Assembly (NCBI GenBank): GCA_000787465.1
Contig: JSYX01000108.1
Span: 1 to 64,000 of the forward strand
From: Thermomucor indicae-seudaticae
Lineage: Eukaryota > Mucoromycota > Mucoromycetes > Mucorales > Lichtheimiaceae
Length of the DNA: 64,000 nt
Direction: 5' to 3'
The notes beneath the pieces were generated by a model, which saw nothing but the letters and a program-made list of their open reading frames with translations, was not told where the DNA came from and ran no database searches. Position numbers and translations under genes: made by a program. Within the stretch, counting starts at the first letter, position 1; every line of letters starts with the position of its first letter. This document shows, piece after piece, positions 1-64,000 of this stretch.

Positions 1-790
1 GCTGCTCGAGGTGTATTTTGCGTTGACTGAAAGCCAAGTTTCAGCGGAATGTAAGCAAACATATTCTTCATCCAACGTAAATCATGTACTGACTAGCCGT
101 AAAACTCGTCTCATCTTAGCGCAAATTTGGTTTACAGCTAATGCAAAATATACCTTAAAGTAGCGCAAAAGTCCAATCAATAAACAGTGCATATCGGAGA
201 AGTGAATTAAGCCGGCTTACAAAGAACGGCTCACCTGTTTTCAATCAACCTTGTCGTCACTCTTCCAAATGACTTGTTGTCCAATGGATTTACGTTGTTG
301 TTATGTTAGCAGTACGTGCCAGGGGGAGGAAGAATAAAACAGCAAAGGAAACCTTATAAGCAGATGTTCGCTTTGGGACATGTATCTGGCGACCTATAAC
401 GGGCGGGTCAATACCGATACCGAACCGAAGAACAGGGCGATTGAAATCGGTGAATAAGATTTCCCGCTTATTTCCGGTCGTAACAATTTTTTTCCATGTG
501 GCAATAACAAAAGGAGCAACGCGATAGACGCGTGCCATTAACGCCATCAGCATGGCAACAATAATATCTTTCGAACAGGTTTGTTCCATAAACGGGATGA
601 TGCCTGTCGTCACTCATTTCTTTCTCTCTTTTGGGGTGAGAAAAGATCTGAAGAAAAAATAACGTTGGCCGCATTGTACCACCTTAACTCGCGTGTTCGC
701 ACTGCCTTCTATGTCATGGCTGTCGTTTAAATAAATAAAAGGAACACCATTCTCCTTTTTCTGTAAATCTTTCTCTCATTTCTTTACGAA
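1..790. other. No confident gene; weak minus-strand ORF
   Basis: I see no recognisable gene here. A minus-strand reading frame covers about 290-613, with possible internal ATG starts, and encodes a short protein with a hydrophobic N-terminal stretch, but it matches no family I know. A second minus-strand frame overlaps it at 468-674. Either could be an exon of a gene running off the left edge. The last 100 bases are the likely promoter and 5' leader of the gene starting at 791. Confidence 0.3.
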
Positions 791-1447
791 ATGCGCGAAA
801 AGAACTCTTCCAAACGACCTCCTCTTCGTTTGAAGGAAATCCTTTGTCATTCGAACCGCAGAAGCAAGGATGAAGAACTCGTTATATCCCCGCCATTGAT
901 GACTGACAATTTCTATTCACTTGTTTCGCCCATGGATAATTACTACTACGACAAGAAGCCTGTATTGAACTCGGTCCCACCTCGTGTCAGCAGTATGCCA
1001 AGATCCGTGGTCCCTCGACCACCTCCTGTCGAACCACAGCAACAACAACAACAACAACAACAAAACGATACGAAAACACCTGCTAAACGACCTTCTCGAA
1101 TTCCACGACCATGTTCTCGACGGCACTCGGTTGCCGCGTCCCGGTCAACATTACCAGCTGATGTTCCTCCTCCGCCACCGCCACCTCTCCCTAATACGTA
1201 CGAGCAAAAAAGGCGCCGCCGTCAATCTCGTGCAGCTGACGCTGTCGCCGCCATGCCGATGCCGCACCTTGTGCTCCAGAAAAGCAAATCAACACCGCTC
1301 AGAGTAAAGACCTATAACGTTCACCCCAACAGAGAAGCAGAGCTTGAGCGTCAGCGCAAACAGCGAGAACTCGAAGAACTTATTGCTGGTGGACGTCGTG
1401 GAAGCACCCTCAAACTGACTCTGACCCCTCGAGTGTTGTCGTCGTAA
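791..1447 (+). CDS. Hypothetical Pro/Gln-rich basic protein
   Basis: Single-exon open frame of 218 codons from ATG 791 to TAA 1445-1447; family not recognised. The protein is low in complexity. It has an N-terminal basic stretch, a run of nine glutamines near residue 83, a polyproline stretch near residue 128 and a basic, helical C-terminus rich in R, E and L. The last 15 residues (GGRRGSTLKLTLTPR) look like a short linear motif rather than a fold. It is convergent with GUF1, with about 300 bp between the two stop codons. It could be a regulatory adaptor; nothing in the sequence gives a function. Coding potential is supported by the open length and by proline and arginine codon use across the frame. 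Confidence 0.55.
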   Translation: MREKNSSKRPPLRLKEILCHSNRRSKDEELVISPPLMTDNFYSLVSPMDNYYYDKKPVLNSVPPRVSSMPRSVVPRPPPVEPQQQQQQQQQNDTKTPAKRPSRIPRPCSRRHSVAASRSTLPADVPPPPPPPLPNTYEQKRRRRQSRAADAVAAMPMPHLVLQKSKSTPLRVKTYNVHPNREAELERQRKQRELEELIAGGRRGSTLKLTLTPRVLSS

Positions 1448-1747
1448 ACGTCTGTGTGCTGCGGAGTTCGTCCTCCCTTTGGTCCCATCACAGCAGCTAT
1501 CCTCCATTACATTACATACAACAAGCGTATAATATCATCGGTTACTTGTCTCATATGCCCTTTACTTATGCACCATGTAATGATAGCTTATCACATACCT
1601 GCAACTAGTATTGTATAAATTTTGTATCCATTATTGTATTATCCCTTTGTATGCACTCCGCCTAATTGACAATTTGACAATTTTCCAATAACAATTAAGT
1701 ACTCGTGACACAGACCAGGCCAGAAGATTTACTCAAAATGCGAGATG

Positions 1748-4700
1748 CTATGATGATGCTCTCTTGTCCAGAAAATCATAGAACGCTTTCTGTGGTAACT
1801 CGACGTTGCCTAAATGGAAAATTTAGATTTAGGAGAAACGGGCCAACTTTCCTCTCGTATTACCAATCATCTTCATTCGCTTTTTGCCTTCTTTTTGCTT
1901 CTGTAGTAACTTCATCTTACGAGACACATCACCGCCATACTAAAGGTCGCAACGCTTTAGTATGCTTCGGACCTTCTTATCTATCCACACGACTTACGCA
2001 TTTTGCCGTGACATTTTTACGCAAAGGGGAAATGCTAACAACAGTATAATGTCGTCAGTCTAGCTAGTTCTCTGTGCTCCTGAAAGGTCCAACTTACGTC
2101 TCTCTAGCTACTATCTTGGAGCCAATCGCCGTTTGAATCACAATCTCAAATAACTGCCTTTGGATCACATTCTTTAAACGCTTGACCCAATCACGGCCCA
2201 CTTGCTCCACCTGAGAACGGTGGAGAATGATCGACAGAGCATCCACTGGTTTGTGGTTTAGCAATACCGTCATCTAAGGAGGAGAGAAAGTTATCAGTAT
2301 CAGGTTCCCACAGCTAGCCCTGACCTTACAGCTTTTCTCACCTTTGTTAAATCGCTTTCTTGATATCCAGCATCCTCATAATCAAAGGTAGCATAACCAG
2401 ATGATCGACTCTTGAGCTCATCATAAAAGTCGGTGACGATTTCGGCCAATGGCATAATGTACTTCATCATCACACGTGTATCATCCACGAACACATACTC
2501 TTTTTGCTCGCCTCTTCGGCTCTATCCACGTTTCAGACTAAGATATCGATATACTAGGAAGGATCATCATCATATACTTACACCGCATAACTCAATCATT
2601 TTTCCCATGTACTCCTGAATTGAGCCAGATATGTTAAACTTCCATGGATATTTACCTGCCTACTCTTTTTGAATAGTCACCTCTGGGAAAATCAATGTGG
2701 CCAGTACCATTGGTTCTTCTAATCTAGCCACTTTGAACGCCCGTTCATCAGAGTCCGGGAATTCCGAGGGATTGCGAATGATTTTAGTCGTTCCATTTCG
2801 ATAGACAACTTTGGGTAATGTTATCGACTGATAGCTTCCTTAAAGGACCTATGCATCATATACTTACCGCGATATGGAACAGTTGGCTGAGTGACAATGA
2901 TATTAGCGTCATATTCCTAAAAATTCACTAGACTTAGCAGATATTCCGCAAAAGATCAATCCTTGGCAGAAGGTCTACACACGTTTTCCAGTCGTTGGCG
3001 GAAAACATCCATATGTAATGTTCCCAAAAAACCAAGGCGCCAGCCTTGTCCTAGAGCATTACTTTTTTTTAGATGAAGTATTAACACCCGTATCCGTTGC
3101 AGAATAATTAAAGGCTCAAACCTTGTTTCCTTGTGTACACTGACACTAGCATCATTCAATGTCAATTTCGTAATAGACTCGTCAAGTCGATGAAAATCAT
3201 TCGTGTCCACGGGAAAGATGCCTGCAAAGACCATGGACTGCGCAGGTTGGAAGCCAGGAAGTACTTCGACGTTTTGCCCAACGTGGTGAAACGTGTCGCC
3301 TACATGGGCTTCTGAAGCTGTTTTCATTCCACAAACAATGTATCCGACCTGACCAGCATGGCTATCGTCCCCAACTTAGTTTTCCCTTTGACCACCTTGA
3401 TCTAACCAACCACTTACAGATATCCTGTCGGAACTTGCTCTGGATGCATGATACCGATCTAATAACGACTGGATCAGCATTTGTATGCAAGAGAAACAAA
3501 AGAAAGCCACATGTACTTCTGTCACTTCGTATTTCTCTTTCGAGTGTGCGGATGTTATTTTGTCCCCTGGTGATCCATCAGCAATTTGCCCCCATGCTCG
3601 TCTGTCCAGTAACTAACCTTTGCGAATGACTCCATCGACAACACCCACCATGCAAACAACACCGACATACTGGTCGTACCACGAGTCAAATAAGAGGGCT
3701 CTAAACGGCTTATCCTTGGATCCCGGAGGGCTATAGAGAGCAGCCATTGGTCAACGAGGAAACAGTGATTGAAGCAGACGCTTACTTCTCCTTGTATTGA
3801 AGCTTACCAAGGTATATTCTCGATTACAGTAGGTAATACAGATTCTACGTTTAACCCGGTTTTTGCTGAAATCTGAAAACCTCGTAAGGAACTCTTAAGT
3901 TTAGTCAACCATTGTAGAAGTGATTACCTGGAGTATGGACGACGTGTCCATTTCAAAAGCACTTTCTATTTGTTGTTTGACTCTTTCAGGTTCTGCGCCG
4001 GGCAGATCGACCTACAGAGGAAGACGCCGATAAGGTCCAACTAAGTAGCTGCTTGTTAATGAACTTTAAAGCACGACGGTACTTTGTTGAGAATAGGTAT
4101 AATGCGGAGCCCTTCTCCAAAAGCAAGATAGAAATTTGCAACAGTCTGGGCTTGGATCCCTTGGGCCGCGTCGACCAGAAGCAGTGTGCCCTGACATGCA
4201 GCTAGCGAACGCGAAACTTCATAACTGAAATCGACATGTCCCTAGAAATATAGTGCTACAAGTAAGCATGCGTTATACGCCTGCGTATTTTGGTCACCAA
4301 CCGGTGTGTCGATCAGATTCAGCAAGTAGTCTTTGCCCTTGTACTTGTAAAACATGGACACAGTCTAAGACTGCAAATATCAGACGATTGCGCTATGACA
4401 GCTACCGGGCAAACGTCATGTACCTGTGCTTTGACGGTAATACCTCGTTCACGCTCCACTTTAAGCTTGTCAAGGACTTGTTTATTAGATCCTCGTGCAG
4501 ATATCGTATTCGTGAGCTCCAAGAGTCTGTAGATGGAGGTAAATAAATGGGTACGGCTTGTTTGCTCAAGTCGCGCTCTAACCTGTCCGCCAAGGTACTT
4601 TTGCCATGGTCTGTCCGTATGTCAGCAACACTAGGGAGAAAACTCAAAGCAACTGCAAAAAAGCAACTTGCCAATATGCGCAATTATGCTGAAATTCCGA

Positions 4701-4930
4701 ATGTTTTCTGCGGGGAATGCCGACATGTCAATGTCCTTTGCCGGATCGGCTGCTTTCAATTTCTAAACATGCCAAACTTTAAGAAAAGTTCCAGACTTTT
4801 GCTTGGTACAATTCAATAGTACCTCCGTTGTTTTAATAGAATAACATTTTGCTTGATGTAGACAAACTCTCGGTGAATGCCATTTAAAATTTAACAGAGG
4901 ACGAACTCGAATAAATCGAGCAAACACCAT
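1748..4930 (-). CDS. GUF1: Mitochondrial translation factor GUF1 (LepA/EF4 family GTPase)
   Basis: Split gene for the mitochondrial homologue of LepA/EF4, a GTPase that acts on ribosomes during organellar translation. The start at 4930 gives an arginine-rich, acid-free leader ([19 protein letters not shown]) typical of matrix import. The G motifs then appear in order on successive exons: AHIDHGKST (P-loop), [11 protein letters not shown] (switch I), [21 protein letters not shown] and ISAKTG. The middle exon near 2956-3327 carries the LepA signature [17 protein letters not shown]. The C-terminal exons give [23 protein letters not shown] and the last residues [11 protein letters not shown] before TAG at 1748-1750. 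The HID/HGKST codons are joined by a GC-AG intron (4611-4671). The gene lies downstream of SEC61 on the same strand. A longer N-terminus from upstream ATGs is possible. Identity is very sure; some central exon borders are approximate. Confidence 0.94.
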
Positions 4931-5181
4931 GACAATCGCCAGCAAGGTCCAGAGCAAAGGGAATTTCCATTTTCGTAAAAGTGTGACCACCCGCATTGCT
5001 GGGTCCGTCTTCAGGGTCTTCAGCCAGGAACAGTCTTCCGTTACCTTCACGCTGCTTTGTTGCAAGTTAACATTATCGCAATTTTATTAGTAATTGAATT
5101 CGGACTATATATAATGTGATGGTCTGCTATCTTAGCATCCATTGAAATAAAGAAACATGGTCGTTTTATGTGCCAAAACGC

Positions 5182-6874
5182 TTATTGCGACGCCATCATA
5201 TTCTCCAGACTCATACCGCTTTCCATCTGCTCTTTCACAAACATCTCAAAGTACTAAAACAAATGCATCAGTAACCTTTCGGCGACAGCATATAGCTTCC
5301 AACGTTTTAATCCGTACCTGGAAGATAATCGTAACGCACAAGAGAATACCAGTACCTGAGCCAATAGCTCCAAGCATGTCAGCCAGCACCGAAATAGCAC
5401 CCAAGCAAGCACCGCCAAAAGAAGCAGCAACAGGAATTACTCGCTTCAATTCCTTGTACATGGACGAGTCACGGTAGCCAACAATAACCAGCTGCTGGTC
5501 CTTCAACTGCCGTGCGACATCGCGAGCCGAAGAGCCGGAAACCTCAATCCAAGTCTTGGACAAAAGAGCACAGACAGTAAGCATAATGGTGATGTAGACA
5601 ACGGTGTGAAGGGGATCCAAGAGAGCTTCCATGATACTACGAGGAGGTGACAAGTAATAGGCAATGCCACTCTTGGCAAACAGTTGTGCCGAGCCTTCCA
5701 GGGGCTCCCAGACACCCAGGAAGCGGACAAACACGTTCGATCCAAAACGCTTGTAGAGCATCTGCGAGATCATGAAGATGTTGGACATCATTGTCGACTG
5801 AAGCATAATGGGCATGTTGGAGGTGTAAAACAGTTTGATAGGGTAGCTGCCACGCTGAGCACGGACGCGGTTCGACTTGACAGGTAGCTCGACACGGAAA
5901 CCTTGCAGATAAATGACCAAGCCAAAAATCACGGCAGTACTGATGAGGTTCATGACATTAGGCAAGTTGGTGCGATAAAATGCTTCCTTCAAAGCGCGAG
6001 TTTTGTCCTTTCGGCTGGCGAGCAAGGAGAACAGCGCAACCAAAGCACCCTCGTATTCATCACCGCGACCAAGGTTGACAGTGGTGGGTGACAGAGCCTT
6101 CCAGAAGATAGTCTCGCAAATGTTGGTAGCGATGAACAGGTTGATGCCGGAGCCAAGACCGTAACCCTTCTGAAGCAGTTCATCCAGTAGCATCGTAATC
6201 ATCGACGCCACAACCAATTGAACAATAAGGAGCAGACAAACACCTGCACCGATTTCTTTGGGGCTGCCGTAGAGACCCGTCAGCACAGACACGGTGGCGT
6301 GACCGAAAGCGATGATCATGGCAAACACTAGAGCATAATTATTGTTTGTCTACTTTAGCATGACTGTTATTTGTCTCGAGCTAGTAGTGTACGTTAACTC
6401 ACACTTCTGAGCACCACTGAATAAAGCCCGGTCTTCTTTTAAACTGTAATCCACTTCGAGGATATTGGCACCAGACAAAAGCTGCATGATCATTCCGGAC
6501 GTCACAATGGGTGTTATACCAAGTTCCATCAATGTACCGCGGTTCGAAGCTAGGATAACGCGCATCCAGAACAATGGGTCCGACGAGTCAGAAGAGACGA
6601 TACCATACAAGGGTACTTGCGACATGACGAGGAAAATGAACAAGGTAACGGCTGTCCACATGACCTTTTGGTTGAAAGGTACCTAATGGAACAGTGTCGC
6701 CTTCAACAACGGCTGTTTTTAGTGCATCCAGACAGGGACAAACCTTGCGATCCGGAGTAGCGATCTCGGGCAACACGGCCATGAACGGCCTAATGAGATG
6801 AAGGACCCTGACTAAAGAGACATGTCAAAGGCAAACCTTGAAGTTAACGGTGACAATTGCGACATACAACCCAT
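5182..6874 (-). CDS. SEC61: Protein transport protein SEC61 subunit alpha (ER translocon)
   Basis: Pore-forming subunit of the ER translocon, which passes nascent proteins across or into the ER membrane. The reading frame follows eukaryotic Sec61 alpha along its whole length: [117 protein letters not shown] and [11 protein letters not shown]. The final exon gives YFEMFVKEQ and ends at TAA 5182-5184. Ten hydrophobic segments are expected and visible. The coding start is a 7-nt exon (ATG GGT T, 6868-6874) followed by a GTATGT donor; splicing yields [12 protein letters not shown], which fits the conserved N-terminus. Four introns can be read. The next gene on this strand, GUF1, starts about 250 bp beyond the stop. 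Confidence 0.97.
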
Positions 6875-7374
6875 TTCGTAGATTGATCGAGGTTGGTTTG
6901 GGCTCGATCTAGATGTTGGGGCAAGCCTCCAGTCGCACCATTATCCAGCGCGTCGCCTATTTTTCTTCCTCCGGCAATTGTGTGACCAATCAGAAGTGTC
7001 CAAGTGATTAACCACCGGAGAGGATGTCTCCAGCCAAAAAAAAGTTCCACGGGGAGCACTGGATATCTTCTGGAAGCCTATGTTCAAGGGGCAAAAATAT
7101 CTGCAAGAAACTTGCATTGCATTGCATTGTAGTCTTGTCTATTTTTACTCTAGCCAGGTTACGGCCGTTTCAGGGGGAAGAGGAAAAGATTCTAAATGTT
7201 ATATTGCAACAGTTTTTATACTCTTCACAACTCTGAATCAACAAAATACTCCTCTCACCAGATTATGGATGAGAAGATTTAAATATGAAGGTTATGAAGA
7301 CAGATGATGGAAAGAACGAGGTGGAAGAACAACAAAGGGGAGGCGAAAGAGAAGTAAAAACACGATAACCCGAT
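6875..7374. other. Intergenic, SEC61 promoter side
   Basis: About 500 bp between the chitin deacetylase stop and the SEC61 start, both on the minus strand. It must hold the 3' end of the former and the promoter and leader of the latter. Short plus-strand open frames at 7024-7307 have no protein-like composition. No RNA gene or repeat is seen. Confidence 0.5.
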
Positions 7375-8749
7375 TTAGGCAAAGAGCAGAACACCAAAGA
7401 GAGCTGCAATGAACAAAGGACCGTTGAAAGTAACGGAGGCAGCAGATGACTCAGAACCAGCTGAAGCGGCAGGGCTAACACCAGAGCCAGTGGCAGTCGA
7501 GGCGTTTTGGTTTACGGCTTGATCAAAGGTAGGGTAGGTGATGCTCTTTTCGACGTAAGGGTTCGAGATATTCATACAGGTTGCGACATCCAAGATGTGG
7601 TTGAATGCTCCCTTGAGACCACTGTAGTGCTGCATGGCCATGCTCATGGTCATGTTGTTGATTTCATGAGACAGAATAATGGCACCGCTCTTGGCAAAAG
7701 TACCGTTCTTGCCCATGTTGATGAAGTTCTGGTAGTTCTGGTCGACGGTTTGGGTGGTAATACCCGGAACAGTGTTGGCAGCCCAGTCATCAGTATCAAT
7801 GTTCCAGAGGATAGCAGTCAGGTTCAGCTGGGTGGCGATCCAACGCACACGGTCATCCAAGTCACCTTGGGCCTAAAAGAAGACAAAGGCAAAGGTCAGA
7901 CTCATTGTGTGCTTGAGACAGGTTTCAGATCTTTTTCTTCTTTGAAACTTACAGGACGCCAGTAGAGAGGAGTCAGACCGGTCACGAACTTGATGGCTTT
8001 TATGCTATAGTACAGTTCGGCAAGGACTTCCTGGTTGGTCAAGGTAGTCATAAGCTGGTGAGACCACGTGTGGCCAGCAATGTGGTGACCATCCTTGACA
8101 CCACGCAGGGCACCGTAAGGCCAAGCGATGACATTAGAACCAATGTAGAACATGGATGCCTTTTGATTGTTCTGCTGAAGGAAATCGTAGAATGCATTGT
8201 GGGAGCAGTTGGGACCATCATCGAAGGTCTAATAACGAAAAAGAGCGATCTTAGCAACAAAATTTGTGTTAATTAAGAGGGACATGGACCTACCAAACCG
8301 AGAGTTTCAGGCTCAGGGCAATGGGAAATGTCAGCGTAAACGCCTGGAATCTTGGGCGTCATACAACCTGTAGCAGACCACCAGCAGTCGGGATCATTGG
8401 CGGTGTCGTAACCAGACATGTCCAGGCCACCTGCAGCGGTCTTCTTGCGGGGCTGGATTTGAGGAGCCTTGGTCCAGTCGATGGAGTTGTACAGATCGGT
8501 GAACTCCTTGCTGGTGTTCATACCGTTGCCGGTAGCGACCTCCCAGACGGTGGGCCACTGGGTCTTGTCGATGGTAAACTGAGAGTTATACCACTGGCAT
8601 TCAGTGTTCACGTCATAGGAAGTCGTCTGAGGAATATTCGGGACAGTAATCTTGGTGGGATCGGTGTTGCTCGTGTAGTTGGTTTTTACATCTGCCTGAA
8701 CGCCCAAAAAGGCGGTGGCAGCGGCGGTAAGGATAGCTGCTTTCCACAT
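7375..8749 (-). CDS. Chitin deacetylase (CE4 / NodB polysaccharide deacetylase), GPI-anchored
   Basis: Secreted metal-dependent enzyme that removes acetyl groups from cell-wall chitin to make chitosan, abundant in Mucorales walls. Three exons. The N-terminus (MWKAAILTAAATAFLGVQA) is a signal peptide. Segments SIDWTKAP, DPDCWW and CPEPETLGL match the Mucor rouxii enzyme. NodB motif 1 is TFDDGPNCSHNAF, motif 2 HTWSHQ, motif 4 NIDTDDW and motif 5 ILSHEINN. Motif 3 is unusual: the exon junction reads YWRP-AQGDLDDRVRW, where the family has RPPYGD. Several N-x-S/T sites are present. The C-terminus is Ser/Ala/Gly-rich and ends in a hydrophobic stretch, as for GPI attachment to the membrane or wall. 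A TATA element lies about 80 bp upstream of the ATG. Start chosen at the signal peptide, not the upstream in-frame ATG at 8818. Confidence 0.96.
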
Positions 8750-8827
8750 GATGATGCCAAGGACCGTAAAATGAAAGGAAAGGAAGGGAAGTGGGAAAAC
8801 CAGATGTTGGGCCGTCAAGGAATAGAC

Positions 8828-8836
8828 TATATATAA
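8828..8836 (-). promoter_or_regulatory. TATA box of chitin deacetylase gene
   Basis: TTATATATA on the minus strand, about 80 bp upstream of the ATG at 8749, at a normal distance for a core promoter with a short leader. No other TATA-like run is closer. Confidence 0.55.
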
Positions 8837-8849
8837 GCAAGACCCGGGG

Positions 8850-10758
8850 TTAACGGAAACCCATTTAGCGGCGAAAGAATAACTTGATTTGGTAAGTCTA
8901 AACGAGCCCCTTTGAAACTCAACATAAGCTTCTGGCCATTTGCGGTAAAACGATCTTCAGAACCTGTTGCAAATCAGCCTATCTGGGTATCGTGGGATCC
9001 GCGTCTTTTTAACTCAGGAAACCTGAAATTCTGTTGAGCACCAGGTTACTGCTGCAAATGGACTTACCAGGGTTGCTATCGCAGCCTCTATATTTAGTAA
9101 CTAACCTGCGAGCTCACCTTCCTTCTTTCTTCAACTTGTGCGTGACTCACGAAATAAGCGTGTTTAGGTCATGATCCTAGGCTACGGAATTTTTTTATTA
9201 CTGTCATTTATGATATAATTTTTCGTAGTCGCGGTGCATATTTGTTGCTCCCAAAGGTAAGCTTCTCTAGATGAGTTACTTTTAGCCGGCTGAGTGTGCA
9301 GAAAACTGAAGTTTTACTGCGATCAGCGGGCACATCCGCGAGAGCGTCTGGACAAGCTGCTGATTCGATGGTATGACCAGTTACACAAGACGATTTTCAA
9401 CTAATCGTCATGAACTGCAGGCACTTAATGGCGGCTGTTGATGAGAAGTGTCATTTTTCACCAGCAGGTGGTTACACTGGCCTTTGCACGGGGTTAAAGA
9501 AAACTACGAAGCAGAACTCTTTATATTGTACAGATGTCACGTTGTCGAACAAGCACAAAGAGGCGGTAAAACTAAAACCACGAGGTCGTATAGACGGACT
9601 GCAAAGCAAATATGAAAGCTATCTGATCTGTCTATAAAGGAAGTGCTCACAGCAAAACAAGCAGTACTGAACAGCATTAGACGTTCAGGCCGCTAAGGTC
9701 CGTAGCAAGATATATACATGACAAGGACGTAAAAAGATGTTGCCTGGTGTTCAAAGAAAGTGTGATATAGGAGAAAACCCGAGCTTCTTTATGGCCGACG
9801 TCAGAAGTCTTCGCGAGGCGTTGGAAGCTTTATGAAGCCGGCATTTCATATAGACAATGAAACGCTGTAATTAAGCAGAATGTTTTGGGACTTGCGCATT
9901 ACCCGAGAGATCATAAATGAAAAGCACAACTTATTCCTCATGCCTCATCTACCATACTGTAATCGCTTCGTGCTGTACGTTACATGCGCTAAAAGGAAGT
10001 CATTTGTTTCATTTGACTTAATGGCGACTTGGACATGGGCTTGTCTACAAACTATACACTATTGCCGTCATCTTAAAGACAGCAGTATTCAGTAGTTTTT
10101 TCTTCAGCATACGAGAGCACAAGTCCGGTTCAAAGTATGGATTATTGGGTTAGGCTATTCCCAACTCCTGATCGTAAGTGACGTAGGCATCCATACTTAT
10201 CCATTCAGGAACTAGCCAGGAGCATTACACAACATCCCTAGCTTTGCAAGAGATGGAAGATGCACACACACAGACATACCACTGAATATAGGACCGGCAG
10301 ACGGAAATGACCGCCTTAACACTAAGATCCTACGCGGAGCACGCTAAGATTCTGACGAAGCAGTGCTCTACATATGTAGATTGTATGGGTACCTCTCCTT
10401 ATTCTTTTAAGCAAAGCACTGCTCCCATTCTAGCGAGGGCTTTTCTAAATTCGTATATCCAGCATCAGCATGCTTTTTCAAGTGCTTATCTTTAAGGAGA
10501 TGACTTTGTCAAGGAACTGATGCATAGCCTCTTCAAGATGGCTTCAAATTGGCTTCCTTGTCTAATGGATAGTCTATTTCGTTTCTTTGCACGCTTGTTG
10601 GTCTCACACATTAGCCATGATTGGGCTTCTTTGTGTGCCAAATCATTTCCGAAAAGATCGTAAAGGGGGCTTTTATGCCATTGTTCTGACGTGGGACAAA
10701 GGACCAAAAAAAGAACCTGTGATTTCGGAAAAGACTTCCGTTTCTCCTGCAGTTTGTC
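8850..10758. other. Intergenic region between divergent genes
   Basis: About 1.9 kb between the chitin deacetylase and tricalbin start codons. I see no conserved protein, tRNA or repeat. Small open frames (9410-9637, 9880-10095, 10307-10495 plus; 10492-10995 minus) are short or overlap the start of the next gene and lack recognisable motifs. It probably holds both promoters. Confidence 0.5.
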
Positions 10759-13700
10759 ATGGACAAAAAGAAGGACAGCGACGCCGCGAAGCTGGACAGC
10801 CAAGAACAACAGGCTTTGACGGAAATGACCACTGCAGTCGCCATTCAGCAAGTACAAGAAAATGCTGCGTCGACTGTGCATTCTTTCGACCCTGATGTCA
10901 CACCACAAGTTAAACGGGAAGAAGCCGAACGTAATATACCAGCCGACATGCTGCCTGACTTTCGCAATCTCGGCAACAAGCGTGGAGGTCTCCAAACTGA
11001 ATTAGGCTCGAGCAATGTCGACGACATTAAGCAGGCTCTGTCAGCGGCACAGAAAAAACCCGTGATCGCGCCCGTCAAGGTCGGTACGCGTACGACTCCA
11101 AAGTCGCCTTCAACGCCTCGCACACCTCGTACACCTGCAGCTGGTGGCACAGTGTCCACTCGAATTCCGGAATGGTACAAAGTAGGCTGGACAGCGTTTT
11201 CAACAATGCCCAATCCAGGCGGAGCACTTCTCTTGGCAGCCACCGAGAGCAAACCTCGCGACCCAATCGCTCGAACAGTATCTATCTTGCTTTATGCCGA
11301 TTGGTTGCGTGACCTAGGTCCAATATTCGTCATTGGAGTCGTTTTCTGGCTCCTGGGTACATTGGGAGGAGGAATAATCACATATGCGGTTGGGTGCCTT
11401 TTTGTGGGTAAGTGAAAAATGAGGTTTTTGTTTTGTCTTGGCTCTTCCTTTGCAGGCATTTAATCTTGCTTTGGTTTCAACAGCAACCTACTATCAGATA
11501 TCGACACGAAGATTTCAGCGTCATGCTCGGGACGATATTGCACGAGAGTTGACCAAAACTCGGTTTTTGGAGGCAAATGTTGAGTCTGTGGAATGGCTCA
11601 ATAGCTTCTTGCAAAAGTTTTGGCTCATCTTTGAACCTGTTATGAGTGCATATGTCATTGAAAATATTGATACATACCTCGTCGACTACCTTCCTGGATT
11701 TTTGGACTCTGTAAGGTTAACAACGTTTACACTCGGCACCAAACCGTTTCGAGTTGAGAGCGTTCGCACCTTGCAGGAAGCAAGCCCTGATACTGTGGTA
11801 CGGCCGACTCTTATACATTTGAGATGGTGTAGGAAAACCTATAGTGCTTAAATATGTTGGCTATAGTGTATGGACTGGAGAGTGTCCTTTATACCCAATG
11901 ATACATCAGACATGACTAAGAAGCAACTGGAGAACAAGGTCAACCCCAAAGTTGTGTTGACGATTCGCCTAGGAAAAGGCATGGTTGGCGCTGGGATACC
12001 GGTGTTGGTAGAAGATATGAGTTTCAAGGGTCAAATGCGGGTCAAGTTGCAGTTTATGAGTAAATTTCCACATATACGGATGGTGGAAGCGTGCTTTTTG
12101 CAGAAGCCCAAGTTTGACTACGTCCTGAAGCCCATCGGCGGTGAAACTTTCGGTTTCGACGTTACAAATGTGAGTCGAGTGTTCTTCAAATTGAAAAAAG
12201 AGCGATCCATATCATCTCATAGCGTATACTTGGAACAGATACCTGGCCTTCAGAGTTTTGTTCGCGATCAAGTACATGCGATCCTCGGCCCTATGATGTA
12301 TTACCCGAACGTGTTTGCGTTCGACGTTGAAAGGTTCTTCTCCGGAGAACTAGATATAAGTGAGTAGGGGTTGTACGATTAAGATAAAATGTCGTGGCTC
12401 TAAGGTTGTCTTTGGACTAGGTCAAGCGAATGGTGTCTTGGCTGTAACCGTGTACTCTACCACCTTAATAAGTGGCCGAGATATTTCAGGTAACATCAGT
12501 CCTTTCATCCGGTTTTACTTGGACAAAGCACAAGAGCTTGGTCGCACCAGTGTTCAGGAGAATACTTTGGAACCACGGTGGAATGAGACACATTTTCTGT
12601 TGGTAAACAATCTACAATCCGTACTATCTTTTGAACTTCGCAGCCATTCCGGCAGTTCAAAGGACAGGCGAATTGCGCGGGCGCATTTCGATTTGAGAGA
12701 GCTTGAACGAGACGGCGAATATGACTATGCACGGGAAGGATTGTACGTATTCTTGTTTGATGCATAAGTAACAAGTGCGGCGAGTTCAACAATTGTTATA
12801 GAGAACTTGACCTGCTGCATGCAGGAAAAGCAGTTAGTCAGCTCAAAGTTGATATGCGGTACATGCCAGTCTCGAAACCCGTAGTCCGAGGCGACGGTAC
12901 TATTGAGCCTGCTGCAGAATCAAGTAAGACCTTTTTAGCTGGTAGCATAGGCTTGCTTTTCTGACAGCGTAGGTGAAGATTCTGGCATTCTCCGGTTCAC
13001 TGTCCACGAGTGTCGGAACCTGGGATCCATCAGATTGAATCCCTACGTACGAGTCACGATCAACGGTACCGAAAGAATGAAGACACCTGTCTTTAAGCGA
13101 AACCAGAATCCGAAGTTTGAACGCTCAGGAGAGGTCGTGGTGTTGGATCAAACTGCTGTCTATATACGGGTAGAAGTCAAAGATAGTACAAGCTTTGCAG
13201 ACGATCCGACGATAGGTGTCTGGCGCTCCTATCTTGTAGACATGATGCAACAGTTACCGTCTAACGACGGATGGTGGGACTTGCAGCTCGATAATGGCAG
13301 TAAGGCAGCAGGTCGCATACGACTAAGTGTTCAATGGAAGCCTGTGGTGATGACAGGCTTGTCGAGCACGATTGGAGGACATGGATTATATGGTAAGATT
13401 ATCACATCCTTGGAAACCAAAGACTATGAGGACTTAGCACGTTGCAGCCCCACCGATTGGTGTCGTCCGAATCACTTTCTGGAGGGCCCGAGATCTCAAA
13501 AACGTGGAGGGTGTTGCTAGCAAATCCGACCCTTATGTCCGTGTTCGTTCAGGCGCTCAGGTTCTTGCACGGACGGAAGTCATCGATAACAACCTCGATC
13601 CAGAATGGGGCGAAACGCAATATGTTCCGGTTCGTTCACATAAAGAAGAATTCATTTTGGAAGTTATGGACTGGAACGCAAAAACAAAAGACAAATCCCT

Positions 13701-15833
13701 CGGTTATACAATTTTACGTGTGAAGGATCTTGTCAAACAACGCGTGGAAGATCGGCAAGATGGGGTTGAGCCTCAGAAGTGGTATGAATCCACAGGACAA
13801 ACAATTGATCAGTGAGTGATATTCTGACTGAATGGCATGGCTTTCTTTAGTACTAAATGAGGGGTATTTTTGTAGATGGGCACCTCTTCGTTCTACTGAC
13901 CGTACGTCAACCAAAGGGGAGATTCGATACACAGCCGAGTTTCATCCTACCGTTGCTATGCCCCGGGTTCAGGAAACTGGTGATGAAGAATCTGATGCCG
14001 TGGAGAAGGAGGAACCTACACGGGTCTTACCTGAAGTACCTCCGCGAGACTTGCACGGATTCCCAATCCGCTACACACCAGACAACTTGGTAGATTTATT
14101 CGCCTACAATTCAGGCGTGCTAATTGTCAAAATCCACGAAGTCAGACTACCGCGTGTCGCGCATGTCTATTGTCAGCTTTTGGTGGACTCACTCCTCCCT
14201 CAATACCAGACAAGAAAGATAAAAGGACGCACATTAGCTCTAAACGAAACATGTGATGCGTTCGTGAAAGAAGCCGACTTTTCGCGTGTCGCTATAGAGA
14301 TTAAACCAGCCGACGCTGACGAGAAAGATGACTCAAAAGTAGCTTTCTGGATAAATCCAGTTAGCATGATTATTCGTCATATACAAGCACGCCGACGACG
14401 CGGTGAAAGCCGTGATGAAGATGGGGAGTGGTTTGATTTAATGGGCATGACGGAACCCGGAGGCAAAATCAGACTGAGCTTCGACTACGAACCGCTTGCC
14501 AACTTTACCCTTAATCCAGATGAGAGTCTGGACAACCAGGGGCAGCTTACTGTTACCTTGTTGGATGCCAAAGACTTGATGGCGGCTGATAAATCGGGTA
14601 CCAGTGATCCTTATGTAGTCTTTACTGTGAATGGCGAACGGGTTCATAAGAGCGCAACGATAAAGAAGACGCTGAATCCAGTATGGAAGAACGAAACCTT
14701 TACAGTGCCTATCGTAAGTGTATTCATATAGCTTGGAGGATCCTTTTTCCTCATCATAATTTTTGGCAGCAATCCCGCGTGACAGCCAGTTTTCGGATCG
14801 AAGTCTTTGACTGGAATCAGTTCCTGGGTGATATTCCTCTAGGATCAGGTGGAATATCACTTCGCGGTGATCTTGTTGAGAGTTTCATTGCGCGCCAGGT
14901 CAAGATTCCGTTGGACGGAGTGGCCGGGGTCAGCGGGCATGTCCGCGTACGGTTCTTATGGCAGCCGCAGCTTCTGATTCGCAAAAAGACACATACCTCG
15001 GTTCTGGCAGATAAGCGTATTTACACGAACATTGGCACATCTACCAACTTATCTCCCAAAAGTCCAACTTTTGGAACCACACCATTTCCCATATCCGGGG
15101 CGACCATGCATCCGACAACGGTGGCTCAGTCTTCCGACACGATATCTTATCTTCAACGAGCTCCATCACTTGCACCTTCACCCAGCTCCTCCACTTCATC
15201 ATCAGCATTGAAATCATCAGTAAATACTGTTCAAAATCCATTGGCAAGGCAAGATAGCCTTCATAAGAGAAACATATCAGTTGCATCATCCATCTTATCA
15301 ACCGGGCAGAGTCGGCCTAGCGTAGATACTGCTTCCGTCATGGATGAATCGCAAATGCCTGGCGATGATACGGCAACGGGTTCGGATGGTACAGTCACGA
15401 TACACGTTATCGAAGCCCGTAATCTACGGGGTGTAGATAAAAGCGGCACAAGTGATCCTTTCCTTCGTGTTCGGATAGGTAAACATCAGGTGTATAAAAC
15501 CAAGTACATAAAGAAGACCCTTACACCAGAGTGGTAAGTGTGTTTTTCCATTTGCGATAATAGTTATCTTGGTATTTAGCTGCTGTTTTTTTTCCGCGCG
15601 TCATAAGGAACGAGTCGTTCAAGTATAGTGTCACCAGCAGGCCGACCACAATTGACTTTAAGGTGAAAGACCATAACCGTTTCAGCCACTCTGTAGACTT
15701 GGGGCAATGTCAATGGAATCTCTGGGACCTGATAAAACCCCAACAGCAGATAACAAGTATCGACAAATGGCTTCCGTTATATCCTGTGGGCCATGGAGAA
15801 ATCCATATCCGAATAGAGTTTGGTCCCTCGTAA
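10759..15833 (+). CDS. Tricalbin-like protein: ER membrane hairpin, SMP domain and multiple C2 domains
   Basis: Large multi-exon gene for a tricalbin/extended-synaptotagmin family protein, which tethers ER to plasma membrane and moves lipids. The first exon encodes a disordered Pro/Thr-rich N-terminus and a hydrophobic hairpin (DLGPIFVIGVVFWLLGTLGG) near residue 190. Next comes an SMP domain (VEWLNSFLQKFWLIFEPVMS, then CMDWRVSFIPND, VVLTIRLGKGMVG and VEDMSFKGQMRVKLQFM). After that there are five to six C2 domains at roughly 12.4-12.8, 13.0-13.35, 13.45-13.8, 14.05-14.5, 14.55-14.95 and 15.4-15.83 kb. Clear Ca-loop signatures are KSGTSDPYVVFTVNG, KSDPYVRVRSG and KSGTSDPFLRVRIG. A Ser-rich linker separates the last two C2 domains. 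A 69-nt intron (12170-12238) is in frame and stop-free. The simplest stop is TAA 15831-15833; an extension to 16093 through a short intron is possible. Confidence 0.92.
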
Positions 15834-15886
15834 GAACTCAATAAAAATTTCGCTTTGTTACAGCATCGTCTACTGAGTCAAAAATT

Positions 15887-16093
15887 ATGTTCTTGGAACC
15901 TTGTGCTCAGCAATCGACAGCTGTCCAACAAGCCATGGAGGCGAGTGATTCGTCGCTGTTTCCGTTTCCGACTGCCACACAGGACCAAGTTTCCCAGCCG
16001 GAGGTTGAAATTGCACTTGCGCAGATCGGTGCGCTCTGCAAGCGTTGTTTTCCAAATCCAATCAGTGAAATCACGGATCTTCAGATGCAGTGA
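15887..16093 (+). other. Possible C-terminal exon of the tricalbin-like gene
   Basis: An open frame just past the tricalbin stop encodes a protein-like tail (for example ALAQIGALCKRCFPN) ending at a TGA in 16091-16093. To join it in frame, a weak donor inside the last C2 codons near 15821 must be used with the acceptor ending at about 15864, giving an intron of only about 43 nt. It could equally be 3' UTR. Confidence 0.3.
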
Positions 16094-16411
16094 CACGCGA
16101 CTCGAGGCACTTTCTTTTTTCCCGATACGATCCAACTTGACAGAACCGATGTCATTGCCCTCGATCCGGAGGCATCCCCGAATCCAGCAGTACGAAGGCA
16201 TGAAAAGTCCGCCGCATAGTTCATACAAAGAATCAAAAAAGTTACCATTATAAAAGGAAGCAAAGTTTACGCCTCCATTGAGTGTATTTCTTTTTTTCTT
16301 TCTGCTCTCTCTTTTTTACGTAAGCTATTTCCCGGTTGACTCTTGCGAGTTCCCTCGGTACTGGTCCGCCTGTGAAGATCTGTTCCTGTCATTTCCCGTA
16401 AAGCTGAAGCC

Positions 16412-18586
16412 ATGAGTAAGTTCAGAGAAGGGCGACTCTGCCATTGCATTCGTCGCTCGAGAGATACCTTGGCTATTTCCTTGTAACCCTAGTCCCGTTA
16501 CTTTGCGTTTCTGTGCCGCACACTTTACTTTCTTCTGTTTAACGCGCATTCGCTCGAATGGACCATCGACTGTCCGCCTTGTCCTCTCATTTTAGCCAGA
16601 CGACGAAGATTGCATTTTGATTTCTCGGGACTCACTGTTTTTTTCGGGTTACAGCAGCACCAGCAGCGCGCCGCAGTACACGCAAGCAGCCTTCCTCGGC
16701 GAACGTGGTCTCCAGGAAACCGACGACTCGGTCCGGAACCATGCCGCAACCGTCAGGGCAGGACCACGCTGCCTCGGGTGCGGAGGAAGACGAAGAAGAG
16801 GAAGAAATCAATGGGACTGAACAAGACGAGGAGCATGACGAAGAAGAAAGCTCGGACGGCGAATCGGTAACCCGTTGTCTCTGTGGCGAGCAACGTAAGG
16901 GTGGCGCCCATCAAGCGAGTGGCGGAAATTTTATCCATGATCCAAAAAGGGACAGGAATTCCGTCATTTCGATGAGGGCACCTGATAGCCTGCATACGCA
17001 TAGACGACTCACGGTCTCCGTTTCATATTGCCTTTTTATGTAGACAATGTGGGGTTGATGGTCCAATGCGACAAGTGTGAAGTATGGCAGCACTGTGATT
17101 GCGTTGGTCTGACAGAGGAAGAGATGCCAGAGTTGTATTACTGCGACCATTGCCAGCCCGATAACCACATTCTTTACAAAAGCCATGGCCGGTAGGTTTC
17201 GAAATAAATCGTTCATAGAACGAAAACGCCCATGCTGATCACTTGTTCTTTCCCTTTCTTCCCTCCTTTTCTTCCTCTTTCTTTCCTTTGCATCTAGTTA
17301 CAAACGAGCCTATAATCCAAATGGTAGCAAGAAAAACAGTACCATGACAGAGTCCAATCAAGGTAATTTGTGCAGCTTGACATACATTCCTTCGTATTCA
17401 CGGATGTTATGCCCCAGTCCATACCAAAAGCACGCCTGAAAAGCAATCATCCGAAGAGCCAGTTGGGCGCGCAGCCAAAAGGCGAAAGCGAAGTAGTCAA
17501 GAAAGTAATAAGAATAACCGACGAAACAAGACCACGAAGCGGCAAGAGACAGAGTCGTCGTCACCCACAGCAACACGCACTCAAAAAGGAGATCAGGGAC
17601 GCTGTCAGACGAGCTCAGGAAGCTCCGAGGAGAGCAATGACAAAATGAATTGGCATGAAGATGACTCAATGGAAGAGAATAATGTCGGCGAGGAGGACCA
17701 GGCTGCGACACCCGCAGGCTCAGGACGAACAAGTAGGTTTTGTCGACGAAGCGGCGGCGACGCGCACCAAATGCTATTGTCTCCTTTACCCGATGAAACG
17801 CCAAGTTCGCCTGCATCACGTAGCACCAGGAAGTCTACAAGATCCGGCAGCCGTCGTAACCAAGGCAGCAATGGTGGAGCACACTCGAATAATTCCGACA
17901 AACGACACCAGAATGGCAAACATCATACCCGTAACTCGCCCAGGTCATCAACACCGCAAATGTTTCCAGAGGATAATTCCGGTGCATCATCGACGCGCTC
18001 CTATTGGGGTGAAGACGGTCAACCGATACGAGAAAGCTCGCCGCCAGCTAAAGTCAAATATCCAAATCCTAAAATGTCCATCGCTGATATGAACAAACGG
18101 GCCAAACAAATCTTTGACTACATCAATAAGCTTCAAGTCAACTTGGCTCCGAACAAGCCGTCTGGTACTGACCATGAGAAACCAAACGAGTCGAGAAAGC
18201 GTAGAGAACGCGCAGATTCTGTGTCCAGCACTTCATCTTCGCTAAGTAGCGCCTCCACTTTACCCCTTCCAGAAGATCACCCAGAACTGCACACCAATGG
18301 TGCCACGAAACAACCATCATGCTACGGACTTTCTGAAGTGAGCAGCCCAACAACGCCTGTACCTATTGGCTCGCTGAACAGTAAACCTCCTGAGCAGGAA
18401 ACGGCTTCGGAAATCATGAGTCGTGTCACCCGTGAATTGATCAAATTTCAACGGAAGTTTGGGACCTTGCCACAGTCGGGCGGCAATTCCTTTGTGGCTC
18501 CTAATTCCACCATAAAAGCTGGCGTTGTCAAAGTTACTTCCACGACCGTCCAGAATCGCATCACGATAGCTTCCAGCAAAAAATGA
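16412..18586 (+). CDS. PHD-finger chromatin protein, Cti6-like
   Basis: Nuclear protein with one PHD zinc finger, probably reading histone H3 tails. In yeast the related Cti6 belongs to the Rpd3L deacetylase complex. The finger is complete C4HC3: CLC, CDKC, WQHCDC and YYCDHC, spread over two exons near 16.88 and 17.05-17.19 kb. An acidic stretch precedes it. The C-terminal half is basic and Ser-rich, with RAAKRRKRSS as a likely nuclear signal. A conserved-looking helix (MSIADMNKRAKQIFDYINKL) matches what I remember of fungal Cti6-like proteins. The start is inferred from a 4-nt coding exon, ATG A at 16412-16415, followed by GTAAGT. Splicing to 16655 gives MTAPAARRSTRKQPS. If that is wrong, translation could begin at ATG 16741. 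The stop is TGA at 18584-18586. Confidence 0.82.
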
Positions 18587-20056
18587 ACATTCTCCGCGAC
18601 TAATTCACTTCCCCCTTTCTTTACCGGTCTGTATACCATCCGCTTCTTTGCTTTTCTCCACAATGTAATTTGTCAACCGTACATATTCAAGAGAACGCTG
18701 TACAGGAAATAAAAACAATTTCTGGCCAACGCACGAATTACATCAGGCAATCACTTCATTATTGTGATGCAGCATCTGGCGCGTTTGCATACTGCCAGAT
18801 TTCCCAACCTTAAGAGAGATCGAAGTCTAAGATTATGCAACACAATCGCAATTTACTTCAAGATTTCCGTAACGAGATCCAGAAACAAACTCTGCACATC
18901 CAGGAGCCTTACAAGTCGTTTTACACATGATAACCCCATATGTTAGCGCGCTCCCTGTTACGTTTATCAAGTCCAGTTATCGTCTCCCTCAAAGGGCACT
19001 TCTTTCTGCATCAGAAACTGGTGTCTCTCTCAGCACCCGTTGGTGCTTGTAACTGTTCAATTCTCATTTTCCATGCTGTCTTCGTTGGTTATTAGCCAGA
19101 GTTGTCTGGTCCACCTATTTATCGCGTGGCAAATGGGTCAAATGTTTTTTTTCAGGAACGTTCTAATGTCAACGAGTACGTACGTCCAAGCAAGACACGA
19201 TAACAAGGGCTTCCATAATAATGTTTTTATTGCTGGCTCAGAACCGCCTTGCGCAACGCAGATAGACAATCTTGTACTGATAATACCGGCCCATGTCGTT
19301 CTGGTGATATGTCTCCTTGGTTGATCAAATCAACGCAGAGCCCCACACGGTTGTCTCTACTTGGCTGTCATGGATGATTTAACTTGGATAAATTCAGTGC
19401 GGACAACAACGGGCCAAGTTTATACTCTTAATGTTAGGTGGAGAATTATCAAAAATAGATAGACAATAAACCAAACATACTATGAAAATGTCCCATTTTT
19501 TGCATTTTGGATAGATGCCTTCGGCGAGGTTCTATAAGTCTCATCTTTATTCCGTCGTAATATAGAAGTACAGAGAAGGTTGCACGGGACCCCGCATCCC
19601 GTTACTGCACTTTGTCTAGCTTCTCAAGTGGAGGTTCTGTGTAACGCGTAAAATTTGTTGTGGTCGTTTTATTCTAAATAGCTCTAGTAATTTTCCGGGA
19701 ACTTTATTCAGCGGGTGATGGTATGATAATGTAAACTCCATAAGATAGGCGAATATATGATATGCATTTTATGCATCTTGTTCTGTTTGTTGATTTGATA
19801 CTGTATCATAAGCAGTCATTGAGACCGGGATGTCTGGGAAGGGACGATGCAACTATGCTCGGATCATTATCTGAAACTGTCCACGGAAGATTAAACTAAG
19901 CCTATATAAATGCACCCATTTCCAGGATAGCCTCCCTACTTCTTTCTTTTTCATCCTCTATTGGGAGTCGTTACTTACGCATTTCGACCTTGCTAGTAAA
20001 ACACCAACCTCAGCATCCTTCAATTTATTCCTTTCACTTAATCCCACCTTCTCATT
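18587..20056. other. Intergenic, no gene seen
   Basis: About 1.5 kb with only short, composition-poor open frames (18764-18946, 19040-19324). A TATATAA stretch near 19900 may be the core promoter of the gene at 20057, about 150 bp upstream of its ATG. No tRNA, repeat or transposon signature was recognised. Confidence 0.45.
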
Positions 20057-20565
20057 ATGATTGATCTCAGTGCATTCTACATTCCTGCTGGTGAATCACG
20101 GGATGACATGTTGCCAGAAGAAGATATCGTGGATGAAATGATTCGCCATGAACGTGAAGCAACGGAGGCGGCCCGCAAACGAGAACCGGAAAGCAAGGGG
20201 CACAGCTTTTAGCCGAGCAGAAAGAGGAAGAAGAGGAGGAGAATAGAGGCAAAGCAACACGGTCAGTAACGAATAATGACAAGCACCGTCATCAAAATAG
20301 CAGTAAAGTCGTCGACATTGATGCATTGGATATTTGGAGACGCATTGATGAATTGTCTGCATCTTCCTCATACTCTCCCAAAACGACGACAACAACGAGT
20401 AGTAGCGCCTCTAATACGGGTAAAAGCCAGCAAAAGCGGTCGCTGGCGGAGAAGACAAAGGCTCGGTCAATTGAGGAGAAGCACAATTATATCTCTCAGC
20501 TGCAGGCTTATTTGGACGAACTGCAACGACAATACAAGAAAAAGCAAGTGAAAGCACGGTTATAG
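20057..20565 (+). CDS. Small charged coiled-coil hypothetical protein
   Basis: Two exons can be read: 20057-20153 and 20213-20565, joined by a 59-nt intron with a GTGAAG donor and a CTTTTAG acceptor. They give a 149-residue protein. It starts MIDLSAFYIPAGESRDDM, is acidic then Ser/Thr-rich in the middle, and ends in a basic, helix-forming segment (EEKHNYISQLQAYLDELQRQ) likely to form a short coiled coil. I do not recognise the family. Unspliced, the first frame stops at 20210-20212, but a one-base shift in the GGGG run near 20197 would also join the two frames through a charged segment. It is therefore either a spliced gene or a gene with a one-base lesion. Promoter-like TATATAA lies near 19900. 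Confidence 0.55.
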
Positions 20566-23414
20566 TGTCTCCGAAGATAATTAGGATACTATTGTAGGTG
20601 TATCCTTGGATAATCCCAGCCCTTTTCCTCTGTTATTCACTCCCAGTCACATTGATGGAGAAGCAGTGCCGTCTACTTGTCATATCCCTACCTCCTTTCT
20701 GAAGCTCCAGAGTGCGAGCCATGGGCGACTATATGGCCGCATGCTTTGGACTATGAAGTACAAGATAGTTCACAACTATACATTGTAAAGGATCATATTA
20801 CCATGCCTCGAATGCTTGAAGCGTCACTATTCAATAATATACCAACCGTCTTTGTTTGTGTTTTCATTTTTACCGTCAGTTCTAGCTCGATATCTGTGGA
20901 CATGTTCAGGAATCTGTGAAATTTTGAACCTTCGAGCTTTATAGTTTAGTGCAGCGAGCGCTTGATATAAAAACGTATAGGCATAACATCCAATTTTTGT
21001 GTACAAAATCTATGTAAGCGGAAAAATATGGAACAATTCGATAAAGTGATAACCAATCACTGCAGCGCAAGATAGCGTTATATGGAGAGCCAATAGAACC
21101 AGATTTTAACTTCTACTTTCCACGAAAAAGCGTTATCTCTGTCTGTTCCGCCGTTTGGGGGCTCCTCTAGTACAGATATACGCAGATTTTTCCTCACAAG
21201 ACCTGTTATCTATAGGTTCAGGTCATTTTAGATTTTTGGGTCTGCCGAAAAATTCACAAAAAGGTCTTCCTTTGGGGGTGATAATGACCTTGGAGTGCAG
21301 CTTCAATTATAACAAATCCTGCACCACTTGCAGATGGCCTCTACAAAAGTCTGCTGTGGAGAGCGCAATTCGAAAAAAAGTAAACGTTTCTAAAGGGTAC
21401 AAACATTAAGGGTTTTATGATCACGTCTGTAGTTTAGCTTGACCAAATTGTATTCTTCAAAATGCAATTTTTTAATCCAGCTTCTGCAATTATTCGAAAT
21501 GCAACAAAATTGACGGACATTGAAATCGATACAACGAACACCTTCGGCGTTCTCATGGATGATTGTCAATCGAGCGTCCACCGTACTTTGTAATTACCAT
21601 TCGAAAAATGACAATTCGGACCCGTCATCTTGGTGGCACAGGCGGCCTCTGTGTCAGCCGATTGGTTGTTCAAGGCAATCAACTATTAGCCCTTCAAGTT
21701 ACAACTCTCGAATATAAATAAGGAGTGCTCCTGATAATAATAATCATAGACTACGGGATTCCAAAGGATTCGCTTGCTTCGTAATTTCGATTCATCTACT
21801 GACCTTCACGAGAAGACAGCTAACTACCTCCATGGCACTTGCCTTTTGCGGGCGTATTTGGTAAACTCCATGGTCGCTTGAAGCAAAACGGCGATGGCTA
21901 AGTGTATTATTTATTTTTATGATCGTTCCAGTTGTCTCCATATCAGAACTAAATTAGTCTATGCTTTTCAAGCGAAATTTTTTCCAATATTCGTTCAAAA
22001 ACCTATGAATTACCATAACCGGTTTTCGTAATTTTTATCGTGACTTGCATTTCAGGATTGATTTGACATTTCTTTATTGTTAGCCCCTGAGTAAATTTAG
22101 CTGCGGCGTAATACTTGGTGATCTTCTTCGAAGGCCACATACACTAAATACACGGGTCTACTGCATGGTACTGTTAATGCTTTCTTATTTTCCTAAAGCA
22201 GGCACGGCTTGTGAAGGTTCATTTCTCAAAAGATGAAAAGATGAAAAACAGAAGCCAATGCTGCAAAAGATTTCGGGCACTAACATGGAAACGTGTTCCT
22301 GTTATGTGCCTTGGTGAAACAAAATACAGACCCTTGCTTCTCTGGAGCATTTGTTTACGCGTTTTCACACTTCTGTTACCGCTACCGCGACTTATTCTTT
22401 GTATCATCCTCGCAGACCTTTTAAACGCACCTTGTGCTTTTTAGACAGTCCTTTCAACTTTCTTATCCTCTGAAGCCTCTGCTTTGTGCATGGATTTAAC
22501 CCTAAAATTTGGTCTCATTAAAAGCGTGGAAACATATAACTTGGAGTGCTTTGTTTTGCAACGTGAATCATAAGTAATAGCTTCTAATTCTATAATGTAG
22601 AGTGTGACAGTTGAATGTAAAATACTTTTTCTATGTAGACTCTAGTGTCATCTCGTCGCCGCAATCTGCCCAACGCAAATCAATGCTATTTTTCAGCGCC
22701 TGCTTCCGGCAAGAATAGAGATGTCCATGGCGCTTGATATCAAAATTCTATGGCATTGCTGGCTCGCGCTCGTTGGTTAATAAAAAAGCACTAATTTGCA
22801 AGGGTCAATCGAGAAAAAAGAAGACAAAATATAAGTTTGACAACTTTTACGACTGGGGATAATGCGTTCAAAATCGAGAAGCTTTACCCGGGCAGTCAGC
22901 GGGGCATAGCAACTTCATTTATAAAAATTGAGACAGGTAAGCGGATATTCTTGAGTTAAAGAGAATATTCGGTCGCAGAAACAGCGCTTACAATTTTCAT
23001 ACCACTCTACGTTTTTGAGCGCTTAAAGCAAGACTATGAGAAACAGAGGACGGAACTGCAGGGAAAGGAAAAAGAGAGAAACCAGAGATAGGAAATTGCC
23101 TTATGTATTCTATAGTAAACATGCTGAGGAACACTTATTGACTTTTTACAGCAGCGGTAAAGTCTAAGAAAACTCAAACATTCGGGCGACAATTATAGCA
23201 AAATTGTGTGTGATATGCATTACCGGATAAATGATATAGCTTAATTTTCCCATGACCAATATGATACGTGCTGAAAGCTTGTATCCACGTTGGTTTCGCA
23301 GGCATTACTACTTTTCGTCATCAAAGCAGATTCATTTAAAAAACTATGCAAGTATTGATATTCAAGCATTCGAGATTCTGATGAGACAGTAATGCGAAAG
23401 GGATGATGGAAAGT
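20566..23414. other. Gene-poor AT-rich stretch
   Basis: About 2.85 kb without a supportable gene. All open frames are shorter than 95 codons and lack recognisable motifs (for example 20677-20919, 21155-21409, 22211-22444). No long terminal repeat, transposase motif, tRNA or tandem repeat was seen by eye. It follows the small gene at 20057 and precedes the 3' end of BRX1. Confidence 0.5.
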
Positions 23415-24521
23415 TTACTGGAAGACACGCTTATCACTGAGTTCGCTTTCCTGCCCAGTGGGTCGTGGTCGAGATTGCAACGCCATTTGACGGCTCTGGT
23501 ACTTGGCCAACTTTTCTTGACGGATCGCAGCACGAATCTAGGAAGTAATGCATTGAGCATTTCGTTGTGAAGACAAAAAAGCCAGTTGCCCTTACGTAGT
23601 TCGGATGCACGAATTCAGGATTTTCGAAAACAGTGGGACCACCAAAAGAACCTTCAAATATCCGGATGACACTCATACAGAAACGAGGTCCAATTTCTAC
23701 GAGAGATATATCGCCTTTATCCTTGGCAGTAAATCCAGGTGTGTTGTCCTTGTTCTTTTCCACAATCTTCAATTTTCGTTAGTTTGAGCCACTTTTACAT
23801 TTTCACCATCTCCTTCTTTTACCTGGTAATTTCTGAACCAAATCTTATTGTCTGCGATAGAGAACGAGAGAACGTGATCAATGAATGGTTTCGATCGACG
23901 CGAGCCCTTGGGAATGTTAAACACTTGTGATAACAGCTCTTTCAATAGTTGCCAGTGTGGTTCGGTGTCGAACGTCTTGTCGAAGGATAGAATGTGACGA
24001 GAGCCCTTCAAGCAGTTGCCAGTCATTTTGAGTTCGTCCATGGTGTGTACTTTAAGAATAGACCATTTAAGTCATCGGTATGAACGGTCAATATCTATCC
24101 CGACTTACAGTTGTGAACATGGAATTTGGCAGAAGGACCATTGGGTGTTTTCGCTATCCACATATACAAATCCTGTCGCTTACGCACTTCGAAAAAGACG
24201 CAGTTGTTGCAATTGTTCAGTTCGGCCAACTCATTGATTACGAAAAGGTTCTTTTTTGTGTCGAGTTTAGCGTCTTTTTTGGAGTGAGGTAAAAGGCTCT
24301 CGAGATCCGTTAACAGATGTCGGTATCTAGTTCGGCATAAAGGGAAGCAGAGCTTTAGCTTTGGCTACTATTTGCGCAGATCCGACGAGAGCAACGTACC
24401 GAAACACAGTGCCTCTAGATGACAGAAGCAACACTCGCTGCTTGTTAATTCGCTTGTCGACGACTTTCTTTTCATCCGATTTGTTAACTGCTTTTTCTGC
24501 TGCTTTAAAGACAGTAGCCAT
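23415..24521 (-). CDS. BRX1: Ribosome biogenesis protein BRX1 (Brix domain)
   Basis: Nucleolar Brix-domain protein required for maturation of the 60S ribosomal subunit and 27S pre-rRNA processing. The reading frame matches BRIX1/Brx1 across several exons: KRINKQRVLLLSSRGTVFRY, then LLPHSKKDAKLDTKKNL, INELAELNNCNNCVFFEVRK, RQDLYMWIAKTPNGPSAKF, HTMDELKMTGNCLKGSR, SKPFIDHVLSFSIADNKIW and VEIGPRFCMSVIRIFEGSFG. The last exon begins IRAAIRQEKLAKYQSRQ and stops at TAA 23415-23417. Start ATG 24519-24521 is followed by an acidic/basic leader normal for this family. It is divergent from RPS17, with 188 bp between start codons. Confidence 0.97.
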
Positions 24522-24709
24522 GGTATATTAAGAACGGTAACAAATGGTCAAGGAACAATAGGGCAAAAAATGAGGACAAGCCACGGGACAGGAAAACATG
24601 TCCGCCCGAAATCGAGCAGCTTCCGGATCGGATCCCGGAAGGGGTGCGCATTTGAAGTGCAAGAAGGCAAAGCAGTGGTTCTTCCTTTTTTCTCCGTTAA
24701 AGAGATACA
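24522..24709. promoter_or_regulatory. Shared divergent promoter of BRX1 and RPS17
   Basis: Only 188 bp separate the BRX1 start (minus strand) and the RPS17 start (plus strand), so both 5' leaders and both core promoters must fit here. The arrangement suggests common control of a ribosomal protein and a ribosome assembly factor. I did not find a confident TATA or known element. Confidence 0.5.
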
Positions 24710-25389
24710 ATGGTATGTGCTCTTGAACAAGTCATCTGTGGTCATGAAAGCGATAGATGGATGAGGAGATGAATGGATTCAATATGGATGGAATACTTAC
24801 TTTTCTTTTTCATTTAGGGTCGCGTTAGGTAAAAATTTAAAATGGCCAACTCGGACGACCGGCATTTAGTAACAACCTGGAATTAATTTGCGTTTATAGA
24901 ACCAAGACCGTCAAGAAGGCCTCCCGTGTCTTGATTGAAAAGTACTACCCTCGTCTTACGTTGGACTTCCAGACCAACAAGAAGATCTGCGATGAGGTGG
25001 CCATCATTTCCTCGAAGCGTCTCCGCAACAAGATTGCCGGTTTCACCACCCACTTGATGAAGCGTATCTCGCGCGGTCCTGTCCGCGGTATCTCCTTCAA
25101 GTTGCAGGAGGAGGAACGTGAACGCAGAGACAACTACGTTCCTGAATTCTCGGCCTTGGACACTAGCGCTATTGAGATTGACCCTGACACCCAGGTATAC
25201 ATTGCCACAACGTCTCATGCTCCCCATTTCGTACGTTTGGTTCTCACATGCTGCCCTTTTTTATAGGAATTGCTCAAGTCGCTCAACTTTGAAAACCTTC
25301 CCGGTGTCCAGGTCACCAACCCTGTTGCCGCTGCGGCCAACACTGACTTGCGTCGTCCTCGCCGCGGTCCCCGTCGCCAGGAGGCTTAA
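24710..25389 (+). CDS. RPS17: 40S ribosomal protein S17 (eS17)
   Basis: Cytosolic small-subunit ribosomal protein eS17, 143 residues. Four coding exons: 24710-24712 (the ATG alone), 24818-24828 (11 nt), 24900-25194 and 25267-25389. Spliced together they give [20 protein letters not shown], which is the universal eS17 start, followed by [32 protein letters not shown] and the C-terminal basic tail ending in [10 protein letters not shown]. The first donor is GTATGT directly after the start codon, and the 11-nt microexon is flanked by TTTAG and GTAAAA. All phases close without error. Short leader introns are common in fungal ribosomal protein genes and may serve regulation. The gene is divergent from BRX1. 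Confidence 0.97.
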
Positions 25390-25737
25390 ATAAAATGTAC
25401 TGGTCGTATGTAATGCTTTTCCGTAGTTATTTTATGGAACAAAAGCATTTCAAACGTCACTTGGGCATTGATTTTGAAGAGGTGTATGTAATTTATGGGG
25501 TATCGATTGAAACAATAGTGAATTGGACAAGCATTCGAGGTAGAACAATTTGTACGACGGGAACGCACGCTTTCTACTAAGTGGAGGACGGTTGAGGAAA
25601 CGAGACGGATGTATGGGTCGACAGTTTGTCAATAACATTCAGTGGAAAGAGGGAGGTACGATGCAGTTTCCGCCGTCTACAAGAAGCCAGGAAGCTATAC
25701 TTGGACGATTCATCATTTATATTATAAAATGCTTAAT

Positions 25738-26877
25738 TTAATGGCTTTGTGGATTATTCTGAAGACTCAGCTCAATGGCTCTTGCCAATTCCATGTCTTC
25801 ATCGTAGGTATCGCTTTGCGTTTCCTTGAGGCTGTATCCACGACCGGGAAACCGATCGTCTTGCTTTTCGTTTTCTGTCGTAGACGATGGATCCGGCAAA
25901 AGCAGGGCTTGGACGTCAGCCTCTGACTCTGGCAATGTTCCTCGAACCACAAAAACCATGTAATCTATTCATGTACGGTTAGATGAGCGCCTTCTGGATG
26001 GATGCTGTTAACGTACTCTCATTTTGCAGTTGCTGAAGAAGCAGTGCCAAGTAGGTTTTGCTGAGATAAGTAGGCCCACTTTGTGTTGAATTTAAGTTAT
26101 ACCATCGCCATGGTACAGCAAACTTTCGAAGAGTGAACCTATCGCGTTGTTACAGATTTAGTCGACACGAAAGCGAGATGTGTTGTTTGCTGATATATCT
26201 ACCAATGTTGATCGAGATGACAGACAAAAGCAGCTTCATCTCTTCCATTTGCGAACCTGTTAACAATTCAAACCGTGCTTGGTATTGCGCGTTTCCAGAT
26301 TAACTTACTCCGGATGTTTCCAGGAATCCTTGACTTCTTCAGATTGCCATGGTGTCAGATGCAGGTTCCACACGGACAATGCCTCCTGGATAACCTGTCG
26401 TTTCTATTGAGTATCTGATTCACATCCTAGCAAAAGTTACTTTATATACTTGAATGGAAAAATAGCCCGAGTCATCGTAATTATGTCCTTGTTCAGAAAG
26501 ACCTTGGCTTCCGAGCATCGCCTTTTCTCGTTCATCGAGCGCCTGACCGATTGTCGCCAGATCAACTGCTGTAAAATAACTCCCTAGCAATAACTTAGAA
26601 ACGAGTATTGAAAGCGGAAACCGAGAAAAAGAGAGAGAGACGCGTTACCTTGCAATAAGTTGCTGAAAGTCGGTGCATTGGCAATCAGATGAAGTAGCAA
26701 AAGAGTTGCGCGGAATGGAGCAAATCAAGTGATACCGCTTACTTTAAAGCATGTTGCGCGCATAAATTGCCTTCTTGCTAACGACGCGTCATGTTGAATC
26801 GCATGGGATCATCTTGTCTTTGGCGCATCGTGTGTGCAATTTACCTTTTCAAAAAAGATGTACGGTATGAGATCCAT
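25738..26877 (-). CDS. Ataxin-3-like Josephin deubiquitinase
   Basis: Cysteine protease of the Josephin family that trims ubiquitin chains. Exons on the minus strand read MDLIPYIFFEK, then QEGNLCAQHAL with the catalytic Gln and Cys, then NNLLQ from a 14-nt microexon (26649-26662). Next come SYFTAVDLATIGQALDERE, YDDSGYFSIQVIQEALSVW and VCHLDQHWFTLRKF with the catalytic His. WYNLNS supplies the catalytic Asn, and YLSKTYLALLLQQLQNE and YMVFVVRGTLPESEADVQ follow. The C-terminus has one clear ubiquitin-interacting motif, DEDMELARAIELSLQ, and stops at 25738-25740. It is shorter than human ataxin-3 and has no polyglutamine. It follows the BRO1 gene on the same strand, with 227 bp between them. Confidence 0.92.
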
Positions 26878-27103
26878 GAAATGTCAAAAAGAGAAAAGAG
26901 AAAGGAGCAGTAAAAAAATGCTCTGTTTGCATGATTCCTTTTCCAAAAAGGAAAACTAATCATTGTTTGGCGATAACGAGTAAAAGTTACTAATACAAAG
27001 AGAAGTAATAATGTGTTACTAGAGCCTTATTAGCGTCTCCTTGGATGATCTCTAGTAAAGCATGTCTAGTCCAACAGAGTAATGGTACTTTTACATATAG
27101 CTC

Positions 27104-29882
27104 TTACCTTGCCATTTCGGATGCCTCCATTCTTCGTGCCAAGGCAAAATCGACGCAAGCATCTCTAAATTGCGTTAGAGTATCGGTATATTGGGAATAA
27201 AACTGAACGAAACAAATAAGCATGACCCATGTACCAGCAAGCTGTTAAAGGGGGAAGAAAGAAGCTCACCTTGATGCCTTCGACAAGGTTTGTTCGGATT
27301 TCCTTAAACTTGACAAAGGCTTGCTCCAAGTTCAGAATTGCCTTTTGGCGCTTGGTAGCCACGGAATTGCTACGGACAACCGCCGTAAACTGTTCATGCA
27401 CATCGCGTATACGCGACAAACAGCGTGCTTGTTCATTGTCATACTGCTCCACTTGCGACAGCAAGCCTTCATACTTTTTAAGCTCGCGGTCGAACACGTC
27501 CTGAAACTGTTCTGGTTCAATCTTAACGACGGGCGATCCTCTCGTCAGCTCGGTCGCCTTTCTGAGTAGGGCATCCGAGATATCATCCGATTTGGCAAGC
27601 GCTTCGGCCTCTTCCACGGTGCGTTTCCTTTTGGCAGCCGCGTCACTGCATTCCTGTAACAGAGAACGCAGCCTTTGTAAAAGCTCTTGGAGCTGTGGAT
27701 AGCACTGAGAATCTGGACCGTCGTCGCGGACGGATGGCAAATGGTTGATTAACTCGTTGACTGGATGTGAGAGCAGATCAATTGCTTTGCCCCAGTTGTT
27801 GACTTTGGCTCGCACGATTCGATCTGCTTTCTGTGCAGCTTGTAGCGTATCATGGTATTTCGAACCTTGGGCCAGCAATGTGCTCGTTAGCTGTTGAGAT
27901 GTTGGTCGGGTCCACACTAAGATAAGAGATGGGCGCTCAACACAACTCTTCTCGTTTCTCTCTTGATATTTAAGGGTGACTTACGACTGCCAAATTGATG
28001 TCTGAGGATTTCATCCTGCTCGTTTTCTTCTTCAAGAGCATTGAAGCCTTCATCTACCAATTCCACGTTCTTGTCAGACATCTGCTGGACCTTGTTCAGC
28101 ATATCTCTCAAGGCTTGAGCGCCACCATCATGCTGTACTTCTTCCGCGCAGGCCAGCAAGGTTGCCGGCACAGTGTCTGGATCTACCGCATCAATACACC
28201 AAGGGAGCCGCAGTTCTTCACAGAGACTTTGTTGGTGAATCAGTCTATATCTTTTCCCAAACTCCCCTCCATAGAAAAACGATACATCAAAAGGCAATTG
28301 TTCTATTTACCTCGTGTACTCTTCGTCCATAGCGTTGCACCGCGAGATAATGTCTTTCTGGACTACATACTCTTTACGATCCTTGTAGACGCTTGCTGCC
28401 TGATGCACCGCAAACGGCACGAGTTTCTCAAACAATGGATGATCGATCTCGTCCTTCGGTGTGAATTTGCATTGAGCCGGGTCCACAATCTCTGGTGGAA
28501 ATACAGGGCGAACCATATCAGAGCGCAAGATGGGTGCCAATTGGTTGGGCTCAGGCACCGTTTCCATGTAAACCCGATCATTATCTCTCTCTGCACGTGT
28601 TAGGTCGCGGTTAATGGCTTCCTGGAGAGAACGCGCTACTTTGGCCAACCCTTTAAAGACTGCCTTGTTGTTCCCTCGACCACCAAAGAATAATAATCCT
28701 CCACCACCGAGTGCAGACGCAATGGTATCCAATGCTTTCTGATTATGTGATGCGGCCAACCGTAATCGACCAATCTCTTCTCCGTACCGTCCCTGAGAAA
28801 TGCATTCGTTTGCCTTGTTGTATTGGGCAACTGCATGGAAATAGGATGCCTTGACCGCGACGTAGGTTTGCCATTCTGTTGGAAGCGCTACTACTGACTC
28901 CTTGACAGCTACTGGATCATTATCATGCACCATCACTAAAACGGCTTCGTAAAACTCGGCTACTTTAATGGATAACCGAGCAATGGTCCCTGGCTTCATG
29001 TGTTCCATTACCGCTTTTTGCCAGACACATTCTTGGGCTTGAGCCAACATTAGATTCTGCAACGCCTTGAGTATTGACGGAGCCAAGTCTGCTGGCGGTG
29101 AAGCTCGAAGATCGCTCACGATTTCCTTTTCAATGTATTTAAGACATCCAGCCGCATTCTTTTTCGTATTTCGAAAAGGCATGGTTGAGTCAAAGATGAC
29201 AAGAACAAACAGAATGCTATACTATTACCTGAAAGAAATTACAGGATTTCCGTATCCCTTCTGTCGAAACTCGACTTTCATTGCAACCAAGCTGACTGTA
29301 TAAGGCAGCAATTAGAAGCAAAATACACGCCTTTTCGTAATTAAGGTTGCGAAGCAGCACTACTGATCTTCGTAAGATCATGAATCCTCGTGAAAACATC
29401 GTGAAAGTACCTGGTTTCGCAGAGGGTTGAAACATGGGTCGCCAACCAAACTCCAACCCGACCTTTTCGATTCATGGCCCCATCCACTTGCTGTTAGACC
29501 TCACGATAAATCCGACGCCAATCTCTCCCACTCACATCGTACGGAAAGCGTGAACAAACAAACGCAACTTGAGAATAATATCTGTTGTATCCTGGATCAA
29601 CATCACGTTCTTCTCTCAACGCACACGCCCTTTTTCCAACAACTATCTGGCAATAAAGAAGTACGTTATCCTGCCTTACGTGAAGAGTCGATCCAAGGCA
29701 GATAGACTGGGCGGGTGAGCAAGACAGGACTGCCGTAGACGATCGAGTGCCTGGGCGTCATGTTCGTACTTTGCACTGTCCTCAGCGTATGCTGTTTCAA
29801 TATATTGCAAGAGTGCTTTTGACCATGTCACTGGTTCAGACAGTTTGCTAGGAATGAACAATAGGGCGGGCATGTCGCCCAT
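27104..29882 (-). CDS. BRO1-domain protein of the ALIX/PalA(Rim20) family
   Basis: Class E/ESCRT adaptor. Relatives bind Snf7 through the BRO1 domain and act in endosomal sorting (Bro1/ALIX) or ambient-pH signalling (PalA/Rim20). The first exon reads [20 protein letters not shown]. It is followed by a banana-shaped BRO1 domain: [93 protein letters not shown] and [21 protein letters not shown]-shaped domain follows to [16 protein letters not shown] near 27.15 kb. There is no proline-rich tail, as in yeast Rim20. The apparent TAA at 27104-27106 lies inside an AGGTAAGA sequence that could also be a donor, so a further short exon is possible. Start could be 29882 or 29873. Confidence 0.92.
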
Positions 29883-30053
29883 ACTGATGGCAAGGATGGC
29901 CATGGCAATTAAGCAAGAAGACAGAAGAAGCTTGTGTAACTGTTTCGGTCTGTTTATAAAGGGGATCATAAGAACAGGGCTTTCTTATTCTAGTACGTTT
30001 ATTGAATTAATTGGTTCGTTTCATATACAAAAGGAAGTGGATGAATTGAATAT

Positions 30054-31126
30054 CTATTGCTGCTGCTGATTTGCTTGTCTGAGGACAGCTTGATAGTTTT
30101 CCGAGTTGCGTTTCAGGATATCCATGACAGGACCCAAGAGTCGCGTGAAAGCATTCTTATTCAGAGTAACGCATTTAAGACGGTTGTGGGCAACAACTGT
30201 CGCAGCACGTGGGTTATCATGAAGCAAGGCAAGTTCACCAAAGTAATTTCCTGTATATATGTACGTAAAAAGAATTCAATACACGGAGGATATCTGTATA
30301 AAACGCTACCTTTGCCCAATCTATTGACTTCTTGTTGCGATCCATCTGGCAAGGACTTGTAAAAGATAGCCTCTCCATCTTCAATCATGTAAAAGGTTTG
30401 TCCCACGTCGCCTTCATGCATGACGACCTCTTTGTCTTCATACTGGACAGGCTCCAGCGCGTCCGCAATCTTGTGTCGTTCATAGGGTTCAAGGGATTTT
30501 AGGATCGGTACCTCAGACAAAAACTGCTCGTACATGCGCCGCTTCTGGGCCGTGCTATCCATCAGAATGGATCGAAACGTGACTCGGTCAAGTGCCCAGA
30601 GGACACCGTCCGAAGTGGCCACGATCGTCGCCGCACGCGGGGCATTGTACATTAACGCGAGCTCACCAAAGCTTCCACCAGCCGCATAGCTCGTCACTTT
30701 ACGTGGCTCTTGCTCATTCTCATGACGGATAAAGCAATCAAACGTGCCAGACTCGACAATGTAATAAAAGTCACCCTCAGCACCTTGCTCAATCACCATG
30801 GTGCCCTTGGCCACGCGTTTCTCAGCCATGGCACCAATGACTAACTGGCGCTGGTCATCGTCAAGATTGCGAAAGAGGAAATTGTTGGCAATGGCTTGTT
30901 CGATGCGTTTACGCTGGTCTTCTGTTTTCGGGTGTTTTACATAGTTTTCAGCGGACAAGTGTAACGAAGGCTGAATGGATTCCGCACTGACGGAGACACG
31001 CCGACTGCGATTGGTTGTTGGCACAGGTAACATGGATGGCATATCGTCGGATACCGTATCACGGGCTTCTTCTGCCTCGTCACCACTTAACGGATGCCGC
31101 TCTGTACTATTATAAGTATTATCCAT
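30054..31126 (-). CDS. cAMP-dependent protein kinase regulatory subunit
   Basis: 337-residue PKA regulatory subunit, two coding exons (30310-31126 and 30054-30250). It holds the catalytic subunit inactive until cAMP binds. The inhibitor segment is [11 protein letters not shown] near residue 41, a phosphorylatable type II-like site with serine at the P0 position. Two cyclic-nucleotide-binding domains follow. Both phosphate-binding cassettes are intact: [17 protein letters not shown] in domain A and [17 protein letters not shown] in domain B, split by the intron just before the cassette. The C-terminus ends in a short run of glutamines. The N-terminus is only about 40 residues, with no visible docking/dimerisation helix bundle as found in yeast Bcy1 or mammalian RII. 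Mucor species are known to have several PKAR isoforms. Confidence 0.95.
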
Positions 31127-31374
31127 CGTGAAATAGCAAAGACAAGAGAGAAAGGCAAGGGGTTGGAGAGGACCGAAATGAAATTTTTATGCTATGATAT
31201 GGAACCTGTCGAGAATGAAAAAAAAGGAAAAACGATGTGATTTATGAGTTATCGTTATTGGGGTTGTGTAAATGTATCGGAAAAAATGGGTCCGTCATTG
31301 GCATCCACCCATGCTATGGATGATACCAACCATTGAGCGCGCGGGAAAATGTGGGTAAATCCGAGTTCTTACCT

Positions 31375-32137
31375 GGATAGCTCAAGTTTTTGCCTCTGAG
31401 TACCCTCTTCACTATTCATTAGAGTTGCCAGATTACCTATGCGATGCGATTCACTCACCTTGTATAGTACAGGTAGAAAAGTCTGTGTGAAGTGCGGTCT
31501 GGATAAACCCTGCCGTCGAAGCGATCCAATCCGTATAGCCTTCCATGACGTAACGATACAGCGAATTGATCAGATAAAGCCCTCGTAAGCGCCCAAAGGA
31601 AACAGGTAATGCGTCGTGATGGTCCAGCTTTTCCTGTTCGCTGCAACATGTACAATGTAGAACTGTGGCATGATCGCCATGGATTCAAGCCATATCGAGA
31701 AAGACCAGAGAGCTTCCACGATACAGTAGTTGTATTAAAAGGTGATGCCAAGTGCAGCCGCAATACCCAGCAAATACTCGACACGAAAGGTGTCCATAGA
31801 CAGATCGTAGGTCGCCTTGTGCTTGACTCGCATCAGGTACAAGCTATACGCGGACGACGCGATAAAGAATATCTTCACGGCAATTGTTGTATAAAGATAC
31901 AAAAGTAGAAAAAGAGGTGTCTGTAACGCGTCAAAAACACGATCGTGTACACAAGGCTTGAGTCTTGAATGATATTCCTACTCCTTTTCCTTTAAAACGC
32001 TTGTCTTCTGTTTGCTCACGCACATAACAGCAACCGACACACTCACCCATGCATGAACAACTGCTTTGGATCTTTGCAAGGAGTATTAGTATCGATAGCA
32101 GACGGGTAATATCAGCGAGCAATCGGCATATGTTCAT
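31375..32137 (-). pseudogene. Disrupted ER lumen protein-retaining receptor (ERD2/KDEL receptor)
   Basis: The minus strand encodes recognisable K/HDEL receptor along its length, but no single reading frame. Exon 1 (MNICRLLADITRLLSILILL) ends at a normal GTGAGT donor. After it, pieces such as GISFKTQAL, IFFIASSAYSLYLMRVKHKA, SMDTFRVEYLLGIAAALGI, WSFSIWLESMAIMPQFY, TTHYLF and YRYVMEGYTDWIASTAGFI fall in different frames. I count about six indels and an in-frame TAA: +2 near 31950, -1 near 31905, TAA at 31735-31737, +7 near 31655, -1 near 31625, -1 near 31585 and -1 near 31478. Splice sites still look intact and the protein pieces are well conserved. This suggests a young pseudogene, or a patch of poor consensus sequence. 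The functional receptor would be elsewhere if it is a pseudogene. Confidence 0.78.
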
Positions 32138-32291
32138 CGCATAAGATATCTGCAGGAAAGAAAGAAATTTGACCCTTGAGACTTTTTCGTATAATTACAG
32201 GACCTGACATGGCAAAGGAGGCGATCATTTACAGTTCCTCTAATAATATTTGTTTATTTACAGTATGTAGTATGCTACAGATGTCGCTCTA

Positions 32292-34342
32292 TCAAGTCTG
32301 TTGTCCTGCTAATCCGAAAAGGATACTGCCAACAATCACAAATCCAACAATAGCCGAAGTAATCTTAACAATGCGACGGGCATATCGTTGAGATGCTCCA
32401 CCTTGGGTAGACACCGGGTTTTGTTGACCGGTCCTCACCATTACCAGTTCATATAGCTGAGCCAATGCAAATTCCCCGTCCAGATGAAATGCAGGAAGAA
32501 TATTCAAAAGTGCCAAAGCCAGTGTAAACGAGGAGATGTACCTTGTCAAGCAACGGACAAATGTCAATAACACCATTCAAAAACTAAGGGTGGAAATCGA
32601 GTTACCTTAACAGCAGCTCCGAAACATGGGGTAACGATACAGGCAAAACCCATGTTCGTGGCTGCAATATCCCGACTGTTACTAAAAGTATGAAGTTAGG
32701 CAGATTGAGGTCATGATTTCATCATTTATACTAACCGCTTTCCCAGATATCGGCTGGATCTCCTTCAAAGACAAAGACCTTGTTGAGATCTGGCTGCTGA
32801 CTCCATTTGGGCAGCCTAACATGGATCCGAACAACTTGGCCAGCTAGAGAGGGTGTATAGGGCATCACACATTTCGAGTTTTCGCCTCCAGGGCAGTCTG
32901 CGTCTGACAGACACTGTACTGCATCTGCCGATACCATTGTTTGCGCTGTGGCCAGGCAAGACATATACAGTGGACGTTGCGACCCGGGGTCCGGAACAAA
33001 GTTGCGGAAACACGACACACTAGCATTTGATGATCGCCCGAAGGGGTAAGTTTCGCTTAGGTCACAGCAGCCAACGCCTTCCAATACCATAATTAAGCAT
33101 AAACATATCCCCGATATGAACCAAAAGAAAGAAGTTCTCGATTTACCGGTATCATCATGATCAACAACAGCACAAAAGCCCCGTTGAAGTACATGAAGTC
33201 CCTGTTGTTGTTCCAGAAGATAGGCATTCCAGTCTTGAATGTTTCTTTCAAGGTAATAATCGTCCAGTTGATAAATCACCGAAGAAACCGTCAGATGATG
33301 TGCCAAGGGGGAGTCTTCTCGAACACTAACGACGCTGACACCACCAGATCCTTCTAGCGATTTCCATCCCATGAGCTGTAAGCTCGCCTTGAGCCCCCCT
33401 GACAAAAGCGCCATCACCCAAAGGTACAAGACAATGTTATGCCATACGCCTGCACAAATGATTTTCAACTGACGAAACGGTGCCAGTAATTGAAGAGGCT
33501 GATCTGGTATATTGACAAATGCACCAGGATAGATGTAATAGACAAAGATCCCTGCACTTCTGATGGGTATCATTTCACTAACCAAGTCGATTTTAAATGA
33601 ATGGATGTTACGCCAAAACAGGGATGACGGTTATTCTTACCAATACGACGCAATAGCATGGCCTGCTTCATGGAAAACACCGCATATCAGCAATGCAGAG
33701 AGGTAGTAGCCAAAATGTGATAACGGCACCGTGATCCCGGGAATCTTTTAACAGAGTTAAAGCAAAAGTCCATATCAATCGCTGGATAGCGAGTTATTAC
33801 CATAGGAAGAAAGACTTGTTCATCGTTTTCTGTTTGAATGGCCCGCTTCACATGACGCGTGGTCCTTGCCGATGCAATCAGGGCATGCACAAGATCATTG
33901 ACTATCTTCAAAGCTGCATATCCAATGACGAACAGTCCAACTGCCATGACTAGAACACCGACGACAGCACCAATGGAGAACCATGCATGCCAGAATCGTG
34001 GTGCTGCTTTCGAGATCCGTGCGAAAATGCCGTTGCATTTCTGGGTTGTATACCGGACCTGAAACAATGAGACATGCCATTGATCTTCCTCTGTTTGCTG
34101 AGCAGCATCACGTATATCTAAAGGCAAGATCCCCGAAGCTTGACGATCTGCTGAAAATGTCGGCTTGCGAGAAAACTAAGAGGGGCGTCACATAAAAGGT
34201 TTGCTTTTCAGACTAGGAACTGCAGAGCGTGTGATCCATTGATTCTTGCCTTTCTCCTTCTGACCAACTGGGCAGTTATCACCAAGACATAAATCACACC
34301 CCAAAGGCAAAAAAACTGCCATAGGATAGCAATTAGGTCCAT
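32292..34342 (-). CDS. Site-2 intramembrane metalloprotease (MBTPS2/S2P family)
   Basis: Polytopic zinc protease that cleaves membrane-bound transcription factors such as SREBP inside the bilayer. The zinc motif is CGVFHEAGHAIASYW on the exon near 33.66 kb. The second catalytic motif is NILPAFHLDGEF, close to the C-terminus. Between them are the conserved IYPGAFVNI, LKIICAGVWHNIVL, VSVREDSPL (PDZ-like), NIQDWNAYL, and a cysteine-rich insert (GVGCCDLSE, CLSDADCPGGENSKC) as in human S2P. N-terminal hydrophobic segments start at the ATG at 34342 (DLIAILWQFFCLWGVIYVL). The stop is at 32292-32294. A 69-nt intron (33078-33146) is in frame and stop-free. Exon borders near 34.1-34.3 kb are approximate. 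The broken ERD2 gene lies just downstream on the same strand. Confidence 0.92.
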
Positions 34343-34503
34343 CGAAGGGAGCGCGGGAAAGGGCAGCTGCACGTCCAGAAAATTTCCAAGCCAAATATAT
34401 AATGACTTCAAGCACTCAAATCCTTTTTTATTTGACATCATCTGCGCTGTCTTGTAAGGCGACAAAGTTTCGCAGCCGAAAGGCGCGTTCAATGGTATGC
34501 ACG

Positions 34504-35309
34504 TTATTGGCTTCGTTTCCTGTAAACGAGCTCTTTCCGTGCCTGCTCAATTTCTCCGTTACGCCTAGCCAGGAGATTAGCTGTCTCGGCTGCTGTGTGC
34601 ACAAGAGCACCCGCCGTGGTCAGCATTCGACCTGCTGTCACTCGGACTAGCTTATGATACCAAACAGATGCAAATGGGACAGCCTGAATCAAACCTGTTT
34701 AACAGAATTAACAAAAAGTTAGGAACATGACCAAACGCGATGAGAACACTTGCCCTGAACTGTCCAATGCTCCTCGTGCATGGCGACTTTGATCAACCGA
34801 GCGCTGTTGTCCACGCTTTTGAAATGCAAAGTGACGATCACGGGCAGCGATAAGTGAGCAAAAGGCATCAGTCGAGGGCATATCGTTTGGGTGAGAAAGA
34901 TATTACAAATGCTGCGTCCATCAAAACAGATATTATCGATTTTCGGTTCAACCTTGTTCAACATTCTCCACACCAAAAGGACACTTTAACGATTAAGAAA
35001 GGAAGGAGATACATTATTCAGAAGGATAGACTGTTGAAGCGTGTCAAAGACCAATACCGTTGAATATGTTCTACACCTGAAGTAGTCAAGATGGGCGATC
35101 TGAACACGGCGTTCTCGAAATAGTATTGCTTCAACGCAAGTTCCTGTCTCCGAATGTCAAACGAAAAGAGATTGCTAATTATGCCTAGACATAGAAAAGG
35201 GAAAACACAAAGGAATTACTATTGGCCACTCGCACGCGATCTGTGCCAAAATCGCCACAAGGTGATCAATACGAAGCAAGTTGATTACGTCAAGTGATTC
35301 AACGCACAT
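34504..35309 (-). CDS. SnoaL/NTF2-like domain protein, function unknown
   Basis: Small protein of several exons. An N-terminal helix (DVINLLRIDHLVAILAQIA) leads into FSFDIRRQELALKQYYFENA and AVFRSPILTTSGVEHIQR. Then come PFAHLSLPVIVTLHF, MHEEHWTVQG and LIQAVPFASVWYHKLVRVTA. The pattern of a YY...AVF..P segment and a late ..EHW strand is that of fungal SnoaL/NTF2-like proteins; the catalytic role of these is unknown. The C-terminal helix is amphipathic and ends at 34504-34506. One intron (34695-34753) uses GC-AG borders. The first intron's exact borders are uncertain. A plus-strand open frame starting at 35313 is probably spurious. Confidence 0.7.
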
Positions 35310-35987
35310 GTAATGAGCTCATCGTATGGGTCTCTTCTGAGAGTTTCCAACTCTGTTGAGATTGAACTGCTCATCGCAGGAAAAGGGAGAAGATCATATG
35401 AATGGGCAGCGAGCACAGGGCACCTGACATGTGACACAAACTCAACGGCGATCTCCATCGCCGACTGCAGCCCTGCACGTCTCTCCCAAAATTGTCACCT
35501 TACTAAGCTTTTCCTATTTAAAGCAGCCCATTGGAAAAAGCGATACAATGACAAGCAACTAACTGCATTTTCTGCTTCTAATACGTTAGCATGTGACTTG
35601 ACTAACGATGGATATTCGAGGGACGTCGAGGACTGGCGTGTTACTAAGGTACCTCTACCAGTTATGAACCAATGGATCTATAAGCGGGTCAGGATAGTAG
35701 GCTCTTATCGACAAGTCTCCCAGGAATGTACTGTACATTGAGACACCTTTACAGTTCTCGAGCTCTTCATGCACAATTAATTTGTCTATCAAGGATCACA
35801 ACGCATAAAAGATACTGTGCCCGCCTAAATACAGCTACTGAATATTTGAACTTGCCGCAAGATGATGATCTCGCGGAGCTTAATGGGAGGCACTCTCTCT
35901 CGCTGCATTTCGCGGATTCCCAATCCTTGAATCAACCGAAAAAAATAGCCGATCTTATTGCTTCTCTTCTCTTTCTCTCTCCCTGAC

Positions 35988-37301
35988 ATGACCAAAGAAA
36001 CCGCTAGGCCCAAGGCTATCAATATCATTCGTCCAACAAAATCTTTCTCTTTGTATAAGACAGCCCCATCTTCCAAAGAACACAACGAGCCTGCGGACCA
36101 TTATCCCGCACAGTCCGTGGATTCTTCAACAGACGGATCTCGGAAACTCAGAGTGAGCGCTTCAGCCAAAATCGCTGTGAATGACAGGCCCTCTTTCGTT
36201 CTTGTGCAACGCTCTGATATCCGTCGGATTGATCACCAGATCTCGCGCTCTACAACAACTTCGACTTTTGAGCTCTATAAGCCGTCCGCAAAGCTACAGA
36301 CGAAGAAGCCGGCCATGACTAGGTCGCTTACAAACTCTATGGTTTCATCGAAGGGACCCGCGAACCCGGCAGCCAAACAGTTACGACCGCATACTGATCG
36401 GCACGCAAGCGAATCCTCAGGAACTTTAATGCCGCCCCGGTCTATCACCTACAGCCAAGGTCTAGATGAGCTTGCGGACAAAGATACTCCTTTCCAAGAG
36501 CGGGGATCCAATGAAAGTGACTTTGAACTAGACCCGGAGGACAGTGAACAAAAGCATACGGATCAGCATGAAGACGGACCAGCTATCAAGGAAGCCCGAG
36601 TGAACCGAAAGGTAAGCAAGTATGGGCTTTCTTAGGGCGCAAAAGGAAAAAAGTCGAATAAGCGAATCAGATTGCAGATCTCGAAATCTCTAACCGCTCG
36701 TTACTCGCCATAAATAAGATGCTTGAAATGACGGTCCGTAAGCAAGCTTCGCAAGTTATGCAGCTGAAAAGGCAATTGTTACAGTTACGTGAAAGTTACT
36801 GGGTACCTGCCTATGTTATTCTGGCTAATGCTTAATACAGGGACGGGGAGCGCTACCTTTCACCATGCCTGCTAGAGGTACTACCATTACAAACTGTAGA
36901 CAGACAAAAAACGTTAGTTAATATGACAAATAGGAAGAACAACAGGATGATGGGGATGACTGGGAAAAGGACGAGGTTTTCTGCAGGATTTGGCATATTA
37001 CAGAGAGTTTGATTGCGCAGGGACGAGCTTCGCTACAGTCCGAGTATAAGAGCTTTGGTCGCGTTCTGTCTCATTATCCAACGGATGAAGAAGTTTTATA
37101 AACGACAATTTTCACTAGATACCGATTTAATGCGATGCTACTACAGATGACAAGCCATTGGAACAAGGTTTCAATGGGGACAATGGTGCGCGAAAGCAGC
37201 TGCAAAAGCATATAACGGAGCAGGCACTAATGACTTTAGATAGTGAAGAATCTGCAAAGGACATTCATCCATCAATGCTACTGCATACACATTATAAATG
37301 A
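35988..37301 (+). CDS. Hypothetical coiled-coil protein
   Basis: Multi-exon gene, family not recognised. Exon 1 (from ATG 35988) encodes a basic, Ser/Thr-rich, probably disordered region of about 210 residues. The next exon encodes a coiled coil (IADLEISNRSLLAINKMLEM, then QVMQLKRQLLQLRES). An acidic segment and a helical one follow (KDEVFCRIWHITESLIAQG). The last clear exon stops at TAA 37099-37101. However, a coding-looking stretch at about 37147-37301 (for example GARKQLQKHITEQALMTLD) suggests that an intron from near 37050 may skip that stop and end the protein at TGA 37299-37301. The structure is like small cytoskeletal or spindle adaptors, but I would not assign one. Confidence 0.6.
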
Positions 37302-37626
37302 TTCAATAACTTGTCTATTTGAAGGTATTGAAGGAGATAACAATGGCATAGTTCTCTCGAATTAGCAAAACTGTTAGCCAGCATAAAGATCATGAGCTTC
37401 AGACCGTGGTTCAGTCTTTTTTTTTAAGAACTACGTAGTGCCCATAGTAACAGATTCTTTAAAACAGCTGTCAGTGCTGACAGGAGGGGTGCTCACGAGT
37501 CATGACAGTGTCACAGAAGTATATAAGCTTGCATGGGGCGTGACATCTCGTGTCGCACAGAAATTTTTTCCTTCTTTGCATTTTTCTTTTTGAAGCCGCT
37601 AATTCTCGCCACATTACGGGAGTGAC

Positions 37627-39078
37627 ATGGCGGCGATCAGGTCCATTTCCGACGCACTGAACGCCATTTCTGCCGTCGTGTTCTTGTTTGGGTAAGAAAA
37701 GAGAGACGCAAAAGTTCCAGCGAATCCTTTAATTCATTCGGGCGAATTAGCATGGCGGGAACTTTGCAAGTTGTTCAGGTTTCTTCGTTTATACTAAGGC
37801 CATTCTCAGAACGCCTGTTGGTCCGCATTAATTCTAGACTCGTCGGTATCGTATGGATAGTTATGCAGGTAACGTTTCCTTGCTTCTCCACAGAGACAAA
37901 ATGGTTTTCACGTGTAACACAGAATGATAGTATATTTTTGAGGTAAAGAGCTGTTCTTTTCTAAGGGTCATACGGCTGGTACCAATTGATACGGGAAACA
38001 CAGCGACGGCAACGTGCACGCATAACGTTTTCTGGGGACCGCCTCCCAGATAGAGAATCAGCTATTGTCTTTAGTAACCATCGGTCATGGACGGATTTTT
38101 ACTTGTTACACTCTGTCGCGATACGTAGAAAGATGCTGGCGAATTGCAAGGTAAGCACGTTGAAAGTTAATATACGTTAGTTTTGGATAGTAACAATTAA
38201 TCGAATACTAGTACTTTGTTAAAGACTCTATAAAATGGGTAACTATCGTTGAACAAACGTGGGTGCACTAAGCTGCGTCGACTTAATACATCTATGGATG
38301 GTCTGGTGTAGTTACCCTTTTTTGGTTGGGGTATGTGGGTAAGGAGATGGACGCGGCTCGAGAGTATAAAGACCAACAGCTGAACAAGCATAACAGCTAG
38401 CGGATTTTCTCTTTGTTAGACGTAATTGGCTTCGAGATCACAAGAGGATCCATCAAACTTTTGCAAGCATCAAACGGTTAAAGACACCGGTCTGGCTAAT
38501 GAGTTTCGTTGAGGGTACACGTATGACACCATTAAAGTTGGCGCAGGTTCGTTTATATTATATTTGGCATAATGGGATTTACTGACCAAGAATAATAGAG
38601 TCAGGAATATTCCAAGGAAAAAGGGTATCCCGTGATGCATCACGTTCTGTTACCGAGAACGAAAGGATTCGTTGCTTGCGTAAACGAGTTTCGGTATTCA
38701 CATGTAAAGCATGTCTATGGTAAAAGAAAGAGATAAGACGACGGGCTGCCCATGTAATGAAGTATGTCTTATTCAAAACCATACATAGACTTTACCATTG
38801 CATATCGTAAACGGTCTGGCACAATGACAGGATACAACTCGCCACCAGATATGGTGCGTGTACATACGCGTCGGTTAGATGACGAATACGAGTTTCACGT
38901 CAACGTCAAACGGTTTGCGATTGCCGATTTACCACAAGACGATGAGCAGCTGGCTGCCTGGATTCGACAACGCTACTTAGAAAAGGACCTTTTCCTGTCA
39001 AGACTCGCTGACCGCTGGACAGACGGATTAGATGAGGAAGTTTGGGAAGAGGAAGCAGATTTCTCACTTTGGGGCTAG
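37627..39078 (+). CDS. Lysophospholipid acyltransferase (PlsC-type; LCLAT/Cst26-like)
   Basis: Membrane O-acyltransferase of the PlsC family that re-acylates lysophospholipids; close relatives (LCLAT1/AGPAT8, Vps66, Cst26) act on lyso-PI or lyso-PA in the ER. Motif I is SNHRSWTDFYLLHSVA, the H-x4-D catalytic pair. YFVKDSIKW and LPFFGWGMW follow on small exons, then FVRRNWLRDHKRIHQTF, motif III FVEGTRMTP, and HHVLLPRTKGFVACV. The C-terminus (RRLDDEYEFHVNVKRF, DDEQLAAWIRQRYLEKD) is conserved in this subgroup and stops at 39076-39078. The first exon starts at ATG 37627 and supplies one of the hydrophobic segments. About seven introns; the second one's borders near 37.85-37.96 kb are uncertain. 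OSM1-like gene follows in the same direction after 120 bp. Confidence 0.91.
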
Positions 39079-39198
39079 ATATACTAAAAGTAAATTAAAT
39101 AAACCCTTCCTGTAATATCTTCGTCATAACATTACCGGCTTTCTGGGAAGGGACAGCATTGATAACAAAGTGAAACCATTGGGCCAGAAAAAAGAATC

Positions 39199-40838
<1,640 letters not shown>

Positions 40839-41002
40839 GTGCGCAAAACTAAGCGCTACCATATTTTGCATGTCACCTGAATCTTTCTTGCTTCAAACAA
40901 GCGCATGCTATTCAAAGTTTCATTCAAAGAATTTCAAATATTTACACAGGGTTACAGCAATGTACGAGTAAGGGAGCAGATTTTCTTCTGCTGAAGAACA
41001 CA

Positions 41003-43253
41003 TCAAAGTTTGGTTTGCTCTAAAGAAGATATCAGATCTTCAAATGATGCTGGATCTGAGAAGAATAGTGAAAAAAGCTCTTTCTTGCGGGCAAACTTTG
41101 GATCCTCTTCTGCCATCTTTTCAAAGCAAATCCTGTTATTAGTGACCTCATTAACGCTTGGCCTTGGGTAAAAGAAGCTTACATTCTCTAAATCAGCAGT
41201 GGCATCCTGAACTTCATCACAGCGCAGCTGAAGGTCGCTCTGCAGCTCAGTGTAGCCCTATGGGTGATCCTTCGATTACTATTCAAATCTGCAAGTTGGT
41301 CAATGCTTTCAACATACAGGGGGCATCAATACCAGATGATCTTTGGTGCTTGAATGCTCGTATAAAGAGTTGATGAGATATTCTTTGGTTTCCTCACTGG
41401 AACGAAGGAAAGCATTAGCTATGACTATGATAATCAGGACAGCATACTCACAGGACACGCGCAGCATCAAGACTTGATCCAAAATTATCCGTCCACTGTT
41501 GCTTTAGCTGTTCACTGTATTGCACCAAGTTTTCAATTTTGCTGAGTAATGGTAAATGCGCCAGGGACAACCTTCGTCTGGAACCAGAGATTGTGTCCGG
41601 GTGCGCTAAAGGCAAATTGTTACTTTTATATCTCACAATTACTGTCCCAATTTCCACAATAGAATACCATTGTCTAGCATGGCATTAACTGCAGCGAGTA
41701 TAGTTTCATCTGTCCTTGACGTCGGTAAAAGAGATTTCCGACCTTCTTGGATATCACTCTAATGACTCGTTATAAAGACGCACTGGGCATACACTTTTTT
41801 CCGTATAATCTTTACCTGTACTCGTTTATAGGACTCGTTTTCCTTGGATAGTTCGTCGATTACTGCGTGCAAGCTATGCCGCTGTTGCTGTTGATCTGCG
41901 CTGTCAAGTTCGAAGCTGTGTGACAAGAGCTCCTGGCAGGCACGCTGTCGTAATAAAGCCTTCTTTACCTACAGCACATTGATGTCTGTCAGCGGTTTCG
42001 CTCGGTCTACCCTTGATATGCACCATACATGATCCATCCCATTCATACACAACCGAAGCGCCCTTTTTTCCATCTCCATTTGGGCGATCGATAATGGTGT
42101 TCGAACTTTAGCGTCGCTGATCCGTTCTAAAAGTGGCTCAATCGCGTTCTGCTGCAACTGTTTCGATGCTTCTTGGCTTTTCTTTTCTTCTCGCTCGTAA
42201 TTTTCCGTCGTAGATCTTTAGTCACCCACTTTGTAAGTCGGCTTATCTGTAACACTTTCCAATATCATTACGTACTGCAGGATTGGAAGTATCTGGGGCA
42301 GCCCATTTAACCGTTGCAAGTCCCGTTCCAGACTCTGCACATGCGCTTTCCAGCCTTCCAAGGTAGCATCTGCCTTTATATGCTGTAATTCCGTTTGTTG
42401 ATAACTATTGGTATGATTAGCCACGGCTTTATTTTCGAGCGCCACCCTGAGGTACCTTGATACAAGCTTTTCGATTTCTTCTGCTGATGGAAAATTGCCA
42501 TCTTCCTGGCATCATCCCCGATAAGTACAATACAAAGCTATCGATCGAACTTGAGAATCATACCTTGCGCACTAAAGAGAATGGTGCTTCCTCTAGCAGT
42601 GAGTAAAACCGGCGTTCCAATTCTGCTGAAAGTGAAGTATCATCTTCAAGGTATTGCTGAACTTCTTTGTCACAAGCGAGGAGCGACAGGAGATCTAATT
42701 TAAAAAGGACAAAAGCTTCGTTGAGTATCCACACTCGTTTTTCTTTCTTTCTGTCCATAGTACCGTGATCTGAAGTGAAAGCTGCCTTGGCAGTTTTCTC
42801 GACACGAAAAAGAGCGCGATCGTACTGTTCAATGTCATAAGTTTCGGTGAGCATAAAATATATAACCTTGCGCATGTACCTCTATGCTCTTTTGATCAAT
42901 AACGCAGTTCGCGTTACTAAGGTCTTTATCCAAGTATGTCAACGTTTCCTTGAGTCGTTCCAATTTCTTTTCCAGTTCTAGACATGTCTGGCTAGTCAGT
43001 CTGTCAACCGATCCGCATAAAAAGGAGCCCGCCCGCCATGTTCTTCCTGTACCCACTCTAATTGTTCCTCTTGAGCATCCAAAATCAAGGCTCCTCGAGC
43101 CCATTCATTGGGCCGTTCAGTTCTGTGAGACCTAAATTAGCCACCCACGCGCGTACTCGCTGCGACCGCCCCTGATGCTCACCGCGTGGACCTGGATGCC
43201 TCACGTTCCCAAATGTCCTCGTCGTCCTCGAATTTGCGCTTATTGTTATCCAT
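41003..43253 (-). CDS. Coiled-coil protein, probable augmin subunit HAUS3
   Basis: Multi-exon gene for a largely helical protein. The first exon reads MDNNKRKFEDDEDIWEREA, followed by LILDAQEEQLEWVQEEHGG. Long coiled coils follow (LELEKKLERLKETLTYLDKD; LERDLQRLNGLPQILPIL). The segment KKALLRQRACQELL and the C-terminal KFARKKELFSLFFSDP, with SFEDLISSLEQ, resemble the matching parts of HAUS3, the augmin subunit that recruits gamma-tubulin to spindle microtubules. The usual N-terminal HAUS3 segment is not obvious. The family call rests on memory of the pattern, so other spindle or kinetochore coiled-coil proteins remain possible. Start codon is 44 bp from that of NNF1 on the other strand. Stop at 41003-41005. 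Confidence 0.55.
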
Positions 43254-43297
43254 GAAAAAGAGAGGAGAAGCGTGGAAACTCCGCCCTCACTTCTTAC
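43254..43297. promoter_or_regulatory. 44-bp divergent promoter between HAUS3-like gene and NNF1
   Basis: Only 44 bp separate the two opposed start codons (43253 minus, 43298 plus). The 5' leaders and promoter elements must overlap each other or the opposing coding sequence. No TATA box is visible. Confidence 0.5.
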
Positions 43298-44164
43298 ATG
43301 GACGGCAATGCTGCACCGATTGGACGACGAGCAGAAAAACTCGATGCATTGAATGCCAAACTGGTCAACAAGATCCTCAAATCACTTGAGTAATTGTTTG
43401 ATACACTTTGGAATGCGTTGATTTGGGATTCTCATTCTGCATTTTGACCGTAGCTGGGACACATTTACGCAATGCCTTGGCGAAGTATGCGATCGACACC
43501 CAGAAGAGCTCAAGGCCGCTTACAAGCAGATTATCGACTACGACCGGGAGCATTTATGGGTATTTATAGAATGTGCGTCCCAGAAAAAGGCGCACGGCTT
43601 GACAATTTTTTATTGTAGAAAGAATTTGAAAGAATCAAGGCCGAACGCGAACTTGTTCCCAAGTTGAATGACCTGGAAGAGCGTATTGATCGAGCAAGAT
43701 CGAATCCCACTGCCGGCAAGAGCGAAAGGTAAAAAGAAAGCGAAACCTTGGATGGAGAGAGATGATTAAATAACAGCTTTTAGAGTTGTACCACGACCGG
43801 ATCAAGTGGTCCGAGCGGTCCGTGTCAAGTTTAAAATGCAGGAATTAGAGCGCTTGCGACAAGAAGAAGAAAAGGTAATTACTGAAATATGTTAAAGAAG
43901 AAAGAAGGAATTTACGTGGGCTGTCTTCTCAGTTACGAGCTGAAAACGAAGAACTCATGAACAAGGTTTCAGAGACTAAGGCTAAACTGGAACAAAGGGA
44001 GAGGGACCTTGAAGCGGATATATCTCGGTTTCAAGAGGTTCGTGTGGTCTGATCACAAAAGTAGTATTTATACTAAATACCATAAGCAGTCATTGGAAAA
44101 GACAAGTGCAATGGATCTTGATAGATTGGAAGACGCTATCAGAGCCTTGGATAAGCACATTTAG
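43298..44164 (+). CDS. NNF1: Kinetochore protein NNF1 (MIS12/MIND complex)
   Basis: Subunit of the Mis12/MIND kinetochore complex, linking centromeric chromatin to the Ndc80 complex. Reads MDGNAAPIGRRAEKLDALNA, KLVNKILKSL, then DWDTFTQCLGEVCDRHPEEL, KAAYKQIIDYDREHLW, FERIKAERELVPKLNDLEER and VVPRPDQVVRAVRVKF. A terminal coiled coil follows (RAENEELMNKVSETKAKLEQ). The 'ERD/ELVPKLN' segment is the hallmark of fungal Nnf1. About six exons with short introns. The start at 43298 is in frame with the conserved part; an ATG at 43213 is not. The stop is TAG 44162-44164. The large CCHC gene starts 150 bp downstream on the same strand. Confidence 0.8.
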
Positions 44165-44314
44165 ATGCCTATATACCATTTTACACTGTACATAAGCTAT
44201 GAAGATGATTAATGAATATCCTGCCAACAGTTTGAGATCGAAGAGATCGTTGTTGCTGGCTTTGAATTCTATAGTGAAAATTTCAAGAAAACTGGAGGTT
44301 TTGCTTGGGCCATC

Positions 44315-47300
44315 ATGGAAACACCTATCGAAGTGCTGAGAATCGAGCACAGTGCCATTTCAAAAGAACTGAATCGGTTTCGAGCGTGTGACAGCGACAC
44401 CCGATGTTTTTATTGCCGAGAGTGGTCACAGTACGTTTACAAGAAGCACTTTGTCTGGAACGCGAAAACGCAAGAGGATGTCGCTGAAGAGGAAGCCGAT
44501 CGGCGATTCCAAGCGGGTCGGTATGAAATCAACATTAGGAGCAGCGGTTCGACTTCGACGGCAACACCAGCACGGCAGAAGGAGCGATCGCCCAAATTAT
44601 CAAAGCGATTCGAGAAATTGCTAGAGACACGATCGGAAGCGAGCAGTGAGGCGACCTTAATGGAAGATATCATATCCGCCTGCGCGCTGTGGCAAACGTT
44701 GCCTAGCAATTTGTCGGCGCTTCCAGCCGTATTTGGGCCGCTCGAGTTTAATTCTTACCCGGACGCGATTCCACTTATTGATGATCCTAAGGAACCTTCG
44801 CAGCTGCTCGATCCGTTGATTATTGAGCGCCAGTCGCTGTGTCTACCGGCCGAGGGATTTCATCTGTTGAAGAACCTGACGGGCGAGATCCTCATGTCGC
44901 ATACACAACCGACATGTGGCCACACGCGGCCTGAGAGTCAATCGTTTTCTGATCTTGAGCTGGAGCGGATCGTGTACAATGAGAAGCACGCGCAGGTGAT
45001 GAAGATCGTGTCTGAGGACTTGGTCAAAGCCTTGGATCATTCATGGCGCCATCTCAGTCAGTTCTTGGATCGATTATTAGAGCTGGAAAAAGAGCGGAAT
45101 ATGTTGATGGGGAAACGCTGCAAGGACAGCGTGGATGCGTTTGCAGAGAAGCAGCAGCAACAGACATTTCAGAATTACTGGGCAGCAGAGTCGAGCGCTT
45201 TCAAGAAGAACAAGACAAATGTGGAACTCGTCGATCAGGCTTTCGAGGCTTATTTTGCAAAGCTGACAGCAGATACAGAGGCGTTTCATAAAGAATTTGC
45301 GTTGCCGCGGCTGGATGCACTGCAGACGTTGATACAAAAGCTGTGGGATCTCGTCGTGCCGACGATCCAGCAAATGGCAGAGAGAATGGCGTCACACGAG
45401 CAACAGGATGAGCGGCACATGGAAAATTGCAAGGCAGTGTCGGCATCACTCCGAGGGCTGCATCCAGCAGACGATGTGGACGTGGCTGTGAAACGAATAC
45501 AGCTTGAATTAAAAGCACGCATTAAAGAAATAAAGGACGACGCGGCATCTGTCGTGAAGGCACTGAAGTCCGAATCGAAACCGACGGTCGCGAGCCGTCT
45601 GGAAAAGATTGCTCAAAAGGACTTTAAAAAGAGGATCAAGCGAGCAGAGAATGGATATTATACCCTGCGTCAATACTTTAAATACGAAGTGACGCAAAAG
45701 ATCTTTCCAGAGCCTCTGTTTTGTAAGTTTTGTCTGGTGTGTATCGAAGCGTTAATGCAAGAAGGCGAAGTCATGGAGGCGGTGACGATTGAAAAGGAGG
45801 TGAAGAGGTTCCTGGAGACACACAAGAGCTTGGTGCGCCAAAGACAAATGCTGTTGAACGAGTTTCATGACGGGGTTCAGATGGGACGTCGTCAACTCGC
45901 CGGCATATTAGGAAAGCTTTTCCTAAAAGAAGGAATGCGTATTCAGGGAGAAAATCTGGCATTACAACGGCAGAACTCGTTACTGAAGTCATTCGAGTCA
46001 TTAAACGAGCCCAATCAGTCTTCGTCCTCCAGCAAGATGTCTGCACGGAAAAAGAAGAATAAAAAGAAAAAGAAGAAGGCAGCTGCAGCAGCTGCAGCTG
46101 CAGCGGCATCGGCAGCGGCAAGTGCATCAAATGGTGGGGCAGCGATATCAGCAAATGATAGTAGCAGACCGCCTTCATCTCTATCGTCGCCGAAGCCAGC
46201 TGAAAGTACTCTAAGAGAGTACGCAGAGGAAGAAGAGTGCATATCATCTAATGAAGCTGAAGCTACGCCGCCCTTACAGACCAAGTTAGAGTTGGAATCG
46301 GACAGTATAGAGGGTTCTATCGCAGACACGCCCAGTCTTGGCATGGACGAACAAAAGGACTCTGATGATAAAGAAACAAAAGTCAGTACGGTACAAGATG
46401 AAGAGATCAATGGCTTTGTGAAGACGGGAGAGAGTCTTGCGCCATCAGAGAGCCAGCCGCTAGGTAACTTCTAGTCAGGCCTTGAACCCTAGAAGCATGA
46501 CTGATTGCTTTATATATTAGAAAGCAAAAAGCATGCGCACGAACCAGATACAATGGCAGGCATCAAAGAGTCGCAAGCAGCGAGCAATGAAGATCGTGAA
46601 AAAGACTCCACTCTTAGCGCTCCACAAGAAGAAACCGAGCCAAAAGCGCAGCTCGAAAAGAGCAGCGACGGCCCGTCTTTGGAGGGTACTAAGCAACCCG
46701 TACCAGGTCACAAACAGGTGGAGATGGATAAGGGACTGCGGCAATCGATGGCTCCCGGTCCTTTTGCCCGAAACGAGTCCACTTGGAGCTGTTTCTCTAG
46801 TGAACAAACTGCCTGGGAGACTTTATTGCAAAAGTCAAAGGAAATGAAGGCCGAATGGTCAAGGGAGGAGGACCCTTTGCTTACACGATCTTTCAACACA
46901 ACCAGCATGCCATGGATGAGGCCTTCTGATGGCTTTCATGCCAAACTCGTACCCAGTCCTCCTGGTCTAGCAGCATTTTGTCAACCTCGACATACCACCA
47001 ACATCAACAACCACCCAGCATTGCATTCTTCTTCTTCTTCTTCCCCTATACCCCAAAATCTATTCAACGATCTGAGCCGCGAAGAGTTGCTTGCACTGGT
47101 ACAGCACATGTATCAAGAAAATAGTCAACTGTCTCAAAAGCTGCAATCAACACTTTACGATATGAGTATCATGTCACAACGATACACAGAAATGTCAATG
47201 ATCGTTCGAGAACGGGAAGAGCAGTTGGCGCAGCTTTATGAACGTCAACGACGTCTTGACTTTTTTGAACGACGGACCCGGTTAGTGAAGGAACCATCAA

Positions 47301-47570
47301 AGCAGCCTATGGCTGGATTCGGCAACCAAGACCTGTTTGCTGGATACAGAGAAGAGATGCGTTCTTCAAGTCGGAGCATATGGCAAAAAGTTCGATGTAG
47401 CAATTGTGGAGAGCTGGGTCATACAAGCTCTGAGTGCAAGGTGCATATCCATTCCATGTTGAAATTGCGTTACAGGGTACTGATACTCCTTGTCTAAATA
47501 GGATGCATGTCGTTACTGTGGAGGCAGTGATCATTTATCAGAAAATTGTCGATACGGTGTCAAGTTCTAA
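44315..47570 (+). CDS. Large coiled-coil protein with C-terminal CCHC zinc knuckles
   Basis: First exon from ATG 44315 is a 719-codon frame. It is joined across a short intron (about 46465-46521) to a second long exon and then to small 3' exons. The N-terminal half begins with a possible zinc site (CDSDTRCFYCREWSQYV) and then is helical, with long coiled-coil-like stretches. A Lys- and Ala-rich tract lies near 46050-46120. The C-terminal part has a coiled coil (LFNDLSREELLALVQHMYQE) and two zinc knuckles: CSNCGELGHTSSEC and CRYCGGSDHLSENC. Knuckles like these bind RNA or single-stranded nucleic acid, so an RNA-related role is the best guess. I do not recognise the whole architecture. The end is uncertain: TAA 47568-47570, or a further short exon after 47677. 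An in-frame open stretch upstream of 44315 back to 44216 leaves the start unsure. Confidence 0.72.
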
Positions 47571-48063
47571 TATCCTCTTGTCCATTTCTCTTATACAACT
47601 TCTGCATTTGTATATATCATATACTGCACTAGCTATCACAACATTTATATGCATATATATCTAATACTTTTATAGACGGTCTATTCCAGATCGTTATCCT
47701 CAGGTTCCAAGTAACATGTGCGTTTTGTGATGGTCTAAGTCCTTATTATTACCATCAAACAGCCAGACCACACACCTGAACTATCTCGCGCACGCAAACC
47801 CAGTCGCAGGTGATAGGACCCGCACAATACGTTGCAAGCGTGAACTTGAATGGTCAATCCAAAGAAGGCGTCTTATCAAGCCGTTTCGCGCGACGGGCTA
47901 TAAGCAGGATTTCCTTATCCAGAAAGTCGAAGATTGTGGCTTGTCCAGGGACTTTAAAGTAATAGTCACGTTTGGGTGGCTGGGGCAGAAAAGTTTAAAT
48001 TTGGGGTGGCTGGTAAACATGTTTGAATGCCTTTTCTTCTCTGGAAGTGTAGACTTGTAGACA

Positions 48064-48280
48064 AGTAAGGTATGGGAACAGGTCTCTGGTGGGGAGAGAG
48101 AGGAAGGTCGCAGATGATGGCAAGACGTTGTATTAAGGATTCAATGGGGTCAAGTATGGCCTCTGCTGTCCGCAACAAAAAAAATGCCATAGAATTACTC
48201 TGATGCGCGCTTTTCTTTCTTTCTCTCTTACCAAGTAGGATTCTTTACCGGTGACTAACGTACTCTGGTGTGCGTTTTAG
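48064..48280 (+). ncRNA. Candidate intron-hosted box C/D snoRNA, module 1
   Basis: An intron-like unit: donor GTAAGG at 48064, C box-like ATGATGG at 48114-48120, D box CTGA at 48200-48203, branch-like CTAAC at 48255-48259 and TTTTAG acceptor ending at 48280. The C-to-D distance of about 90 nt suits a box C/D snoRNA. The terminal stem is weak (CGC/GCG only). The internal segment CTCTGCTGTCCGCAA is shared with modules 2 and 3. Strand is inferred from splice signals. Confidence 0.4.
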
Positions 48281-48396
48281 TGCTATGTGTAGGAAAACGT
48301 TTGAAATCGGTTGAAATAAAGACTTTGCGTGGTATTCCGAATCCTCGTTAATTTTTTGCTCATGGCTTTTGAAATAAAAGAAGAGTGTAAGAACGA

Positions 48397-48492
48397 GGGA
48401 TTCCAGATGATGTCTTAAGACGTTGTATTGGATACAAGGAGCCTTTGGGCTTCTGCTGTCCGCAATATGCATATTCTTCTGATGTGAATCCC
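48397..48492 (+). ncRNA. Candidate box C/D snoRNA, module 2 (best formed)
   Basis: A perfect 7-bp terminal stem, GGGATTC (48397-48403) with GAATCCC (48486-48492), encloses a C box-like ATGATGT (48407-48413) and a D box CTGA (48479-48482). That is the layout of a box C/D snoRNA, which guides 2'-O-methylation of rRNA. Total 96 nt. It sits inside an intron-like interval with donor GTAAGA at 48387 and TCTACAG acceptor ending at 48515. The likely guide upstream of an internal D'-like CTGC includes GGAGCCTTTGGGCTT. I cannot name the target. The last base of the C box is T rather than the consensus A. Confidence 0.6.
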
Positions 48493-48599
48493 TTGTCCAG
48501 AAGCATTCTCTACAGGAGTAGGAATTTGAAGTCGATTGAAATAAAGATTTTTCCTCGTCATTCTTTCTTCCGCGCTTTCTTTTGGTGTCAAACAGGGAG

Positions 48600-48780
48600 G
48601 TAGAGAGCAAAGGAGCAGGAAAAGGGCACGCAGATGATGTTTATTAAACGTGGACAACGAAATATGGAACCTTTGCGTTTCTGCTGTTTGAAAACCGAGA
48701 GCTATTATAGCTTGGCTGATGGACTTGCCCATTCTACTTTTCCATCCTTTACAGATGACTAACGTACTCTTGAACTTTAG
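48600..48780 (+). ncRNA. Candidate intron-hosted box C/D snoRNA, module 3
   Basis: Donor GTAGAG at 48600, short stem GGGCA (48624-48628) with TGCCC (48726-48730), C box-like ATGATGT at 48634-48640, D box CTGA at 48716-48719, CTAAC at 48759-48763 and CTTTAG acceptor ending at 48780. The guide-like segment GGAACCTTTGCGTTTCTGCTG resembles module 2 with changes. Confidence 0.45.
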
Positions 48781-48891
48781 TGCTAGCCCTAGTAAGGTGT
48801 TTGAAATAAAGACTTTTCATGAGTTTCCTCCTTTTTTATCATGTTTTCTGAAAGGTGTGTATACGAACCGACGTATCCAGAATTCTGTAGA

Positions 48892-48932
48892 ACTCGGTCT
48901 TATCGGATGTAACCGAGTCCAACGAGGACTCG
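48892..48932 (+). other. Two mutually exclusive hairpins
   Basis: ACTCGGT (48892-48898) pairs with ACCGAGT (48912-48918), while the overlapping CGAGTCC (48914-48920) pairs with GGACTCG (48926-48932). Both 7-bp stems are perfect and cannot form at once. The position, about 60 bp after the snoRNA-like array, suggests a terminator-like or further RNA structure in the same transcript. No known motif is matched. Confidence 0.4.
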
Positions 48933-49330
48933 TTAGAAATGTGATCATATCTACATCACTATTGGATGCACCGCAAGTGTGATAACCTTCGAGAATTGTA
49001 CTTCTGATACAATCTACATAATAAACTCTTCAGTTCCTGGCTGTCCGTTGGACTAATCATGCGCATAAACAATATTGCTGTGGCTTTGACCTTTGCAGCA
49101 CTCACTGTTGCCGGTCGACGAGGCGAGACCAAACAGAACTTCACAGAACCTACCTCGGACTCGACTCGATAAACCCGATAGGAAATGGTATTGATGTGCA
49201 AGCCTGGTAACTCACCGTCCTTGAATCCACTCCGCCGCAGCCGTCTACAAACGTCAGACCGGTGCGAAGAAACGATGCAGAGCATCTTCTATTTAGCCAA
49301 TTGATGTCTGGCGCAAAGGCAGGCAGATGA

Positions 49331-50103
49331 TTGGAATGCCTCAATTCTCATAACAGGCTTTACAACCGTATCTCTGAGCTAGGAAGCGAGGTCCAAGAAC
49401 ATAAAAACAGATACGGAAACGATGCTATACTTGCAGTGCGGGCTACCTTTCTGACGAGCATGCAAGGGGTGTCTTCGAAAGGTGTAAGGCGGTATAAGTG
49501 CAGCATTATGTGCACTGGAGCCGCCAGGACTAAAGGTTGTACATATAAGGCGTGGTGGAAAGCAAACGGCATAGAAGATACGAGCACCTTAGTTCCCTGC
49601 CGGACTCCCTGAGGGAACTCTTGCTGCGCTACTTGTCGTCGTACGGCCAGTGGAGATGTGAGCATAAATGTGCCCGTGTCTCGAGCCAGACGGCTTCATG
49701 GACTTTTAGTCTGGCAACGCGTATTATTCATCAAGGAGATGAGAACTTGGACGATATGATCTGGACCATGAAGTCCTTGCTTTTCGCGGCTTTTCCGTGC
49801 AATGTTCATGCGATAAGCGACAGAGAATATCATTATGGCTTGATTGCTGAATCTAGACGTAGACTATTCTTGAAGCATGGCAGTGTTGCGGTACATGTTC
49901 TACAGTACCATCACCTCGCCATTTTCTTTATGCGCTATCAGCTACAGAGCCAGCCGGCGAGCTGGTCGCTGACAGACGCTGACGAGGATGCTGACAACGG
50001 AGAGGAACCGCCGCTGAGTGGATTGTTGCATGATGCGCAAGCAGCGCGACTTTCGATGTCTCTCGGCAGAGACGATATTGAACTTCTACTTGTGCAGTCG
50101 TGA
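49331..50103 (+). pseudogene. Two adjoining ORFs in different frames, possible broken gene
   Basis: A first frame (ATG 49331 to TGA 49610-49612) contains a Cys-containing segment (RRYKCSIMCTGAARTKGC). A second frame, open from 49549 to TGA 50101-50103, has no ATG near its start but reads as ordinary protein for about 180 codons (for example PDSLRELLLRYLSSYGQW). They overlap by about 60 bp in different frames. No splice pair I tried joins them in phase. This may be a decayed lineage-specific or mobile-element gene, or a spliced gene that I could not resolve. An 8-bp inverted repeat (AGTTCCCT 49591, AGGGAACT 49612) lies at the overlap. Confidence 0.35.
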
Positions 50104-50415
50104 ATGGCACTGGCCAGACTCGCTCAATCTGTTTTCCGTCATGCTTCAATTGGAGACGTGATACGCCAACAACCCGCTGTTTTGGCCAAGTAAAGCGGAT
50201 GATCTATAGGTTTCTGCAGCAAAAAAGAGAAACTCGCGGTCGATCTTTTACTATGCGAATGGCCATGTATTGGTATACAGGATGTCTTTATTACAAAGTA
50301 AAAATATGTTCTTTTTGCTTTTGAAGATGAGCCATTTACAGTGTATGAATGAGAGGATATGTTCGGGTGAACCGCAAAGGACGAAGTTAAAGGGTCGGTG
50401 AAGAAGCAGTTAGTT

Positions 50416-51791
50416 TTAGAGTTCAACATGAGAAGTAGGAACGGTTTTGACGTTGTTCAAGATCTCCAGAATATCCGAGTCACTCACGTTCTTCTTTCGA
50501 TCGCACAAAGCCTTAAAGTCGACAAAAGCCTTTTGGAACTCTTCTTCATTGATAGCCGCGAAACCAAGTTCCTTGCACCGTTCACGGAAAGCATTGCGAC
50601 CCGAGTGCTTACCGAGGACAAGCGCAATGTCGGTCACACCGACCGTTTCAGCGCTGATGATCTCGTAGGTCTGTCGGTTTTTGAGGATGCCGTCCTGATG
50701 AATACCTGATTCGTGCAAGAACGCGTTGCGACCCACAATAGCCTTGTTGGGCTGCACCATCACGCCCGTCAACTCAGAAACCAAGACAGAGGTTGGGTAG
50801 ATGAGTCTGGTGTTGATCGTGTGGTAGACTGGGTAGAAGTCCGGGTGTGTGTGGATGGCCATGACGACTTCTTCCATGGCCGTGTTGCCGGCGCGCTCAC
50901 CAATACCATTGATCGTGACTTCGACTTGACGAGCGCCGTTCTTGACACCTGCCAATGTGTTGGCTGTAGCCAGACCCAAGTCATTGTGACAATGCGTAGA
51001 CCAGACGACCTTGTCTGCGCCGGGCGTGTTTTCCACCAGATACTTGATCAAGGCACCGTATTCTTCGGGTGTGTTGTAGCCGACCGTGTCGGGAATGTTG
51101 AGCGTGGTTGCACCTGCTTCAATGACCTTGCCCAACACCTCGCACAAGAAATCGCGATCGGATCGTCCAGCGTCCTCGGGCGAGAATTCGACTTCATCGA
51201 CCAGCGATCGAGCAAGAGTGACAGCAGCAACTGCACGCTTGACGCATTCTTCACGGTTGATTTTGAGCTTGTACTGCAGATGAAGGTCTGACGTGGCCAG
51301 GAAAGTGTGGATACGACGGCGAGGAGCGGGTGCAATGGCTTCTGCACAACGTTGGATATCGCCAGGTGCAGCGCGAGCGAGACCACAAATGGTCTATAAA
51401 CCGTTGCATGTTATTCGCACTTCTCTTGCTTTGCGAATCCGATATGCTTACCATAGGCACACCAATATGTTCTCTGCCCTCCATGAGAGGACCCACCTCG
51501 GTGGCGATCCGTTGCACTGTTTCAAATTCACCAACGGAAGCGATCGGAAAACCTGCCTCGAGGACGTCAACACCAAGGCGAGACAGTTGCTTGGCTATTT
51601 TGATCTTTTCTTCTGTATTCAGAGAAACTCGAGGAGTCTACAACGAATTTTTTTTAGCTTGCTTATTCTTCCCCCACCCAATTTCGTCATTGTTTGGCGA
51701 ACGTTACCTGTTCGCCGTCTCTTAGACTGGTGTCAAAGATGATCAGCTTGTCTTTTACGGAATGTCCGTTGCCGTCGTTGACGTTGTGCAT
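50416..51791 (-). CDS. 2-Isopropylmalate synthase (bacterial LeuA-type), lacking the C-terminal regulatory domain
   Basis: Condenses acetyl-CoA with 2-ketoisovalerate, the first committed step of leucine synthesis. Three exons. The catalytic TIM barrel is complete: [12 protein letters not shown] and [76 protein letters not shown] (metal-binding HxH), [36 protein letters not shown] and [12 protein letters not shown]. It matches bacterial LeuA type 1 rather than the longer LEU4 form of ascomycete yeasts. The protein ends about 25 residues after the barrel accessory helices ([20 protein letters not shown]), so the roughly 130-residue leucine-binding regulatory domain is missing. No mitochondrial leader is obvious. 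A TATA box and a CCG-N8-CGG palindrome lie upstream. Confidence 0.94.
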
Positions 51792-51870
51792 TTTTTTATT
51801 TGTCTTGGAGGAAAAAGAAACGATAACAAAAAAGAAAAAAAAAGGCACCCGAAGTTTAGGGATCTGAGGG

Positions 51871-51895
51871 TTTTATATAGCCGGATTAAGGCGGC
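51871..51895 (-). promoter_or_regulatory. TATA box and CCG-N8-CGG palindrome upstream of isopropylmalate synthase
   Basis: On the minus strand CTATATAAAA (51871-51880) lies about 80 bp upstream of the ATG at 51791. Directly upstream of it is the palindromic pair GCCG and CGGC (51880-51883 and 51892-51895). Paired CGG/CCG triplets are typical binding sites for Zn2Cys6 regulators. Yeast Leu3 uses a shorter spacing (CCG-N4-CGG), so this is not a Leu3 site as known. Confidence 0.4.
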
Positions 51896-52806
51896 AATGA
51901 CAGACCGCTGGCCAATCAGAATAAGCGATCGGCGTTAAGCATTATGACACACTCTGGTTCATTGGCCATAAGCATAACACCCAGCATTTTTGGACGCAAC
52001 GGGCTAATTCGACACAATGGACTTTGTTCATCGACTACCACAATTGAGTATTTCTTTGAGATGCTTCTCAGTTATGGTGGGAGGCAGGTGCTGGCAGAAA
52101 ATTTTATGATAATGACAAAATGTTTGTGCGCCAACTTAACCGAGATCCGTGACGAAAAGATATTCAGGGACTCCCCCTTCTCATGGATTGCTTGAAAAAG
52201 TCTAGAGTGCTTTTTTGGGAGATCGCTTTTCAAGGCGGGGTGGGATACACCCTTTTTAGCAACGGTGCCTCACTGTCCTCATGGACGGAGTTTGGGTTTA
52301 AAAACACTTCATTTCGGTCCTCTCCGCCGTCATGACAAAGTTTGACCAAAATGATACCGTAATATATGGTGGATCCTATCACAGAGTTGCCAATAGAACC
52401 ATTGATAATGATTATTATTAGACACGGCAAGACAAAAGTGTAAAATTAGGGATAGCTTCTTTTAGCTCCACTCCTAATGATGTTTCTGCTCATACGAAAA
52501 AAGGGGGAGGTTAACGTGAACAAAACCAACTCAATGCCTATGGTTTGTTTCTCCTCTTCCCCTAATATAGCCCATCGATTTTAAAGCTGCAGCTGCCTAC
52601 CGAACTCGCTCTTCCAATTCCCCTCTCTCTTTTTCTTGTTTACCCCATTTTCATTCCTTTATCTAATACTCGATCTGTCCTGGAGTTTTTCGCGGACTAC
52701 CAGAGGTACGCTATTTCACCAGATATCCTCGAGACTCGCCTTTCTAACCTTCCTTTCCCCAAGTATTTAATACACATAGTCGACCTAATATAGATACTCA
52801 TAGATA
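51896..52806. other. Intergenic between divergent genes
   Basis: About 0.9 kb with no supportable gene; short frames on both strands (51944-52195, 52230-52430) lack protein-like features. It ends with a pyrimidine-rich leader typical of fungal promoters just upstream of the gene at 52807. Confidence 0.5.
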
Positions 52807-55800
52807 ATGCTTAACAAGCCATTCTTACGTCGCGCTTCCACACCAGGAGACATTTCTCCTCACGGAGGATGCTCAACTAGCTCATCAGACAACGACGAAC
52901 AGTCAGACTCAAGATATAGTGATACGCTTACGGTGCCAACAGATCATGACTCTTCTCCTCCTCCTTGCCAGACGAACGAATCAACCCCGCGTCGACCTGT
53001 CTCTTTCCGCAATACTCAAACTCGCTCCGTGAGCTTTCGGCCTGCCCGCTTCATCAAGGCTGCGACATCATCCATCAGCACCAGCAGCAGCGCCAGCAGC
53101 CTCGAAATGGATGTCTCGGACGACATGAAATCATTCATCCAATACTTTGACCAGTACTGTCAGCACATTTATATGGAAGGCTATATAATCCGACAGAATA
53201 CGGATGGCTCAAAAACACGTTGCTTTATCGAACTCTGCGGGTCCACTTTGTCGCTATGGGACGCGGAAGTCCAGTCTCAAACCGTGATGCCTCAATACTA
53301 CAATGTCTCCGACGCAATGGTCTACAAGTCCACGTCAGAAAACGAAGAAGGCGAGCGCGTGATGGTGATCCAGATCAATGGCAAGCGGTCCTTGGCCCTT
53401 GAGGCGTCCGATTCCACTACCTTTGCACGCTGGGTTAGTGCTATTCGGTTGGCCGGATTTGAAAAGAAGAAGCTGCATCTTTTGTTCACGCTTCGGTTGC
53501 TCCTGAGGCACTTTGACCCTGAAGCCGCTATCAACCCGACAACGACCAGCACCACTGTCAACGGCCAGACCGTCAAATGGGAATCCTACGTGCAAGTGTG
53601 CACATCTGGCTCAGAATGGCAAAAGTACTGGATGGTCGTGAGCGACAGCAAGAAAAAGGATGAGCGTAAACTGTTTGGCAAGAAATCCTCGGCGTCTTCT
53701 TCAACTGTGGACGCCCAGATTATGCTTTTGGATAACAAAAAGGCGAAGGCTGCAAATCTCACTATGGTTGAAGTGACGCATGCCTATGCGATGTATCCTG
53801 AATCGTCACAACTGATTGACAGAGCTTGCATCATGCGCATCGAGGGTCTCTTGCAACGCAAGCAAGGCAAGCAGAGCCAGAACGAGTATGGACACCTGTT
53901 AATCATGGCCGACAACAGTCAGCAGATGGCGATGGGTCTCTTGGCCGTCTTGGACGCTTTCAAATTGTACGGACGGCCGCAGACTCTCTTGTCGGACGCT
54001 ACGAATGAACAAGCACTCAACTTTGGAGAAGGCATCACTGCAACGCAGCACCGCTTGTACCTGGACGTCGAAGATGTGGTCCAGGTCATGGATACAGCGG
54101 AAACGGATGCAAGAAAGATTGAACTAGTGTTCCAAGAAGCATTCCAACGCAAGCTCAATGAGCCCGTTCGACATCCTGGTACTCGTGCGAATAGCTTACC
54201 GCTTATTACTGTTGTCTGTGAAGAGAACGGGGATGTTGGCGGACCCGCCAGTCGTCAACGTTCGGCATCTGTATGCCCGACGCCTCATGACAATGACGAA
54301 GAAACCAATGCGGAAGATACTGACGAACGCGAACAGCCAGCAGGCCGTCCTGGTTCTCGTATGACGATGGGCGCATACAAGCTGACGCATCAAATAGCCG
54401 ATTCCAGTGATGAGAGTGAAGATGAAGAAGATGGGGAGGACGATGAAGAAGATGACGTGGATAGTGACGACGAACCTATAGCCAAAACAAAAAGCCAGAC
54501 AAGCCGAGCTAATAATAACAATAATACAGCATCCAAATCGTCGGCGGCGGCGGCAGAGTCATTGATCCCTGACTTTGACTTTGGAAACAGTCTCGATCTC
54601 TCTTCTGGGTTAGGCACGAAAAGCTCGAGCTCATCATCCCTTCATGACACTAAATCCAGCAGTCAACCCACCCTCTTGTTATCAGACGACGGTCCTTCTT
54701 CCAGAAGTCGACAAGCGTCCATATCTGTCACCAAAGAACCAGAATCGTCTTCTTCACTCTTTGGCGACTTCTCCTTATCAACCGACTTTTCCAAATACAT
54801 GCTTTCACCGGACAAAGATTCTTCAGGAGGCAGCGCTGCCGCACGCAAGTATTCCTTGCCCGCCAAGCTCTTTGACCGTGATTCGATGATGGACCGTCCT
54901 TCGTTGTCCGGCGGCGCCAGCAGCAGCAGTTTTCTCGACAGCAGCAACGGCGGCTTCCTCTCGTCGCCTTTGGACTTTGACCATCATCGGCGGGCATCGT
55001 GGGACCCTCAAAACAGAAGAAGCAGTGAAATGGGCGGACACTGGGGCGGTGAGGACGATCACGAAGATAATTATTCTGACGGCAGAGGTTCTGGAGAGCG
55101 CCATCGACAGCGTCATCCTTACGATATGGACCAGATGGATGGCCACAGCTATGAGGACGATCACGATGACAATACCCCCATCATACCTGGTCTGAATGAT
55201 CACTTCGCGCCACAGAACTCATTACTGGACAACTATATCGGCGAACAATTGAGTGCTAAGGAGCAGATTGAATATTGCCGAGCCACAGGCCAACCTTTGA
55301 TTCAAATCGAGCCATCGAAATCGCGGGTGCCTGAAGGCGGCTTTGTTGGCATGATTTCCCGTCGAGAAAAGGAACGAAAAGAGGGCAACCATTTGAAGAT
55401 ATCTGAGCGAGTACAGCAGCATCATCAGTCGGTTCTCTTGGAACGCGAAAAAGAACGGCGATTGAATGAGCAACGGCAACAACAATGGATGCAATATCAG
55501 GTAGGATAACCGTCAGCTGAAGTGGAGAATTATACCGTGGCTAATTGGTGGCTTTAGATGATGATGTACAATAACGGCTATGCTCCACCCAACATGCCTG
55601 TACCACCGACTGGCCCAATGCCGATGGGCTACCCAACGCCACCAATGCATCCATACATGGCAGCACCATTACCACCCAACATGCCCGTTCCTTTTGCACC
55701 TAATGCTCCCATGCCTCCATACATGATGCAGCAGCAGCGGCTTTCTCTTCATCCCGGTATGGCTGCACCAGGTCGCCGAAGTCCAAGCATATCCTCTCCA

Positions 55801-55920
55801 GTAAGCCCTAGCAGTCGACGATCATCAAGACCCCTACTGGACGACATGGATGATGACGTTCCTTCACCTATGCATCACCCCATGAACCGCGCCGCGTCTC
55901 CCGTCCTTCGCAAGGATTAA
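52807..55920 (+). CDS. PH-domain protein of the Caf120/Skg3 family
   Basis: Two exons (52807-55500 and 55558-55920), about 1,018 residues. After a Ser-rich N-terminus, a pleckstrin-homology domain begins near residue 120 (HIYMEGYIIRQNTDGSKTRC, then CGSTLSLWDAEV and TTFARWVSAIRLAGFEKK). A second, PH-like region follows (WESYVQVCTSGSEWQKYWMV). This layout is that of fungal Caf120/Skg3 proteins, linked in yeast to the Ccr4-Not complex and to the bud neck and cell wall. The second half is disordered: an acidic run near 54.4 kb (DEEDGEDDEEDDVDSDDE), Ser-rich tracts, a conserved-looking SAKEQIEYCRATGQPLIQIE, and a Met/Pro-rich tail (NMPVPPTGPMPMG). The stop is TAA 55918-55920. The family call rests on domain order; a different PH adaptor is possible. 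Confidence 0.82.
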
Positions 55921-56330
55921 TCCTTTTTGCCATTCACTCCCTACACAAACAAAAAGCGAAAGGAGTATTATACATAAAACACGCTAAAAAGGGAGTATTT
56001 GTCCGAGTCTTGTTCCTTATTCTCCACCCTTTCCATGTTTAAATCTCTTACATTTTACACACATTACAAAGTACAATATACGATTAAACATATTTGCCAT
56101 GAATCTTTGATCATGCTGCGCTGAAGACGTGTTTCAGTCTTTGCCCTTTAGGGAGAGCACAGATTTTGTCGTTCACTGTTAGGAGCTATATGAAGGGATT
56201 CTATAGATGTTGAAGATTACCAGAGGTCGTAAAGAGGCATTGCGGAGTTTCTGGTACCGTTCAAAAGAGCAATTTTGCGCGATTCATGCGTTGCAAGTCC
56301 TTTTTACTCCGTTTTTTCGATTGAACCACC

Positions 56331-57525
56331 ATGTCAGTTTCAGGCCCTGATGTCGATGCTCTTTTTGAAGATGATCCAGGACCGCTTGACGGAGACCTGG
56401 ACGACGATGAAGATGATCTCAAGTTGGACGGTGCCGAAACGAAAGTTTGGCTCGTTAAAGTAAGCTTCGGTTGTCCACACATGCCGAAGCCGCAGCAATC
56501 CTTTTACATTTTTCATTGATTGTCAGGTTCCCCGCTTTTTGGCCAGTAAATGGAACGCCATTGATCAAGACAATGTGAATCTAGGCAATATTCGAATTTA
56601 CGAACGGTATGATTGATTCATGTTCTTTGTTGCAACGAGTTGCATTTAATAATGTCTCTGTTTGTTACAGACCACCACCAGGACGGACAAGCAGAGTAAC
56701 GTTGAGAAATGTCAAAATTTACCGAGTGATCTCTAACTTTACACAACGTAGATCTCGCTTATTCTACCAGAGGACGATGCAGATAATATACCACGAGAAT
56801 ACGCTATACATATTCCTCCGGAAGAAGTAAAAAATAAATATGTCTTGACAGAAAACGAAAATGGAGGTATGGCGCATGTAGACCAGCTTTTGTAGGTAGG
56901 AATTCATCGGTTCGCATGTATAGGCCGGAGCATAAGTGGCAAAGTACATCACGAGTGTTCTGCGACACCAACTTCGTTGGACGCCTATCGAGGAATCATG
57001 CGAAAACGTGTTCGGGATGCCGGAACGCCCCAACGTACAGTGCAGGTTTTGGGACAAGACAATCAGCCAGTGTTTGCACCCGGTGCAAGCAGCCAAATAC
57101 CATCCACCGGCTTTTCAGACTTTATTGTAAGTCTTACGCCTATTTTGCTCAGGCATCGTCTGACTTGCGTTCGGTTGTGTGCATAATAGACACCGAAACG
57201 ACCACGACCGGAGAAGGAAAAGGCAACGCGTATGCCGCGGAACGAGCTTATGGATATGCTCTTTGCTGCTTTTGAAAGATACCCCTACTGGTCGTTTAAA
57301 GGCCTTTTGGAGCACACAAAGCAGCCGGCTCAATACTTGAGGGAAATTCTGTCTGAGATTTGTATCTTAAATAAGCAAGGTCCCTATGCCAGTAACTATC
57401 AACTGAAGCCAGAATACAAGCACCGTCCGTCGGCTGCCGAACGGTCAGCAGAGGCTGAAGGAGGAGGACACTTGTCATCAGAGGAAGAAGACGAAGAAGA
57501 GCCGATGGAAACCATTCATGTATAG
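56331..57525 (+). CDS. Transcription initiation factor IIF subunit beta (TFG2/RAP30)
   Basis: Small subunit of the general factor TFIIF, which escorts RNA polymerase II to promoters. Several short exons. An acidic N-terminus leads to ETKVWLVKVPRLLASKWNAI and LGNIRIYER in the dimerisation barrel. Then come SLILPEDDADNIPREYAIHI and KNKYVLTENENGG, as in yeast Tfg2. The linker includes SLDAYRGIMRKRVRDAGTP. The C-terminal winged helix reads RNELMDMLFAAFERYPYWSF, LLEHTKQPAQYLREILSEIC and YQLKPEYKHR, ending in an acidic tail and TAG 57523-57525. Start ATG 56331 follows a 5' leader with several short introns possible. Confidence 0.93.
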
Positions 57526-57857
57526 TCACAACTATAAGTGCAGAATAACGAGTAGTATTCCCCTGAATAAATATTTTCTTGGATGGAGGAAATCAGTTAA
57601 TTACGGCTTTGAAGTTATTGGCATCCAGGATATCTCAAAACGCGAAATGTTCTGTAAAGGAGGAGCAGTCCAGGACGCGTACCGAAGTATGAGCTGCCCA
57701 GCATTATAGCCAACAATAATGCGGTCGGAGAGAGCGGGTCCTGGTCAGTAAATTGAGTCAAATGCGTGCCGGCTATTTTGTAAGCAAAACGATGCTAATT
57801 ACGAGGGCCATGATTCTGAAAAGCCTTTTTTCATATTTATCAAGAATTATCTATGAT

Positions 57858-58240
57858 TTAACGATAGTCAATTACTTTCTTGACGTAGTAAGCACCAGCC
57901 GTGATGGAAATGACAGACAATGCAGCTGGCACTGGTTTCTTGAATCCGCTCTTGATGGCGCGCGGCAACATGGCGCCGGCCAACAAAGTCGAAGCAGCCA
58001 CAGCTGTTTCATGACCGTAGTCCTTGTTCTCTTGGATAAGGTAGCCCGCAAGCCCATACAGCGATCCTACGCCCAAGCCGGCTACCAGGGACGGGATGGA
58101 ACGCGTACGAGCAAATCCAGCAATGCCGCTACACATATATGTAATATTTTGAGTATTTATAAAAGGGTTTGGGCGAATGTAAACTTTGTTTACCCTGCAG
58201 CGCATAAAGCAGCCATGGTGTAAGCAGGATGATGTGACAT
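57858..58240 (-). CDS. TMEM14-family small membrane protein
   Basis: Two exons (58194-58240 and 57858-58128), 105 residues. It reads MSHHPAYTMAALCAAGGIAG, then FARTRSIPSLVAGLGVGSLY and GLAGYLIQENKDYGHETAV, and ends in KKPVPAALSVISITAGAYY. Four hydrophobic segments and the Gly-rich pattern are those of the TMEM14 family (mitochondrial or ER membrane; TMEM14C acts in haem precursor transport in animals). The ATG is only 6 bp after the stop codon of the small gene upstream on the same strand. Confidence 0.93.
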
Positions 58241-58246
58241 GGTTGA

Positions 58247-58728
58247 TTATGTAATATCCTTGGAGAGGGAGCGCAGAAAAGAAAGAGCCAGACGATGCTG
58301 GATGTCATTGAGAGCGGAGACACGGAACGGAGTTTCGGCCATGGATTGAGTAATTAACCCTCCAGGATTGATATTGGGATAGGTGGATACTTTACCTGAT
58401 GAAAAGGTGGGTAAGGTGCATCCATTATCTGAAGACAATGTAGGGCATGCTGTGTCTGTTATGAGAACTGGTTAGCTGTAGGAATGGCACCCAGGCGCAT
58501 AGTACGAATGGTTAGTTCTGTATCCATTGATGAAAATGTAAATGGCCTGTGCGGTCTACCTTTGCTACGCTCAGGGGACCTGAAAGCCGCATTTCATTTT
58601 GTCGAAAGGTAGATCGCTATACTTTAGATTAATCGAACAACAGGCTTATTCGTAGGCTTACTTGAAATAACACAGTTGACAGCTCGCCAGCCCAAACCTG
58701 GCTTCGTTTCTGGCGGCTTAGGGGCCAT
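58247..58728 (-). CDS. Small hypothetical protein directly upstream of TMEM14 gene
   Basis: Exon 1 begins at ATG 58728 (MAPKPPETKPGLGWRAVNC) and leaves by a GTAAGC donor. The second exon runs from about 58454 after a CATAACAG acceptor to TAA 58247-58249, giving roughly 91 residues (STYPNINPGGLITQSMAETP; SALNDIQHRLALSFLRS). A 20-nt alternative exon in between breaks the frame. I do not recognise the family; coding quality is fair. The stop lies 6 bp from the TMEM14 start, so the two probably share one transcript, or this is the spliced 5' leader of TMEM14 with an upstream frame. Confidence 0.5.
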
Positions 58729-59637
58729 ATTTTCTGAAGGCAAAGTGGACCAACGTTAAACGTAAGAGCTACAACGTCTCTCATGTGTAACTGGTGCACA
58801 GAATATAAGCATTAGGTATACGAGACTCTATATTAGCGCCATAATGATAACGGTTTTGGCGTTTTTCGCCACAATAGGGAACCTGGCTGGTACTTGTAGC
58901 GCGGTTTTGTTTGAGCTCCAATCATACTTTAAATCAGAAAACCGCCGATTTACTCGAGATATGTGGGGAGGGAAAAATATGATCGAGTCGCAAGTGTTAA
59001 GGTCTCTTAGATGTAGAAGACATGAGCTAAGTGCATAGGAATTTTCATTGGTACATGTCCTGTCGCTGCTAGTTGAGGATCGATCAACAGGAAGTAATTT
59101 CTTGGCCTAATATCAGTGCATTGAGTAAGGCTGACAACAGGAACGGTTGGCAAAGCAGAACTGAGTCCGACGTCCAAGAACTTCCCAGGTCATGAGCATA
59201 CACGTGTCAAAATAGCTGACCAACACGGTACGAACTGATATTTCTAGCAGTGATAGACGCGAATGGACCTTTAAGCCCAGCGCCAAAGGAATTTCTGTGC
59301 CAGGGGCAGGACAGCTTTTATTCAAGATCTGGAAGATCCACTACAGTTCAATTAATCAGATACTGCTATTGATGATATTGAAACTGGCGTTTCTCTCTAA
59401 GCAGTTAATGACCTAGATATAAACGATGTTAACAAATATTTCTGAGCATGACCTTAGTCTTGGAACAAGTGCAAAAAAGTTTGTAAACAGGTACAATCGT
59501 TGCAAAGGGGTTCGTGCCTGGCTCAGTGATTGGAGGAAAAATCATGTCTGATCCAAATTTGGGTGCAATCGGGCACTTCCCATTTTTCTTTTCACTCCCA
59601 CACACCCCTTCTCATACGAAGCTCATGCAGTGAAAAC
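58729..59637. other. Intergenic between divergent genes
   Basis: About 0.9 kb between the small gene (minus) and the polyQ gene (plus). A short plus-strand frame at 58844-59038 with a hydrophobic start has nothing else to support it. No RNA gene or repeat seen. Confidence 0.45.
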
Positions 59638-60718
59638 ATGAAAGTTCGCGCTCTTCTGCTAGGGTATCTCTCTGAGCGCAAGCCGTTTTATGTGTATCAA
59701 CTACCAGGAACAGAGTACCTTTTATACAGACTATCGAATATATCCCTACTATTCAACATACCGCAATTACATCAGCATCCCTCACTCACACCTGCACAGC
59801 TTTCCCGAACCCCTCATTGCTACCAAGACAGCGAAGACTATTTCGTCAACACCAAGGTGATTGCCGATGCAGCCGTTTCACTCAACAAGTATATGCTGGC
59901 CGAATTCTGCAAGTTGAAACCGAACGATTACACAGCTGGCCTGGCTGATTCAATCCTTAACGCCGTACCACTCACTGAACGCGCTAGAGCAAGTGACTGG
60001 ATACCCGTAGACCTGGCCCTTACACAGATTAGTATCGAACAACAACCGGTATCTCACGCGTCGATGACCGAAACGGGCAGCAGTGACAGCAACAAGCCCG
60101 GCAATGACAGGAACGCCGCGACAGATGAAAAGTCTCCGGCACTGCATCCTGTGAAGCAAGAACCATTGTCGCCTTCCTACATGCCTGCTTCTCCGGGGCC
60201 ATCTGATCAGGAACGAGATTCAACAAGCAGAGCAGGTACAGGCCAGGGCACGGGTGATAATGCAGGTAAAGCGGGTTTGGATGCAGAAGCGAATGGACTT
60301 AGACGACGCAGCGGGTAAGCAGCTTGTTGTAGAGAGCGTGTAGCCGGGTTTGCATTGCCTTACGGTGTAAACCTTAGTACAACCGAAGACCTCCAACATC
60401 CGAACAAGCGCCAAAGAACAGCGGCGGAAGACGCTGCCAAGAAAGCCGAGGCAGCCAAAGCAGCAGCGCAGCCTTCTCGACCAGCGTTGCGGAACGTGTT
60501 ACCAAAGCCAGTACATACTGTCAGCTCACAGACGCAAATACCGCCGCCACCACCATCAGCTGGCAGACCTTCCACTTTGCTAGCGAAACGCCAACAGTCC
60601 AAACAAAGCGGCAAGAATGCTCGTAATCTGACGATCTATGCCCCGTCGTACACTGAACAATCGGCAGCGCTGGGAGTTCGGTCGGCACCACTTAATTCGA
60701 ATTTCTTTCAGCAAATGC

Positions 60719-60749
<31 letters not shown>

Positions 60750-61854
60750 GCAGCAGCAACAGCAGAAACAATTCCCAGGACAAGGTCCAGTAGTACCAGG
60801 GCAGGTTTACGTTCCTTATTACCAACATCATCAACCTATTCCGCAATATCAGCAGCATCATGCATCAGGACGTGGAGTGGAGCCTCCGCGCACTGGTTTA
60901 CTGCGACCCGGTCATACACTGGCACCACTGCTTTCACCTCGTGCTCCACTGACGCTGCCCAGTCAAGCTGGAGGTAGGGGTGAGGACGGTCAACGCCGTT
61001 CGCCCCGTAAGCAACAAGAATTTGCGATTCCGCCTATTGTTCCATCACAGCAACAACCACCGTTAACGGCCCATCCGCCGCTTCCGAATCCGTCTTCTTC
61101 TTCTTCTTCTTCTTCGGCTTACCATCATCATCATCCTTATGTGCCTTCTCCGTCTGTGTATGGCCATCATCATCATCAAAATCGAGTCCCGCATGGCGGC
61201 GGTAGCAGCTTTGCGCCTCACCTTGGATTTAGTGGTAATCCGCCTGTCGCCACCACCGCAAGTTCTTCAGGACCTTCCAGTTCTGCTGCTGCGCTTCCGG
61301 GCCCAGCTACAGCGGTACCTCTTCCGCCTCAGACACCGACGTTCGGGTCGTTGCAGCGACAACAGTTTTTGCAGCCGTTCGAGCACTTGTTTGACACGAT
61401 TGAAACAACGCGGACATTAAAGTCTACGTTGGATGAACAGATTCGGCGCTCTTCCACTTTAATGCAGACGCTACAGACTTCGTCGACGACCATTGAAGGG
61501 CTTGTGCGTAACCAAGTCAAAGAAGCACAAAAGGAAGTGCTGGCACAGATGGAGTCCTCGTTTGAGGAGATATACAAGAGGATTGCTCGATTGGAAGTAG
61601 CTGTGGGTAAAGCGGATGCGGATCGAGAGCGAAGGTCTCTGGAGAATGGTCAACATGAAGCAAGTGAAAACGGTTCTGCTGCTGCTGCTTCTGAGAGTAG
61701 TTCTTCAAAGGACAACAATAATGGTCAGCGACAACTTCAGAGTCCACCGACAATTGTCCGATCACAGAATGATATCGGGCCCAATGAATATCACGGATTA
61801 TTGGACGCGTTGCGCGAACGTTTGGATCGGCTGGAGCGTCAATTGGATGCTTGA
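59638..61854 (+). CDS. Hypothetical polyQ/proline-rich nuclear-type protein with C-terminal coiled coil
   Basis: Two exons (59638-60314 and 60377-61854), about 717 residues. The N-terminus is a folded-looking domain (KPFYVYQLPGTEYLLYRLSN; VNTKVIADAAVSLNKYMLAE; EFCKLKPNDYTAGLADSIL). The middle is disordered with a basic, Ala-rich stretch (HPNKRQRTAAEDAAKKAEAA), a conserved-looking NLTIYAPSYTEQSAALGVRS, a long glutamine run near 60710-60770, and His/Ser/Pro-rich tracts. The C-terminus is a coiled coil (KSTLDEQIRRSSTLMQTLQT; RLDRLERQLD). This layout suits a transcriptional co-regulator, but I cannot name the family. An earlier in-frame TTG start at 59530 is unlikely. The stop is TGA 61852-61854. 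Confidence 0.72.
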
Positions 61855-62663
61855 TCAATTCGTTAGTTAGCTTGGATGGTTGTTATTATTCGTTTGTTGG
61901 GCCCAATAACAAAAAGAAAAACTTTTTAAAATGGCTTTCGGCAGATGCTGCTCTAGCTATGCTATGCTTCTTGGGCTCCCTGTACGCGCTTATTCTCTAT
62001 CATATCATATGATGAAGTAACAGGGATGTATGTAAAAGGCGTTAGTAAAAAACTGCAATGTAAATGGAATCAAGTTTCAAACCAGTATCTATGTAGATAC
62101 AGTTGGCGTCCGAGATAGTGAGGCGCAGAAGCGATCATTATCGAACTACCAGTATATCGAACACCTTGCACCAGAGATTTAGAACCGTGTCAGGAGATGT
62201 CAAAATATCGCCATATCGAACATTCAGTATGTCGGACATCCACGATACTTCCTGAACAATAGAAGCATTAAAGACAGGCTAAGTGAACGAACTTGTGCTT
62301 GACCGAAGCACTTTTGATCAGAAATCTATCATTTAGCTGTCAATGGCGTTTGATGTCCGAGACTCAGGCCATTTAAAATCGCGATTCTGTACATAAAGAC
62401 CAACACAAGAGAAGCCCTTCAAAAGGATGACGAGAGGAAAACAGTGGAGTGCATCTTTTTTTTTCGGTCGGTGTATTAGCGCAACAAAGGGATGGTGTCA
62501 GTGTAGCACAATGAATGAAAGGGAAAGGGGAATCAGGGGAATAGGAGGGTTTATGTTAACTGAATTCTTTATGTACAGATATTGCAAAGGTAAGAAAGAA
62601 CAGGAAAGAATAGAGAACAGGGCAAGGGGGGGGGGAAGCAATGATAGAGATGGAGGGCGCGGT
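61855..62663. other. Intergenic between convergent genes
   Basis: About 0.8 kb between the stops of the polyQ gene and the bZIP gene. The motif TATCGAAC occurs three times between about 62140 and 62222. A plus-strand frame at 62427-62705 overlaps the bZIP 3' end and is G/A-rich without recognisable motifs. No RNA gene seen. Confidence 0.4.
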
Positions 62664-63992
62664 CTAAAAGTCATACTCACAGCTAGAGTCCCACCACCAG
62701 AATGACTTGTCAGTTTCGTACGAGCCAGTCTGCACGTTCATCGTCAGGGCAGACATGATAAGCGTGTCGTATAGGTATTCCATTTGAGCAAAGGACACTT
62801 GCTCGGCTTGTGAGGACGGAGATCGGCTGCCGAGTACAGTAGACTTGTCAAGCACGTCATCATACGATGAGAAGTCGCGATCGTCAGGAAGCAGTGGCGC
62901 AACCCAATGGTCGTCTGAAGCATCCTCGTCTCCCTTTTCTTGTTGTGCATTGTCAGACTTGGTGGTGTGAGCGAAACGCACAAACATCTCCAGAATATAA
63001 CCGGCAATTTTAATCGCTTGGCTATCCGCTGCAGGTACAGGAAGCGACTGCTTATCATCTTGCACTGACACCGTAAAGATACGCTCGAAGTCCCAGGCTG
63101 GGATTACAGCATTGGACACCAAGATTCGTGTATCCTGTCTGTATGTCTCGCTTGCCTTGCTGCCAAGCATACTGATATCCTTGTTCAAGTTCGGCTTTGG
63201 GATAGGAGAAGATACTCGTGGCGACGAAGGAGATCTGGAGAGATCGTTCGATGAAGAGGATGAAGGACTTGGTGCAGCTTTCTGCTGTTGCTGCATAAGG
63301 ATCTGATTCTGTCGTCTGAGCGTATCCACTTCGCGTCGCAAGTGTTCATTTTCTTCTTCCACGCTCGTTAACCGCGTCTGCAGCTGCTCTACTTTCTTTT
63401 TCTGCTCATCAACCTGTGCCTCCAATGTATTGATGTATTCTGTATGAAGGGAAAAAAGGAGTTTCAATAAACCCTCATTTACATGCTTTTCCCGCGTGGA
63501 TCTACCTTTTCTTCGGACCCGGAAATTCCGTGCCGAGATTTTGTTGCGCAGTTGCCGGCGTTCTTTTGGGGTCAGACTTTTGATATCGATACCATCCGAT
63601 TTCGCATATTCCTCCAAAGTCATCAATTCCTCTGCCCCAGCGTTAAGGGAAGCAGATGATTCTCGTCGCTTGGCATGCTGATTTGTGCAACTCTTTGATT
63701 CACTCGCGGGACTTGTTCCCTCTGTCTGATGTGGCTGTTTCATAAGAGTCTCTGGGGCAATCGTATCGGGAAGAGAAGGAATTGGAGACTGATTGAAGGA
63801 GTTGAGTATAGGATGCATCAACATCGCGGTAGGCAGCTCCTCAGGAGGCTTCGTTTGATCTGCGTTTGCTGAACTTCCCTGTTGCCGCTGCTGCTCTTGC
63901 ATAGCGAGCCGCAACTTGGCAGCCTCGATAACTTGCTTTATGTATTCTATGGTAGCCGGAGTCAGCTCTTGAGCTTTTTCTATTCCAGCCAT
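62664..63992 (-). CDS. bZIP transcription factor
   Basis: Sequence-specific DNA-binding factor. The basic region (TPKERRQLRNKISARNFRVR) ends at the exon border, and the next exon continues EYINTLEAQVDEQKKKVEQL with the leucine zipper to about NQILMQQQQ. The upstream part has LTPATIEYIKQVIEAAKLRL and Gln/Pro-rich tracts. The C-terminal half includes SNAVIPAWDFERIFTVSV, an acidic segment and a Trp-rich end (SFWWWDSSCEYDF). The single intron (63440-63505, 66 nt) is in frame and free of stops, so an unspliced transcript would add 22 residues between the basic region and the zipper. The gene runs close to the right edge; start ATG 63990-63992 follows conserved-looking context but a longer form is not excluded. 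Confidence 0.92.
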   Translation of the reverse strand: MAGIEKAQELTPATIEYIKQVIEAAKLRLAMQEQQRQQGSSANADQTKPPEELPTAMLMHPILNSFNQSPIPSLPDTIAPETLMKQPHQTEGTSPASESKSCTNQHAKRRESSASLNAGAEELMTLEEYAKSDGIDIKSLTPKERRQLRNKISARNFRVRRKGRSTREKHVNEGLLKLLFSLHTEYINTLEAQVDEQKKKVEQLQTRLTSVEEENEHLRREVDTLRRQNQILMQQQQKAAPSPSSSSSNDLSRSPSSPRVSSPIPKPNLNKDISMLGSKASETYRQDTRILVSNAVIPAWDFERIFTVSVQDDKQSLPVPAADSQAIKIAGYILEMFVRFAHTTKSDNAQQEKGDEDASDDHWVAPLLPDDRDFSSYDDVLDKSTVLGSRSPSSQAEQVSFAQMEYLYDTLIMSALTMNVQTGSYETDKSFWWWDSSCEYDF

Positions 63993-64000
63993 TTGCGATG

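Follow-up and report, generated by a model that had tools for sequence, protein, structure and literature searches.

Whole exon–intron units hosting box C/D snoRNAs have been multiplied in the mammalian SNORD115 and SNORD116 arrays of SNHG14. In Neurospora crassa, 45 of 55 box C/D snoRNAs are intronic and the cluster hosts are UHG-like; CD17, a homologue of U45A/C, guides 18S-Am154 from its D box, and CD16–CD37 form a co-transcribed pair (PMC2780460). Clusters I–III of Rhizopus oryzae are described as intronic in a second study (PMC3596301), and a Lichtheimia genome paper mentions snoRNA (PMC4133162). Cleavage by Schizosaccharomyces pombe Pac1 is described as needing a stem of at least 20 bp, and the same report calls conservation of the intronic snR107–U14 pair in more divergent organisms not evident (PMC12508059). 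Among the titles examined none concerns a Mucorales snoRNA array, and such a paper may still exist.

The locus considered here lies in a 64,000-nt stretch of DNA from Thermomucor indicae-seudaticae (the window), and searches were extended to the genome (24.8 Mb in 735 contigs). It is very probably a non-coding host array for box C/D snoRNAs. The neighbour on the minus strand is a homocitrate-synthase-like gene, whose product is 86–87% identical to proteins of Circinella umbellata, Syncephalastrum racemosum and Lichtheimia, so that the placement in Mucorales is right. Upstream of the array lies the end of an ORF in which Pfam recognises a CCHC zinc knuckle.

Modules, boxes and stems

A first-pass annotation, made from the letters of the DNA, had described three diverged, related modules between 48060 and 48830, and these were recovered by repeat search and alignment, each with CAGATGATG and CTGATG. 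The modules (M1–M3) share pieces of the snoRNA core, the exon and, in M1 and M3, the acceptor region. In the three-way alignment (A1), pairwise identities were 63, 59 and 55%, identical letters filled 75 of the 180 columns with three letters, and identical runs of at least five letters were limited to CAGATGATG, TCTGCTGT and TTGAAATAAAGA (chance expectations 0.04, 0.10 and 0.003, respectively). The D box of M3 is out of register in A1, and a direct pattern search was used for the D boxes. The structural elements are as follows.

48114–48203, + strand: M1 box C/D core (C box ATGATGG 48114–48120, D box CTGA 48200–48203)
48407–48482, + strand: M2 box C/D core (C box 48407–48413, D box 48479–48482; inner stem-loop 48422–48466; UCUGCUGU 48452–48459)
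48634–48719, + strand: M3 box C/D core (C box 48634–48640, D box 48716–48719; UCUGCUGU 48680–48687, then D'-like UUGA 48688–48691)
48088–48232, + strand: M1 terminal stem (arms 48088–48112 and 48204–48232; 25 bp including G–U, with a 1-nt and a 3-nt bulge)
48394–48495, + strand: M2 terminal stem (arms 48394–48405 and 48483–48495; 12 bp, one bulge)
48618–48632 and 48720–48743, + strand: arms of a weak M3 terminal stem (11 bp, 7-nt bulge, two more pairs past an internal loop)
48127–48176, + strand: M1 inner stem-loop (GUUGU/GCAAC, GGAU/GUCC, apical 7 bp; UCUGCUGU 48162–48169)

The boxes are present, with ATGATG at 48114, 48407 and 48634, CTGA at 48200, 48479 and 48716, and 80, 66 and 76 nt, respectively, between the end of ATGATG and the D box. 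The C box reads AUGAUGG/U in all three modules and departs from the RUGAUGA consensus in its last base, a position at which the kink-turn tolerates departures. Each module reads CA-GAU-GAUG / CUGA-UG, i.e. CA, a three-base bulge GAU, and GAUG opposite CUGA followed by UG; in the register of box C/D RNAs, this is a predicted kink-turn with a flush stem I. All three cores, in this register, fall inside 611 bp. The pattern CAGATGATG-N58-88-CTGATG has seven matches in the whole genome, three of them in the array, and the reversed control pattern has two.

Terminal stems are strong in M1, fair in M2, and weak and not specific in M3. Their duplex energies were equalled by 1 (M1), 43 (M2) and 291 (M3) of 3000 random placements in the window, and the 5' arm of M3 pairs better with the 3' arms of M1 (−30.5) and M2 (−22.1) than with its own (−19.4), so the M3 stem is not well supported. 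The 7-bp stem GGGATTC/GAATCCC reported for M2 is present, set 3 nt from each box and not directly outside the boxes as had been stated; the 25-bp stem of M1 was absent from that account. A C/D scan requiring a 4-bp flush stem, which was used on other loci, picks only M1 of the three modules. Whole-module folding gave z-scores of −4.4, −3.6 and −1.4 for M1, M2 and M3, and M1 and M2 each folded better than all of 200 shuffles.

Inside the boxes, M1 and M2 have an inner stem-loop in common (GUUGU..GGAU..hairpin..GUCC..GCAAY), with minimum energies of −17.0 and −19.5 kcal/mol that were reached by 5 and by none of 200 shuffles, respectively; the best M2 fold is slightly shifted from the drawn one (−15.5 as drawn). 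For M3 the shared fold can be drawn and is not preferred (−4.0 versus −8.9, with apical pair probabilities of 0), and its own best inner fold was equalled by 29 of 200 shuffles. Pair covariation, estimated from three sequences only and from an alignment in which the apical helix of M1 is one column out of register, gave two pairs changed on both sides, a result reached by 53 of 500 shuffles. Modelled in this way, the inner stem is likely to be real in M1 and M2 only. Since box C/D guides need neither this stem-loop nor the invariant UCUGCUGU, the array was also considered as some other structured non-coding RNA in which the C/D-like words have arisen by chance. Rfam searches of the window and of the array (the latter at E up to 5) gave no match, which would fit such an RNA, and the kink-turn register occurring three times together with a guide on a known site makes it very unlikely.

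The repetition of the units would also be expected of a relic of a dispersed repeat or transposon, an alternative named at the outset by the first-pass annotation. A whole-array DNA search of the genome, which could miss copies that differ as much as the three modules do among themselves, returned one place only, and patterns of the inner, exon and box words gave no further clustered copies; a repeat relic is exceedingly improbable on these counts. The earlier statement that no protein is encoded was borne out: none of the five ORFs tested across the array reached a Pfam family cut-off (one sub-threshold match, E 0.19), and the longest listed ORF inside it has 121 aa on the opposite strand, which disfavours a protein-coding reading. 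A scan for bacterial promoters and terminators, not applicable to a fungus, gave counts near or below those of shuffles.

Guide segments and rRNA

A 5.8S search of the genome gave a single diverged fragment below the cut-off (L029, C46:54135–54273, 36.8 bits), so that rDNA is probably not assembled in this genome; the 3.1-kb locus contains none of the rRNA marker words that were tried. The rRNA searched was eukaryotic rDNA of other organisms in bacterial assemblies, with an incomplete eukaryotic LSU. Five bacterial-assembly records (L010–L014) match a eukaryotic 28S word, and the two on which Rfam was run, L012 and L013, both carry eukaryotic rRNA, an evident contamination. The reference 18S was that of L013, a match to the complete 1800-nt SSU model followed by the first 25S bases, labelled yeast-like on account of its length. 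The partial rDNA of L010, L011, L012 and L014 and E. coli rrnB were searched in addition.

48190–48199, + strand: M1 guide TAGAATTACT, complementary to 18S GGTAATTCTA and facing A157 (reference 18S numbering, L013)

Complementarity to rRNA next to the D box, expected in advance for the array, was found in one module of three, M1, at a known methylation site, and not in M2 or M3. The ten bases before the D box of M1 pair with 18S GGTAATTCTA at offset 0 over 10 bp (9 Watson–Crick and one G–U), and by the 5-nt rule the fifth base faces A157 of the reference. On a loose score, 42 of 300 shuffled M1 guides do as well somewhere in 18S; a strict rule, applied to 3000 shuffled guides, leaves 53 with such a duplex in 18S, and about 0.0007–0.0018 chance matches are expected for three guides at 25–60 known sites, the number of sites being assumed. 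Such a duplex somewhere in 18S precedes 3 of the 250 CTGA on the + strand of the window, and only the one at 48200 fits the M1 site. The pattern TAGAATTAC-N0-3-CTGA has three genome matches (control one), with TGATG at most 170 nt upstream in M1 only.

Of all offsets within ±25, only +3 and +10 bring the Neurospora sites Am154, Am159, Am161 and Um167 (PMC2780460) into agreement with the reference. Adding Cm411 and Am417 from the same source leaves +3 alone within ±25, which equates Am154 with A157. It is likely that M1, which probably is functional, would act on the 18S adenosine equivalent to Neurospora Am154. The human counterpart of Neurospora Am154 is Am159. Considered as a U45/CD17 orthologue, M1 would address the same 18S site; Rfam, taken up to E 5, gave no match.

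The guide segments of M2 and M3 were matched in 18S as well by 278 and 299 of 300 shuffles, respectively, and the best candidates in the other rRNA, where the eukaryotic LSU is incomplete, are rich in G–U and lie at no recognised site. Complementarity taken anywhere in the cores gave many scattered matches to rRNA. M2 and M3 are best read as putative orphan or decaying paralogues, and the chances that they are functional appear evenly balanced. Somewhat less likely than not, M1 is the only working snoRNA of the three and the other two modules are pseudogene copies. In favour of this are the supported target, which no other module has, the branch and acceptor segment missing from M2, and, in M3, weak stems and a self-complementary segment before the D box. 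This is opposed by CAGATGATG, UCUGCUGU and CTGATG, which are identical in all three modules at pairwise identities of 55–63%, and, for M2, by a fold that no shuffle in 200 equalled.

Within a scaffold that is fixed in the three paralogues, the invariant UCUGCUGU might be a kept second guide acting through a degenerate D' box, leaving the D-box guide free for new targets and making the array a working nursery; this is a speculative reading to which we give little weight. The D' candidate after UCUGCUGU is UUGA in M3 and CCGC in M1 and M2. The invariant CUGCUGU is complementary to LSU ACAGCAG, found twice in L012, and with a D' directly after it the 5-nt rule would point to the C of ACAG[C]AG, which in L012 corresponds to Neurospora 26S-Cm1489 by the tabulated distances between Cm1418, Am1430 and Cm1489 (PMC2780460). 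Only two of the LSU sequences cover the site, and the duplex is 7 bp long in L012 and a pair shorter, 6 bp, in L014 (which reads ACAGCAA); its shortness, the second ACAGCAG in L012 and the poor D' in two of the three modules count against a second guide.

Putative host-gene signals and related loci

The putative parts of the host gene are listed below.

47971–48013, + strand: two copies of TTKGGGTGGCTGG (47971–47983 and 48001–48013), candidate promoter element, from a genome pattern search
48014–48064, + strand: putative exon 1 with pyrimidine-rich CCTTTTCTTCTC, from sequence, its start being predicted
48065–48280, + strand: putative intron 1, read from sequence only (donor GTAAGG 48065, branch CTAAC 48255–48259, acceptor TTTTAG ending 48280)
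48281–48386, + strand: putative exon 2 (TTGAAATAAAGA 48311–48322)
48387–48515, + strand: putative intron 2 (donor GTAAGA 48387, possible acceptor CAG 48513–48515; without CTAAC)
48516–48599, + strand: putative exon 3 (TTGAAATAAAGA 48536–48547)
48600–48780, + strand: putative intron 3 (weak donor GTAGAG 48600, branch CTAAC 48759–48763, acceptor CTTTAG ending 48780)
48781–48830, + strand: putative last exon (TTGAAATAAAGA 48801–48812, AAUAAA-like)

An intron-like donor and an AG acceptor had been assigned to every module. Two of the donors, GTAAGG at 48065 and GTAAGA at 48387, are good and the third, GTAGAG at 48600, is weak; the acceptors hold for M1 and M3, and M2 has only the possible CAG at 48513–48515. 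The CTAAC said to be common to two modules was located at 48255 (M1) and 48759 (M3), about 20 nt before TTTTAG and CTTTAG. About 40 nt including the branch and acceptor, present in M1 and M3, are missing from M2, which may not be a proper intron any more, so that a single intron, 48387–48780, could hold both M2 and M3. For comparison, two introns of the homocitrate synthase gene, with boundaries set by eye, start GTAACG and GTAAGC and end TAG. Hairpins folded over the presumed exon junctions showed, by eye, no clear long stem of the S. pombe kind.

Elsewhere in the genome, a U14 match was obtained on the minus strand of contig C98 (L027, ~35212–35567; RF00016, 60 bits, below the 64-bit cut-off); upstream of it is an intronic C/D snoRNA that matches snR107 weakly (RF04328, 28.9 bits, E 0.024). 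The box-flanking stems of U14 and this snoRNA measure 8 and 7 bp, in registers one base apart, and the locus suggests a candidate fungal snR107/snR190–U14 pair in Mucorales. Further along the same strand is a weak snoR1 match (RF00345, 26.8 bits). A second U14-like locus (L028; C74, ~20556–20651; 45.5 bits, below the cut-off) is followed by CTAACG...TTTTAG and the exon word AAAATAAAGATT.

The exon-like parts are related, as had been proposed, through the invariant TTGAAATAAAGA in the pieces between modules. The 14-letter AAATAAAGAYTTTT is specific, with three matches in the genome (control none): the array holds two of them, and the third lies in the exon that separates the U14 of C98 from its upstream C/D snoRNA; the first array exon departs from it in the final letter. 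As a genome-wide tag for snoRNA hosts the 12-letter AAATAAAGAYTT was rejected (19 matches, control 21). Its 16 matches outside the array have C/D candidates at the U14 locus only, in a scan that picks just M1 of the array, and several of the other sites resemble gene ends by eye. The exon word is read as a putative poly(A)-signal-like element. With AAUAAA in every exon copy, these gene-end-like AAATAAAGAYTT sites and a 25-bp M1 stem that exceeds the Pac1 minimum of 20 bp (PMC12508059), the units could be tandem mini-genes with poly(A) signals of their own, from which an RNase III would excise the snoRNAs at long stems and no splicing would occur. Such an arrangement is unlikely, given the good donors at 48065 and 48387, the two occurrences of CTAAC with an acceptor, the M2 and M3 stems of under 20 bp, and a distance of only ~70 nt from the AAUAAA of a unit to the next stem, which leaves scant room for a promoter.

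TTKGGGTGGCTGG has seven matches in the genome (control none). The two copies at the array start 94 and 64 nt ahead of its first donor. Of the five elsewhere, one precedes the ATG of an RPS29 gene (PF00253) by 64 nt and one that of an XRN exonuclease gene (PF03159) by 88 nt; of the remainder, one lies beside an MLLE-domain exon (L059), one by eye in coding sequence (L057) and one at L058. Rfam gave no match at the five other loci. A role of TTKGGGTGGCTGG as a general snoRNA promoter word was rejected: none is found near the C98 U14 with up to three mismatches, and the second U14-like locus has only poor three-mismatch matches. AATTTGGGTGGCTGG stands upstream of the RPS29 and XRN genes (loci L060 and L061) and a near-identical word stands twice upstream of the array; words of this type form a candidate promoter element for the ribosome-related genes of the fungus.

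Preferred reading and known systems

The locus is best read as a putative UHG-like snoRNA host gene enlarged by unit duplication. The exon word common to the U14 locus and the promoter word common to RPS29 and XRN fit a host gene, and the proposal that it grew by copying whole intron–exon units, the guides diverging, gains support from the related exon word and from the acceptor region of M1 and M3. Boxes, register, repeats, the M1 complementarity and the finding of no second copy are visible in the DNA itself; that the locus is transcribed and spliced, that its RNAs form snoRNPs and direct methylation, and in which order the units were duplicated, we infer, along the following lines. One intron-plus-exon unit would have become three by local duplication, and the units would be transcribed, presumably by RNA polymerase II, from a promoter of the ribosome-gene type. 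The terminal stem would join boxes C and D into a kink-turn binding the usual C/D proteins, and the snoRNA would be freed from the spliced intron by debranching and by trimming to the stems, the 25-bp stem of M1 possibly being cut by an RNase III. M1 would then direct 2'-O-methylation in 18S at the adenosine that corresponds to Neurospora Am154, and M2 and M3 would retain the protein-binding core with changed guide segments.

So read, the array would be a concrete case of snoRNA birth through duplication of whole intron–exon units in an early-branching fungal order, a gene of an ordinary kind in which the stage of duplication is unusually clear. Along with kept kink-turn cores it would show guides that differ in state, of which one is directed to a conserved site and two have no known target. 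The U14-linked exon word and the RPS29/XRN-linked promoter word would serve as genome-specific tags for annotating snoRNA hosts in the lineage.

The mammalian SNORD115 and SNORD116 arrays consist of dozens of similar copies, whereas three strongly diverged copies are found here. The UHG-like clusters of fungi (Neurospora I–V) resemble the array in their intronic snoRNAs and in a host RNA without a long ORF; the Neurospora and Rhizopus clusters carry different snoRNAs, whereas the units here are paralogues. The mamRNA host of S. pombe (snR107, U14) likewise has intronic C/D snoRNAs in a non-coding RNA, and the RNase III stem used in its processing would have its counterpart in the long M1 stem, whose processing is predicted; unlike the array, mamRNA holds two unrelated snoRNAs and no unit duplication. 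CD17 of Neurospora has 73 nt and a second target, 26S-Gm2875, served from D' (PMC2780460), whereas M1 contains an inner stem-loop and shows no D' that can be recognised. CD17 and human U45 (SNORD45) provide the D-box guide for the 18S adenosine that M1 is predicted to address, and CD17, like the putative M1, belongs to the C/D snoRNAs encoded in introns of a cluster host (PMC2780460).
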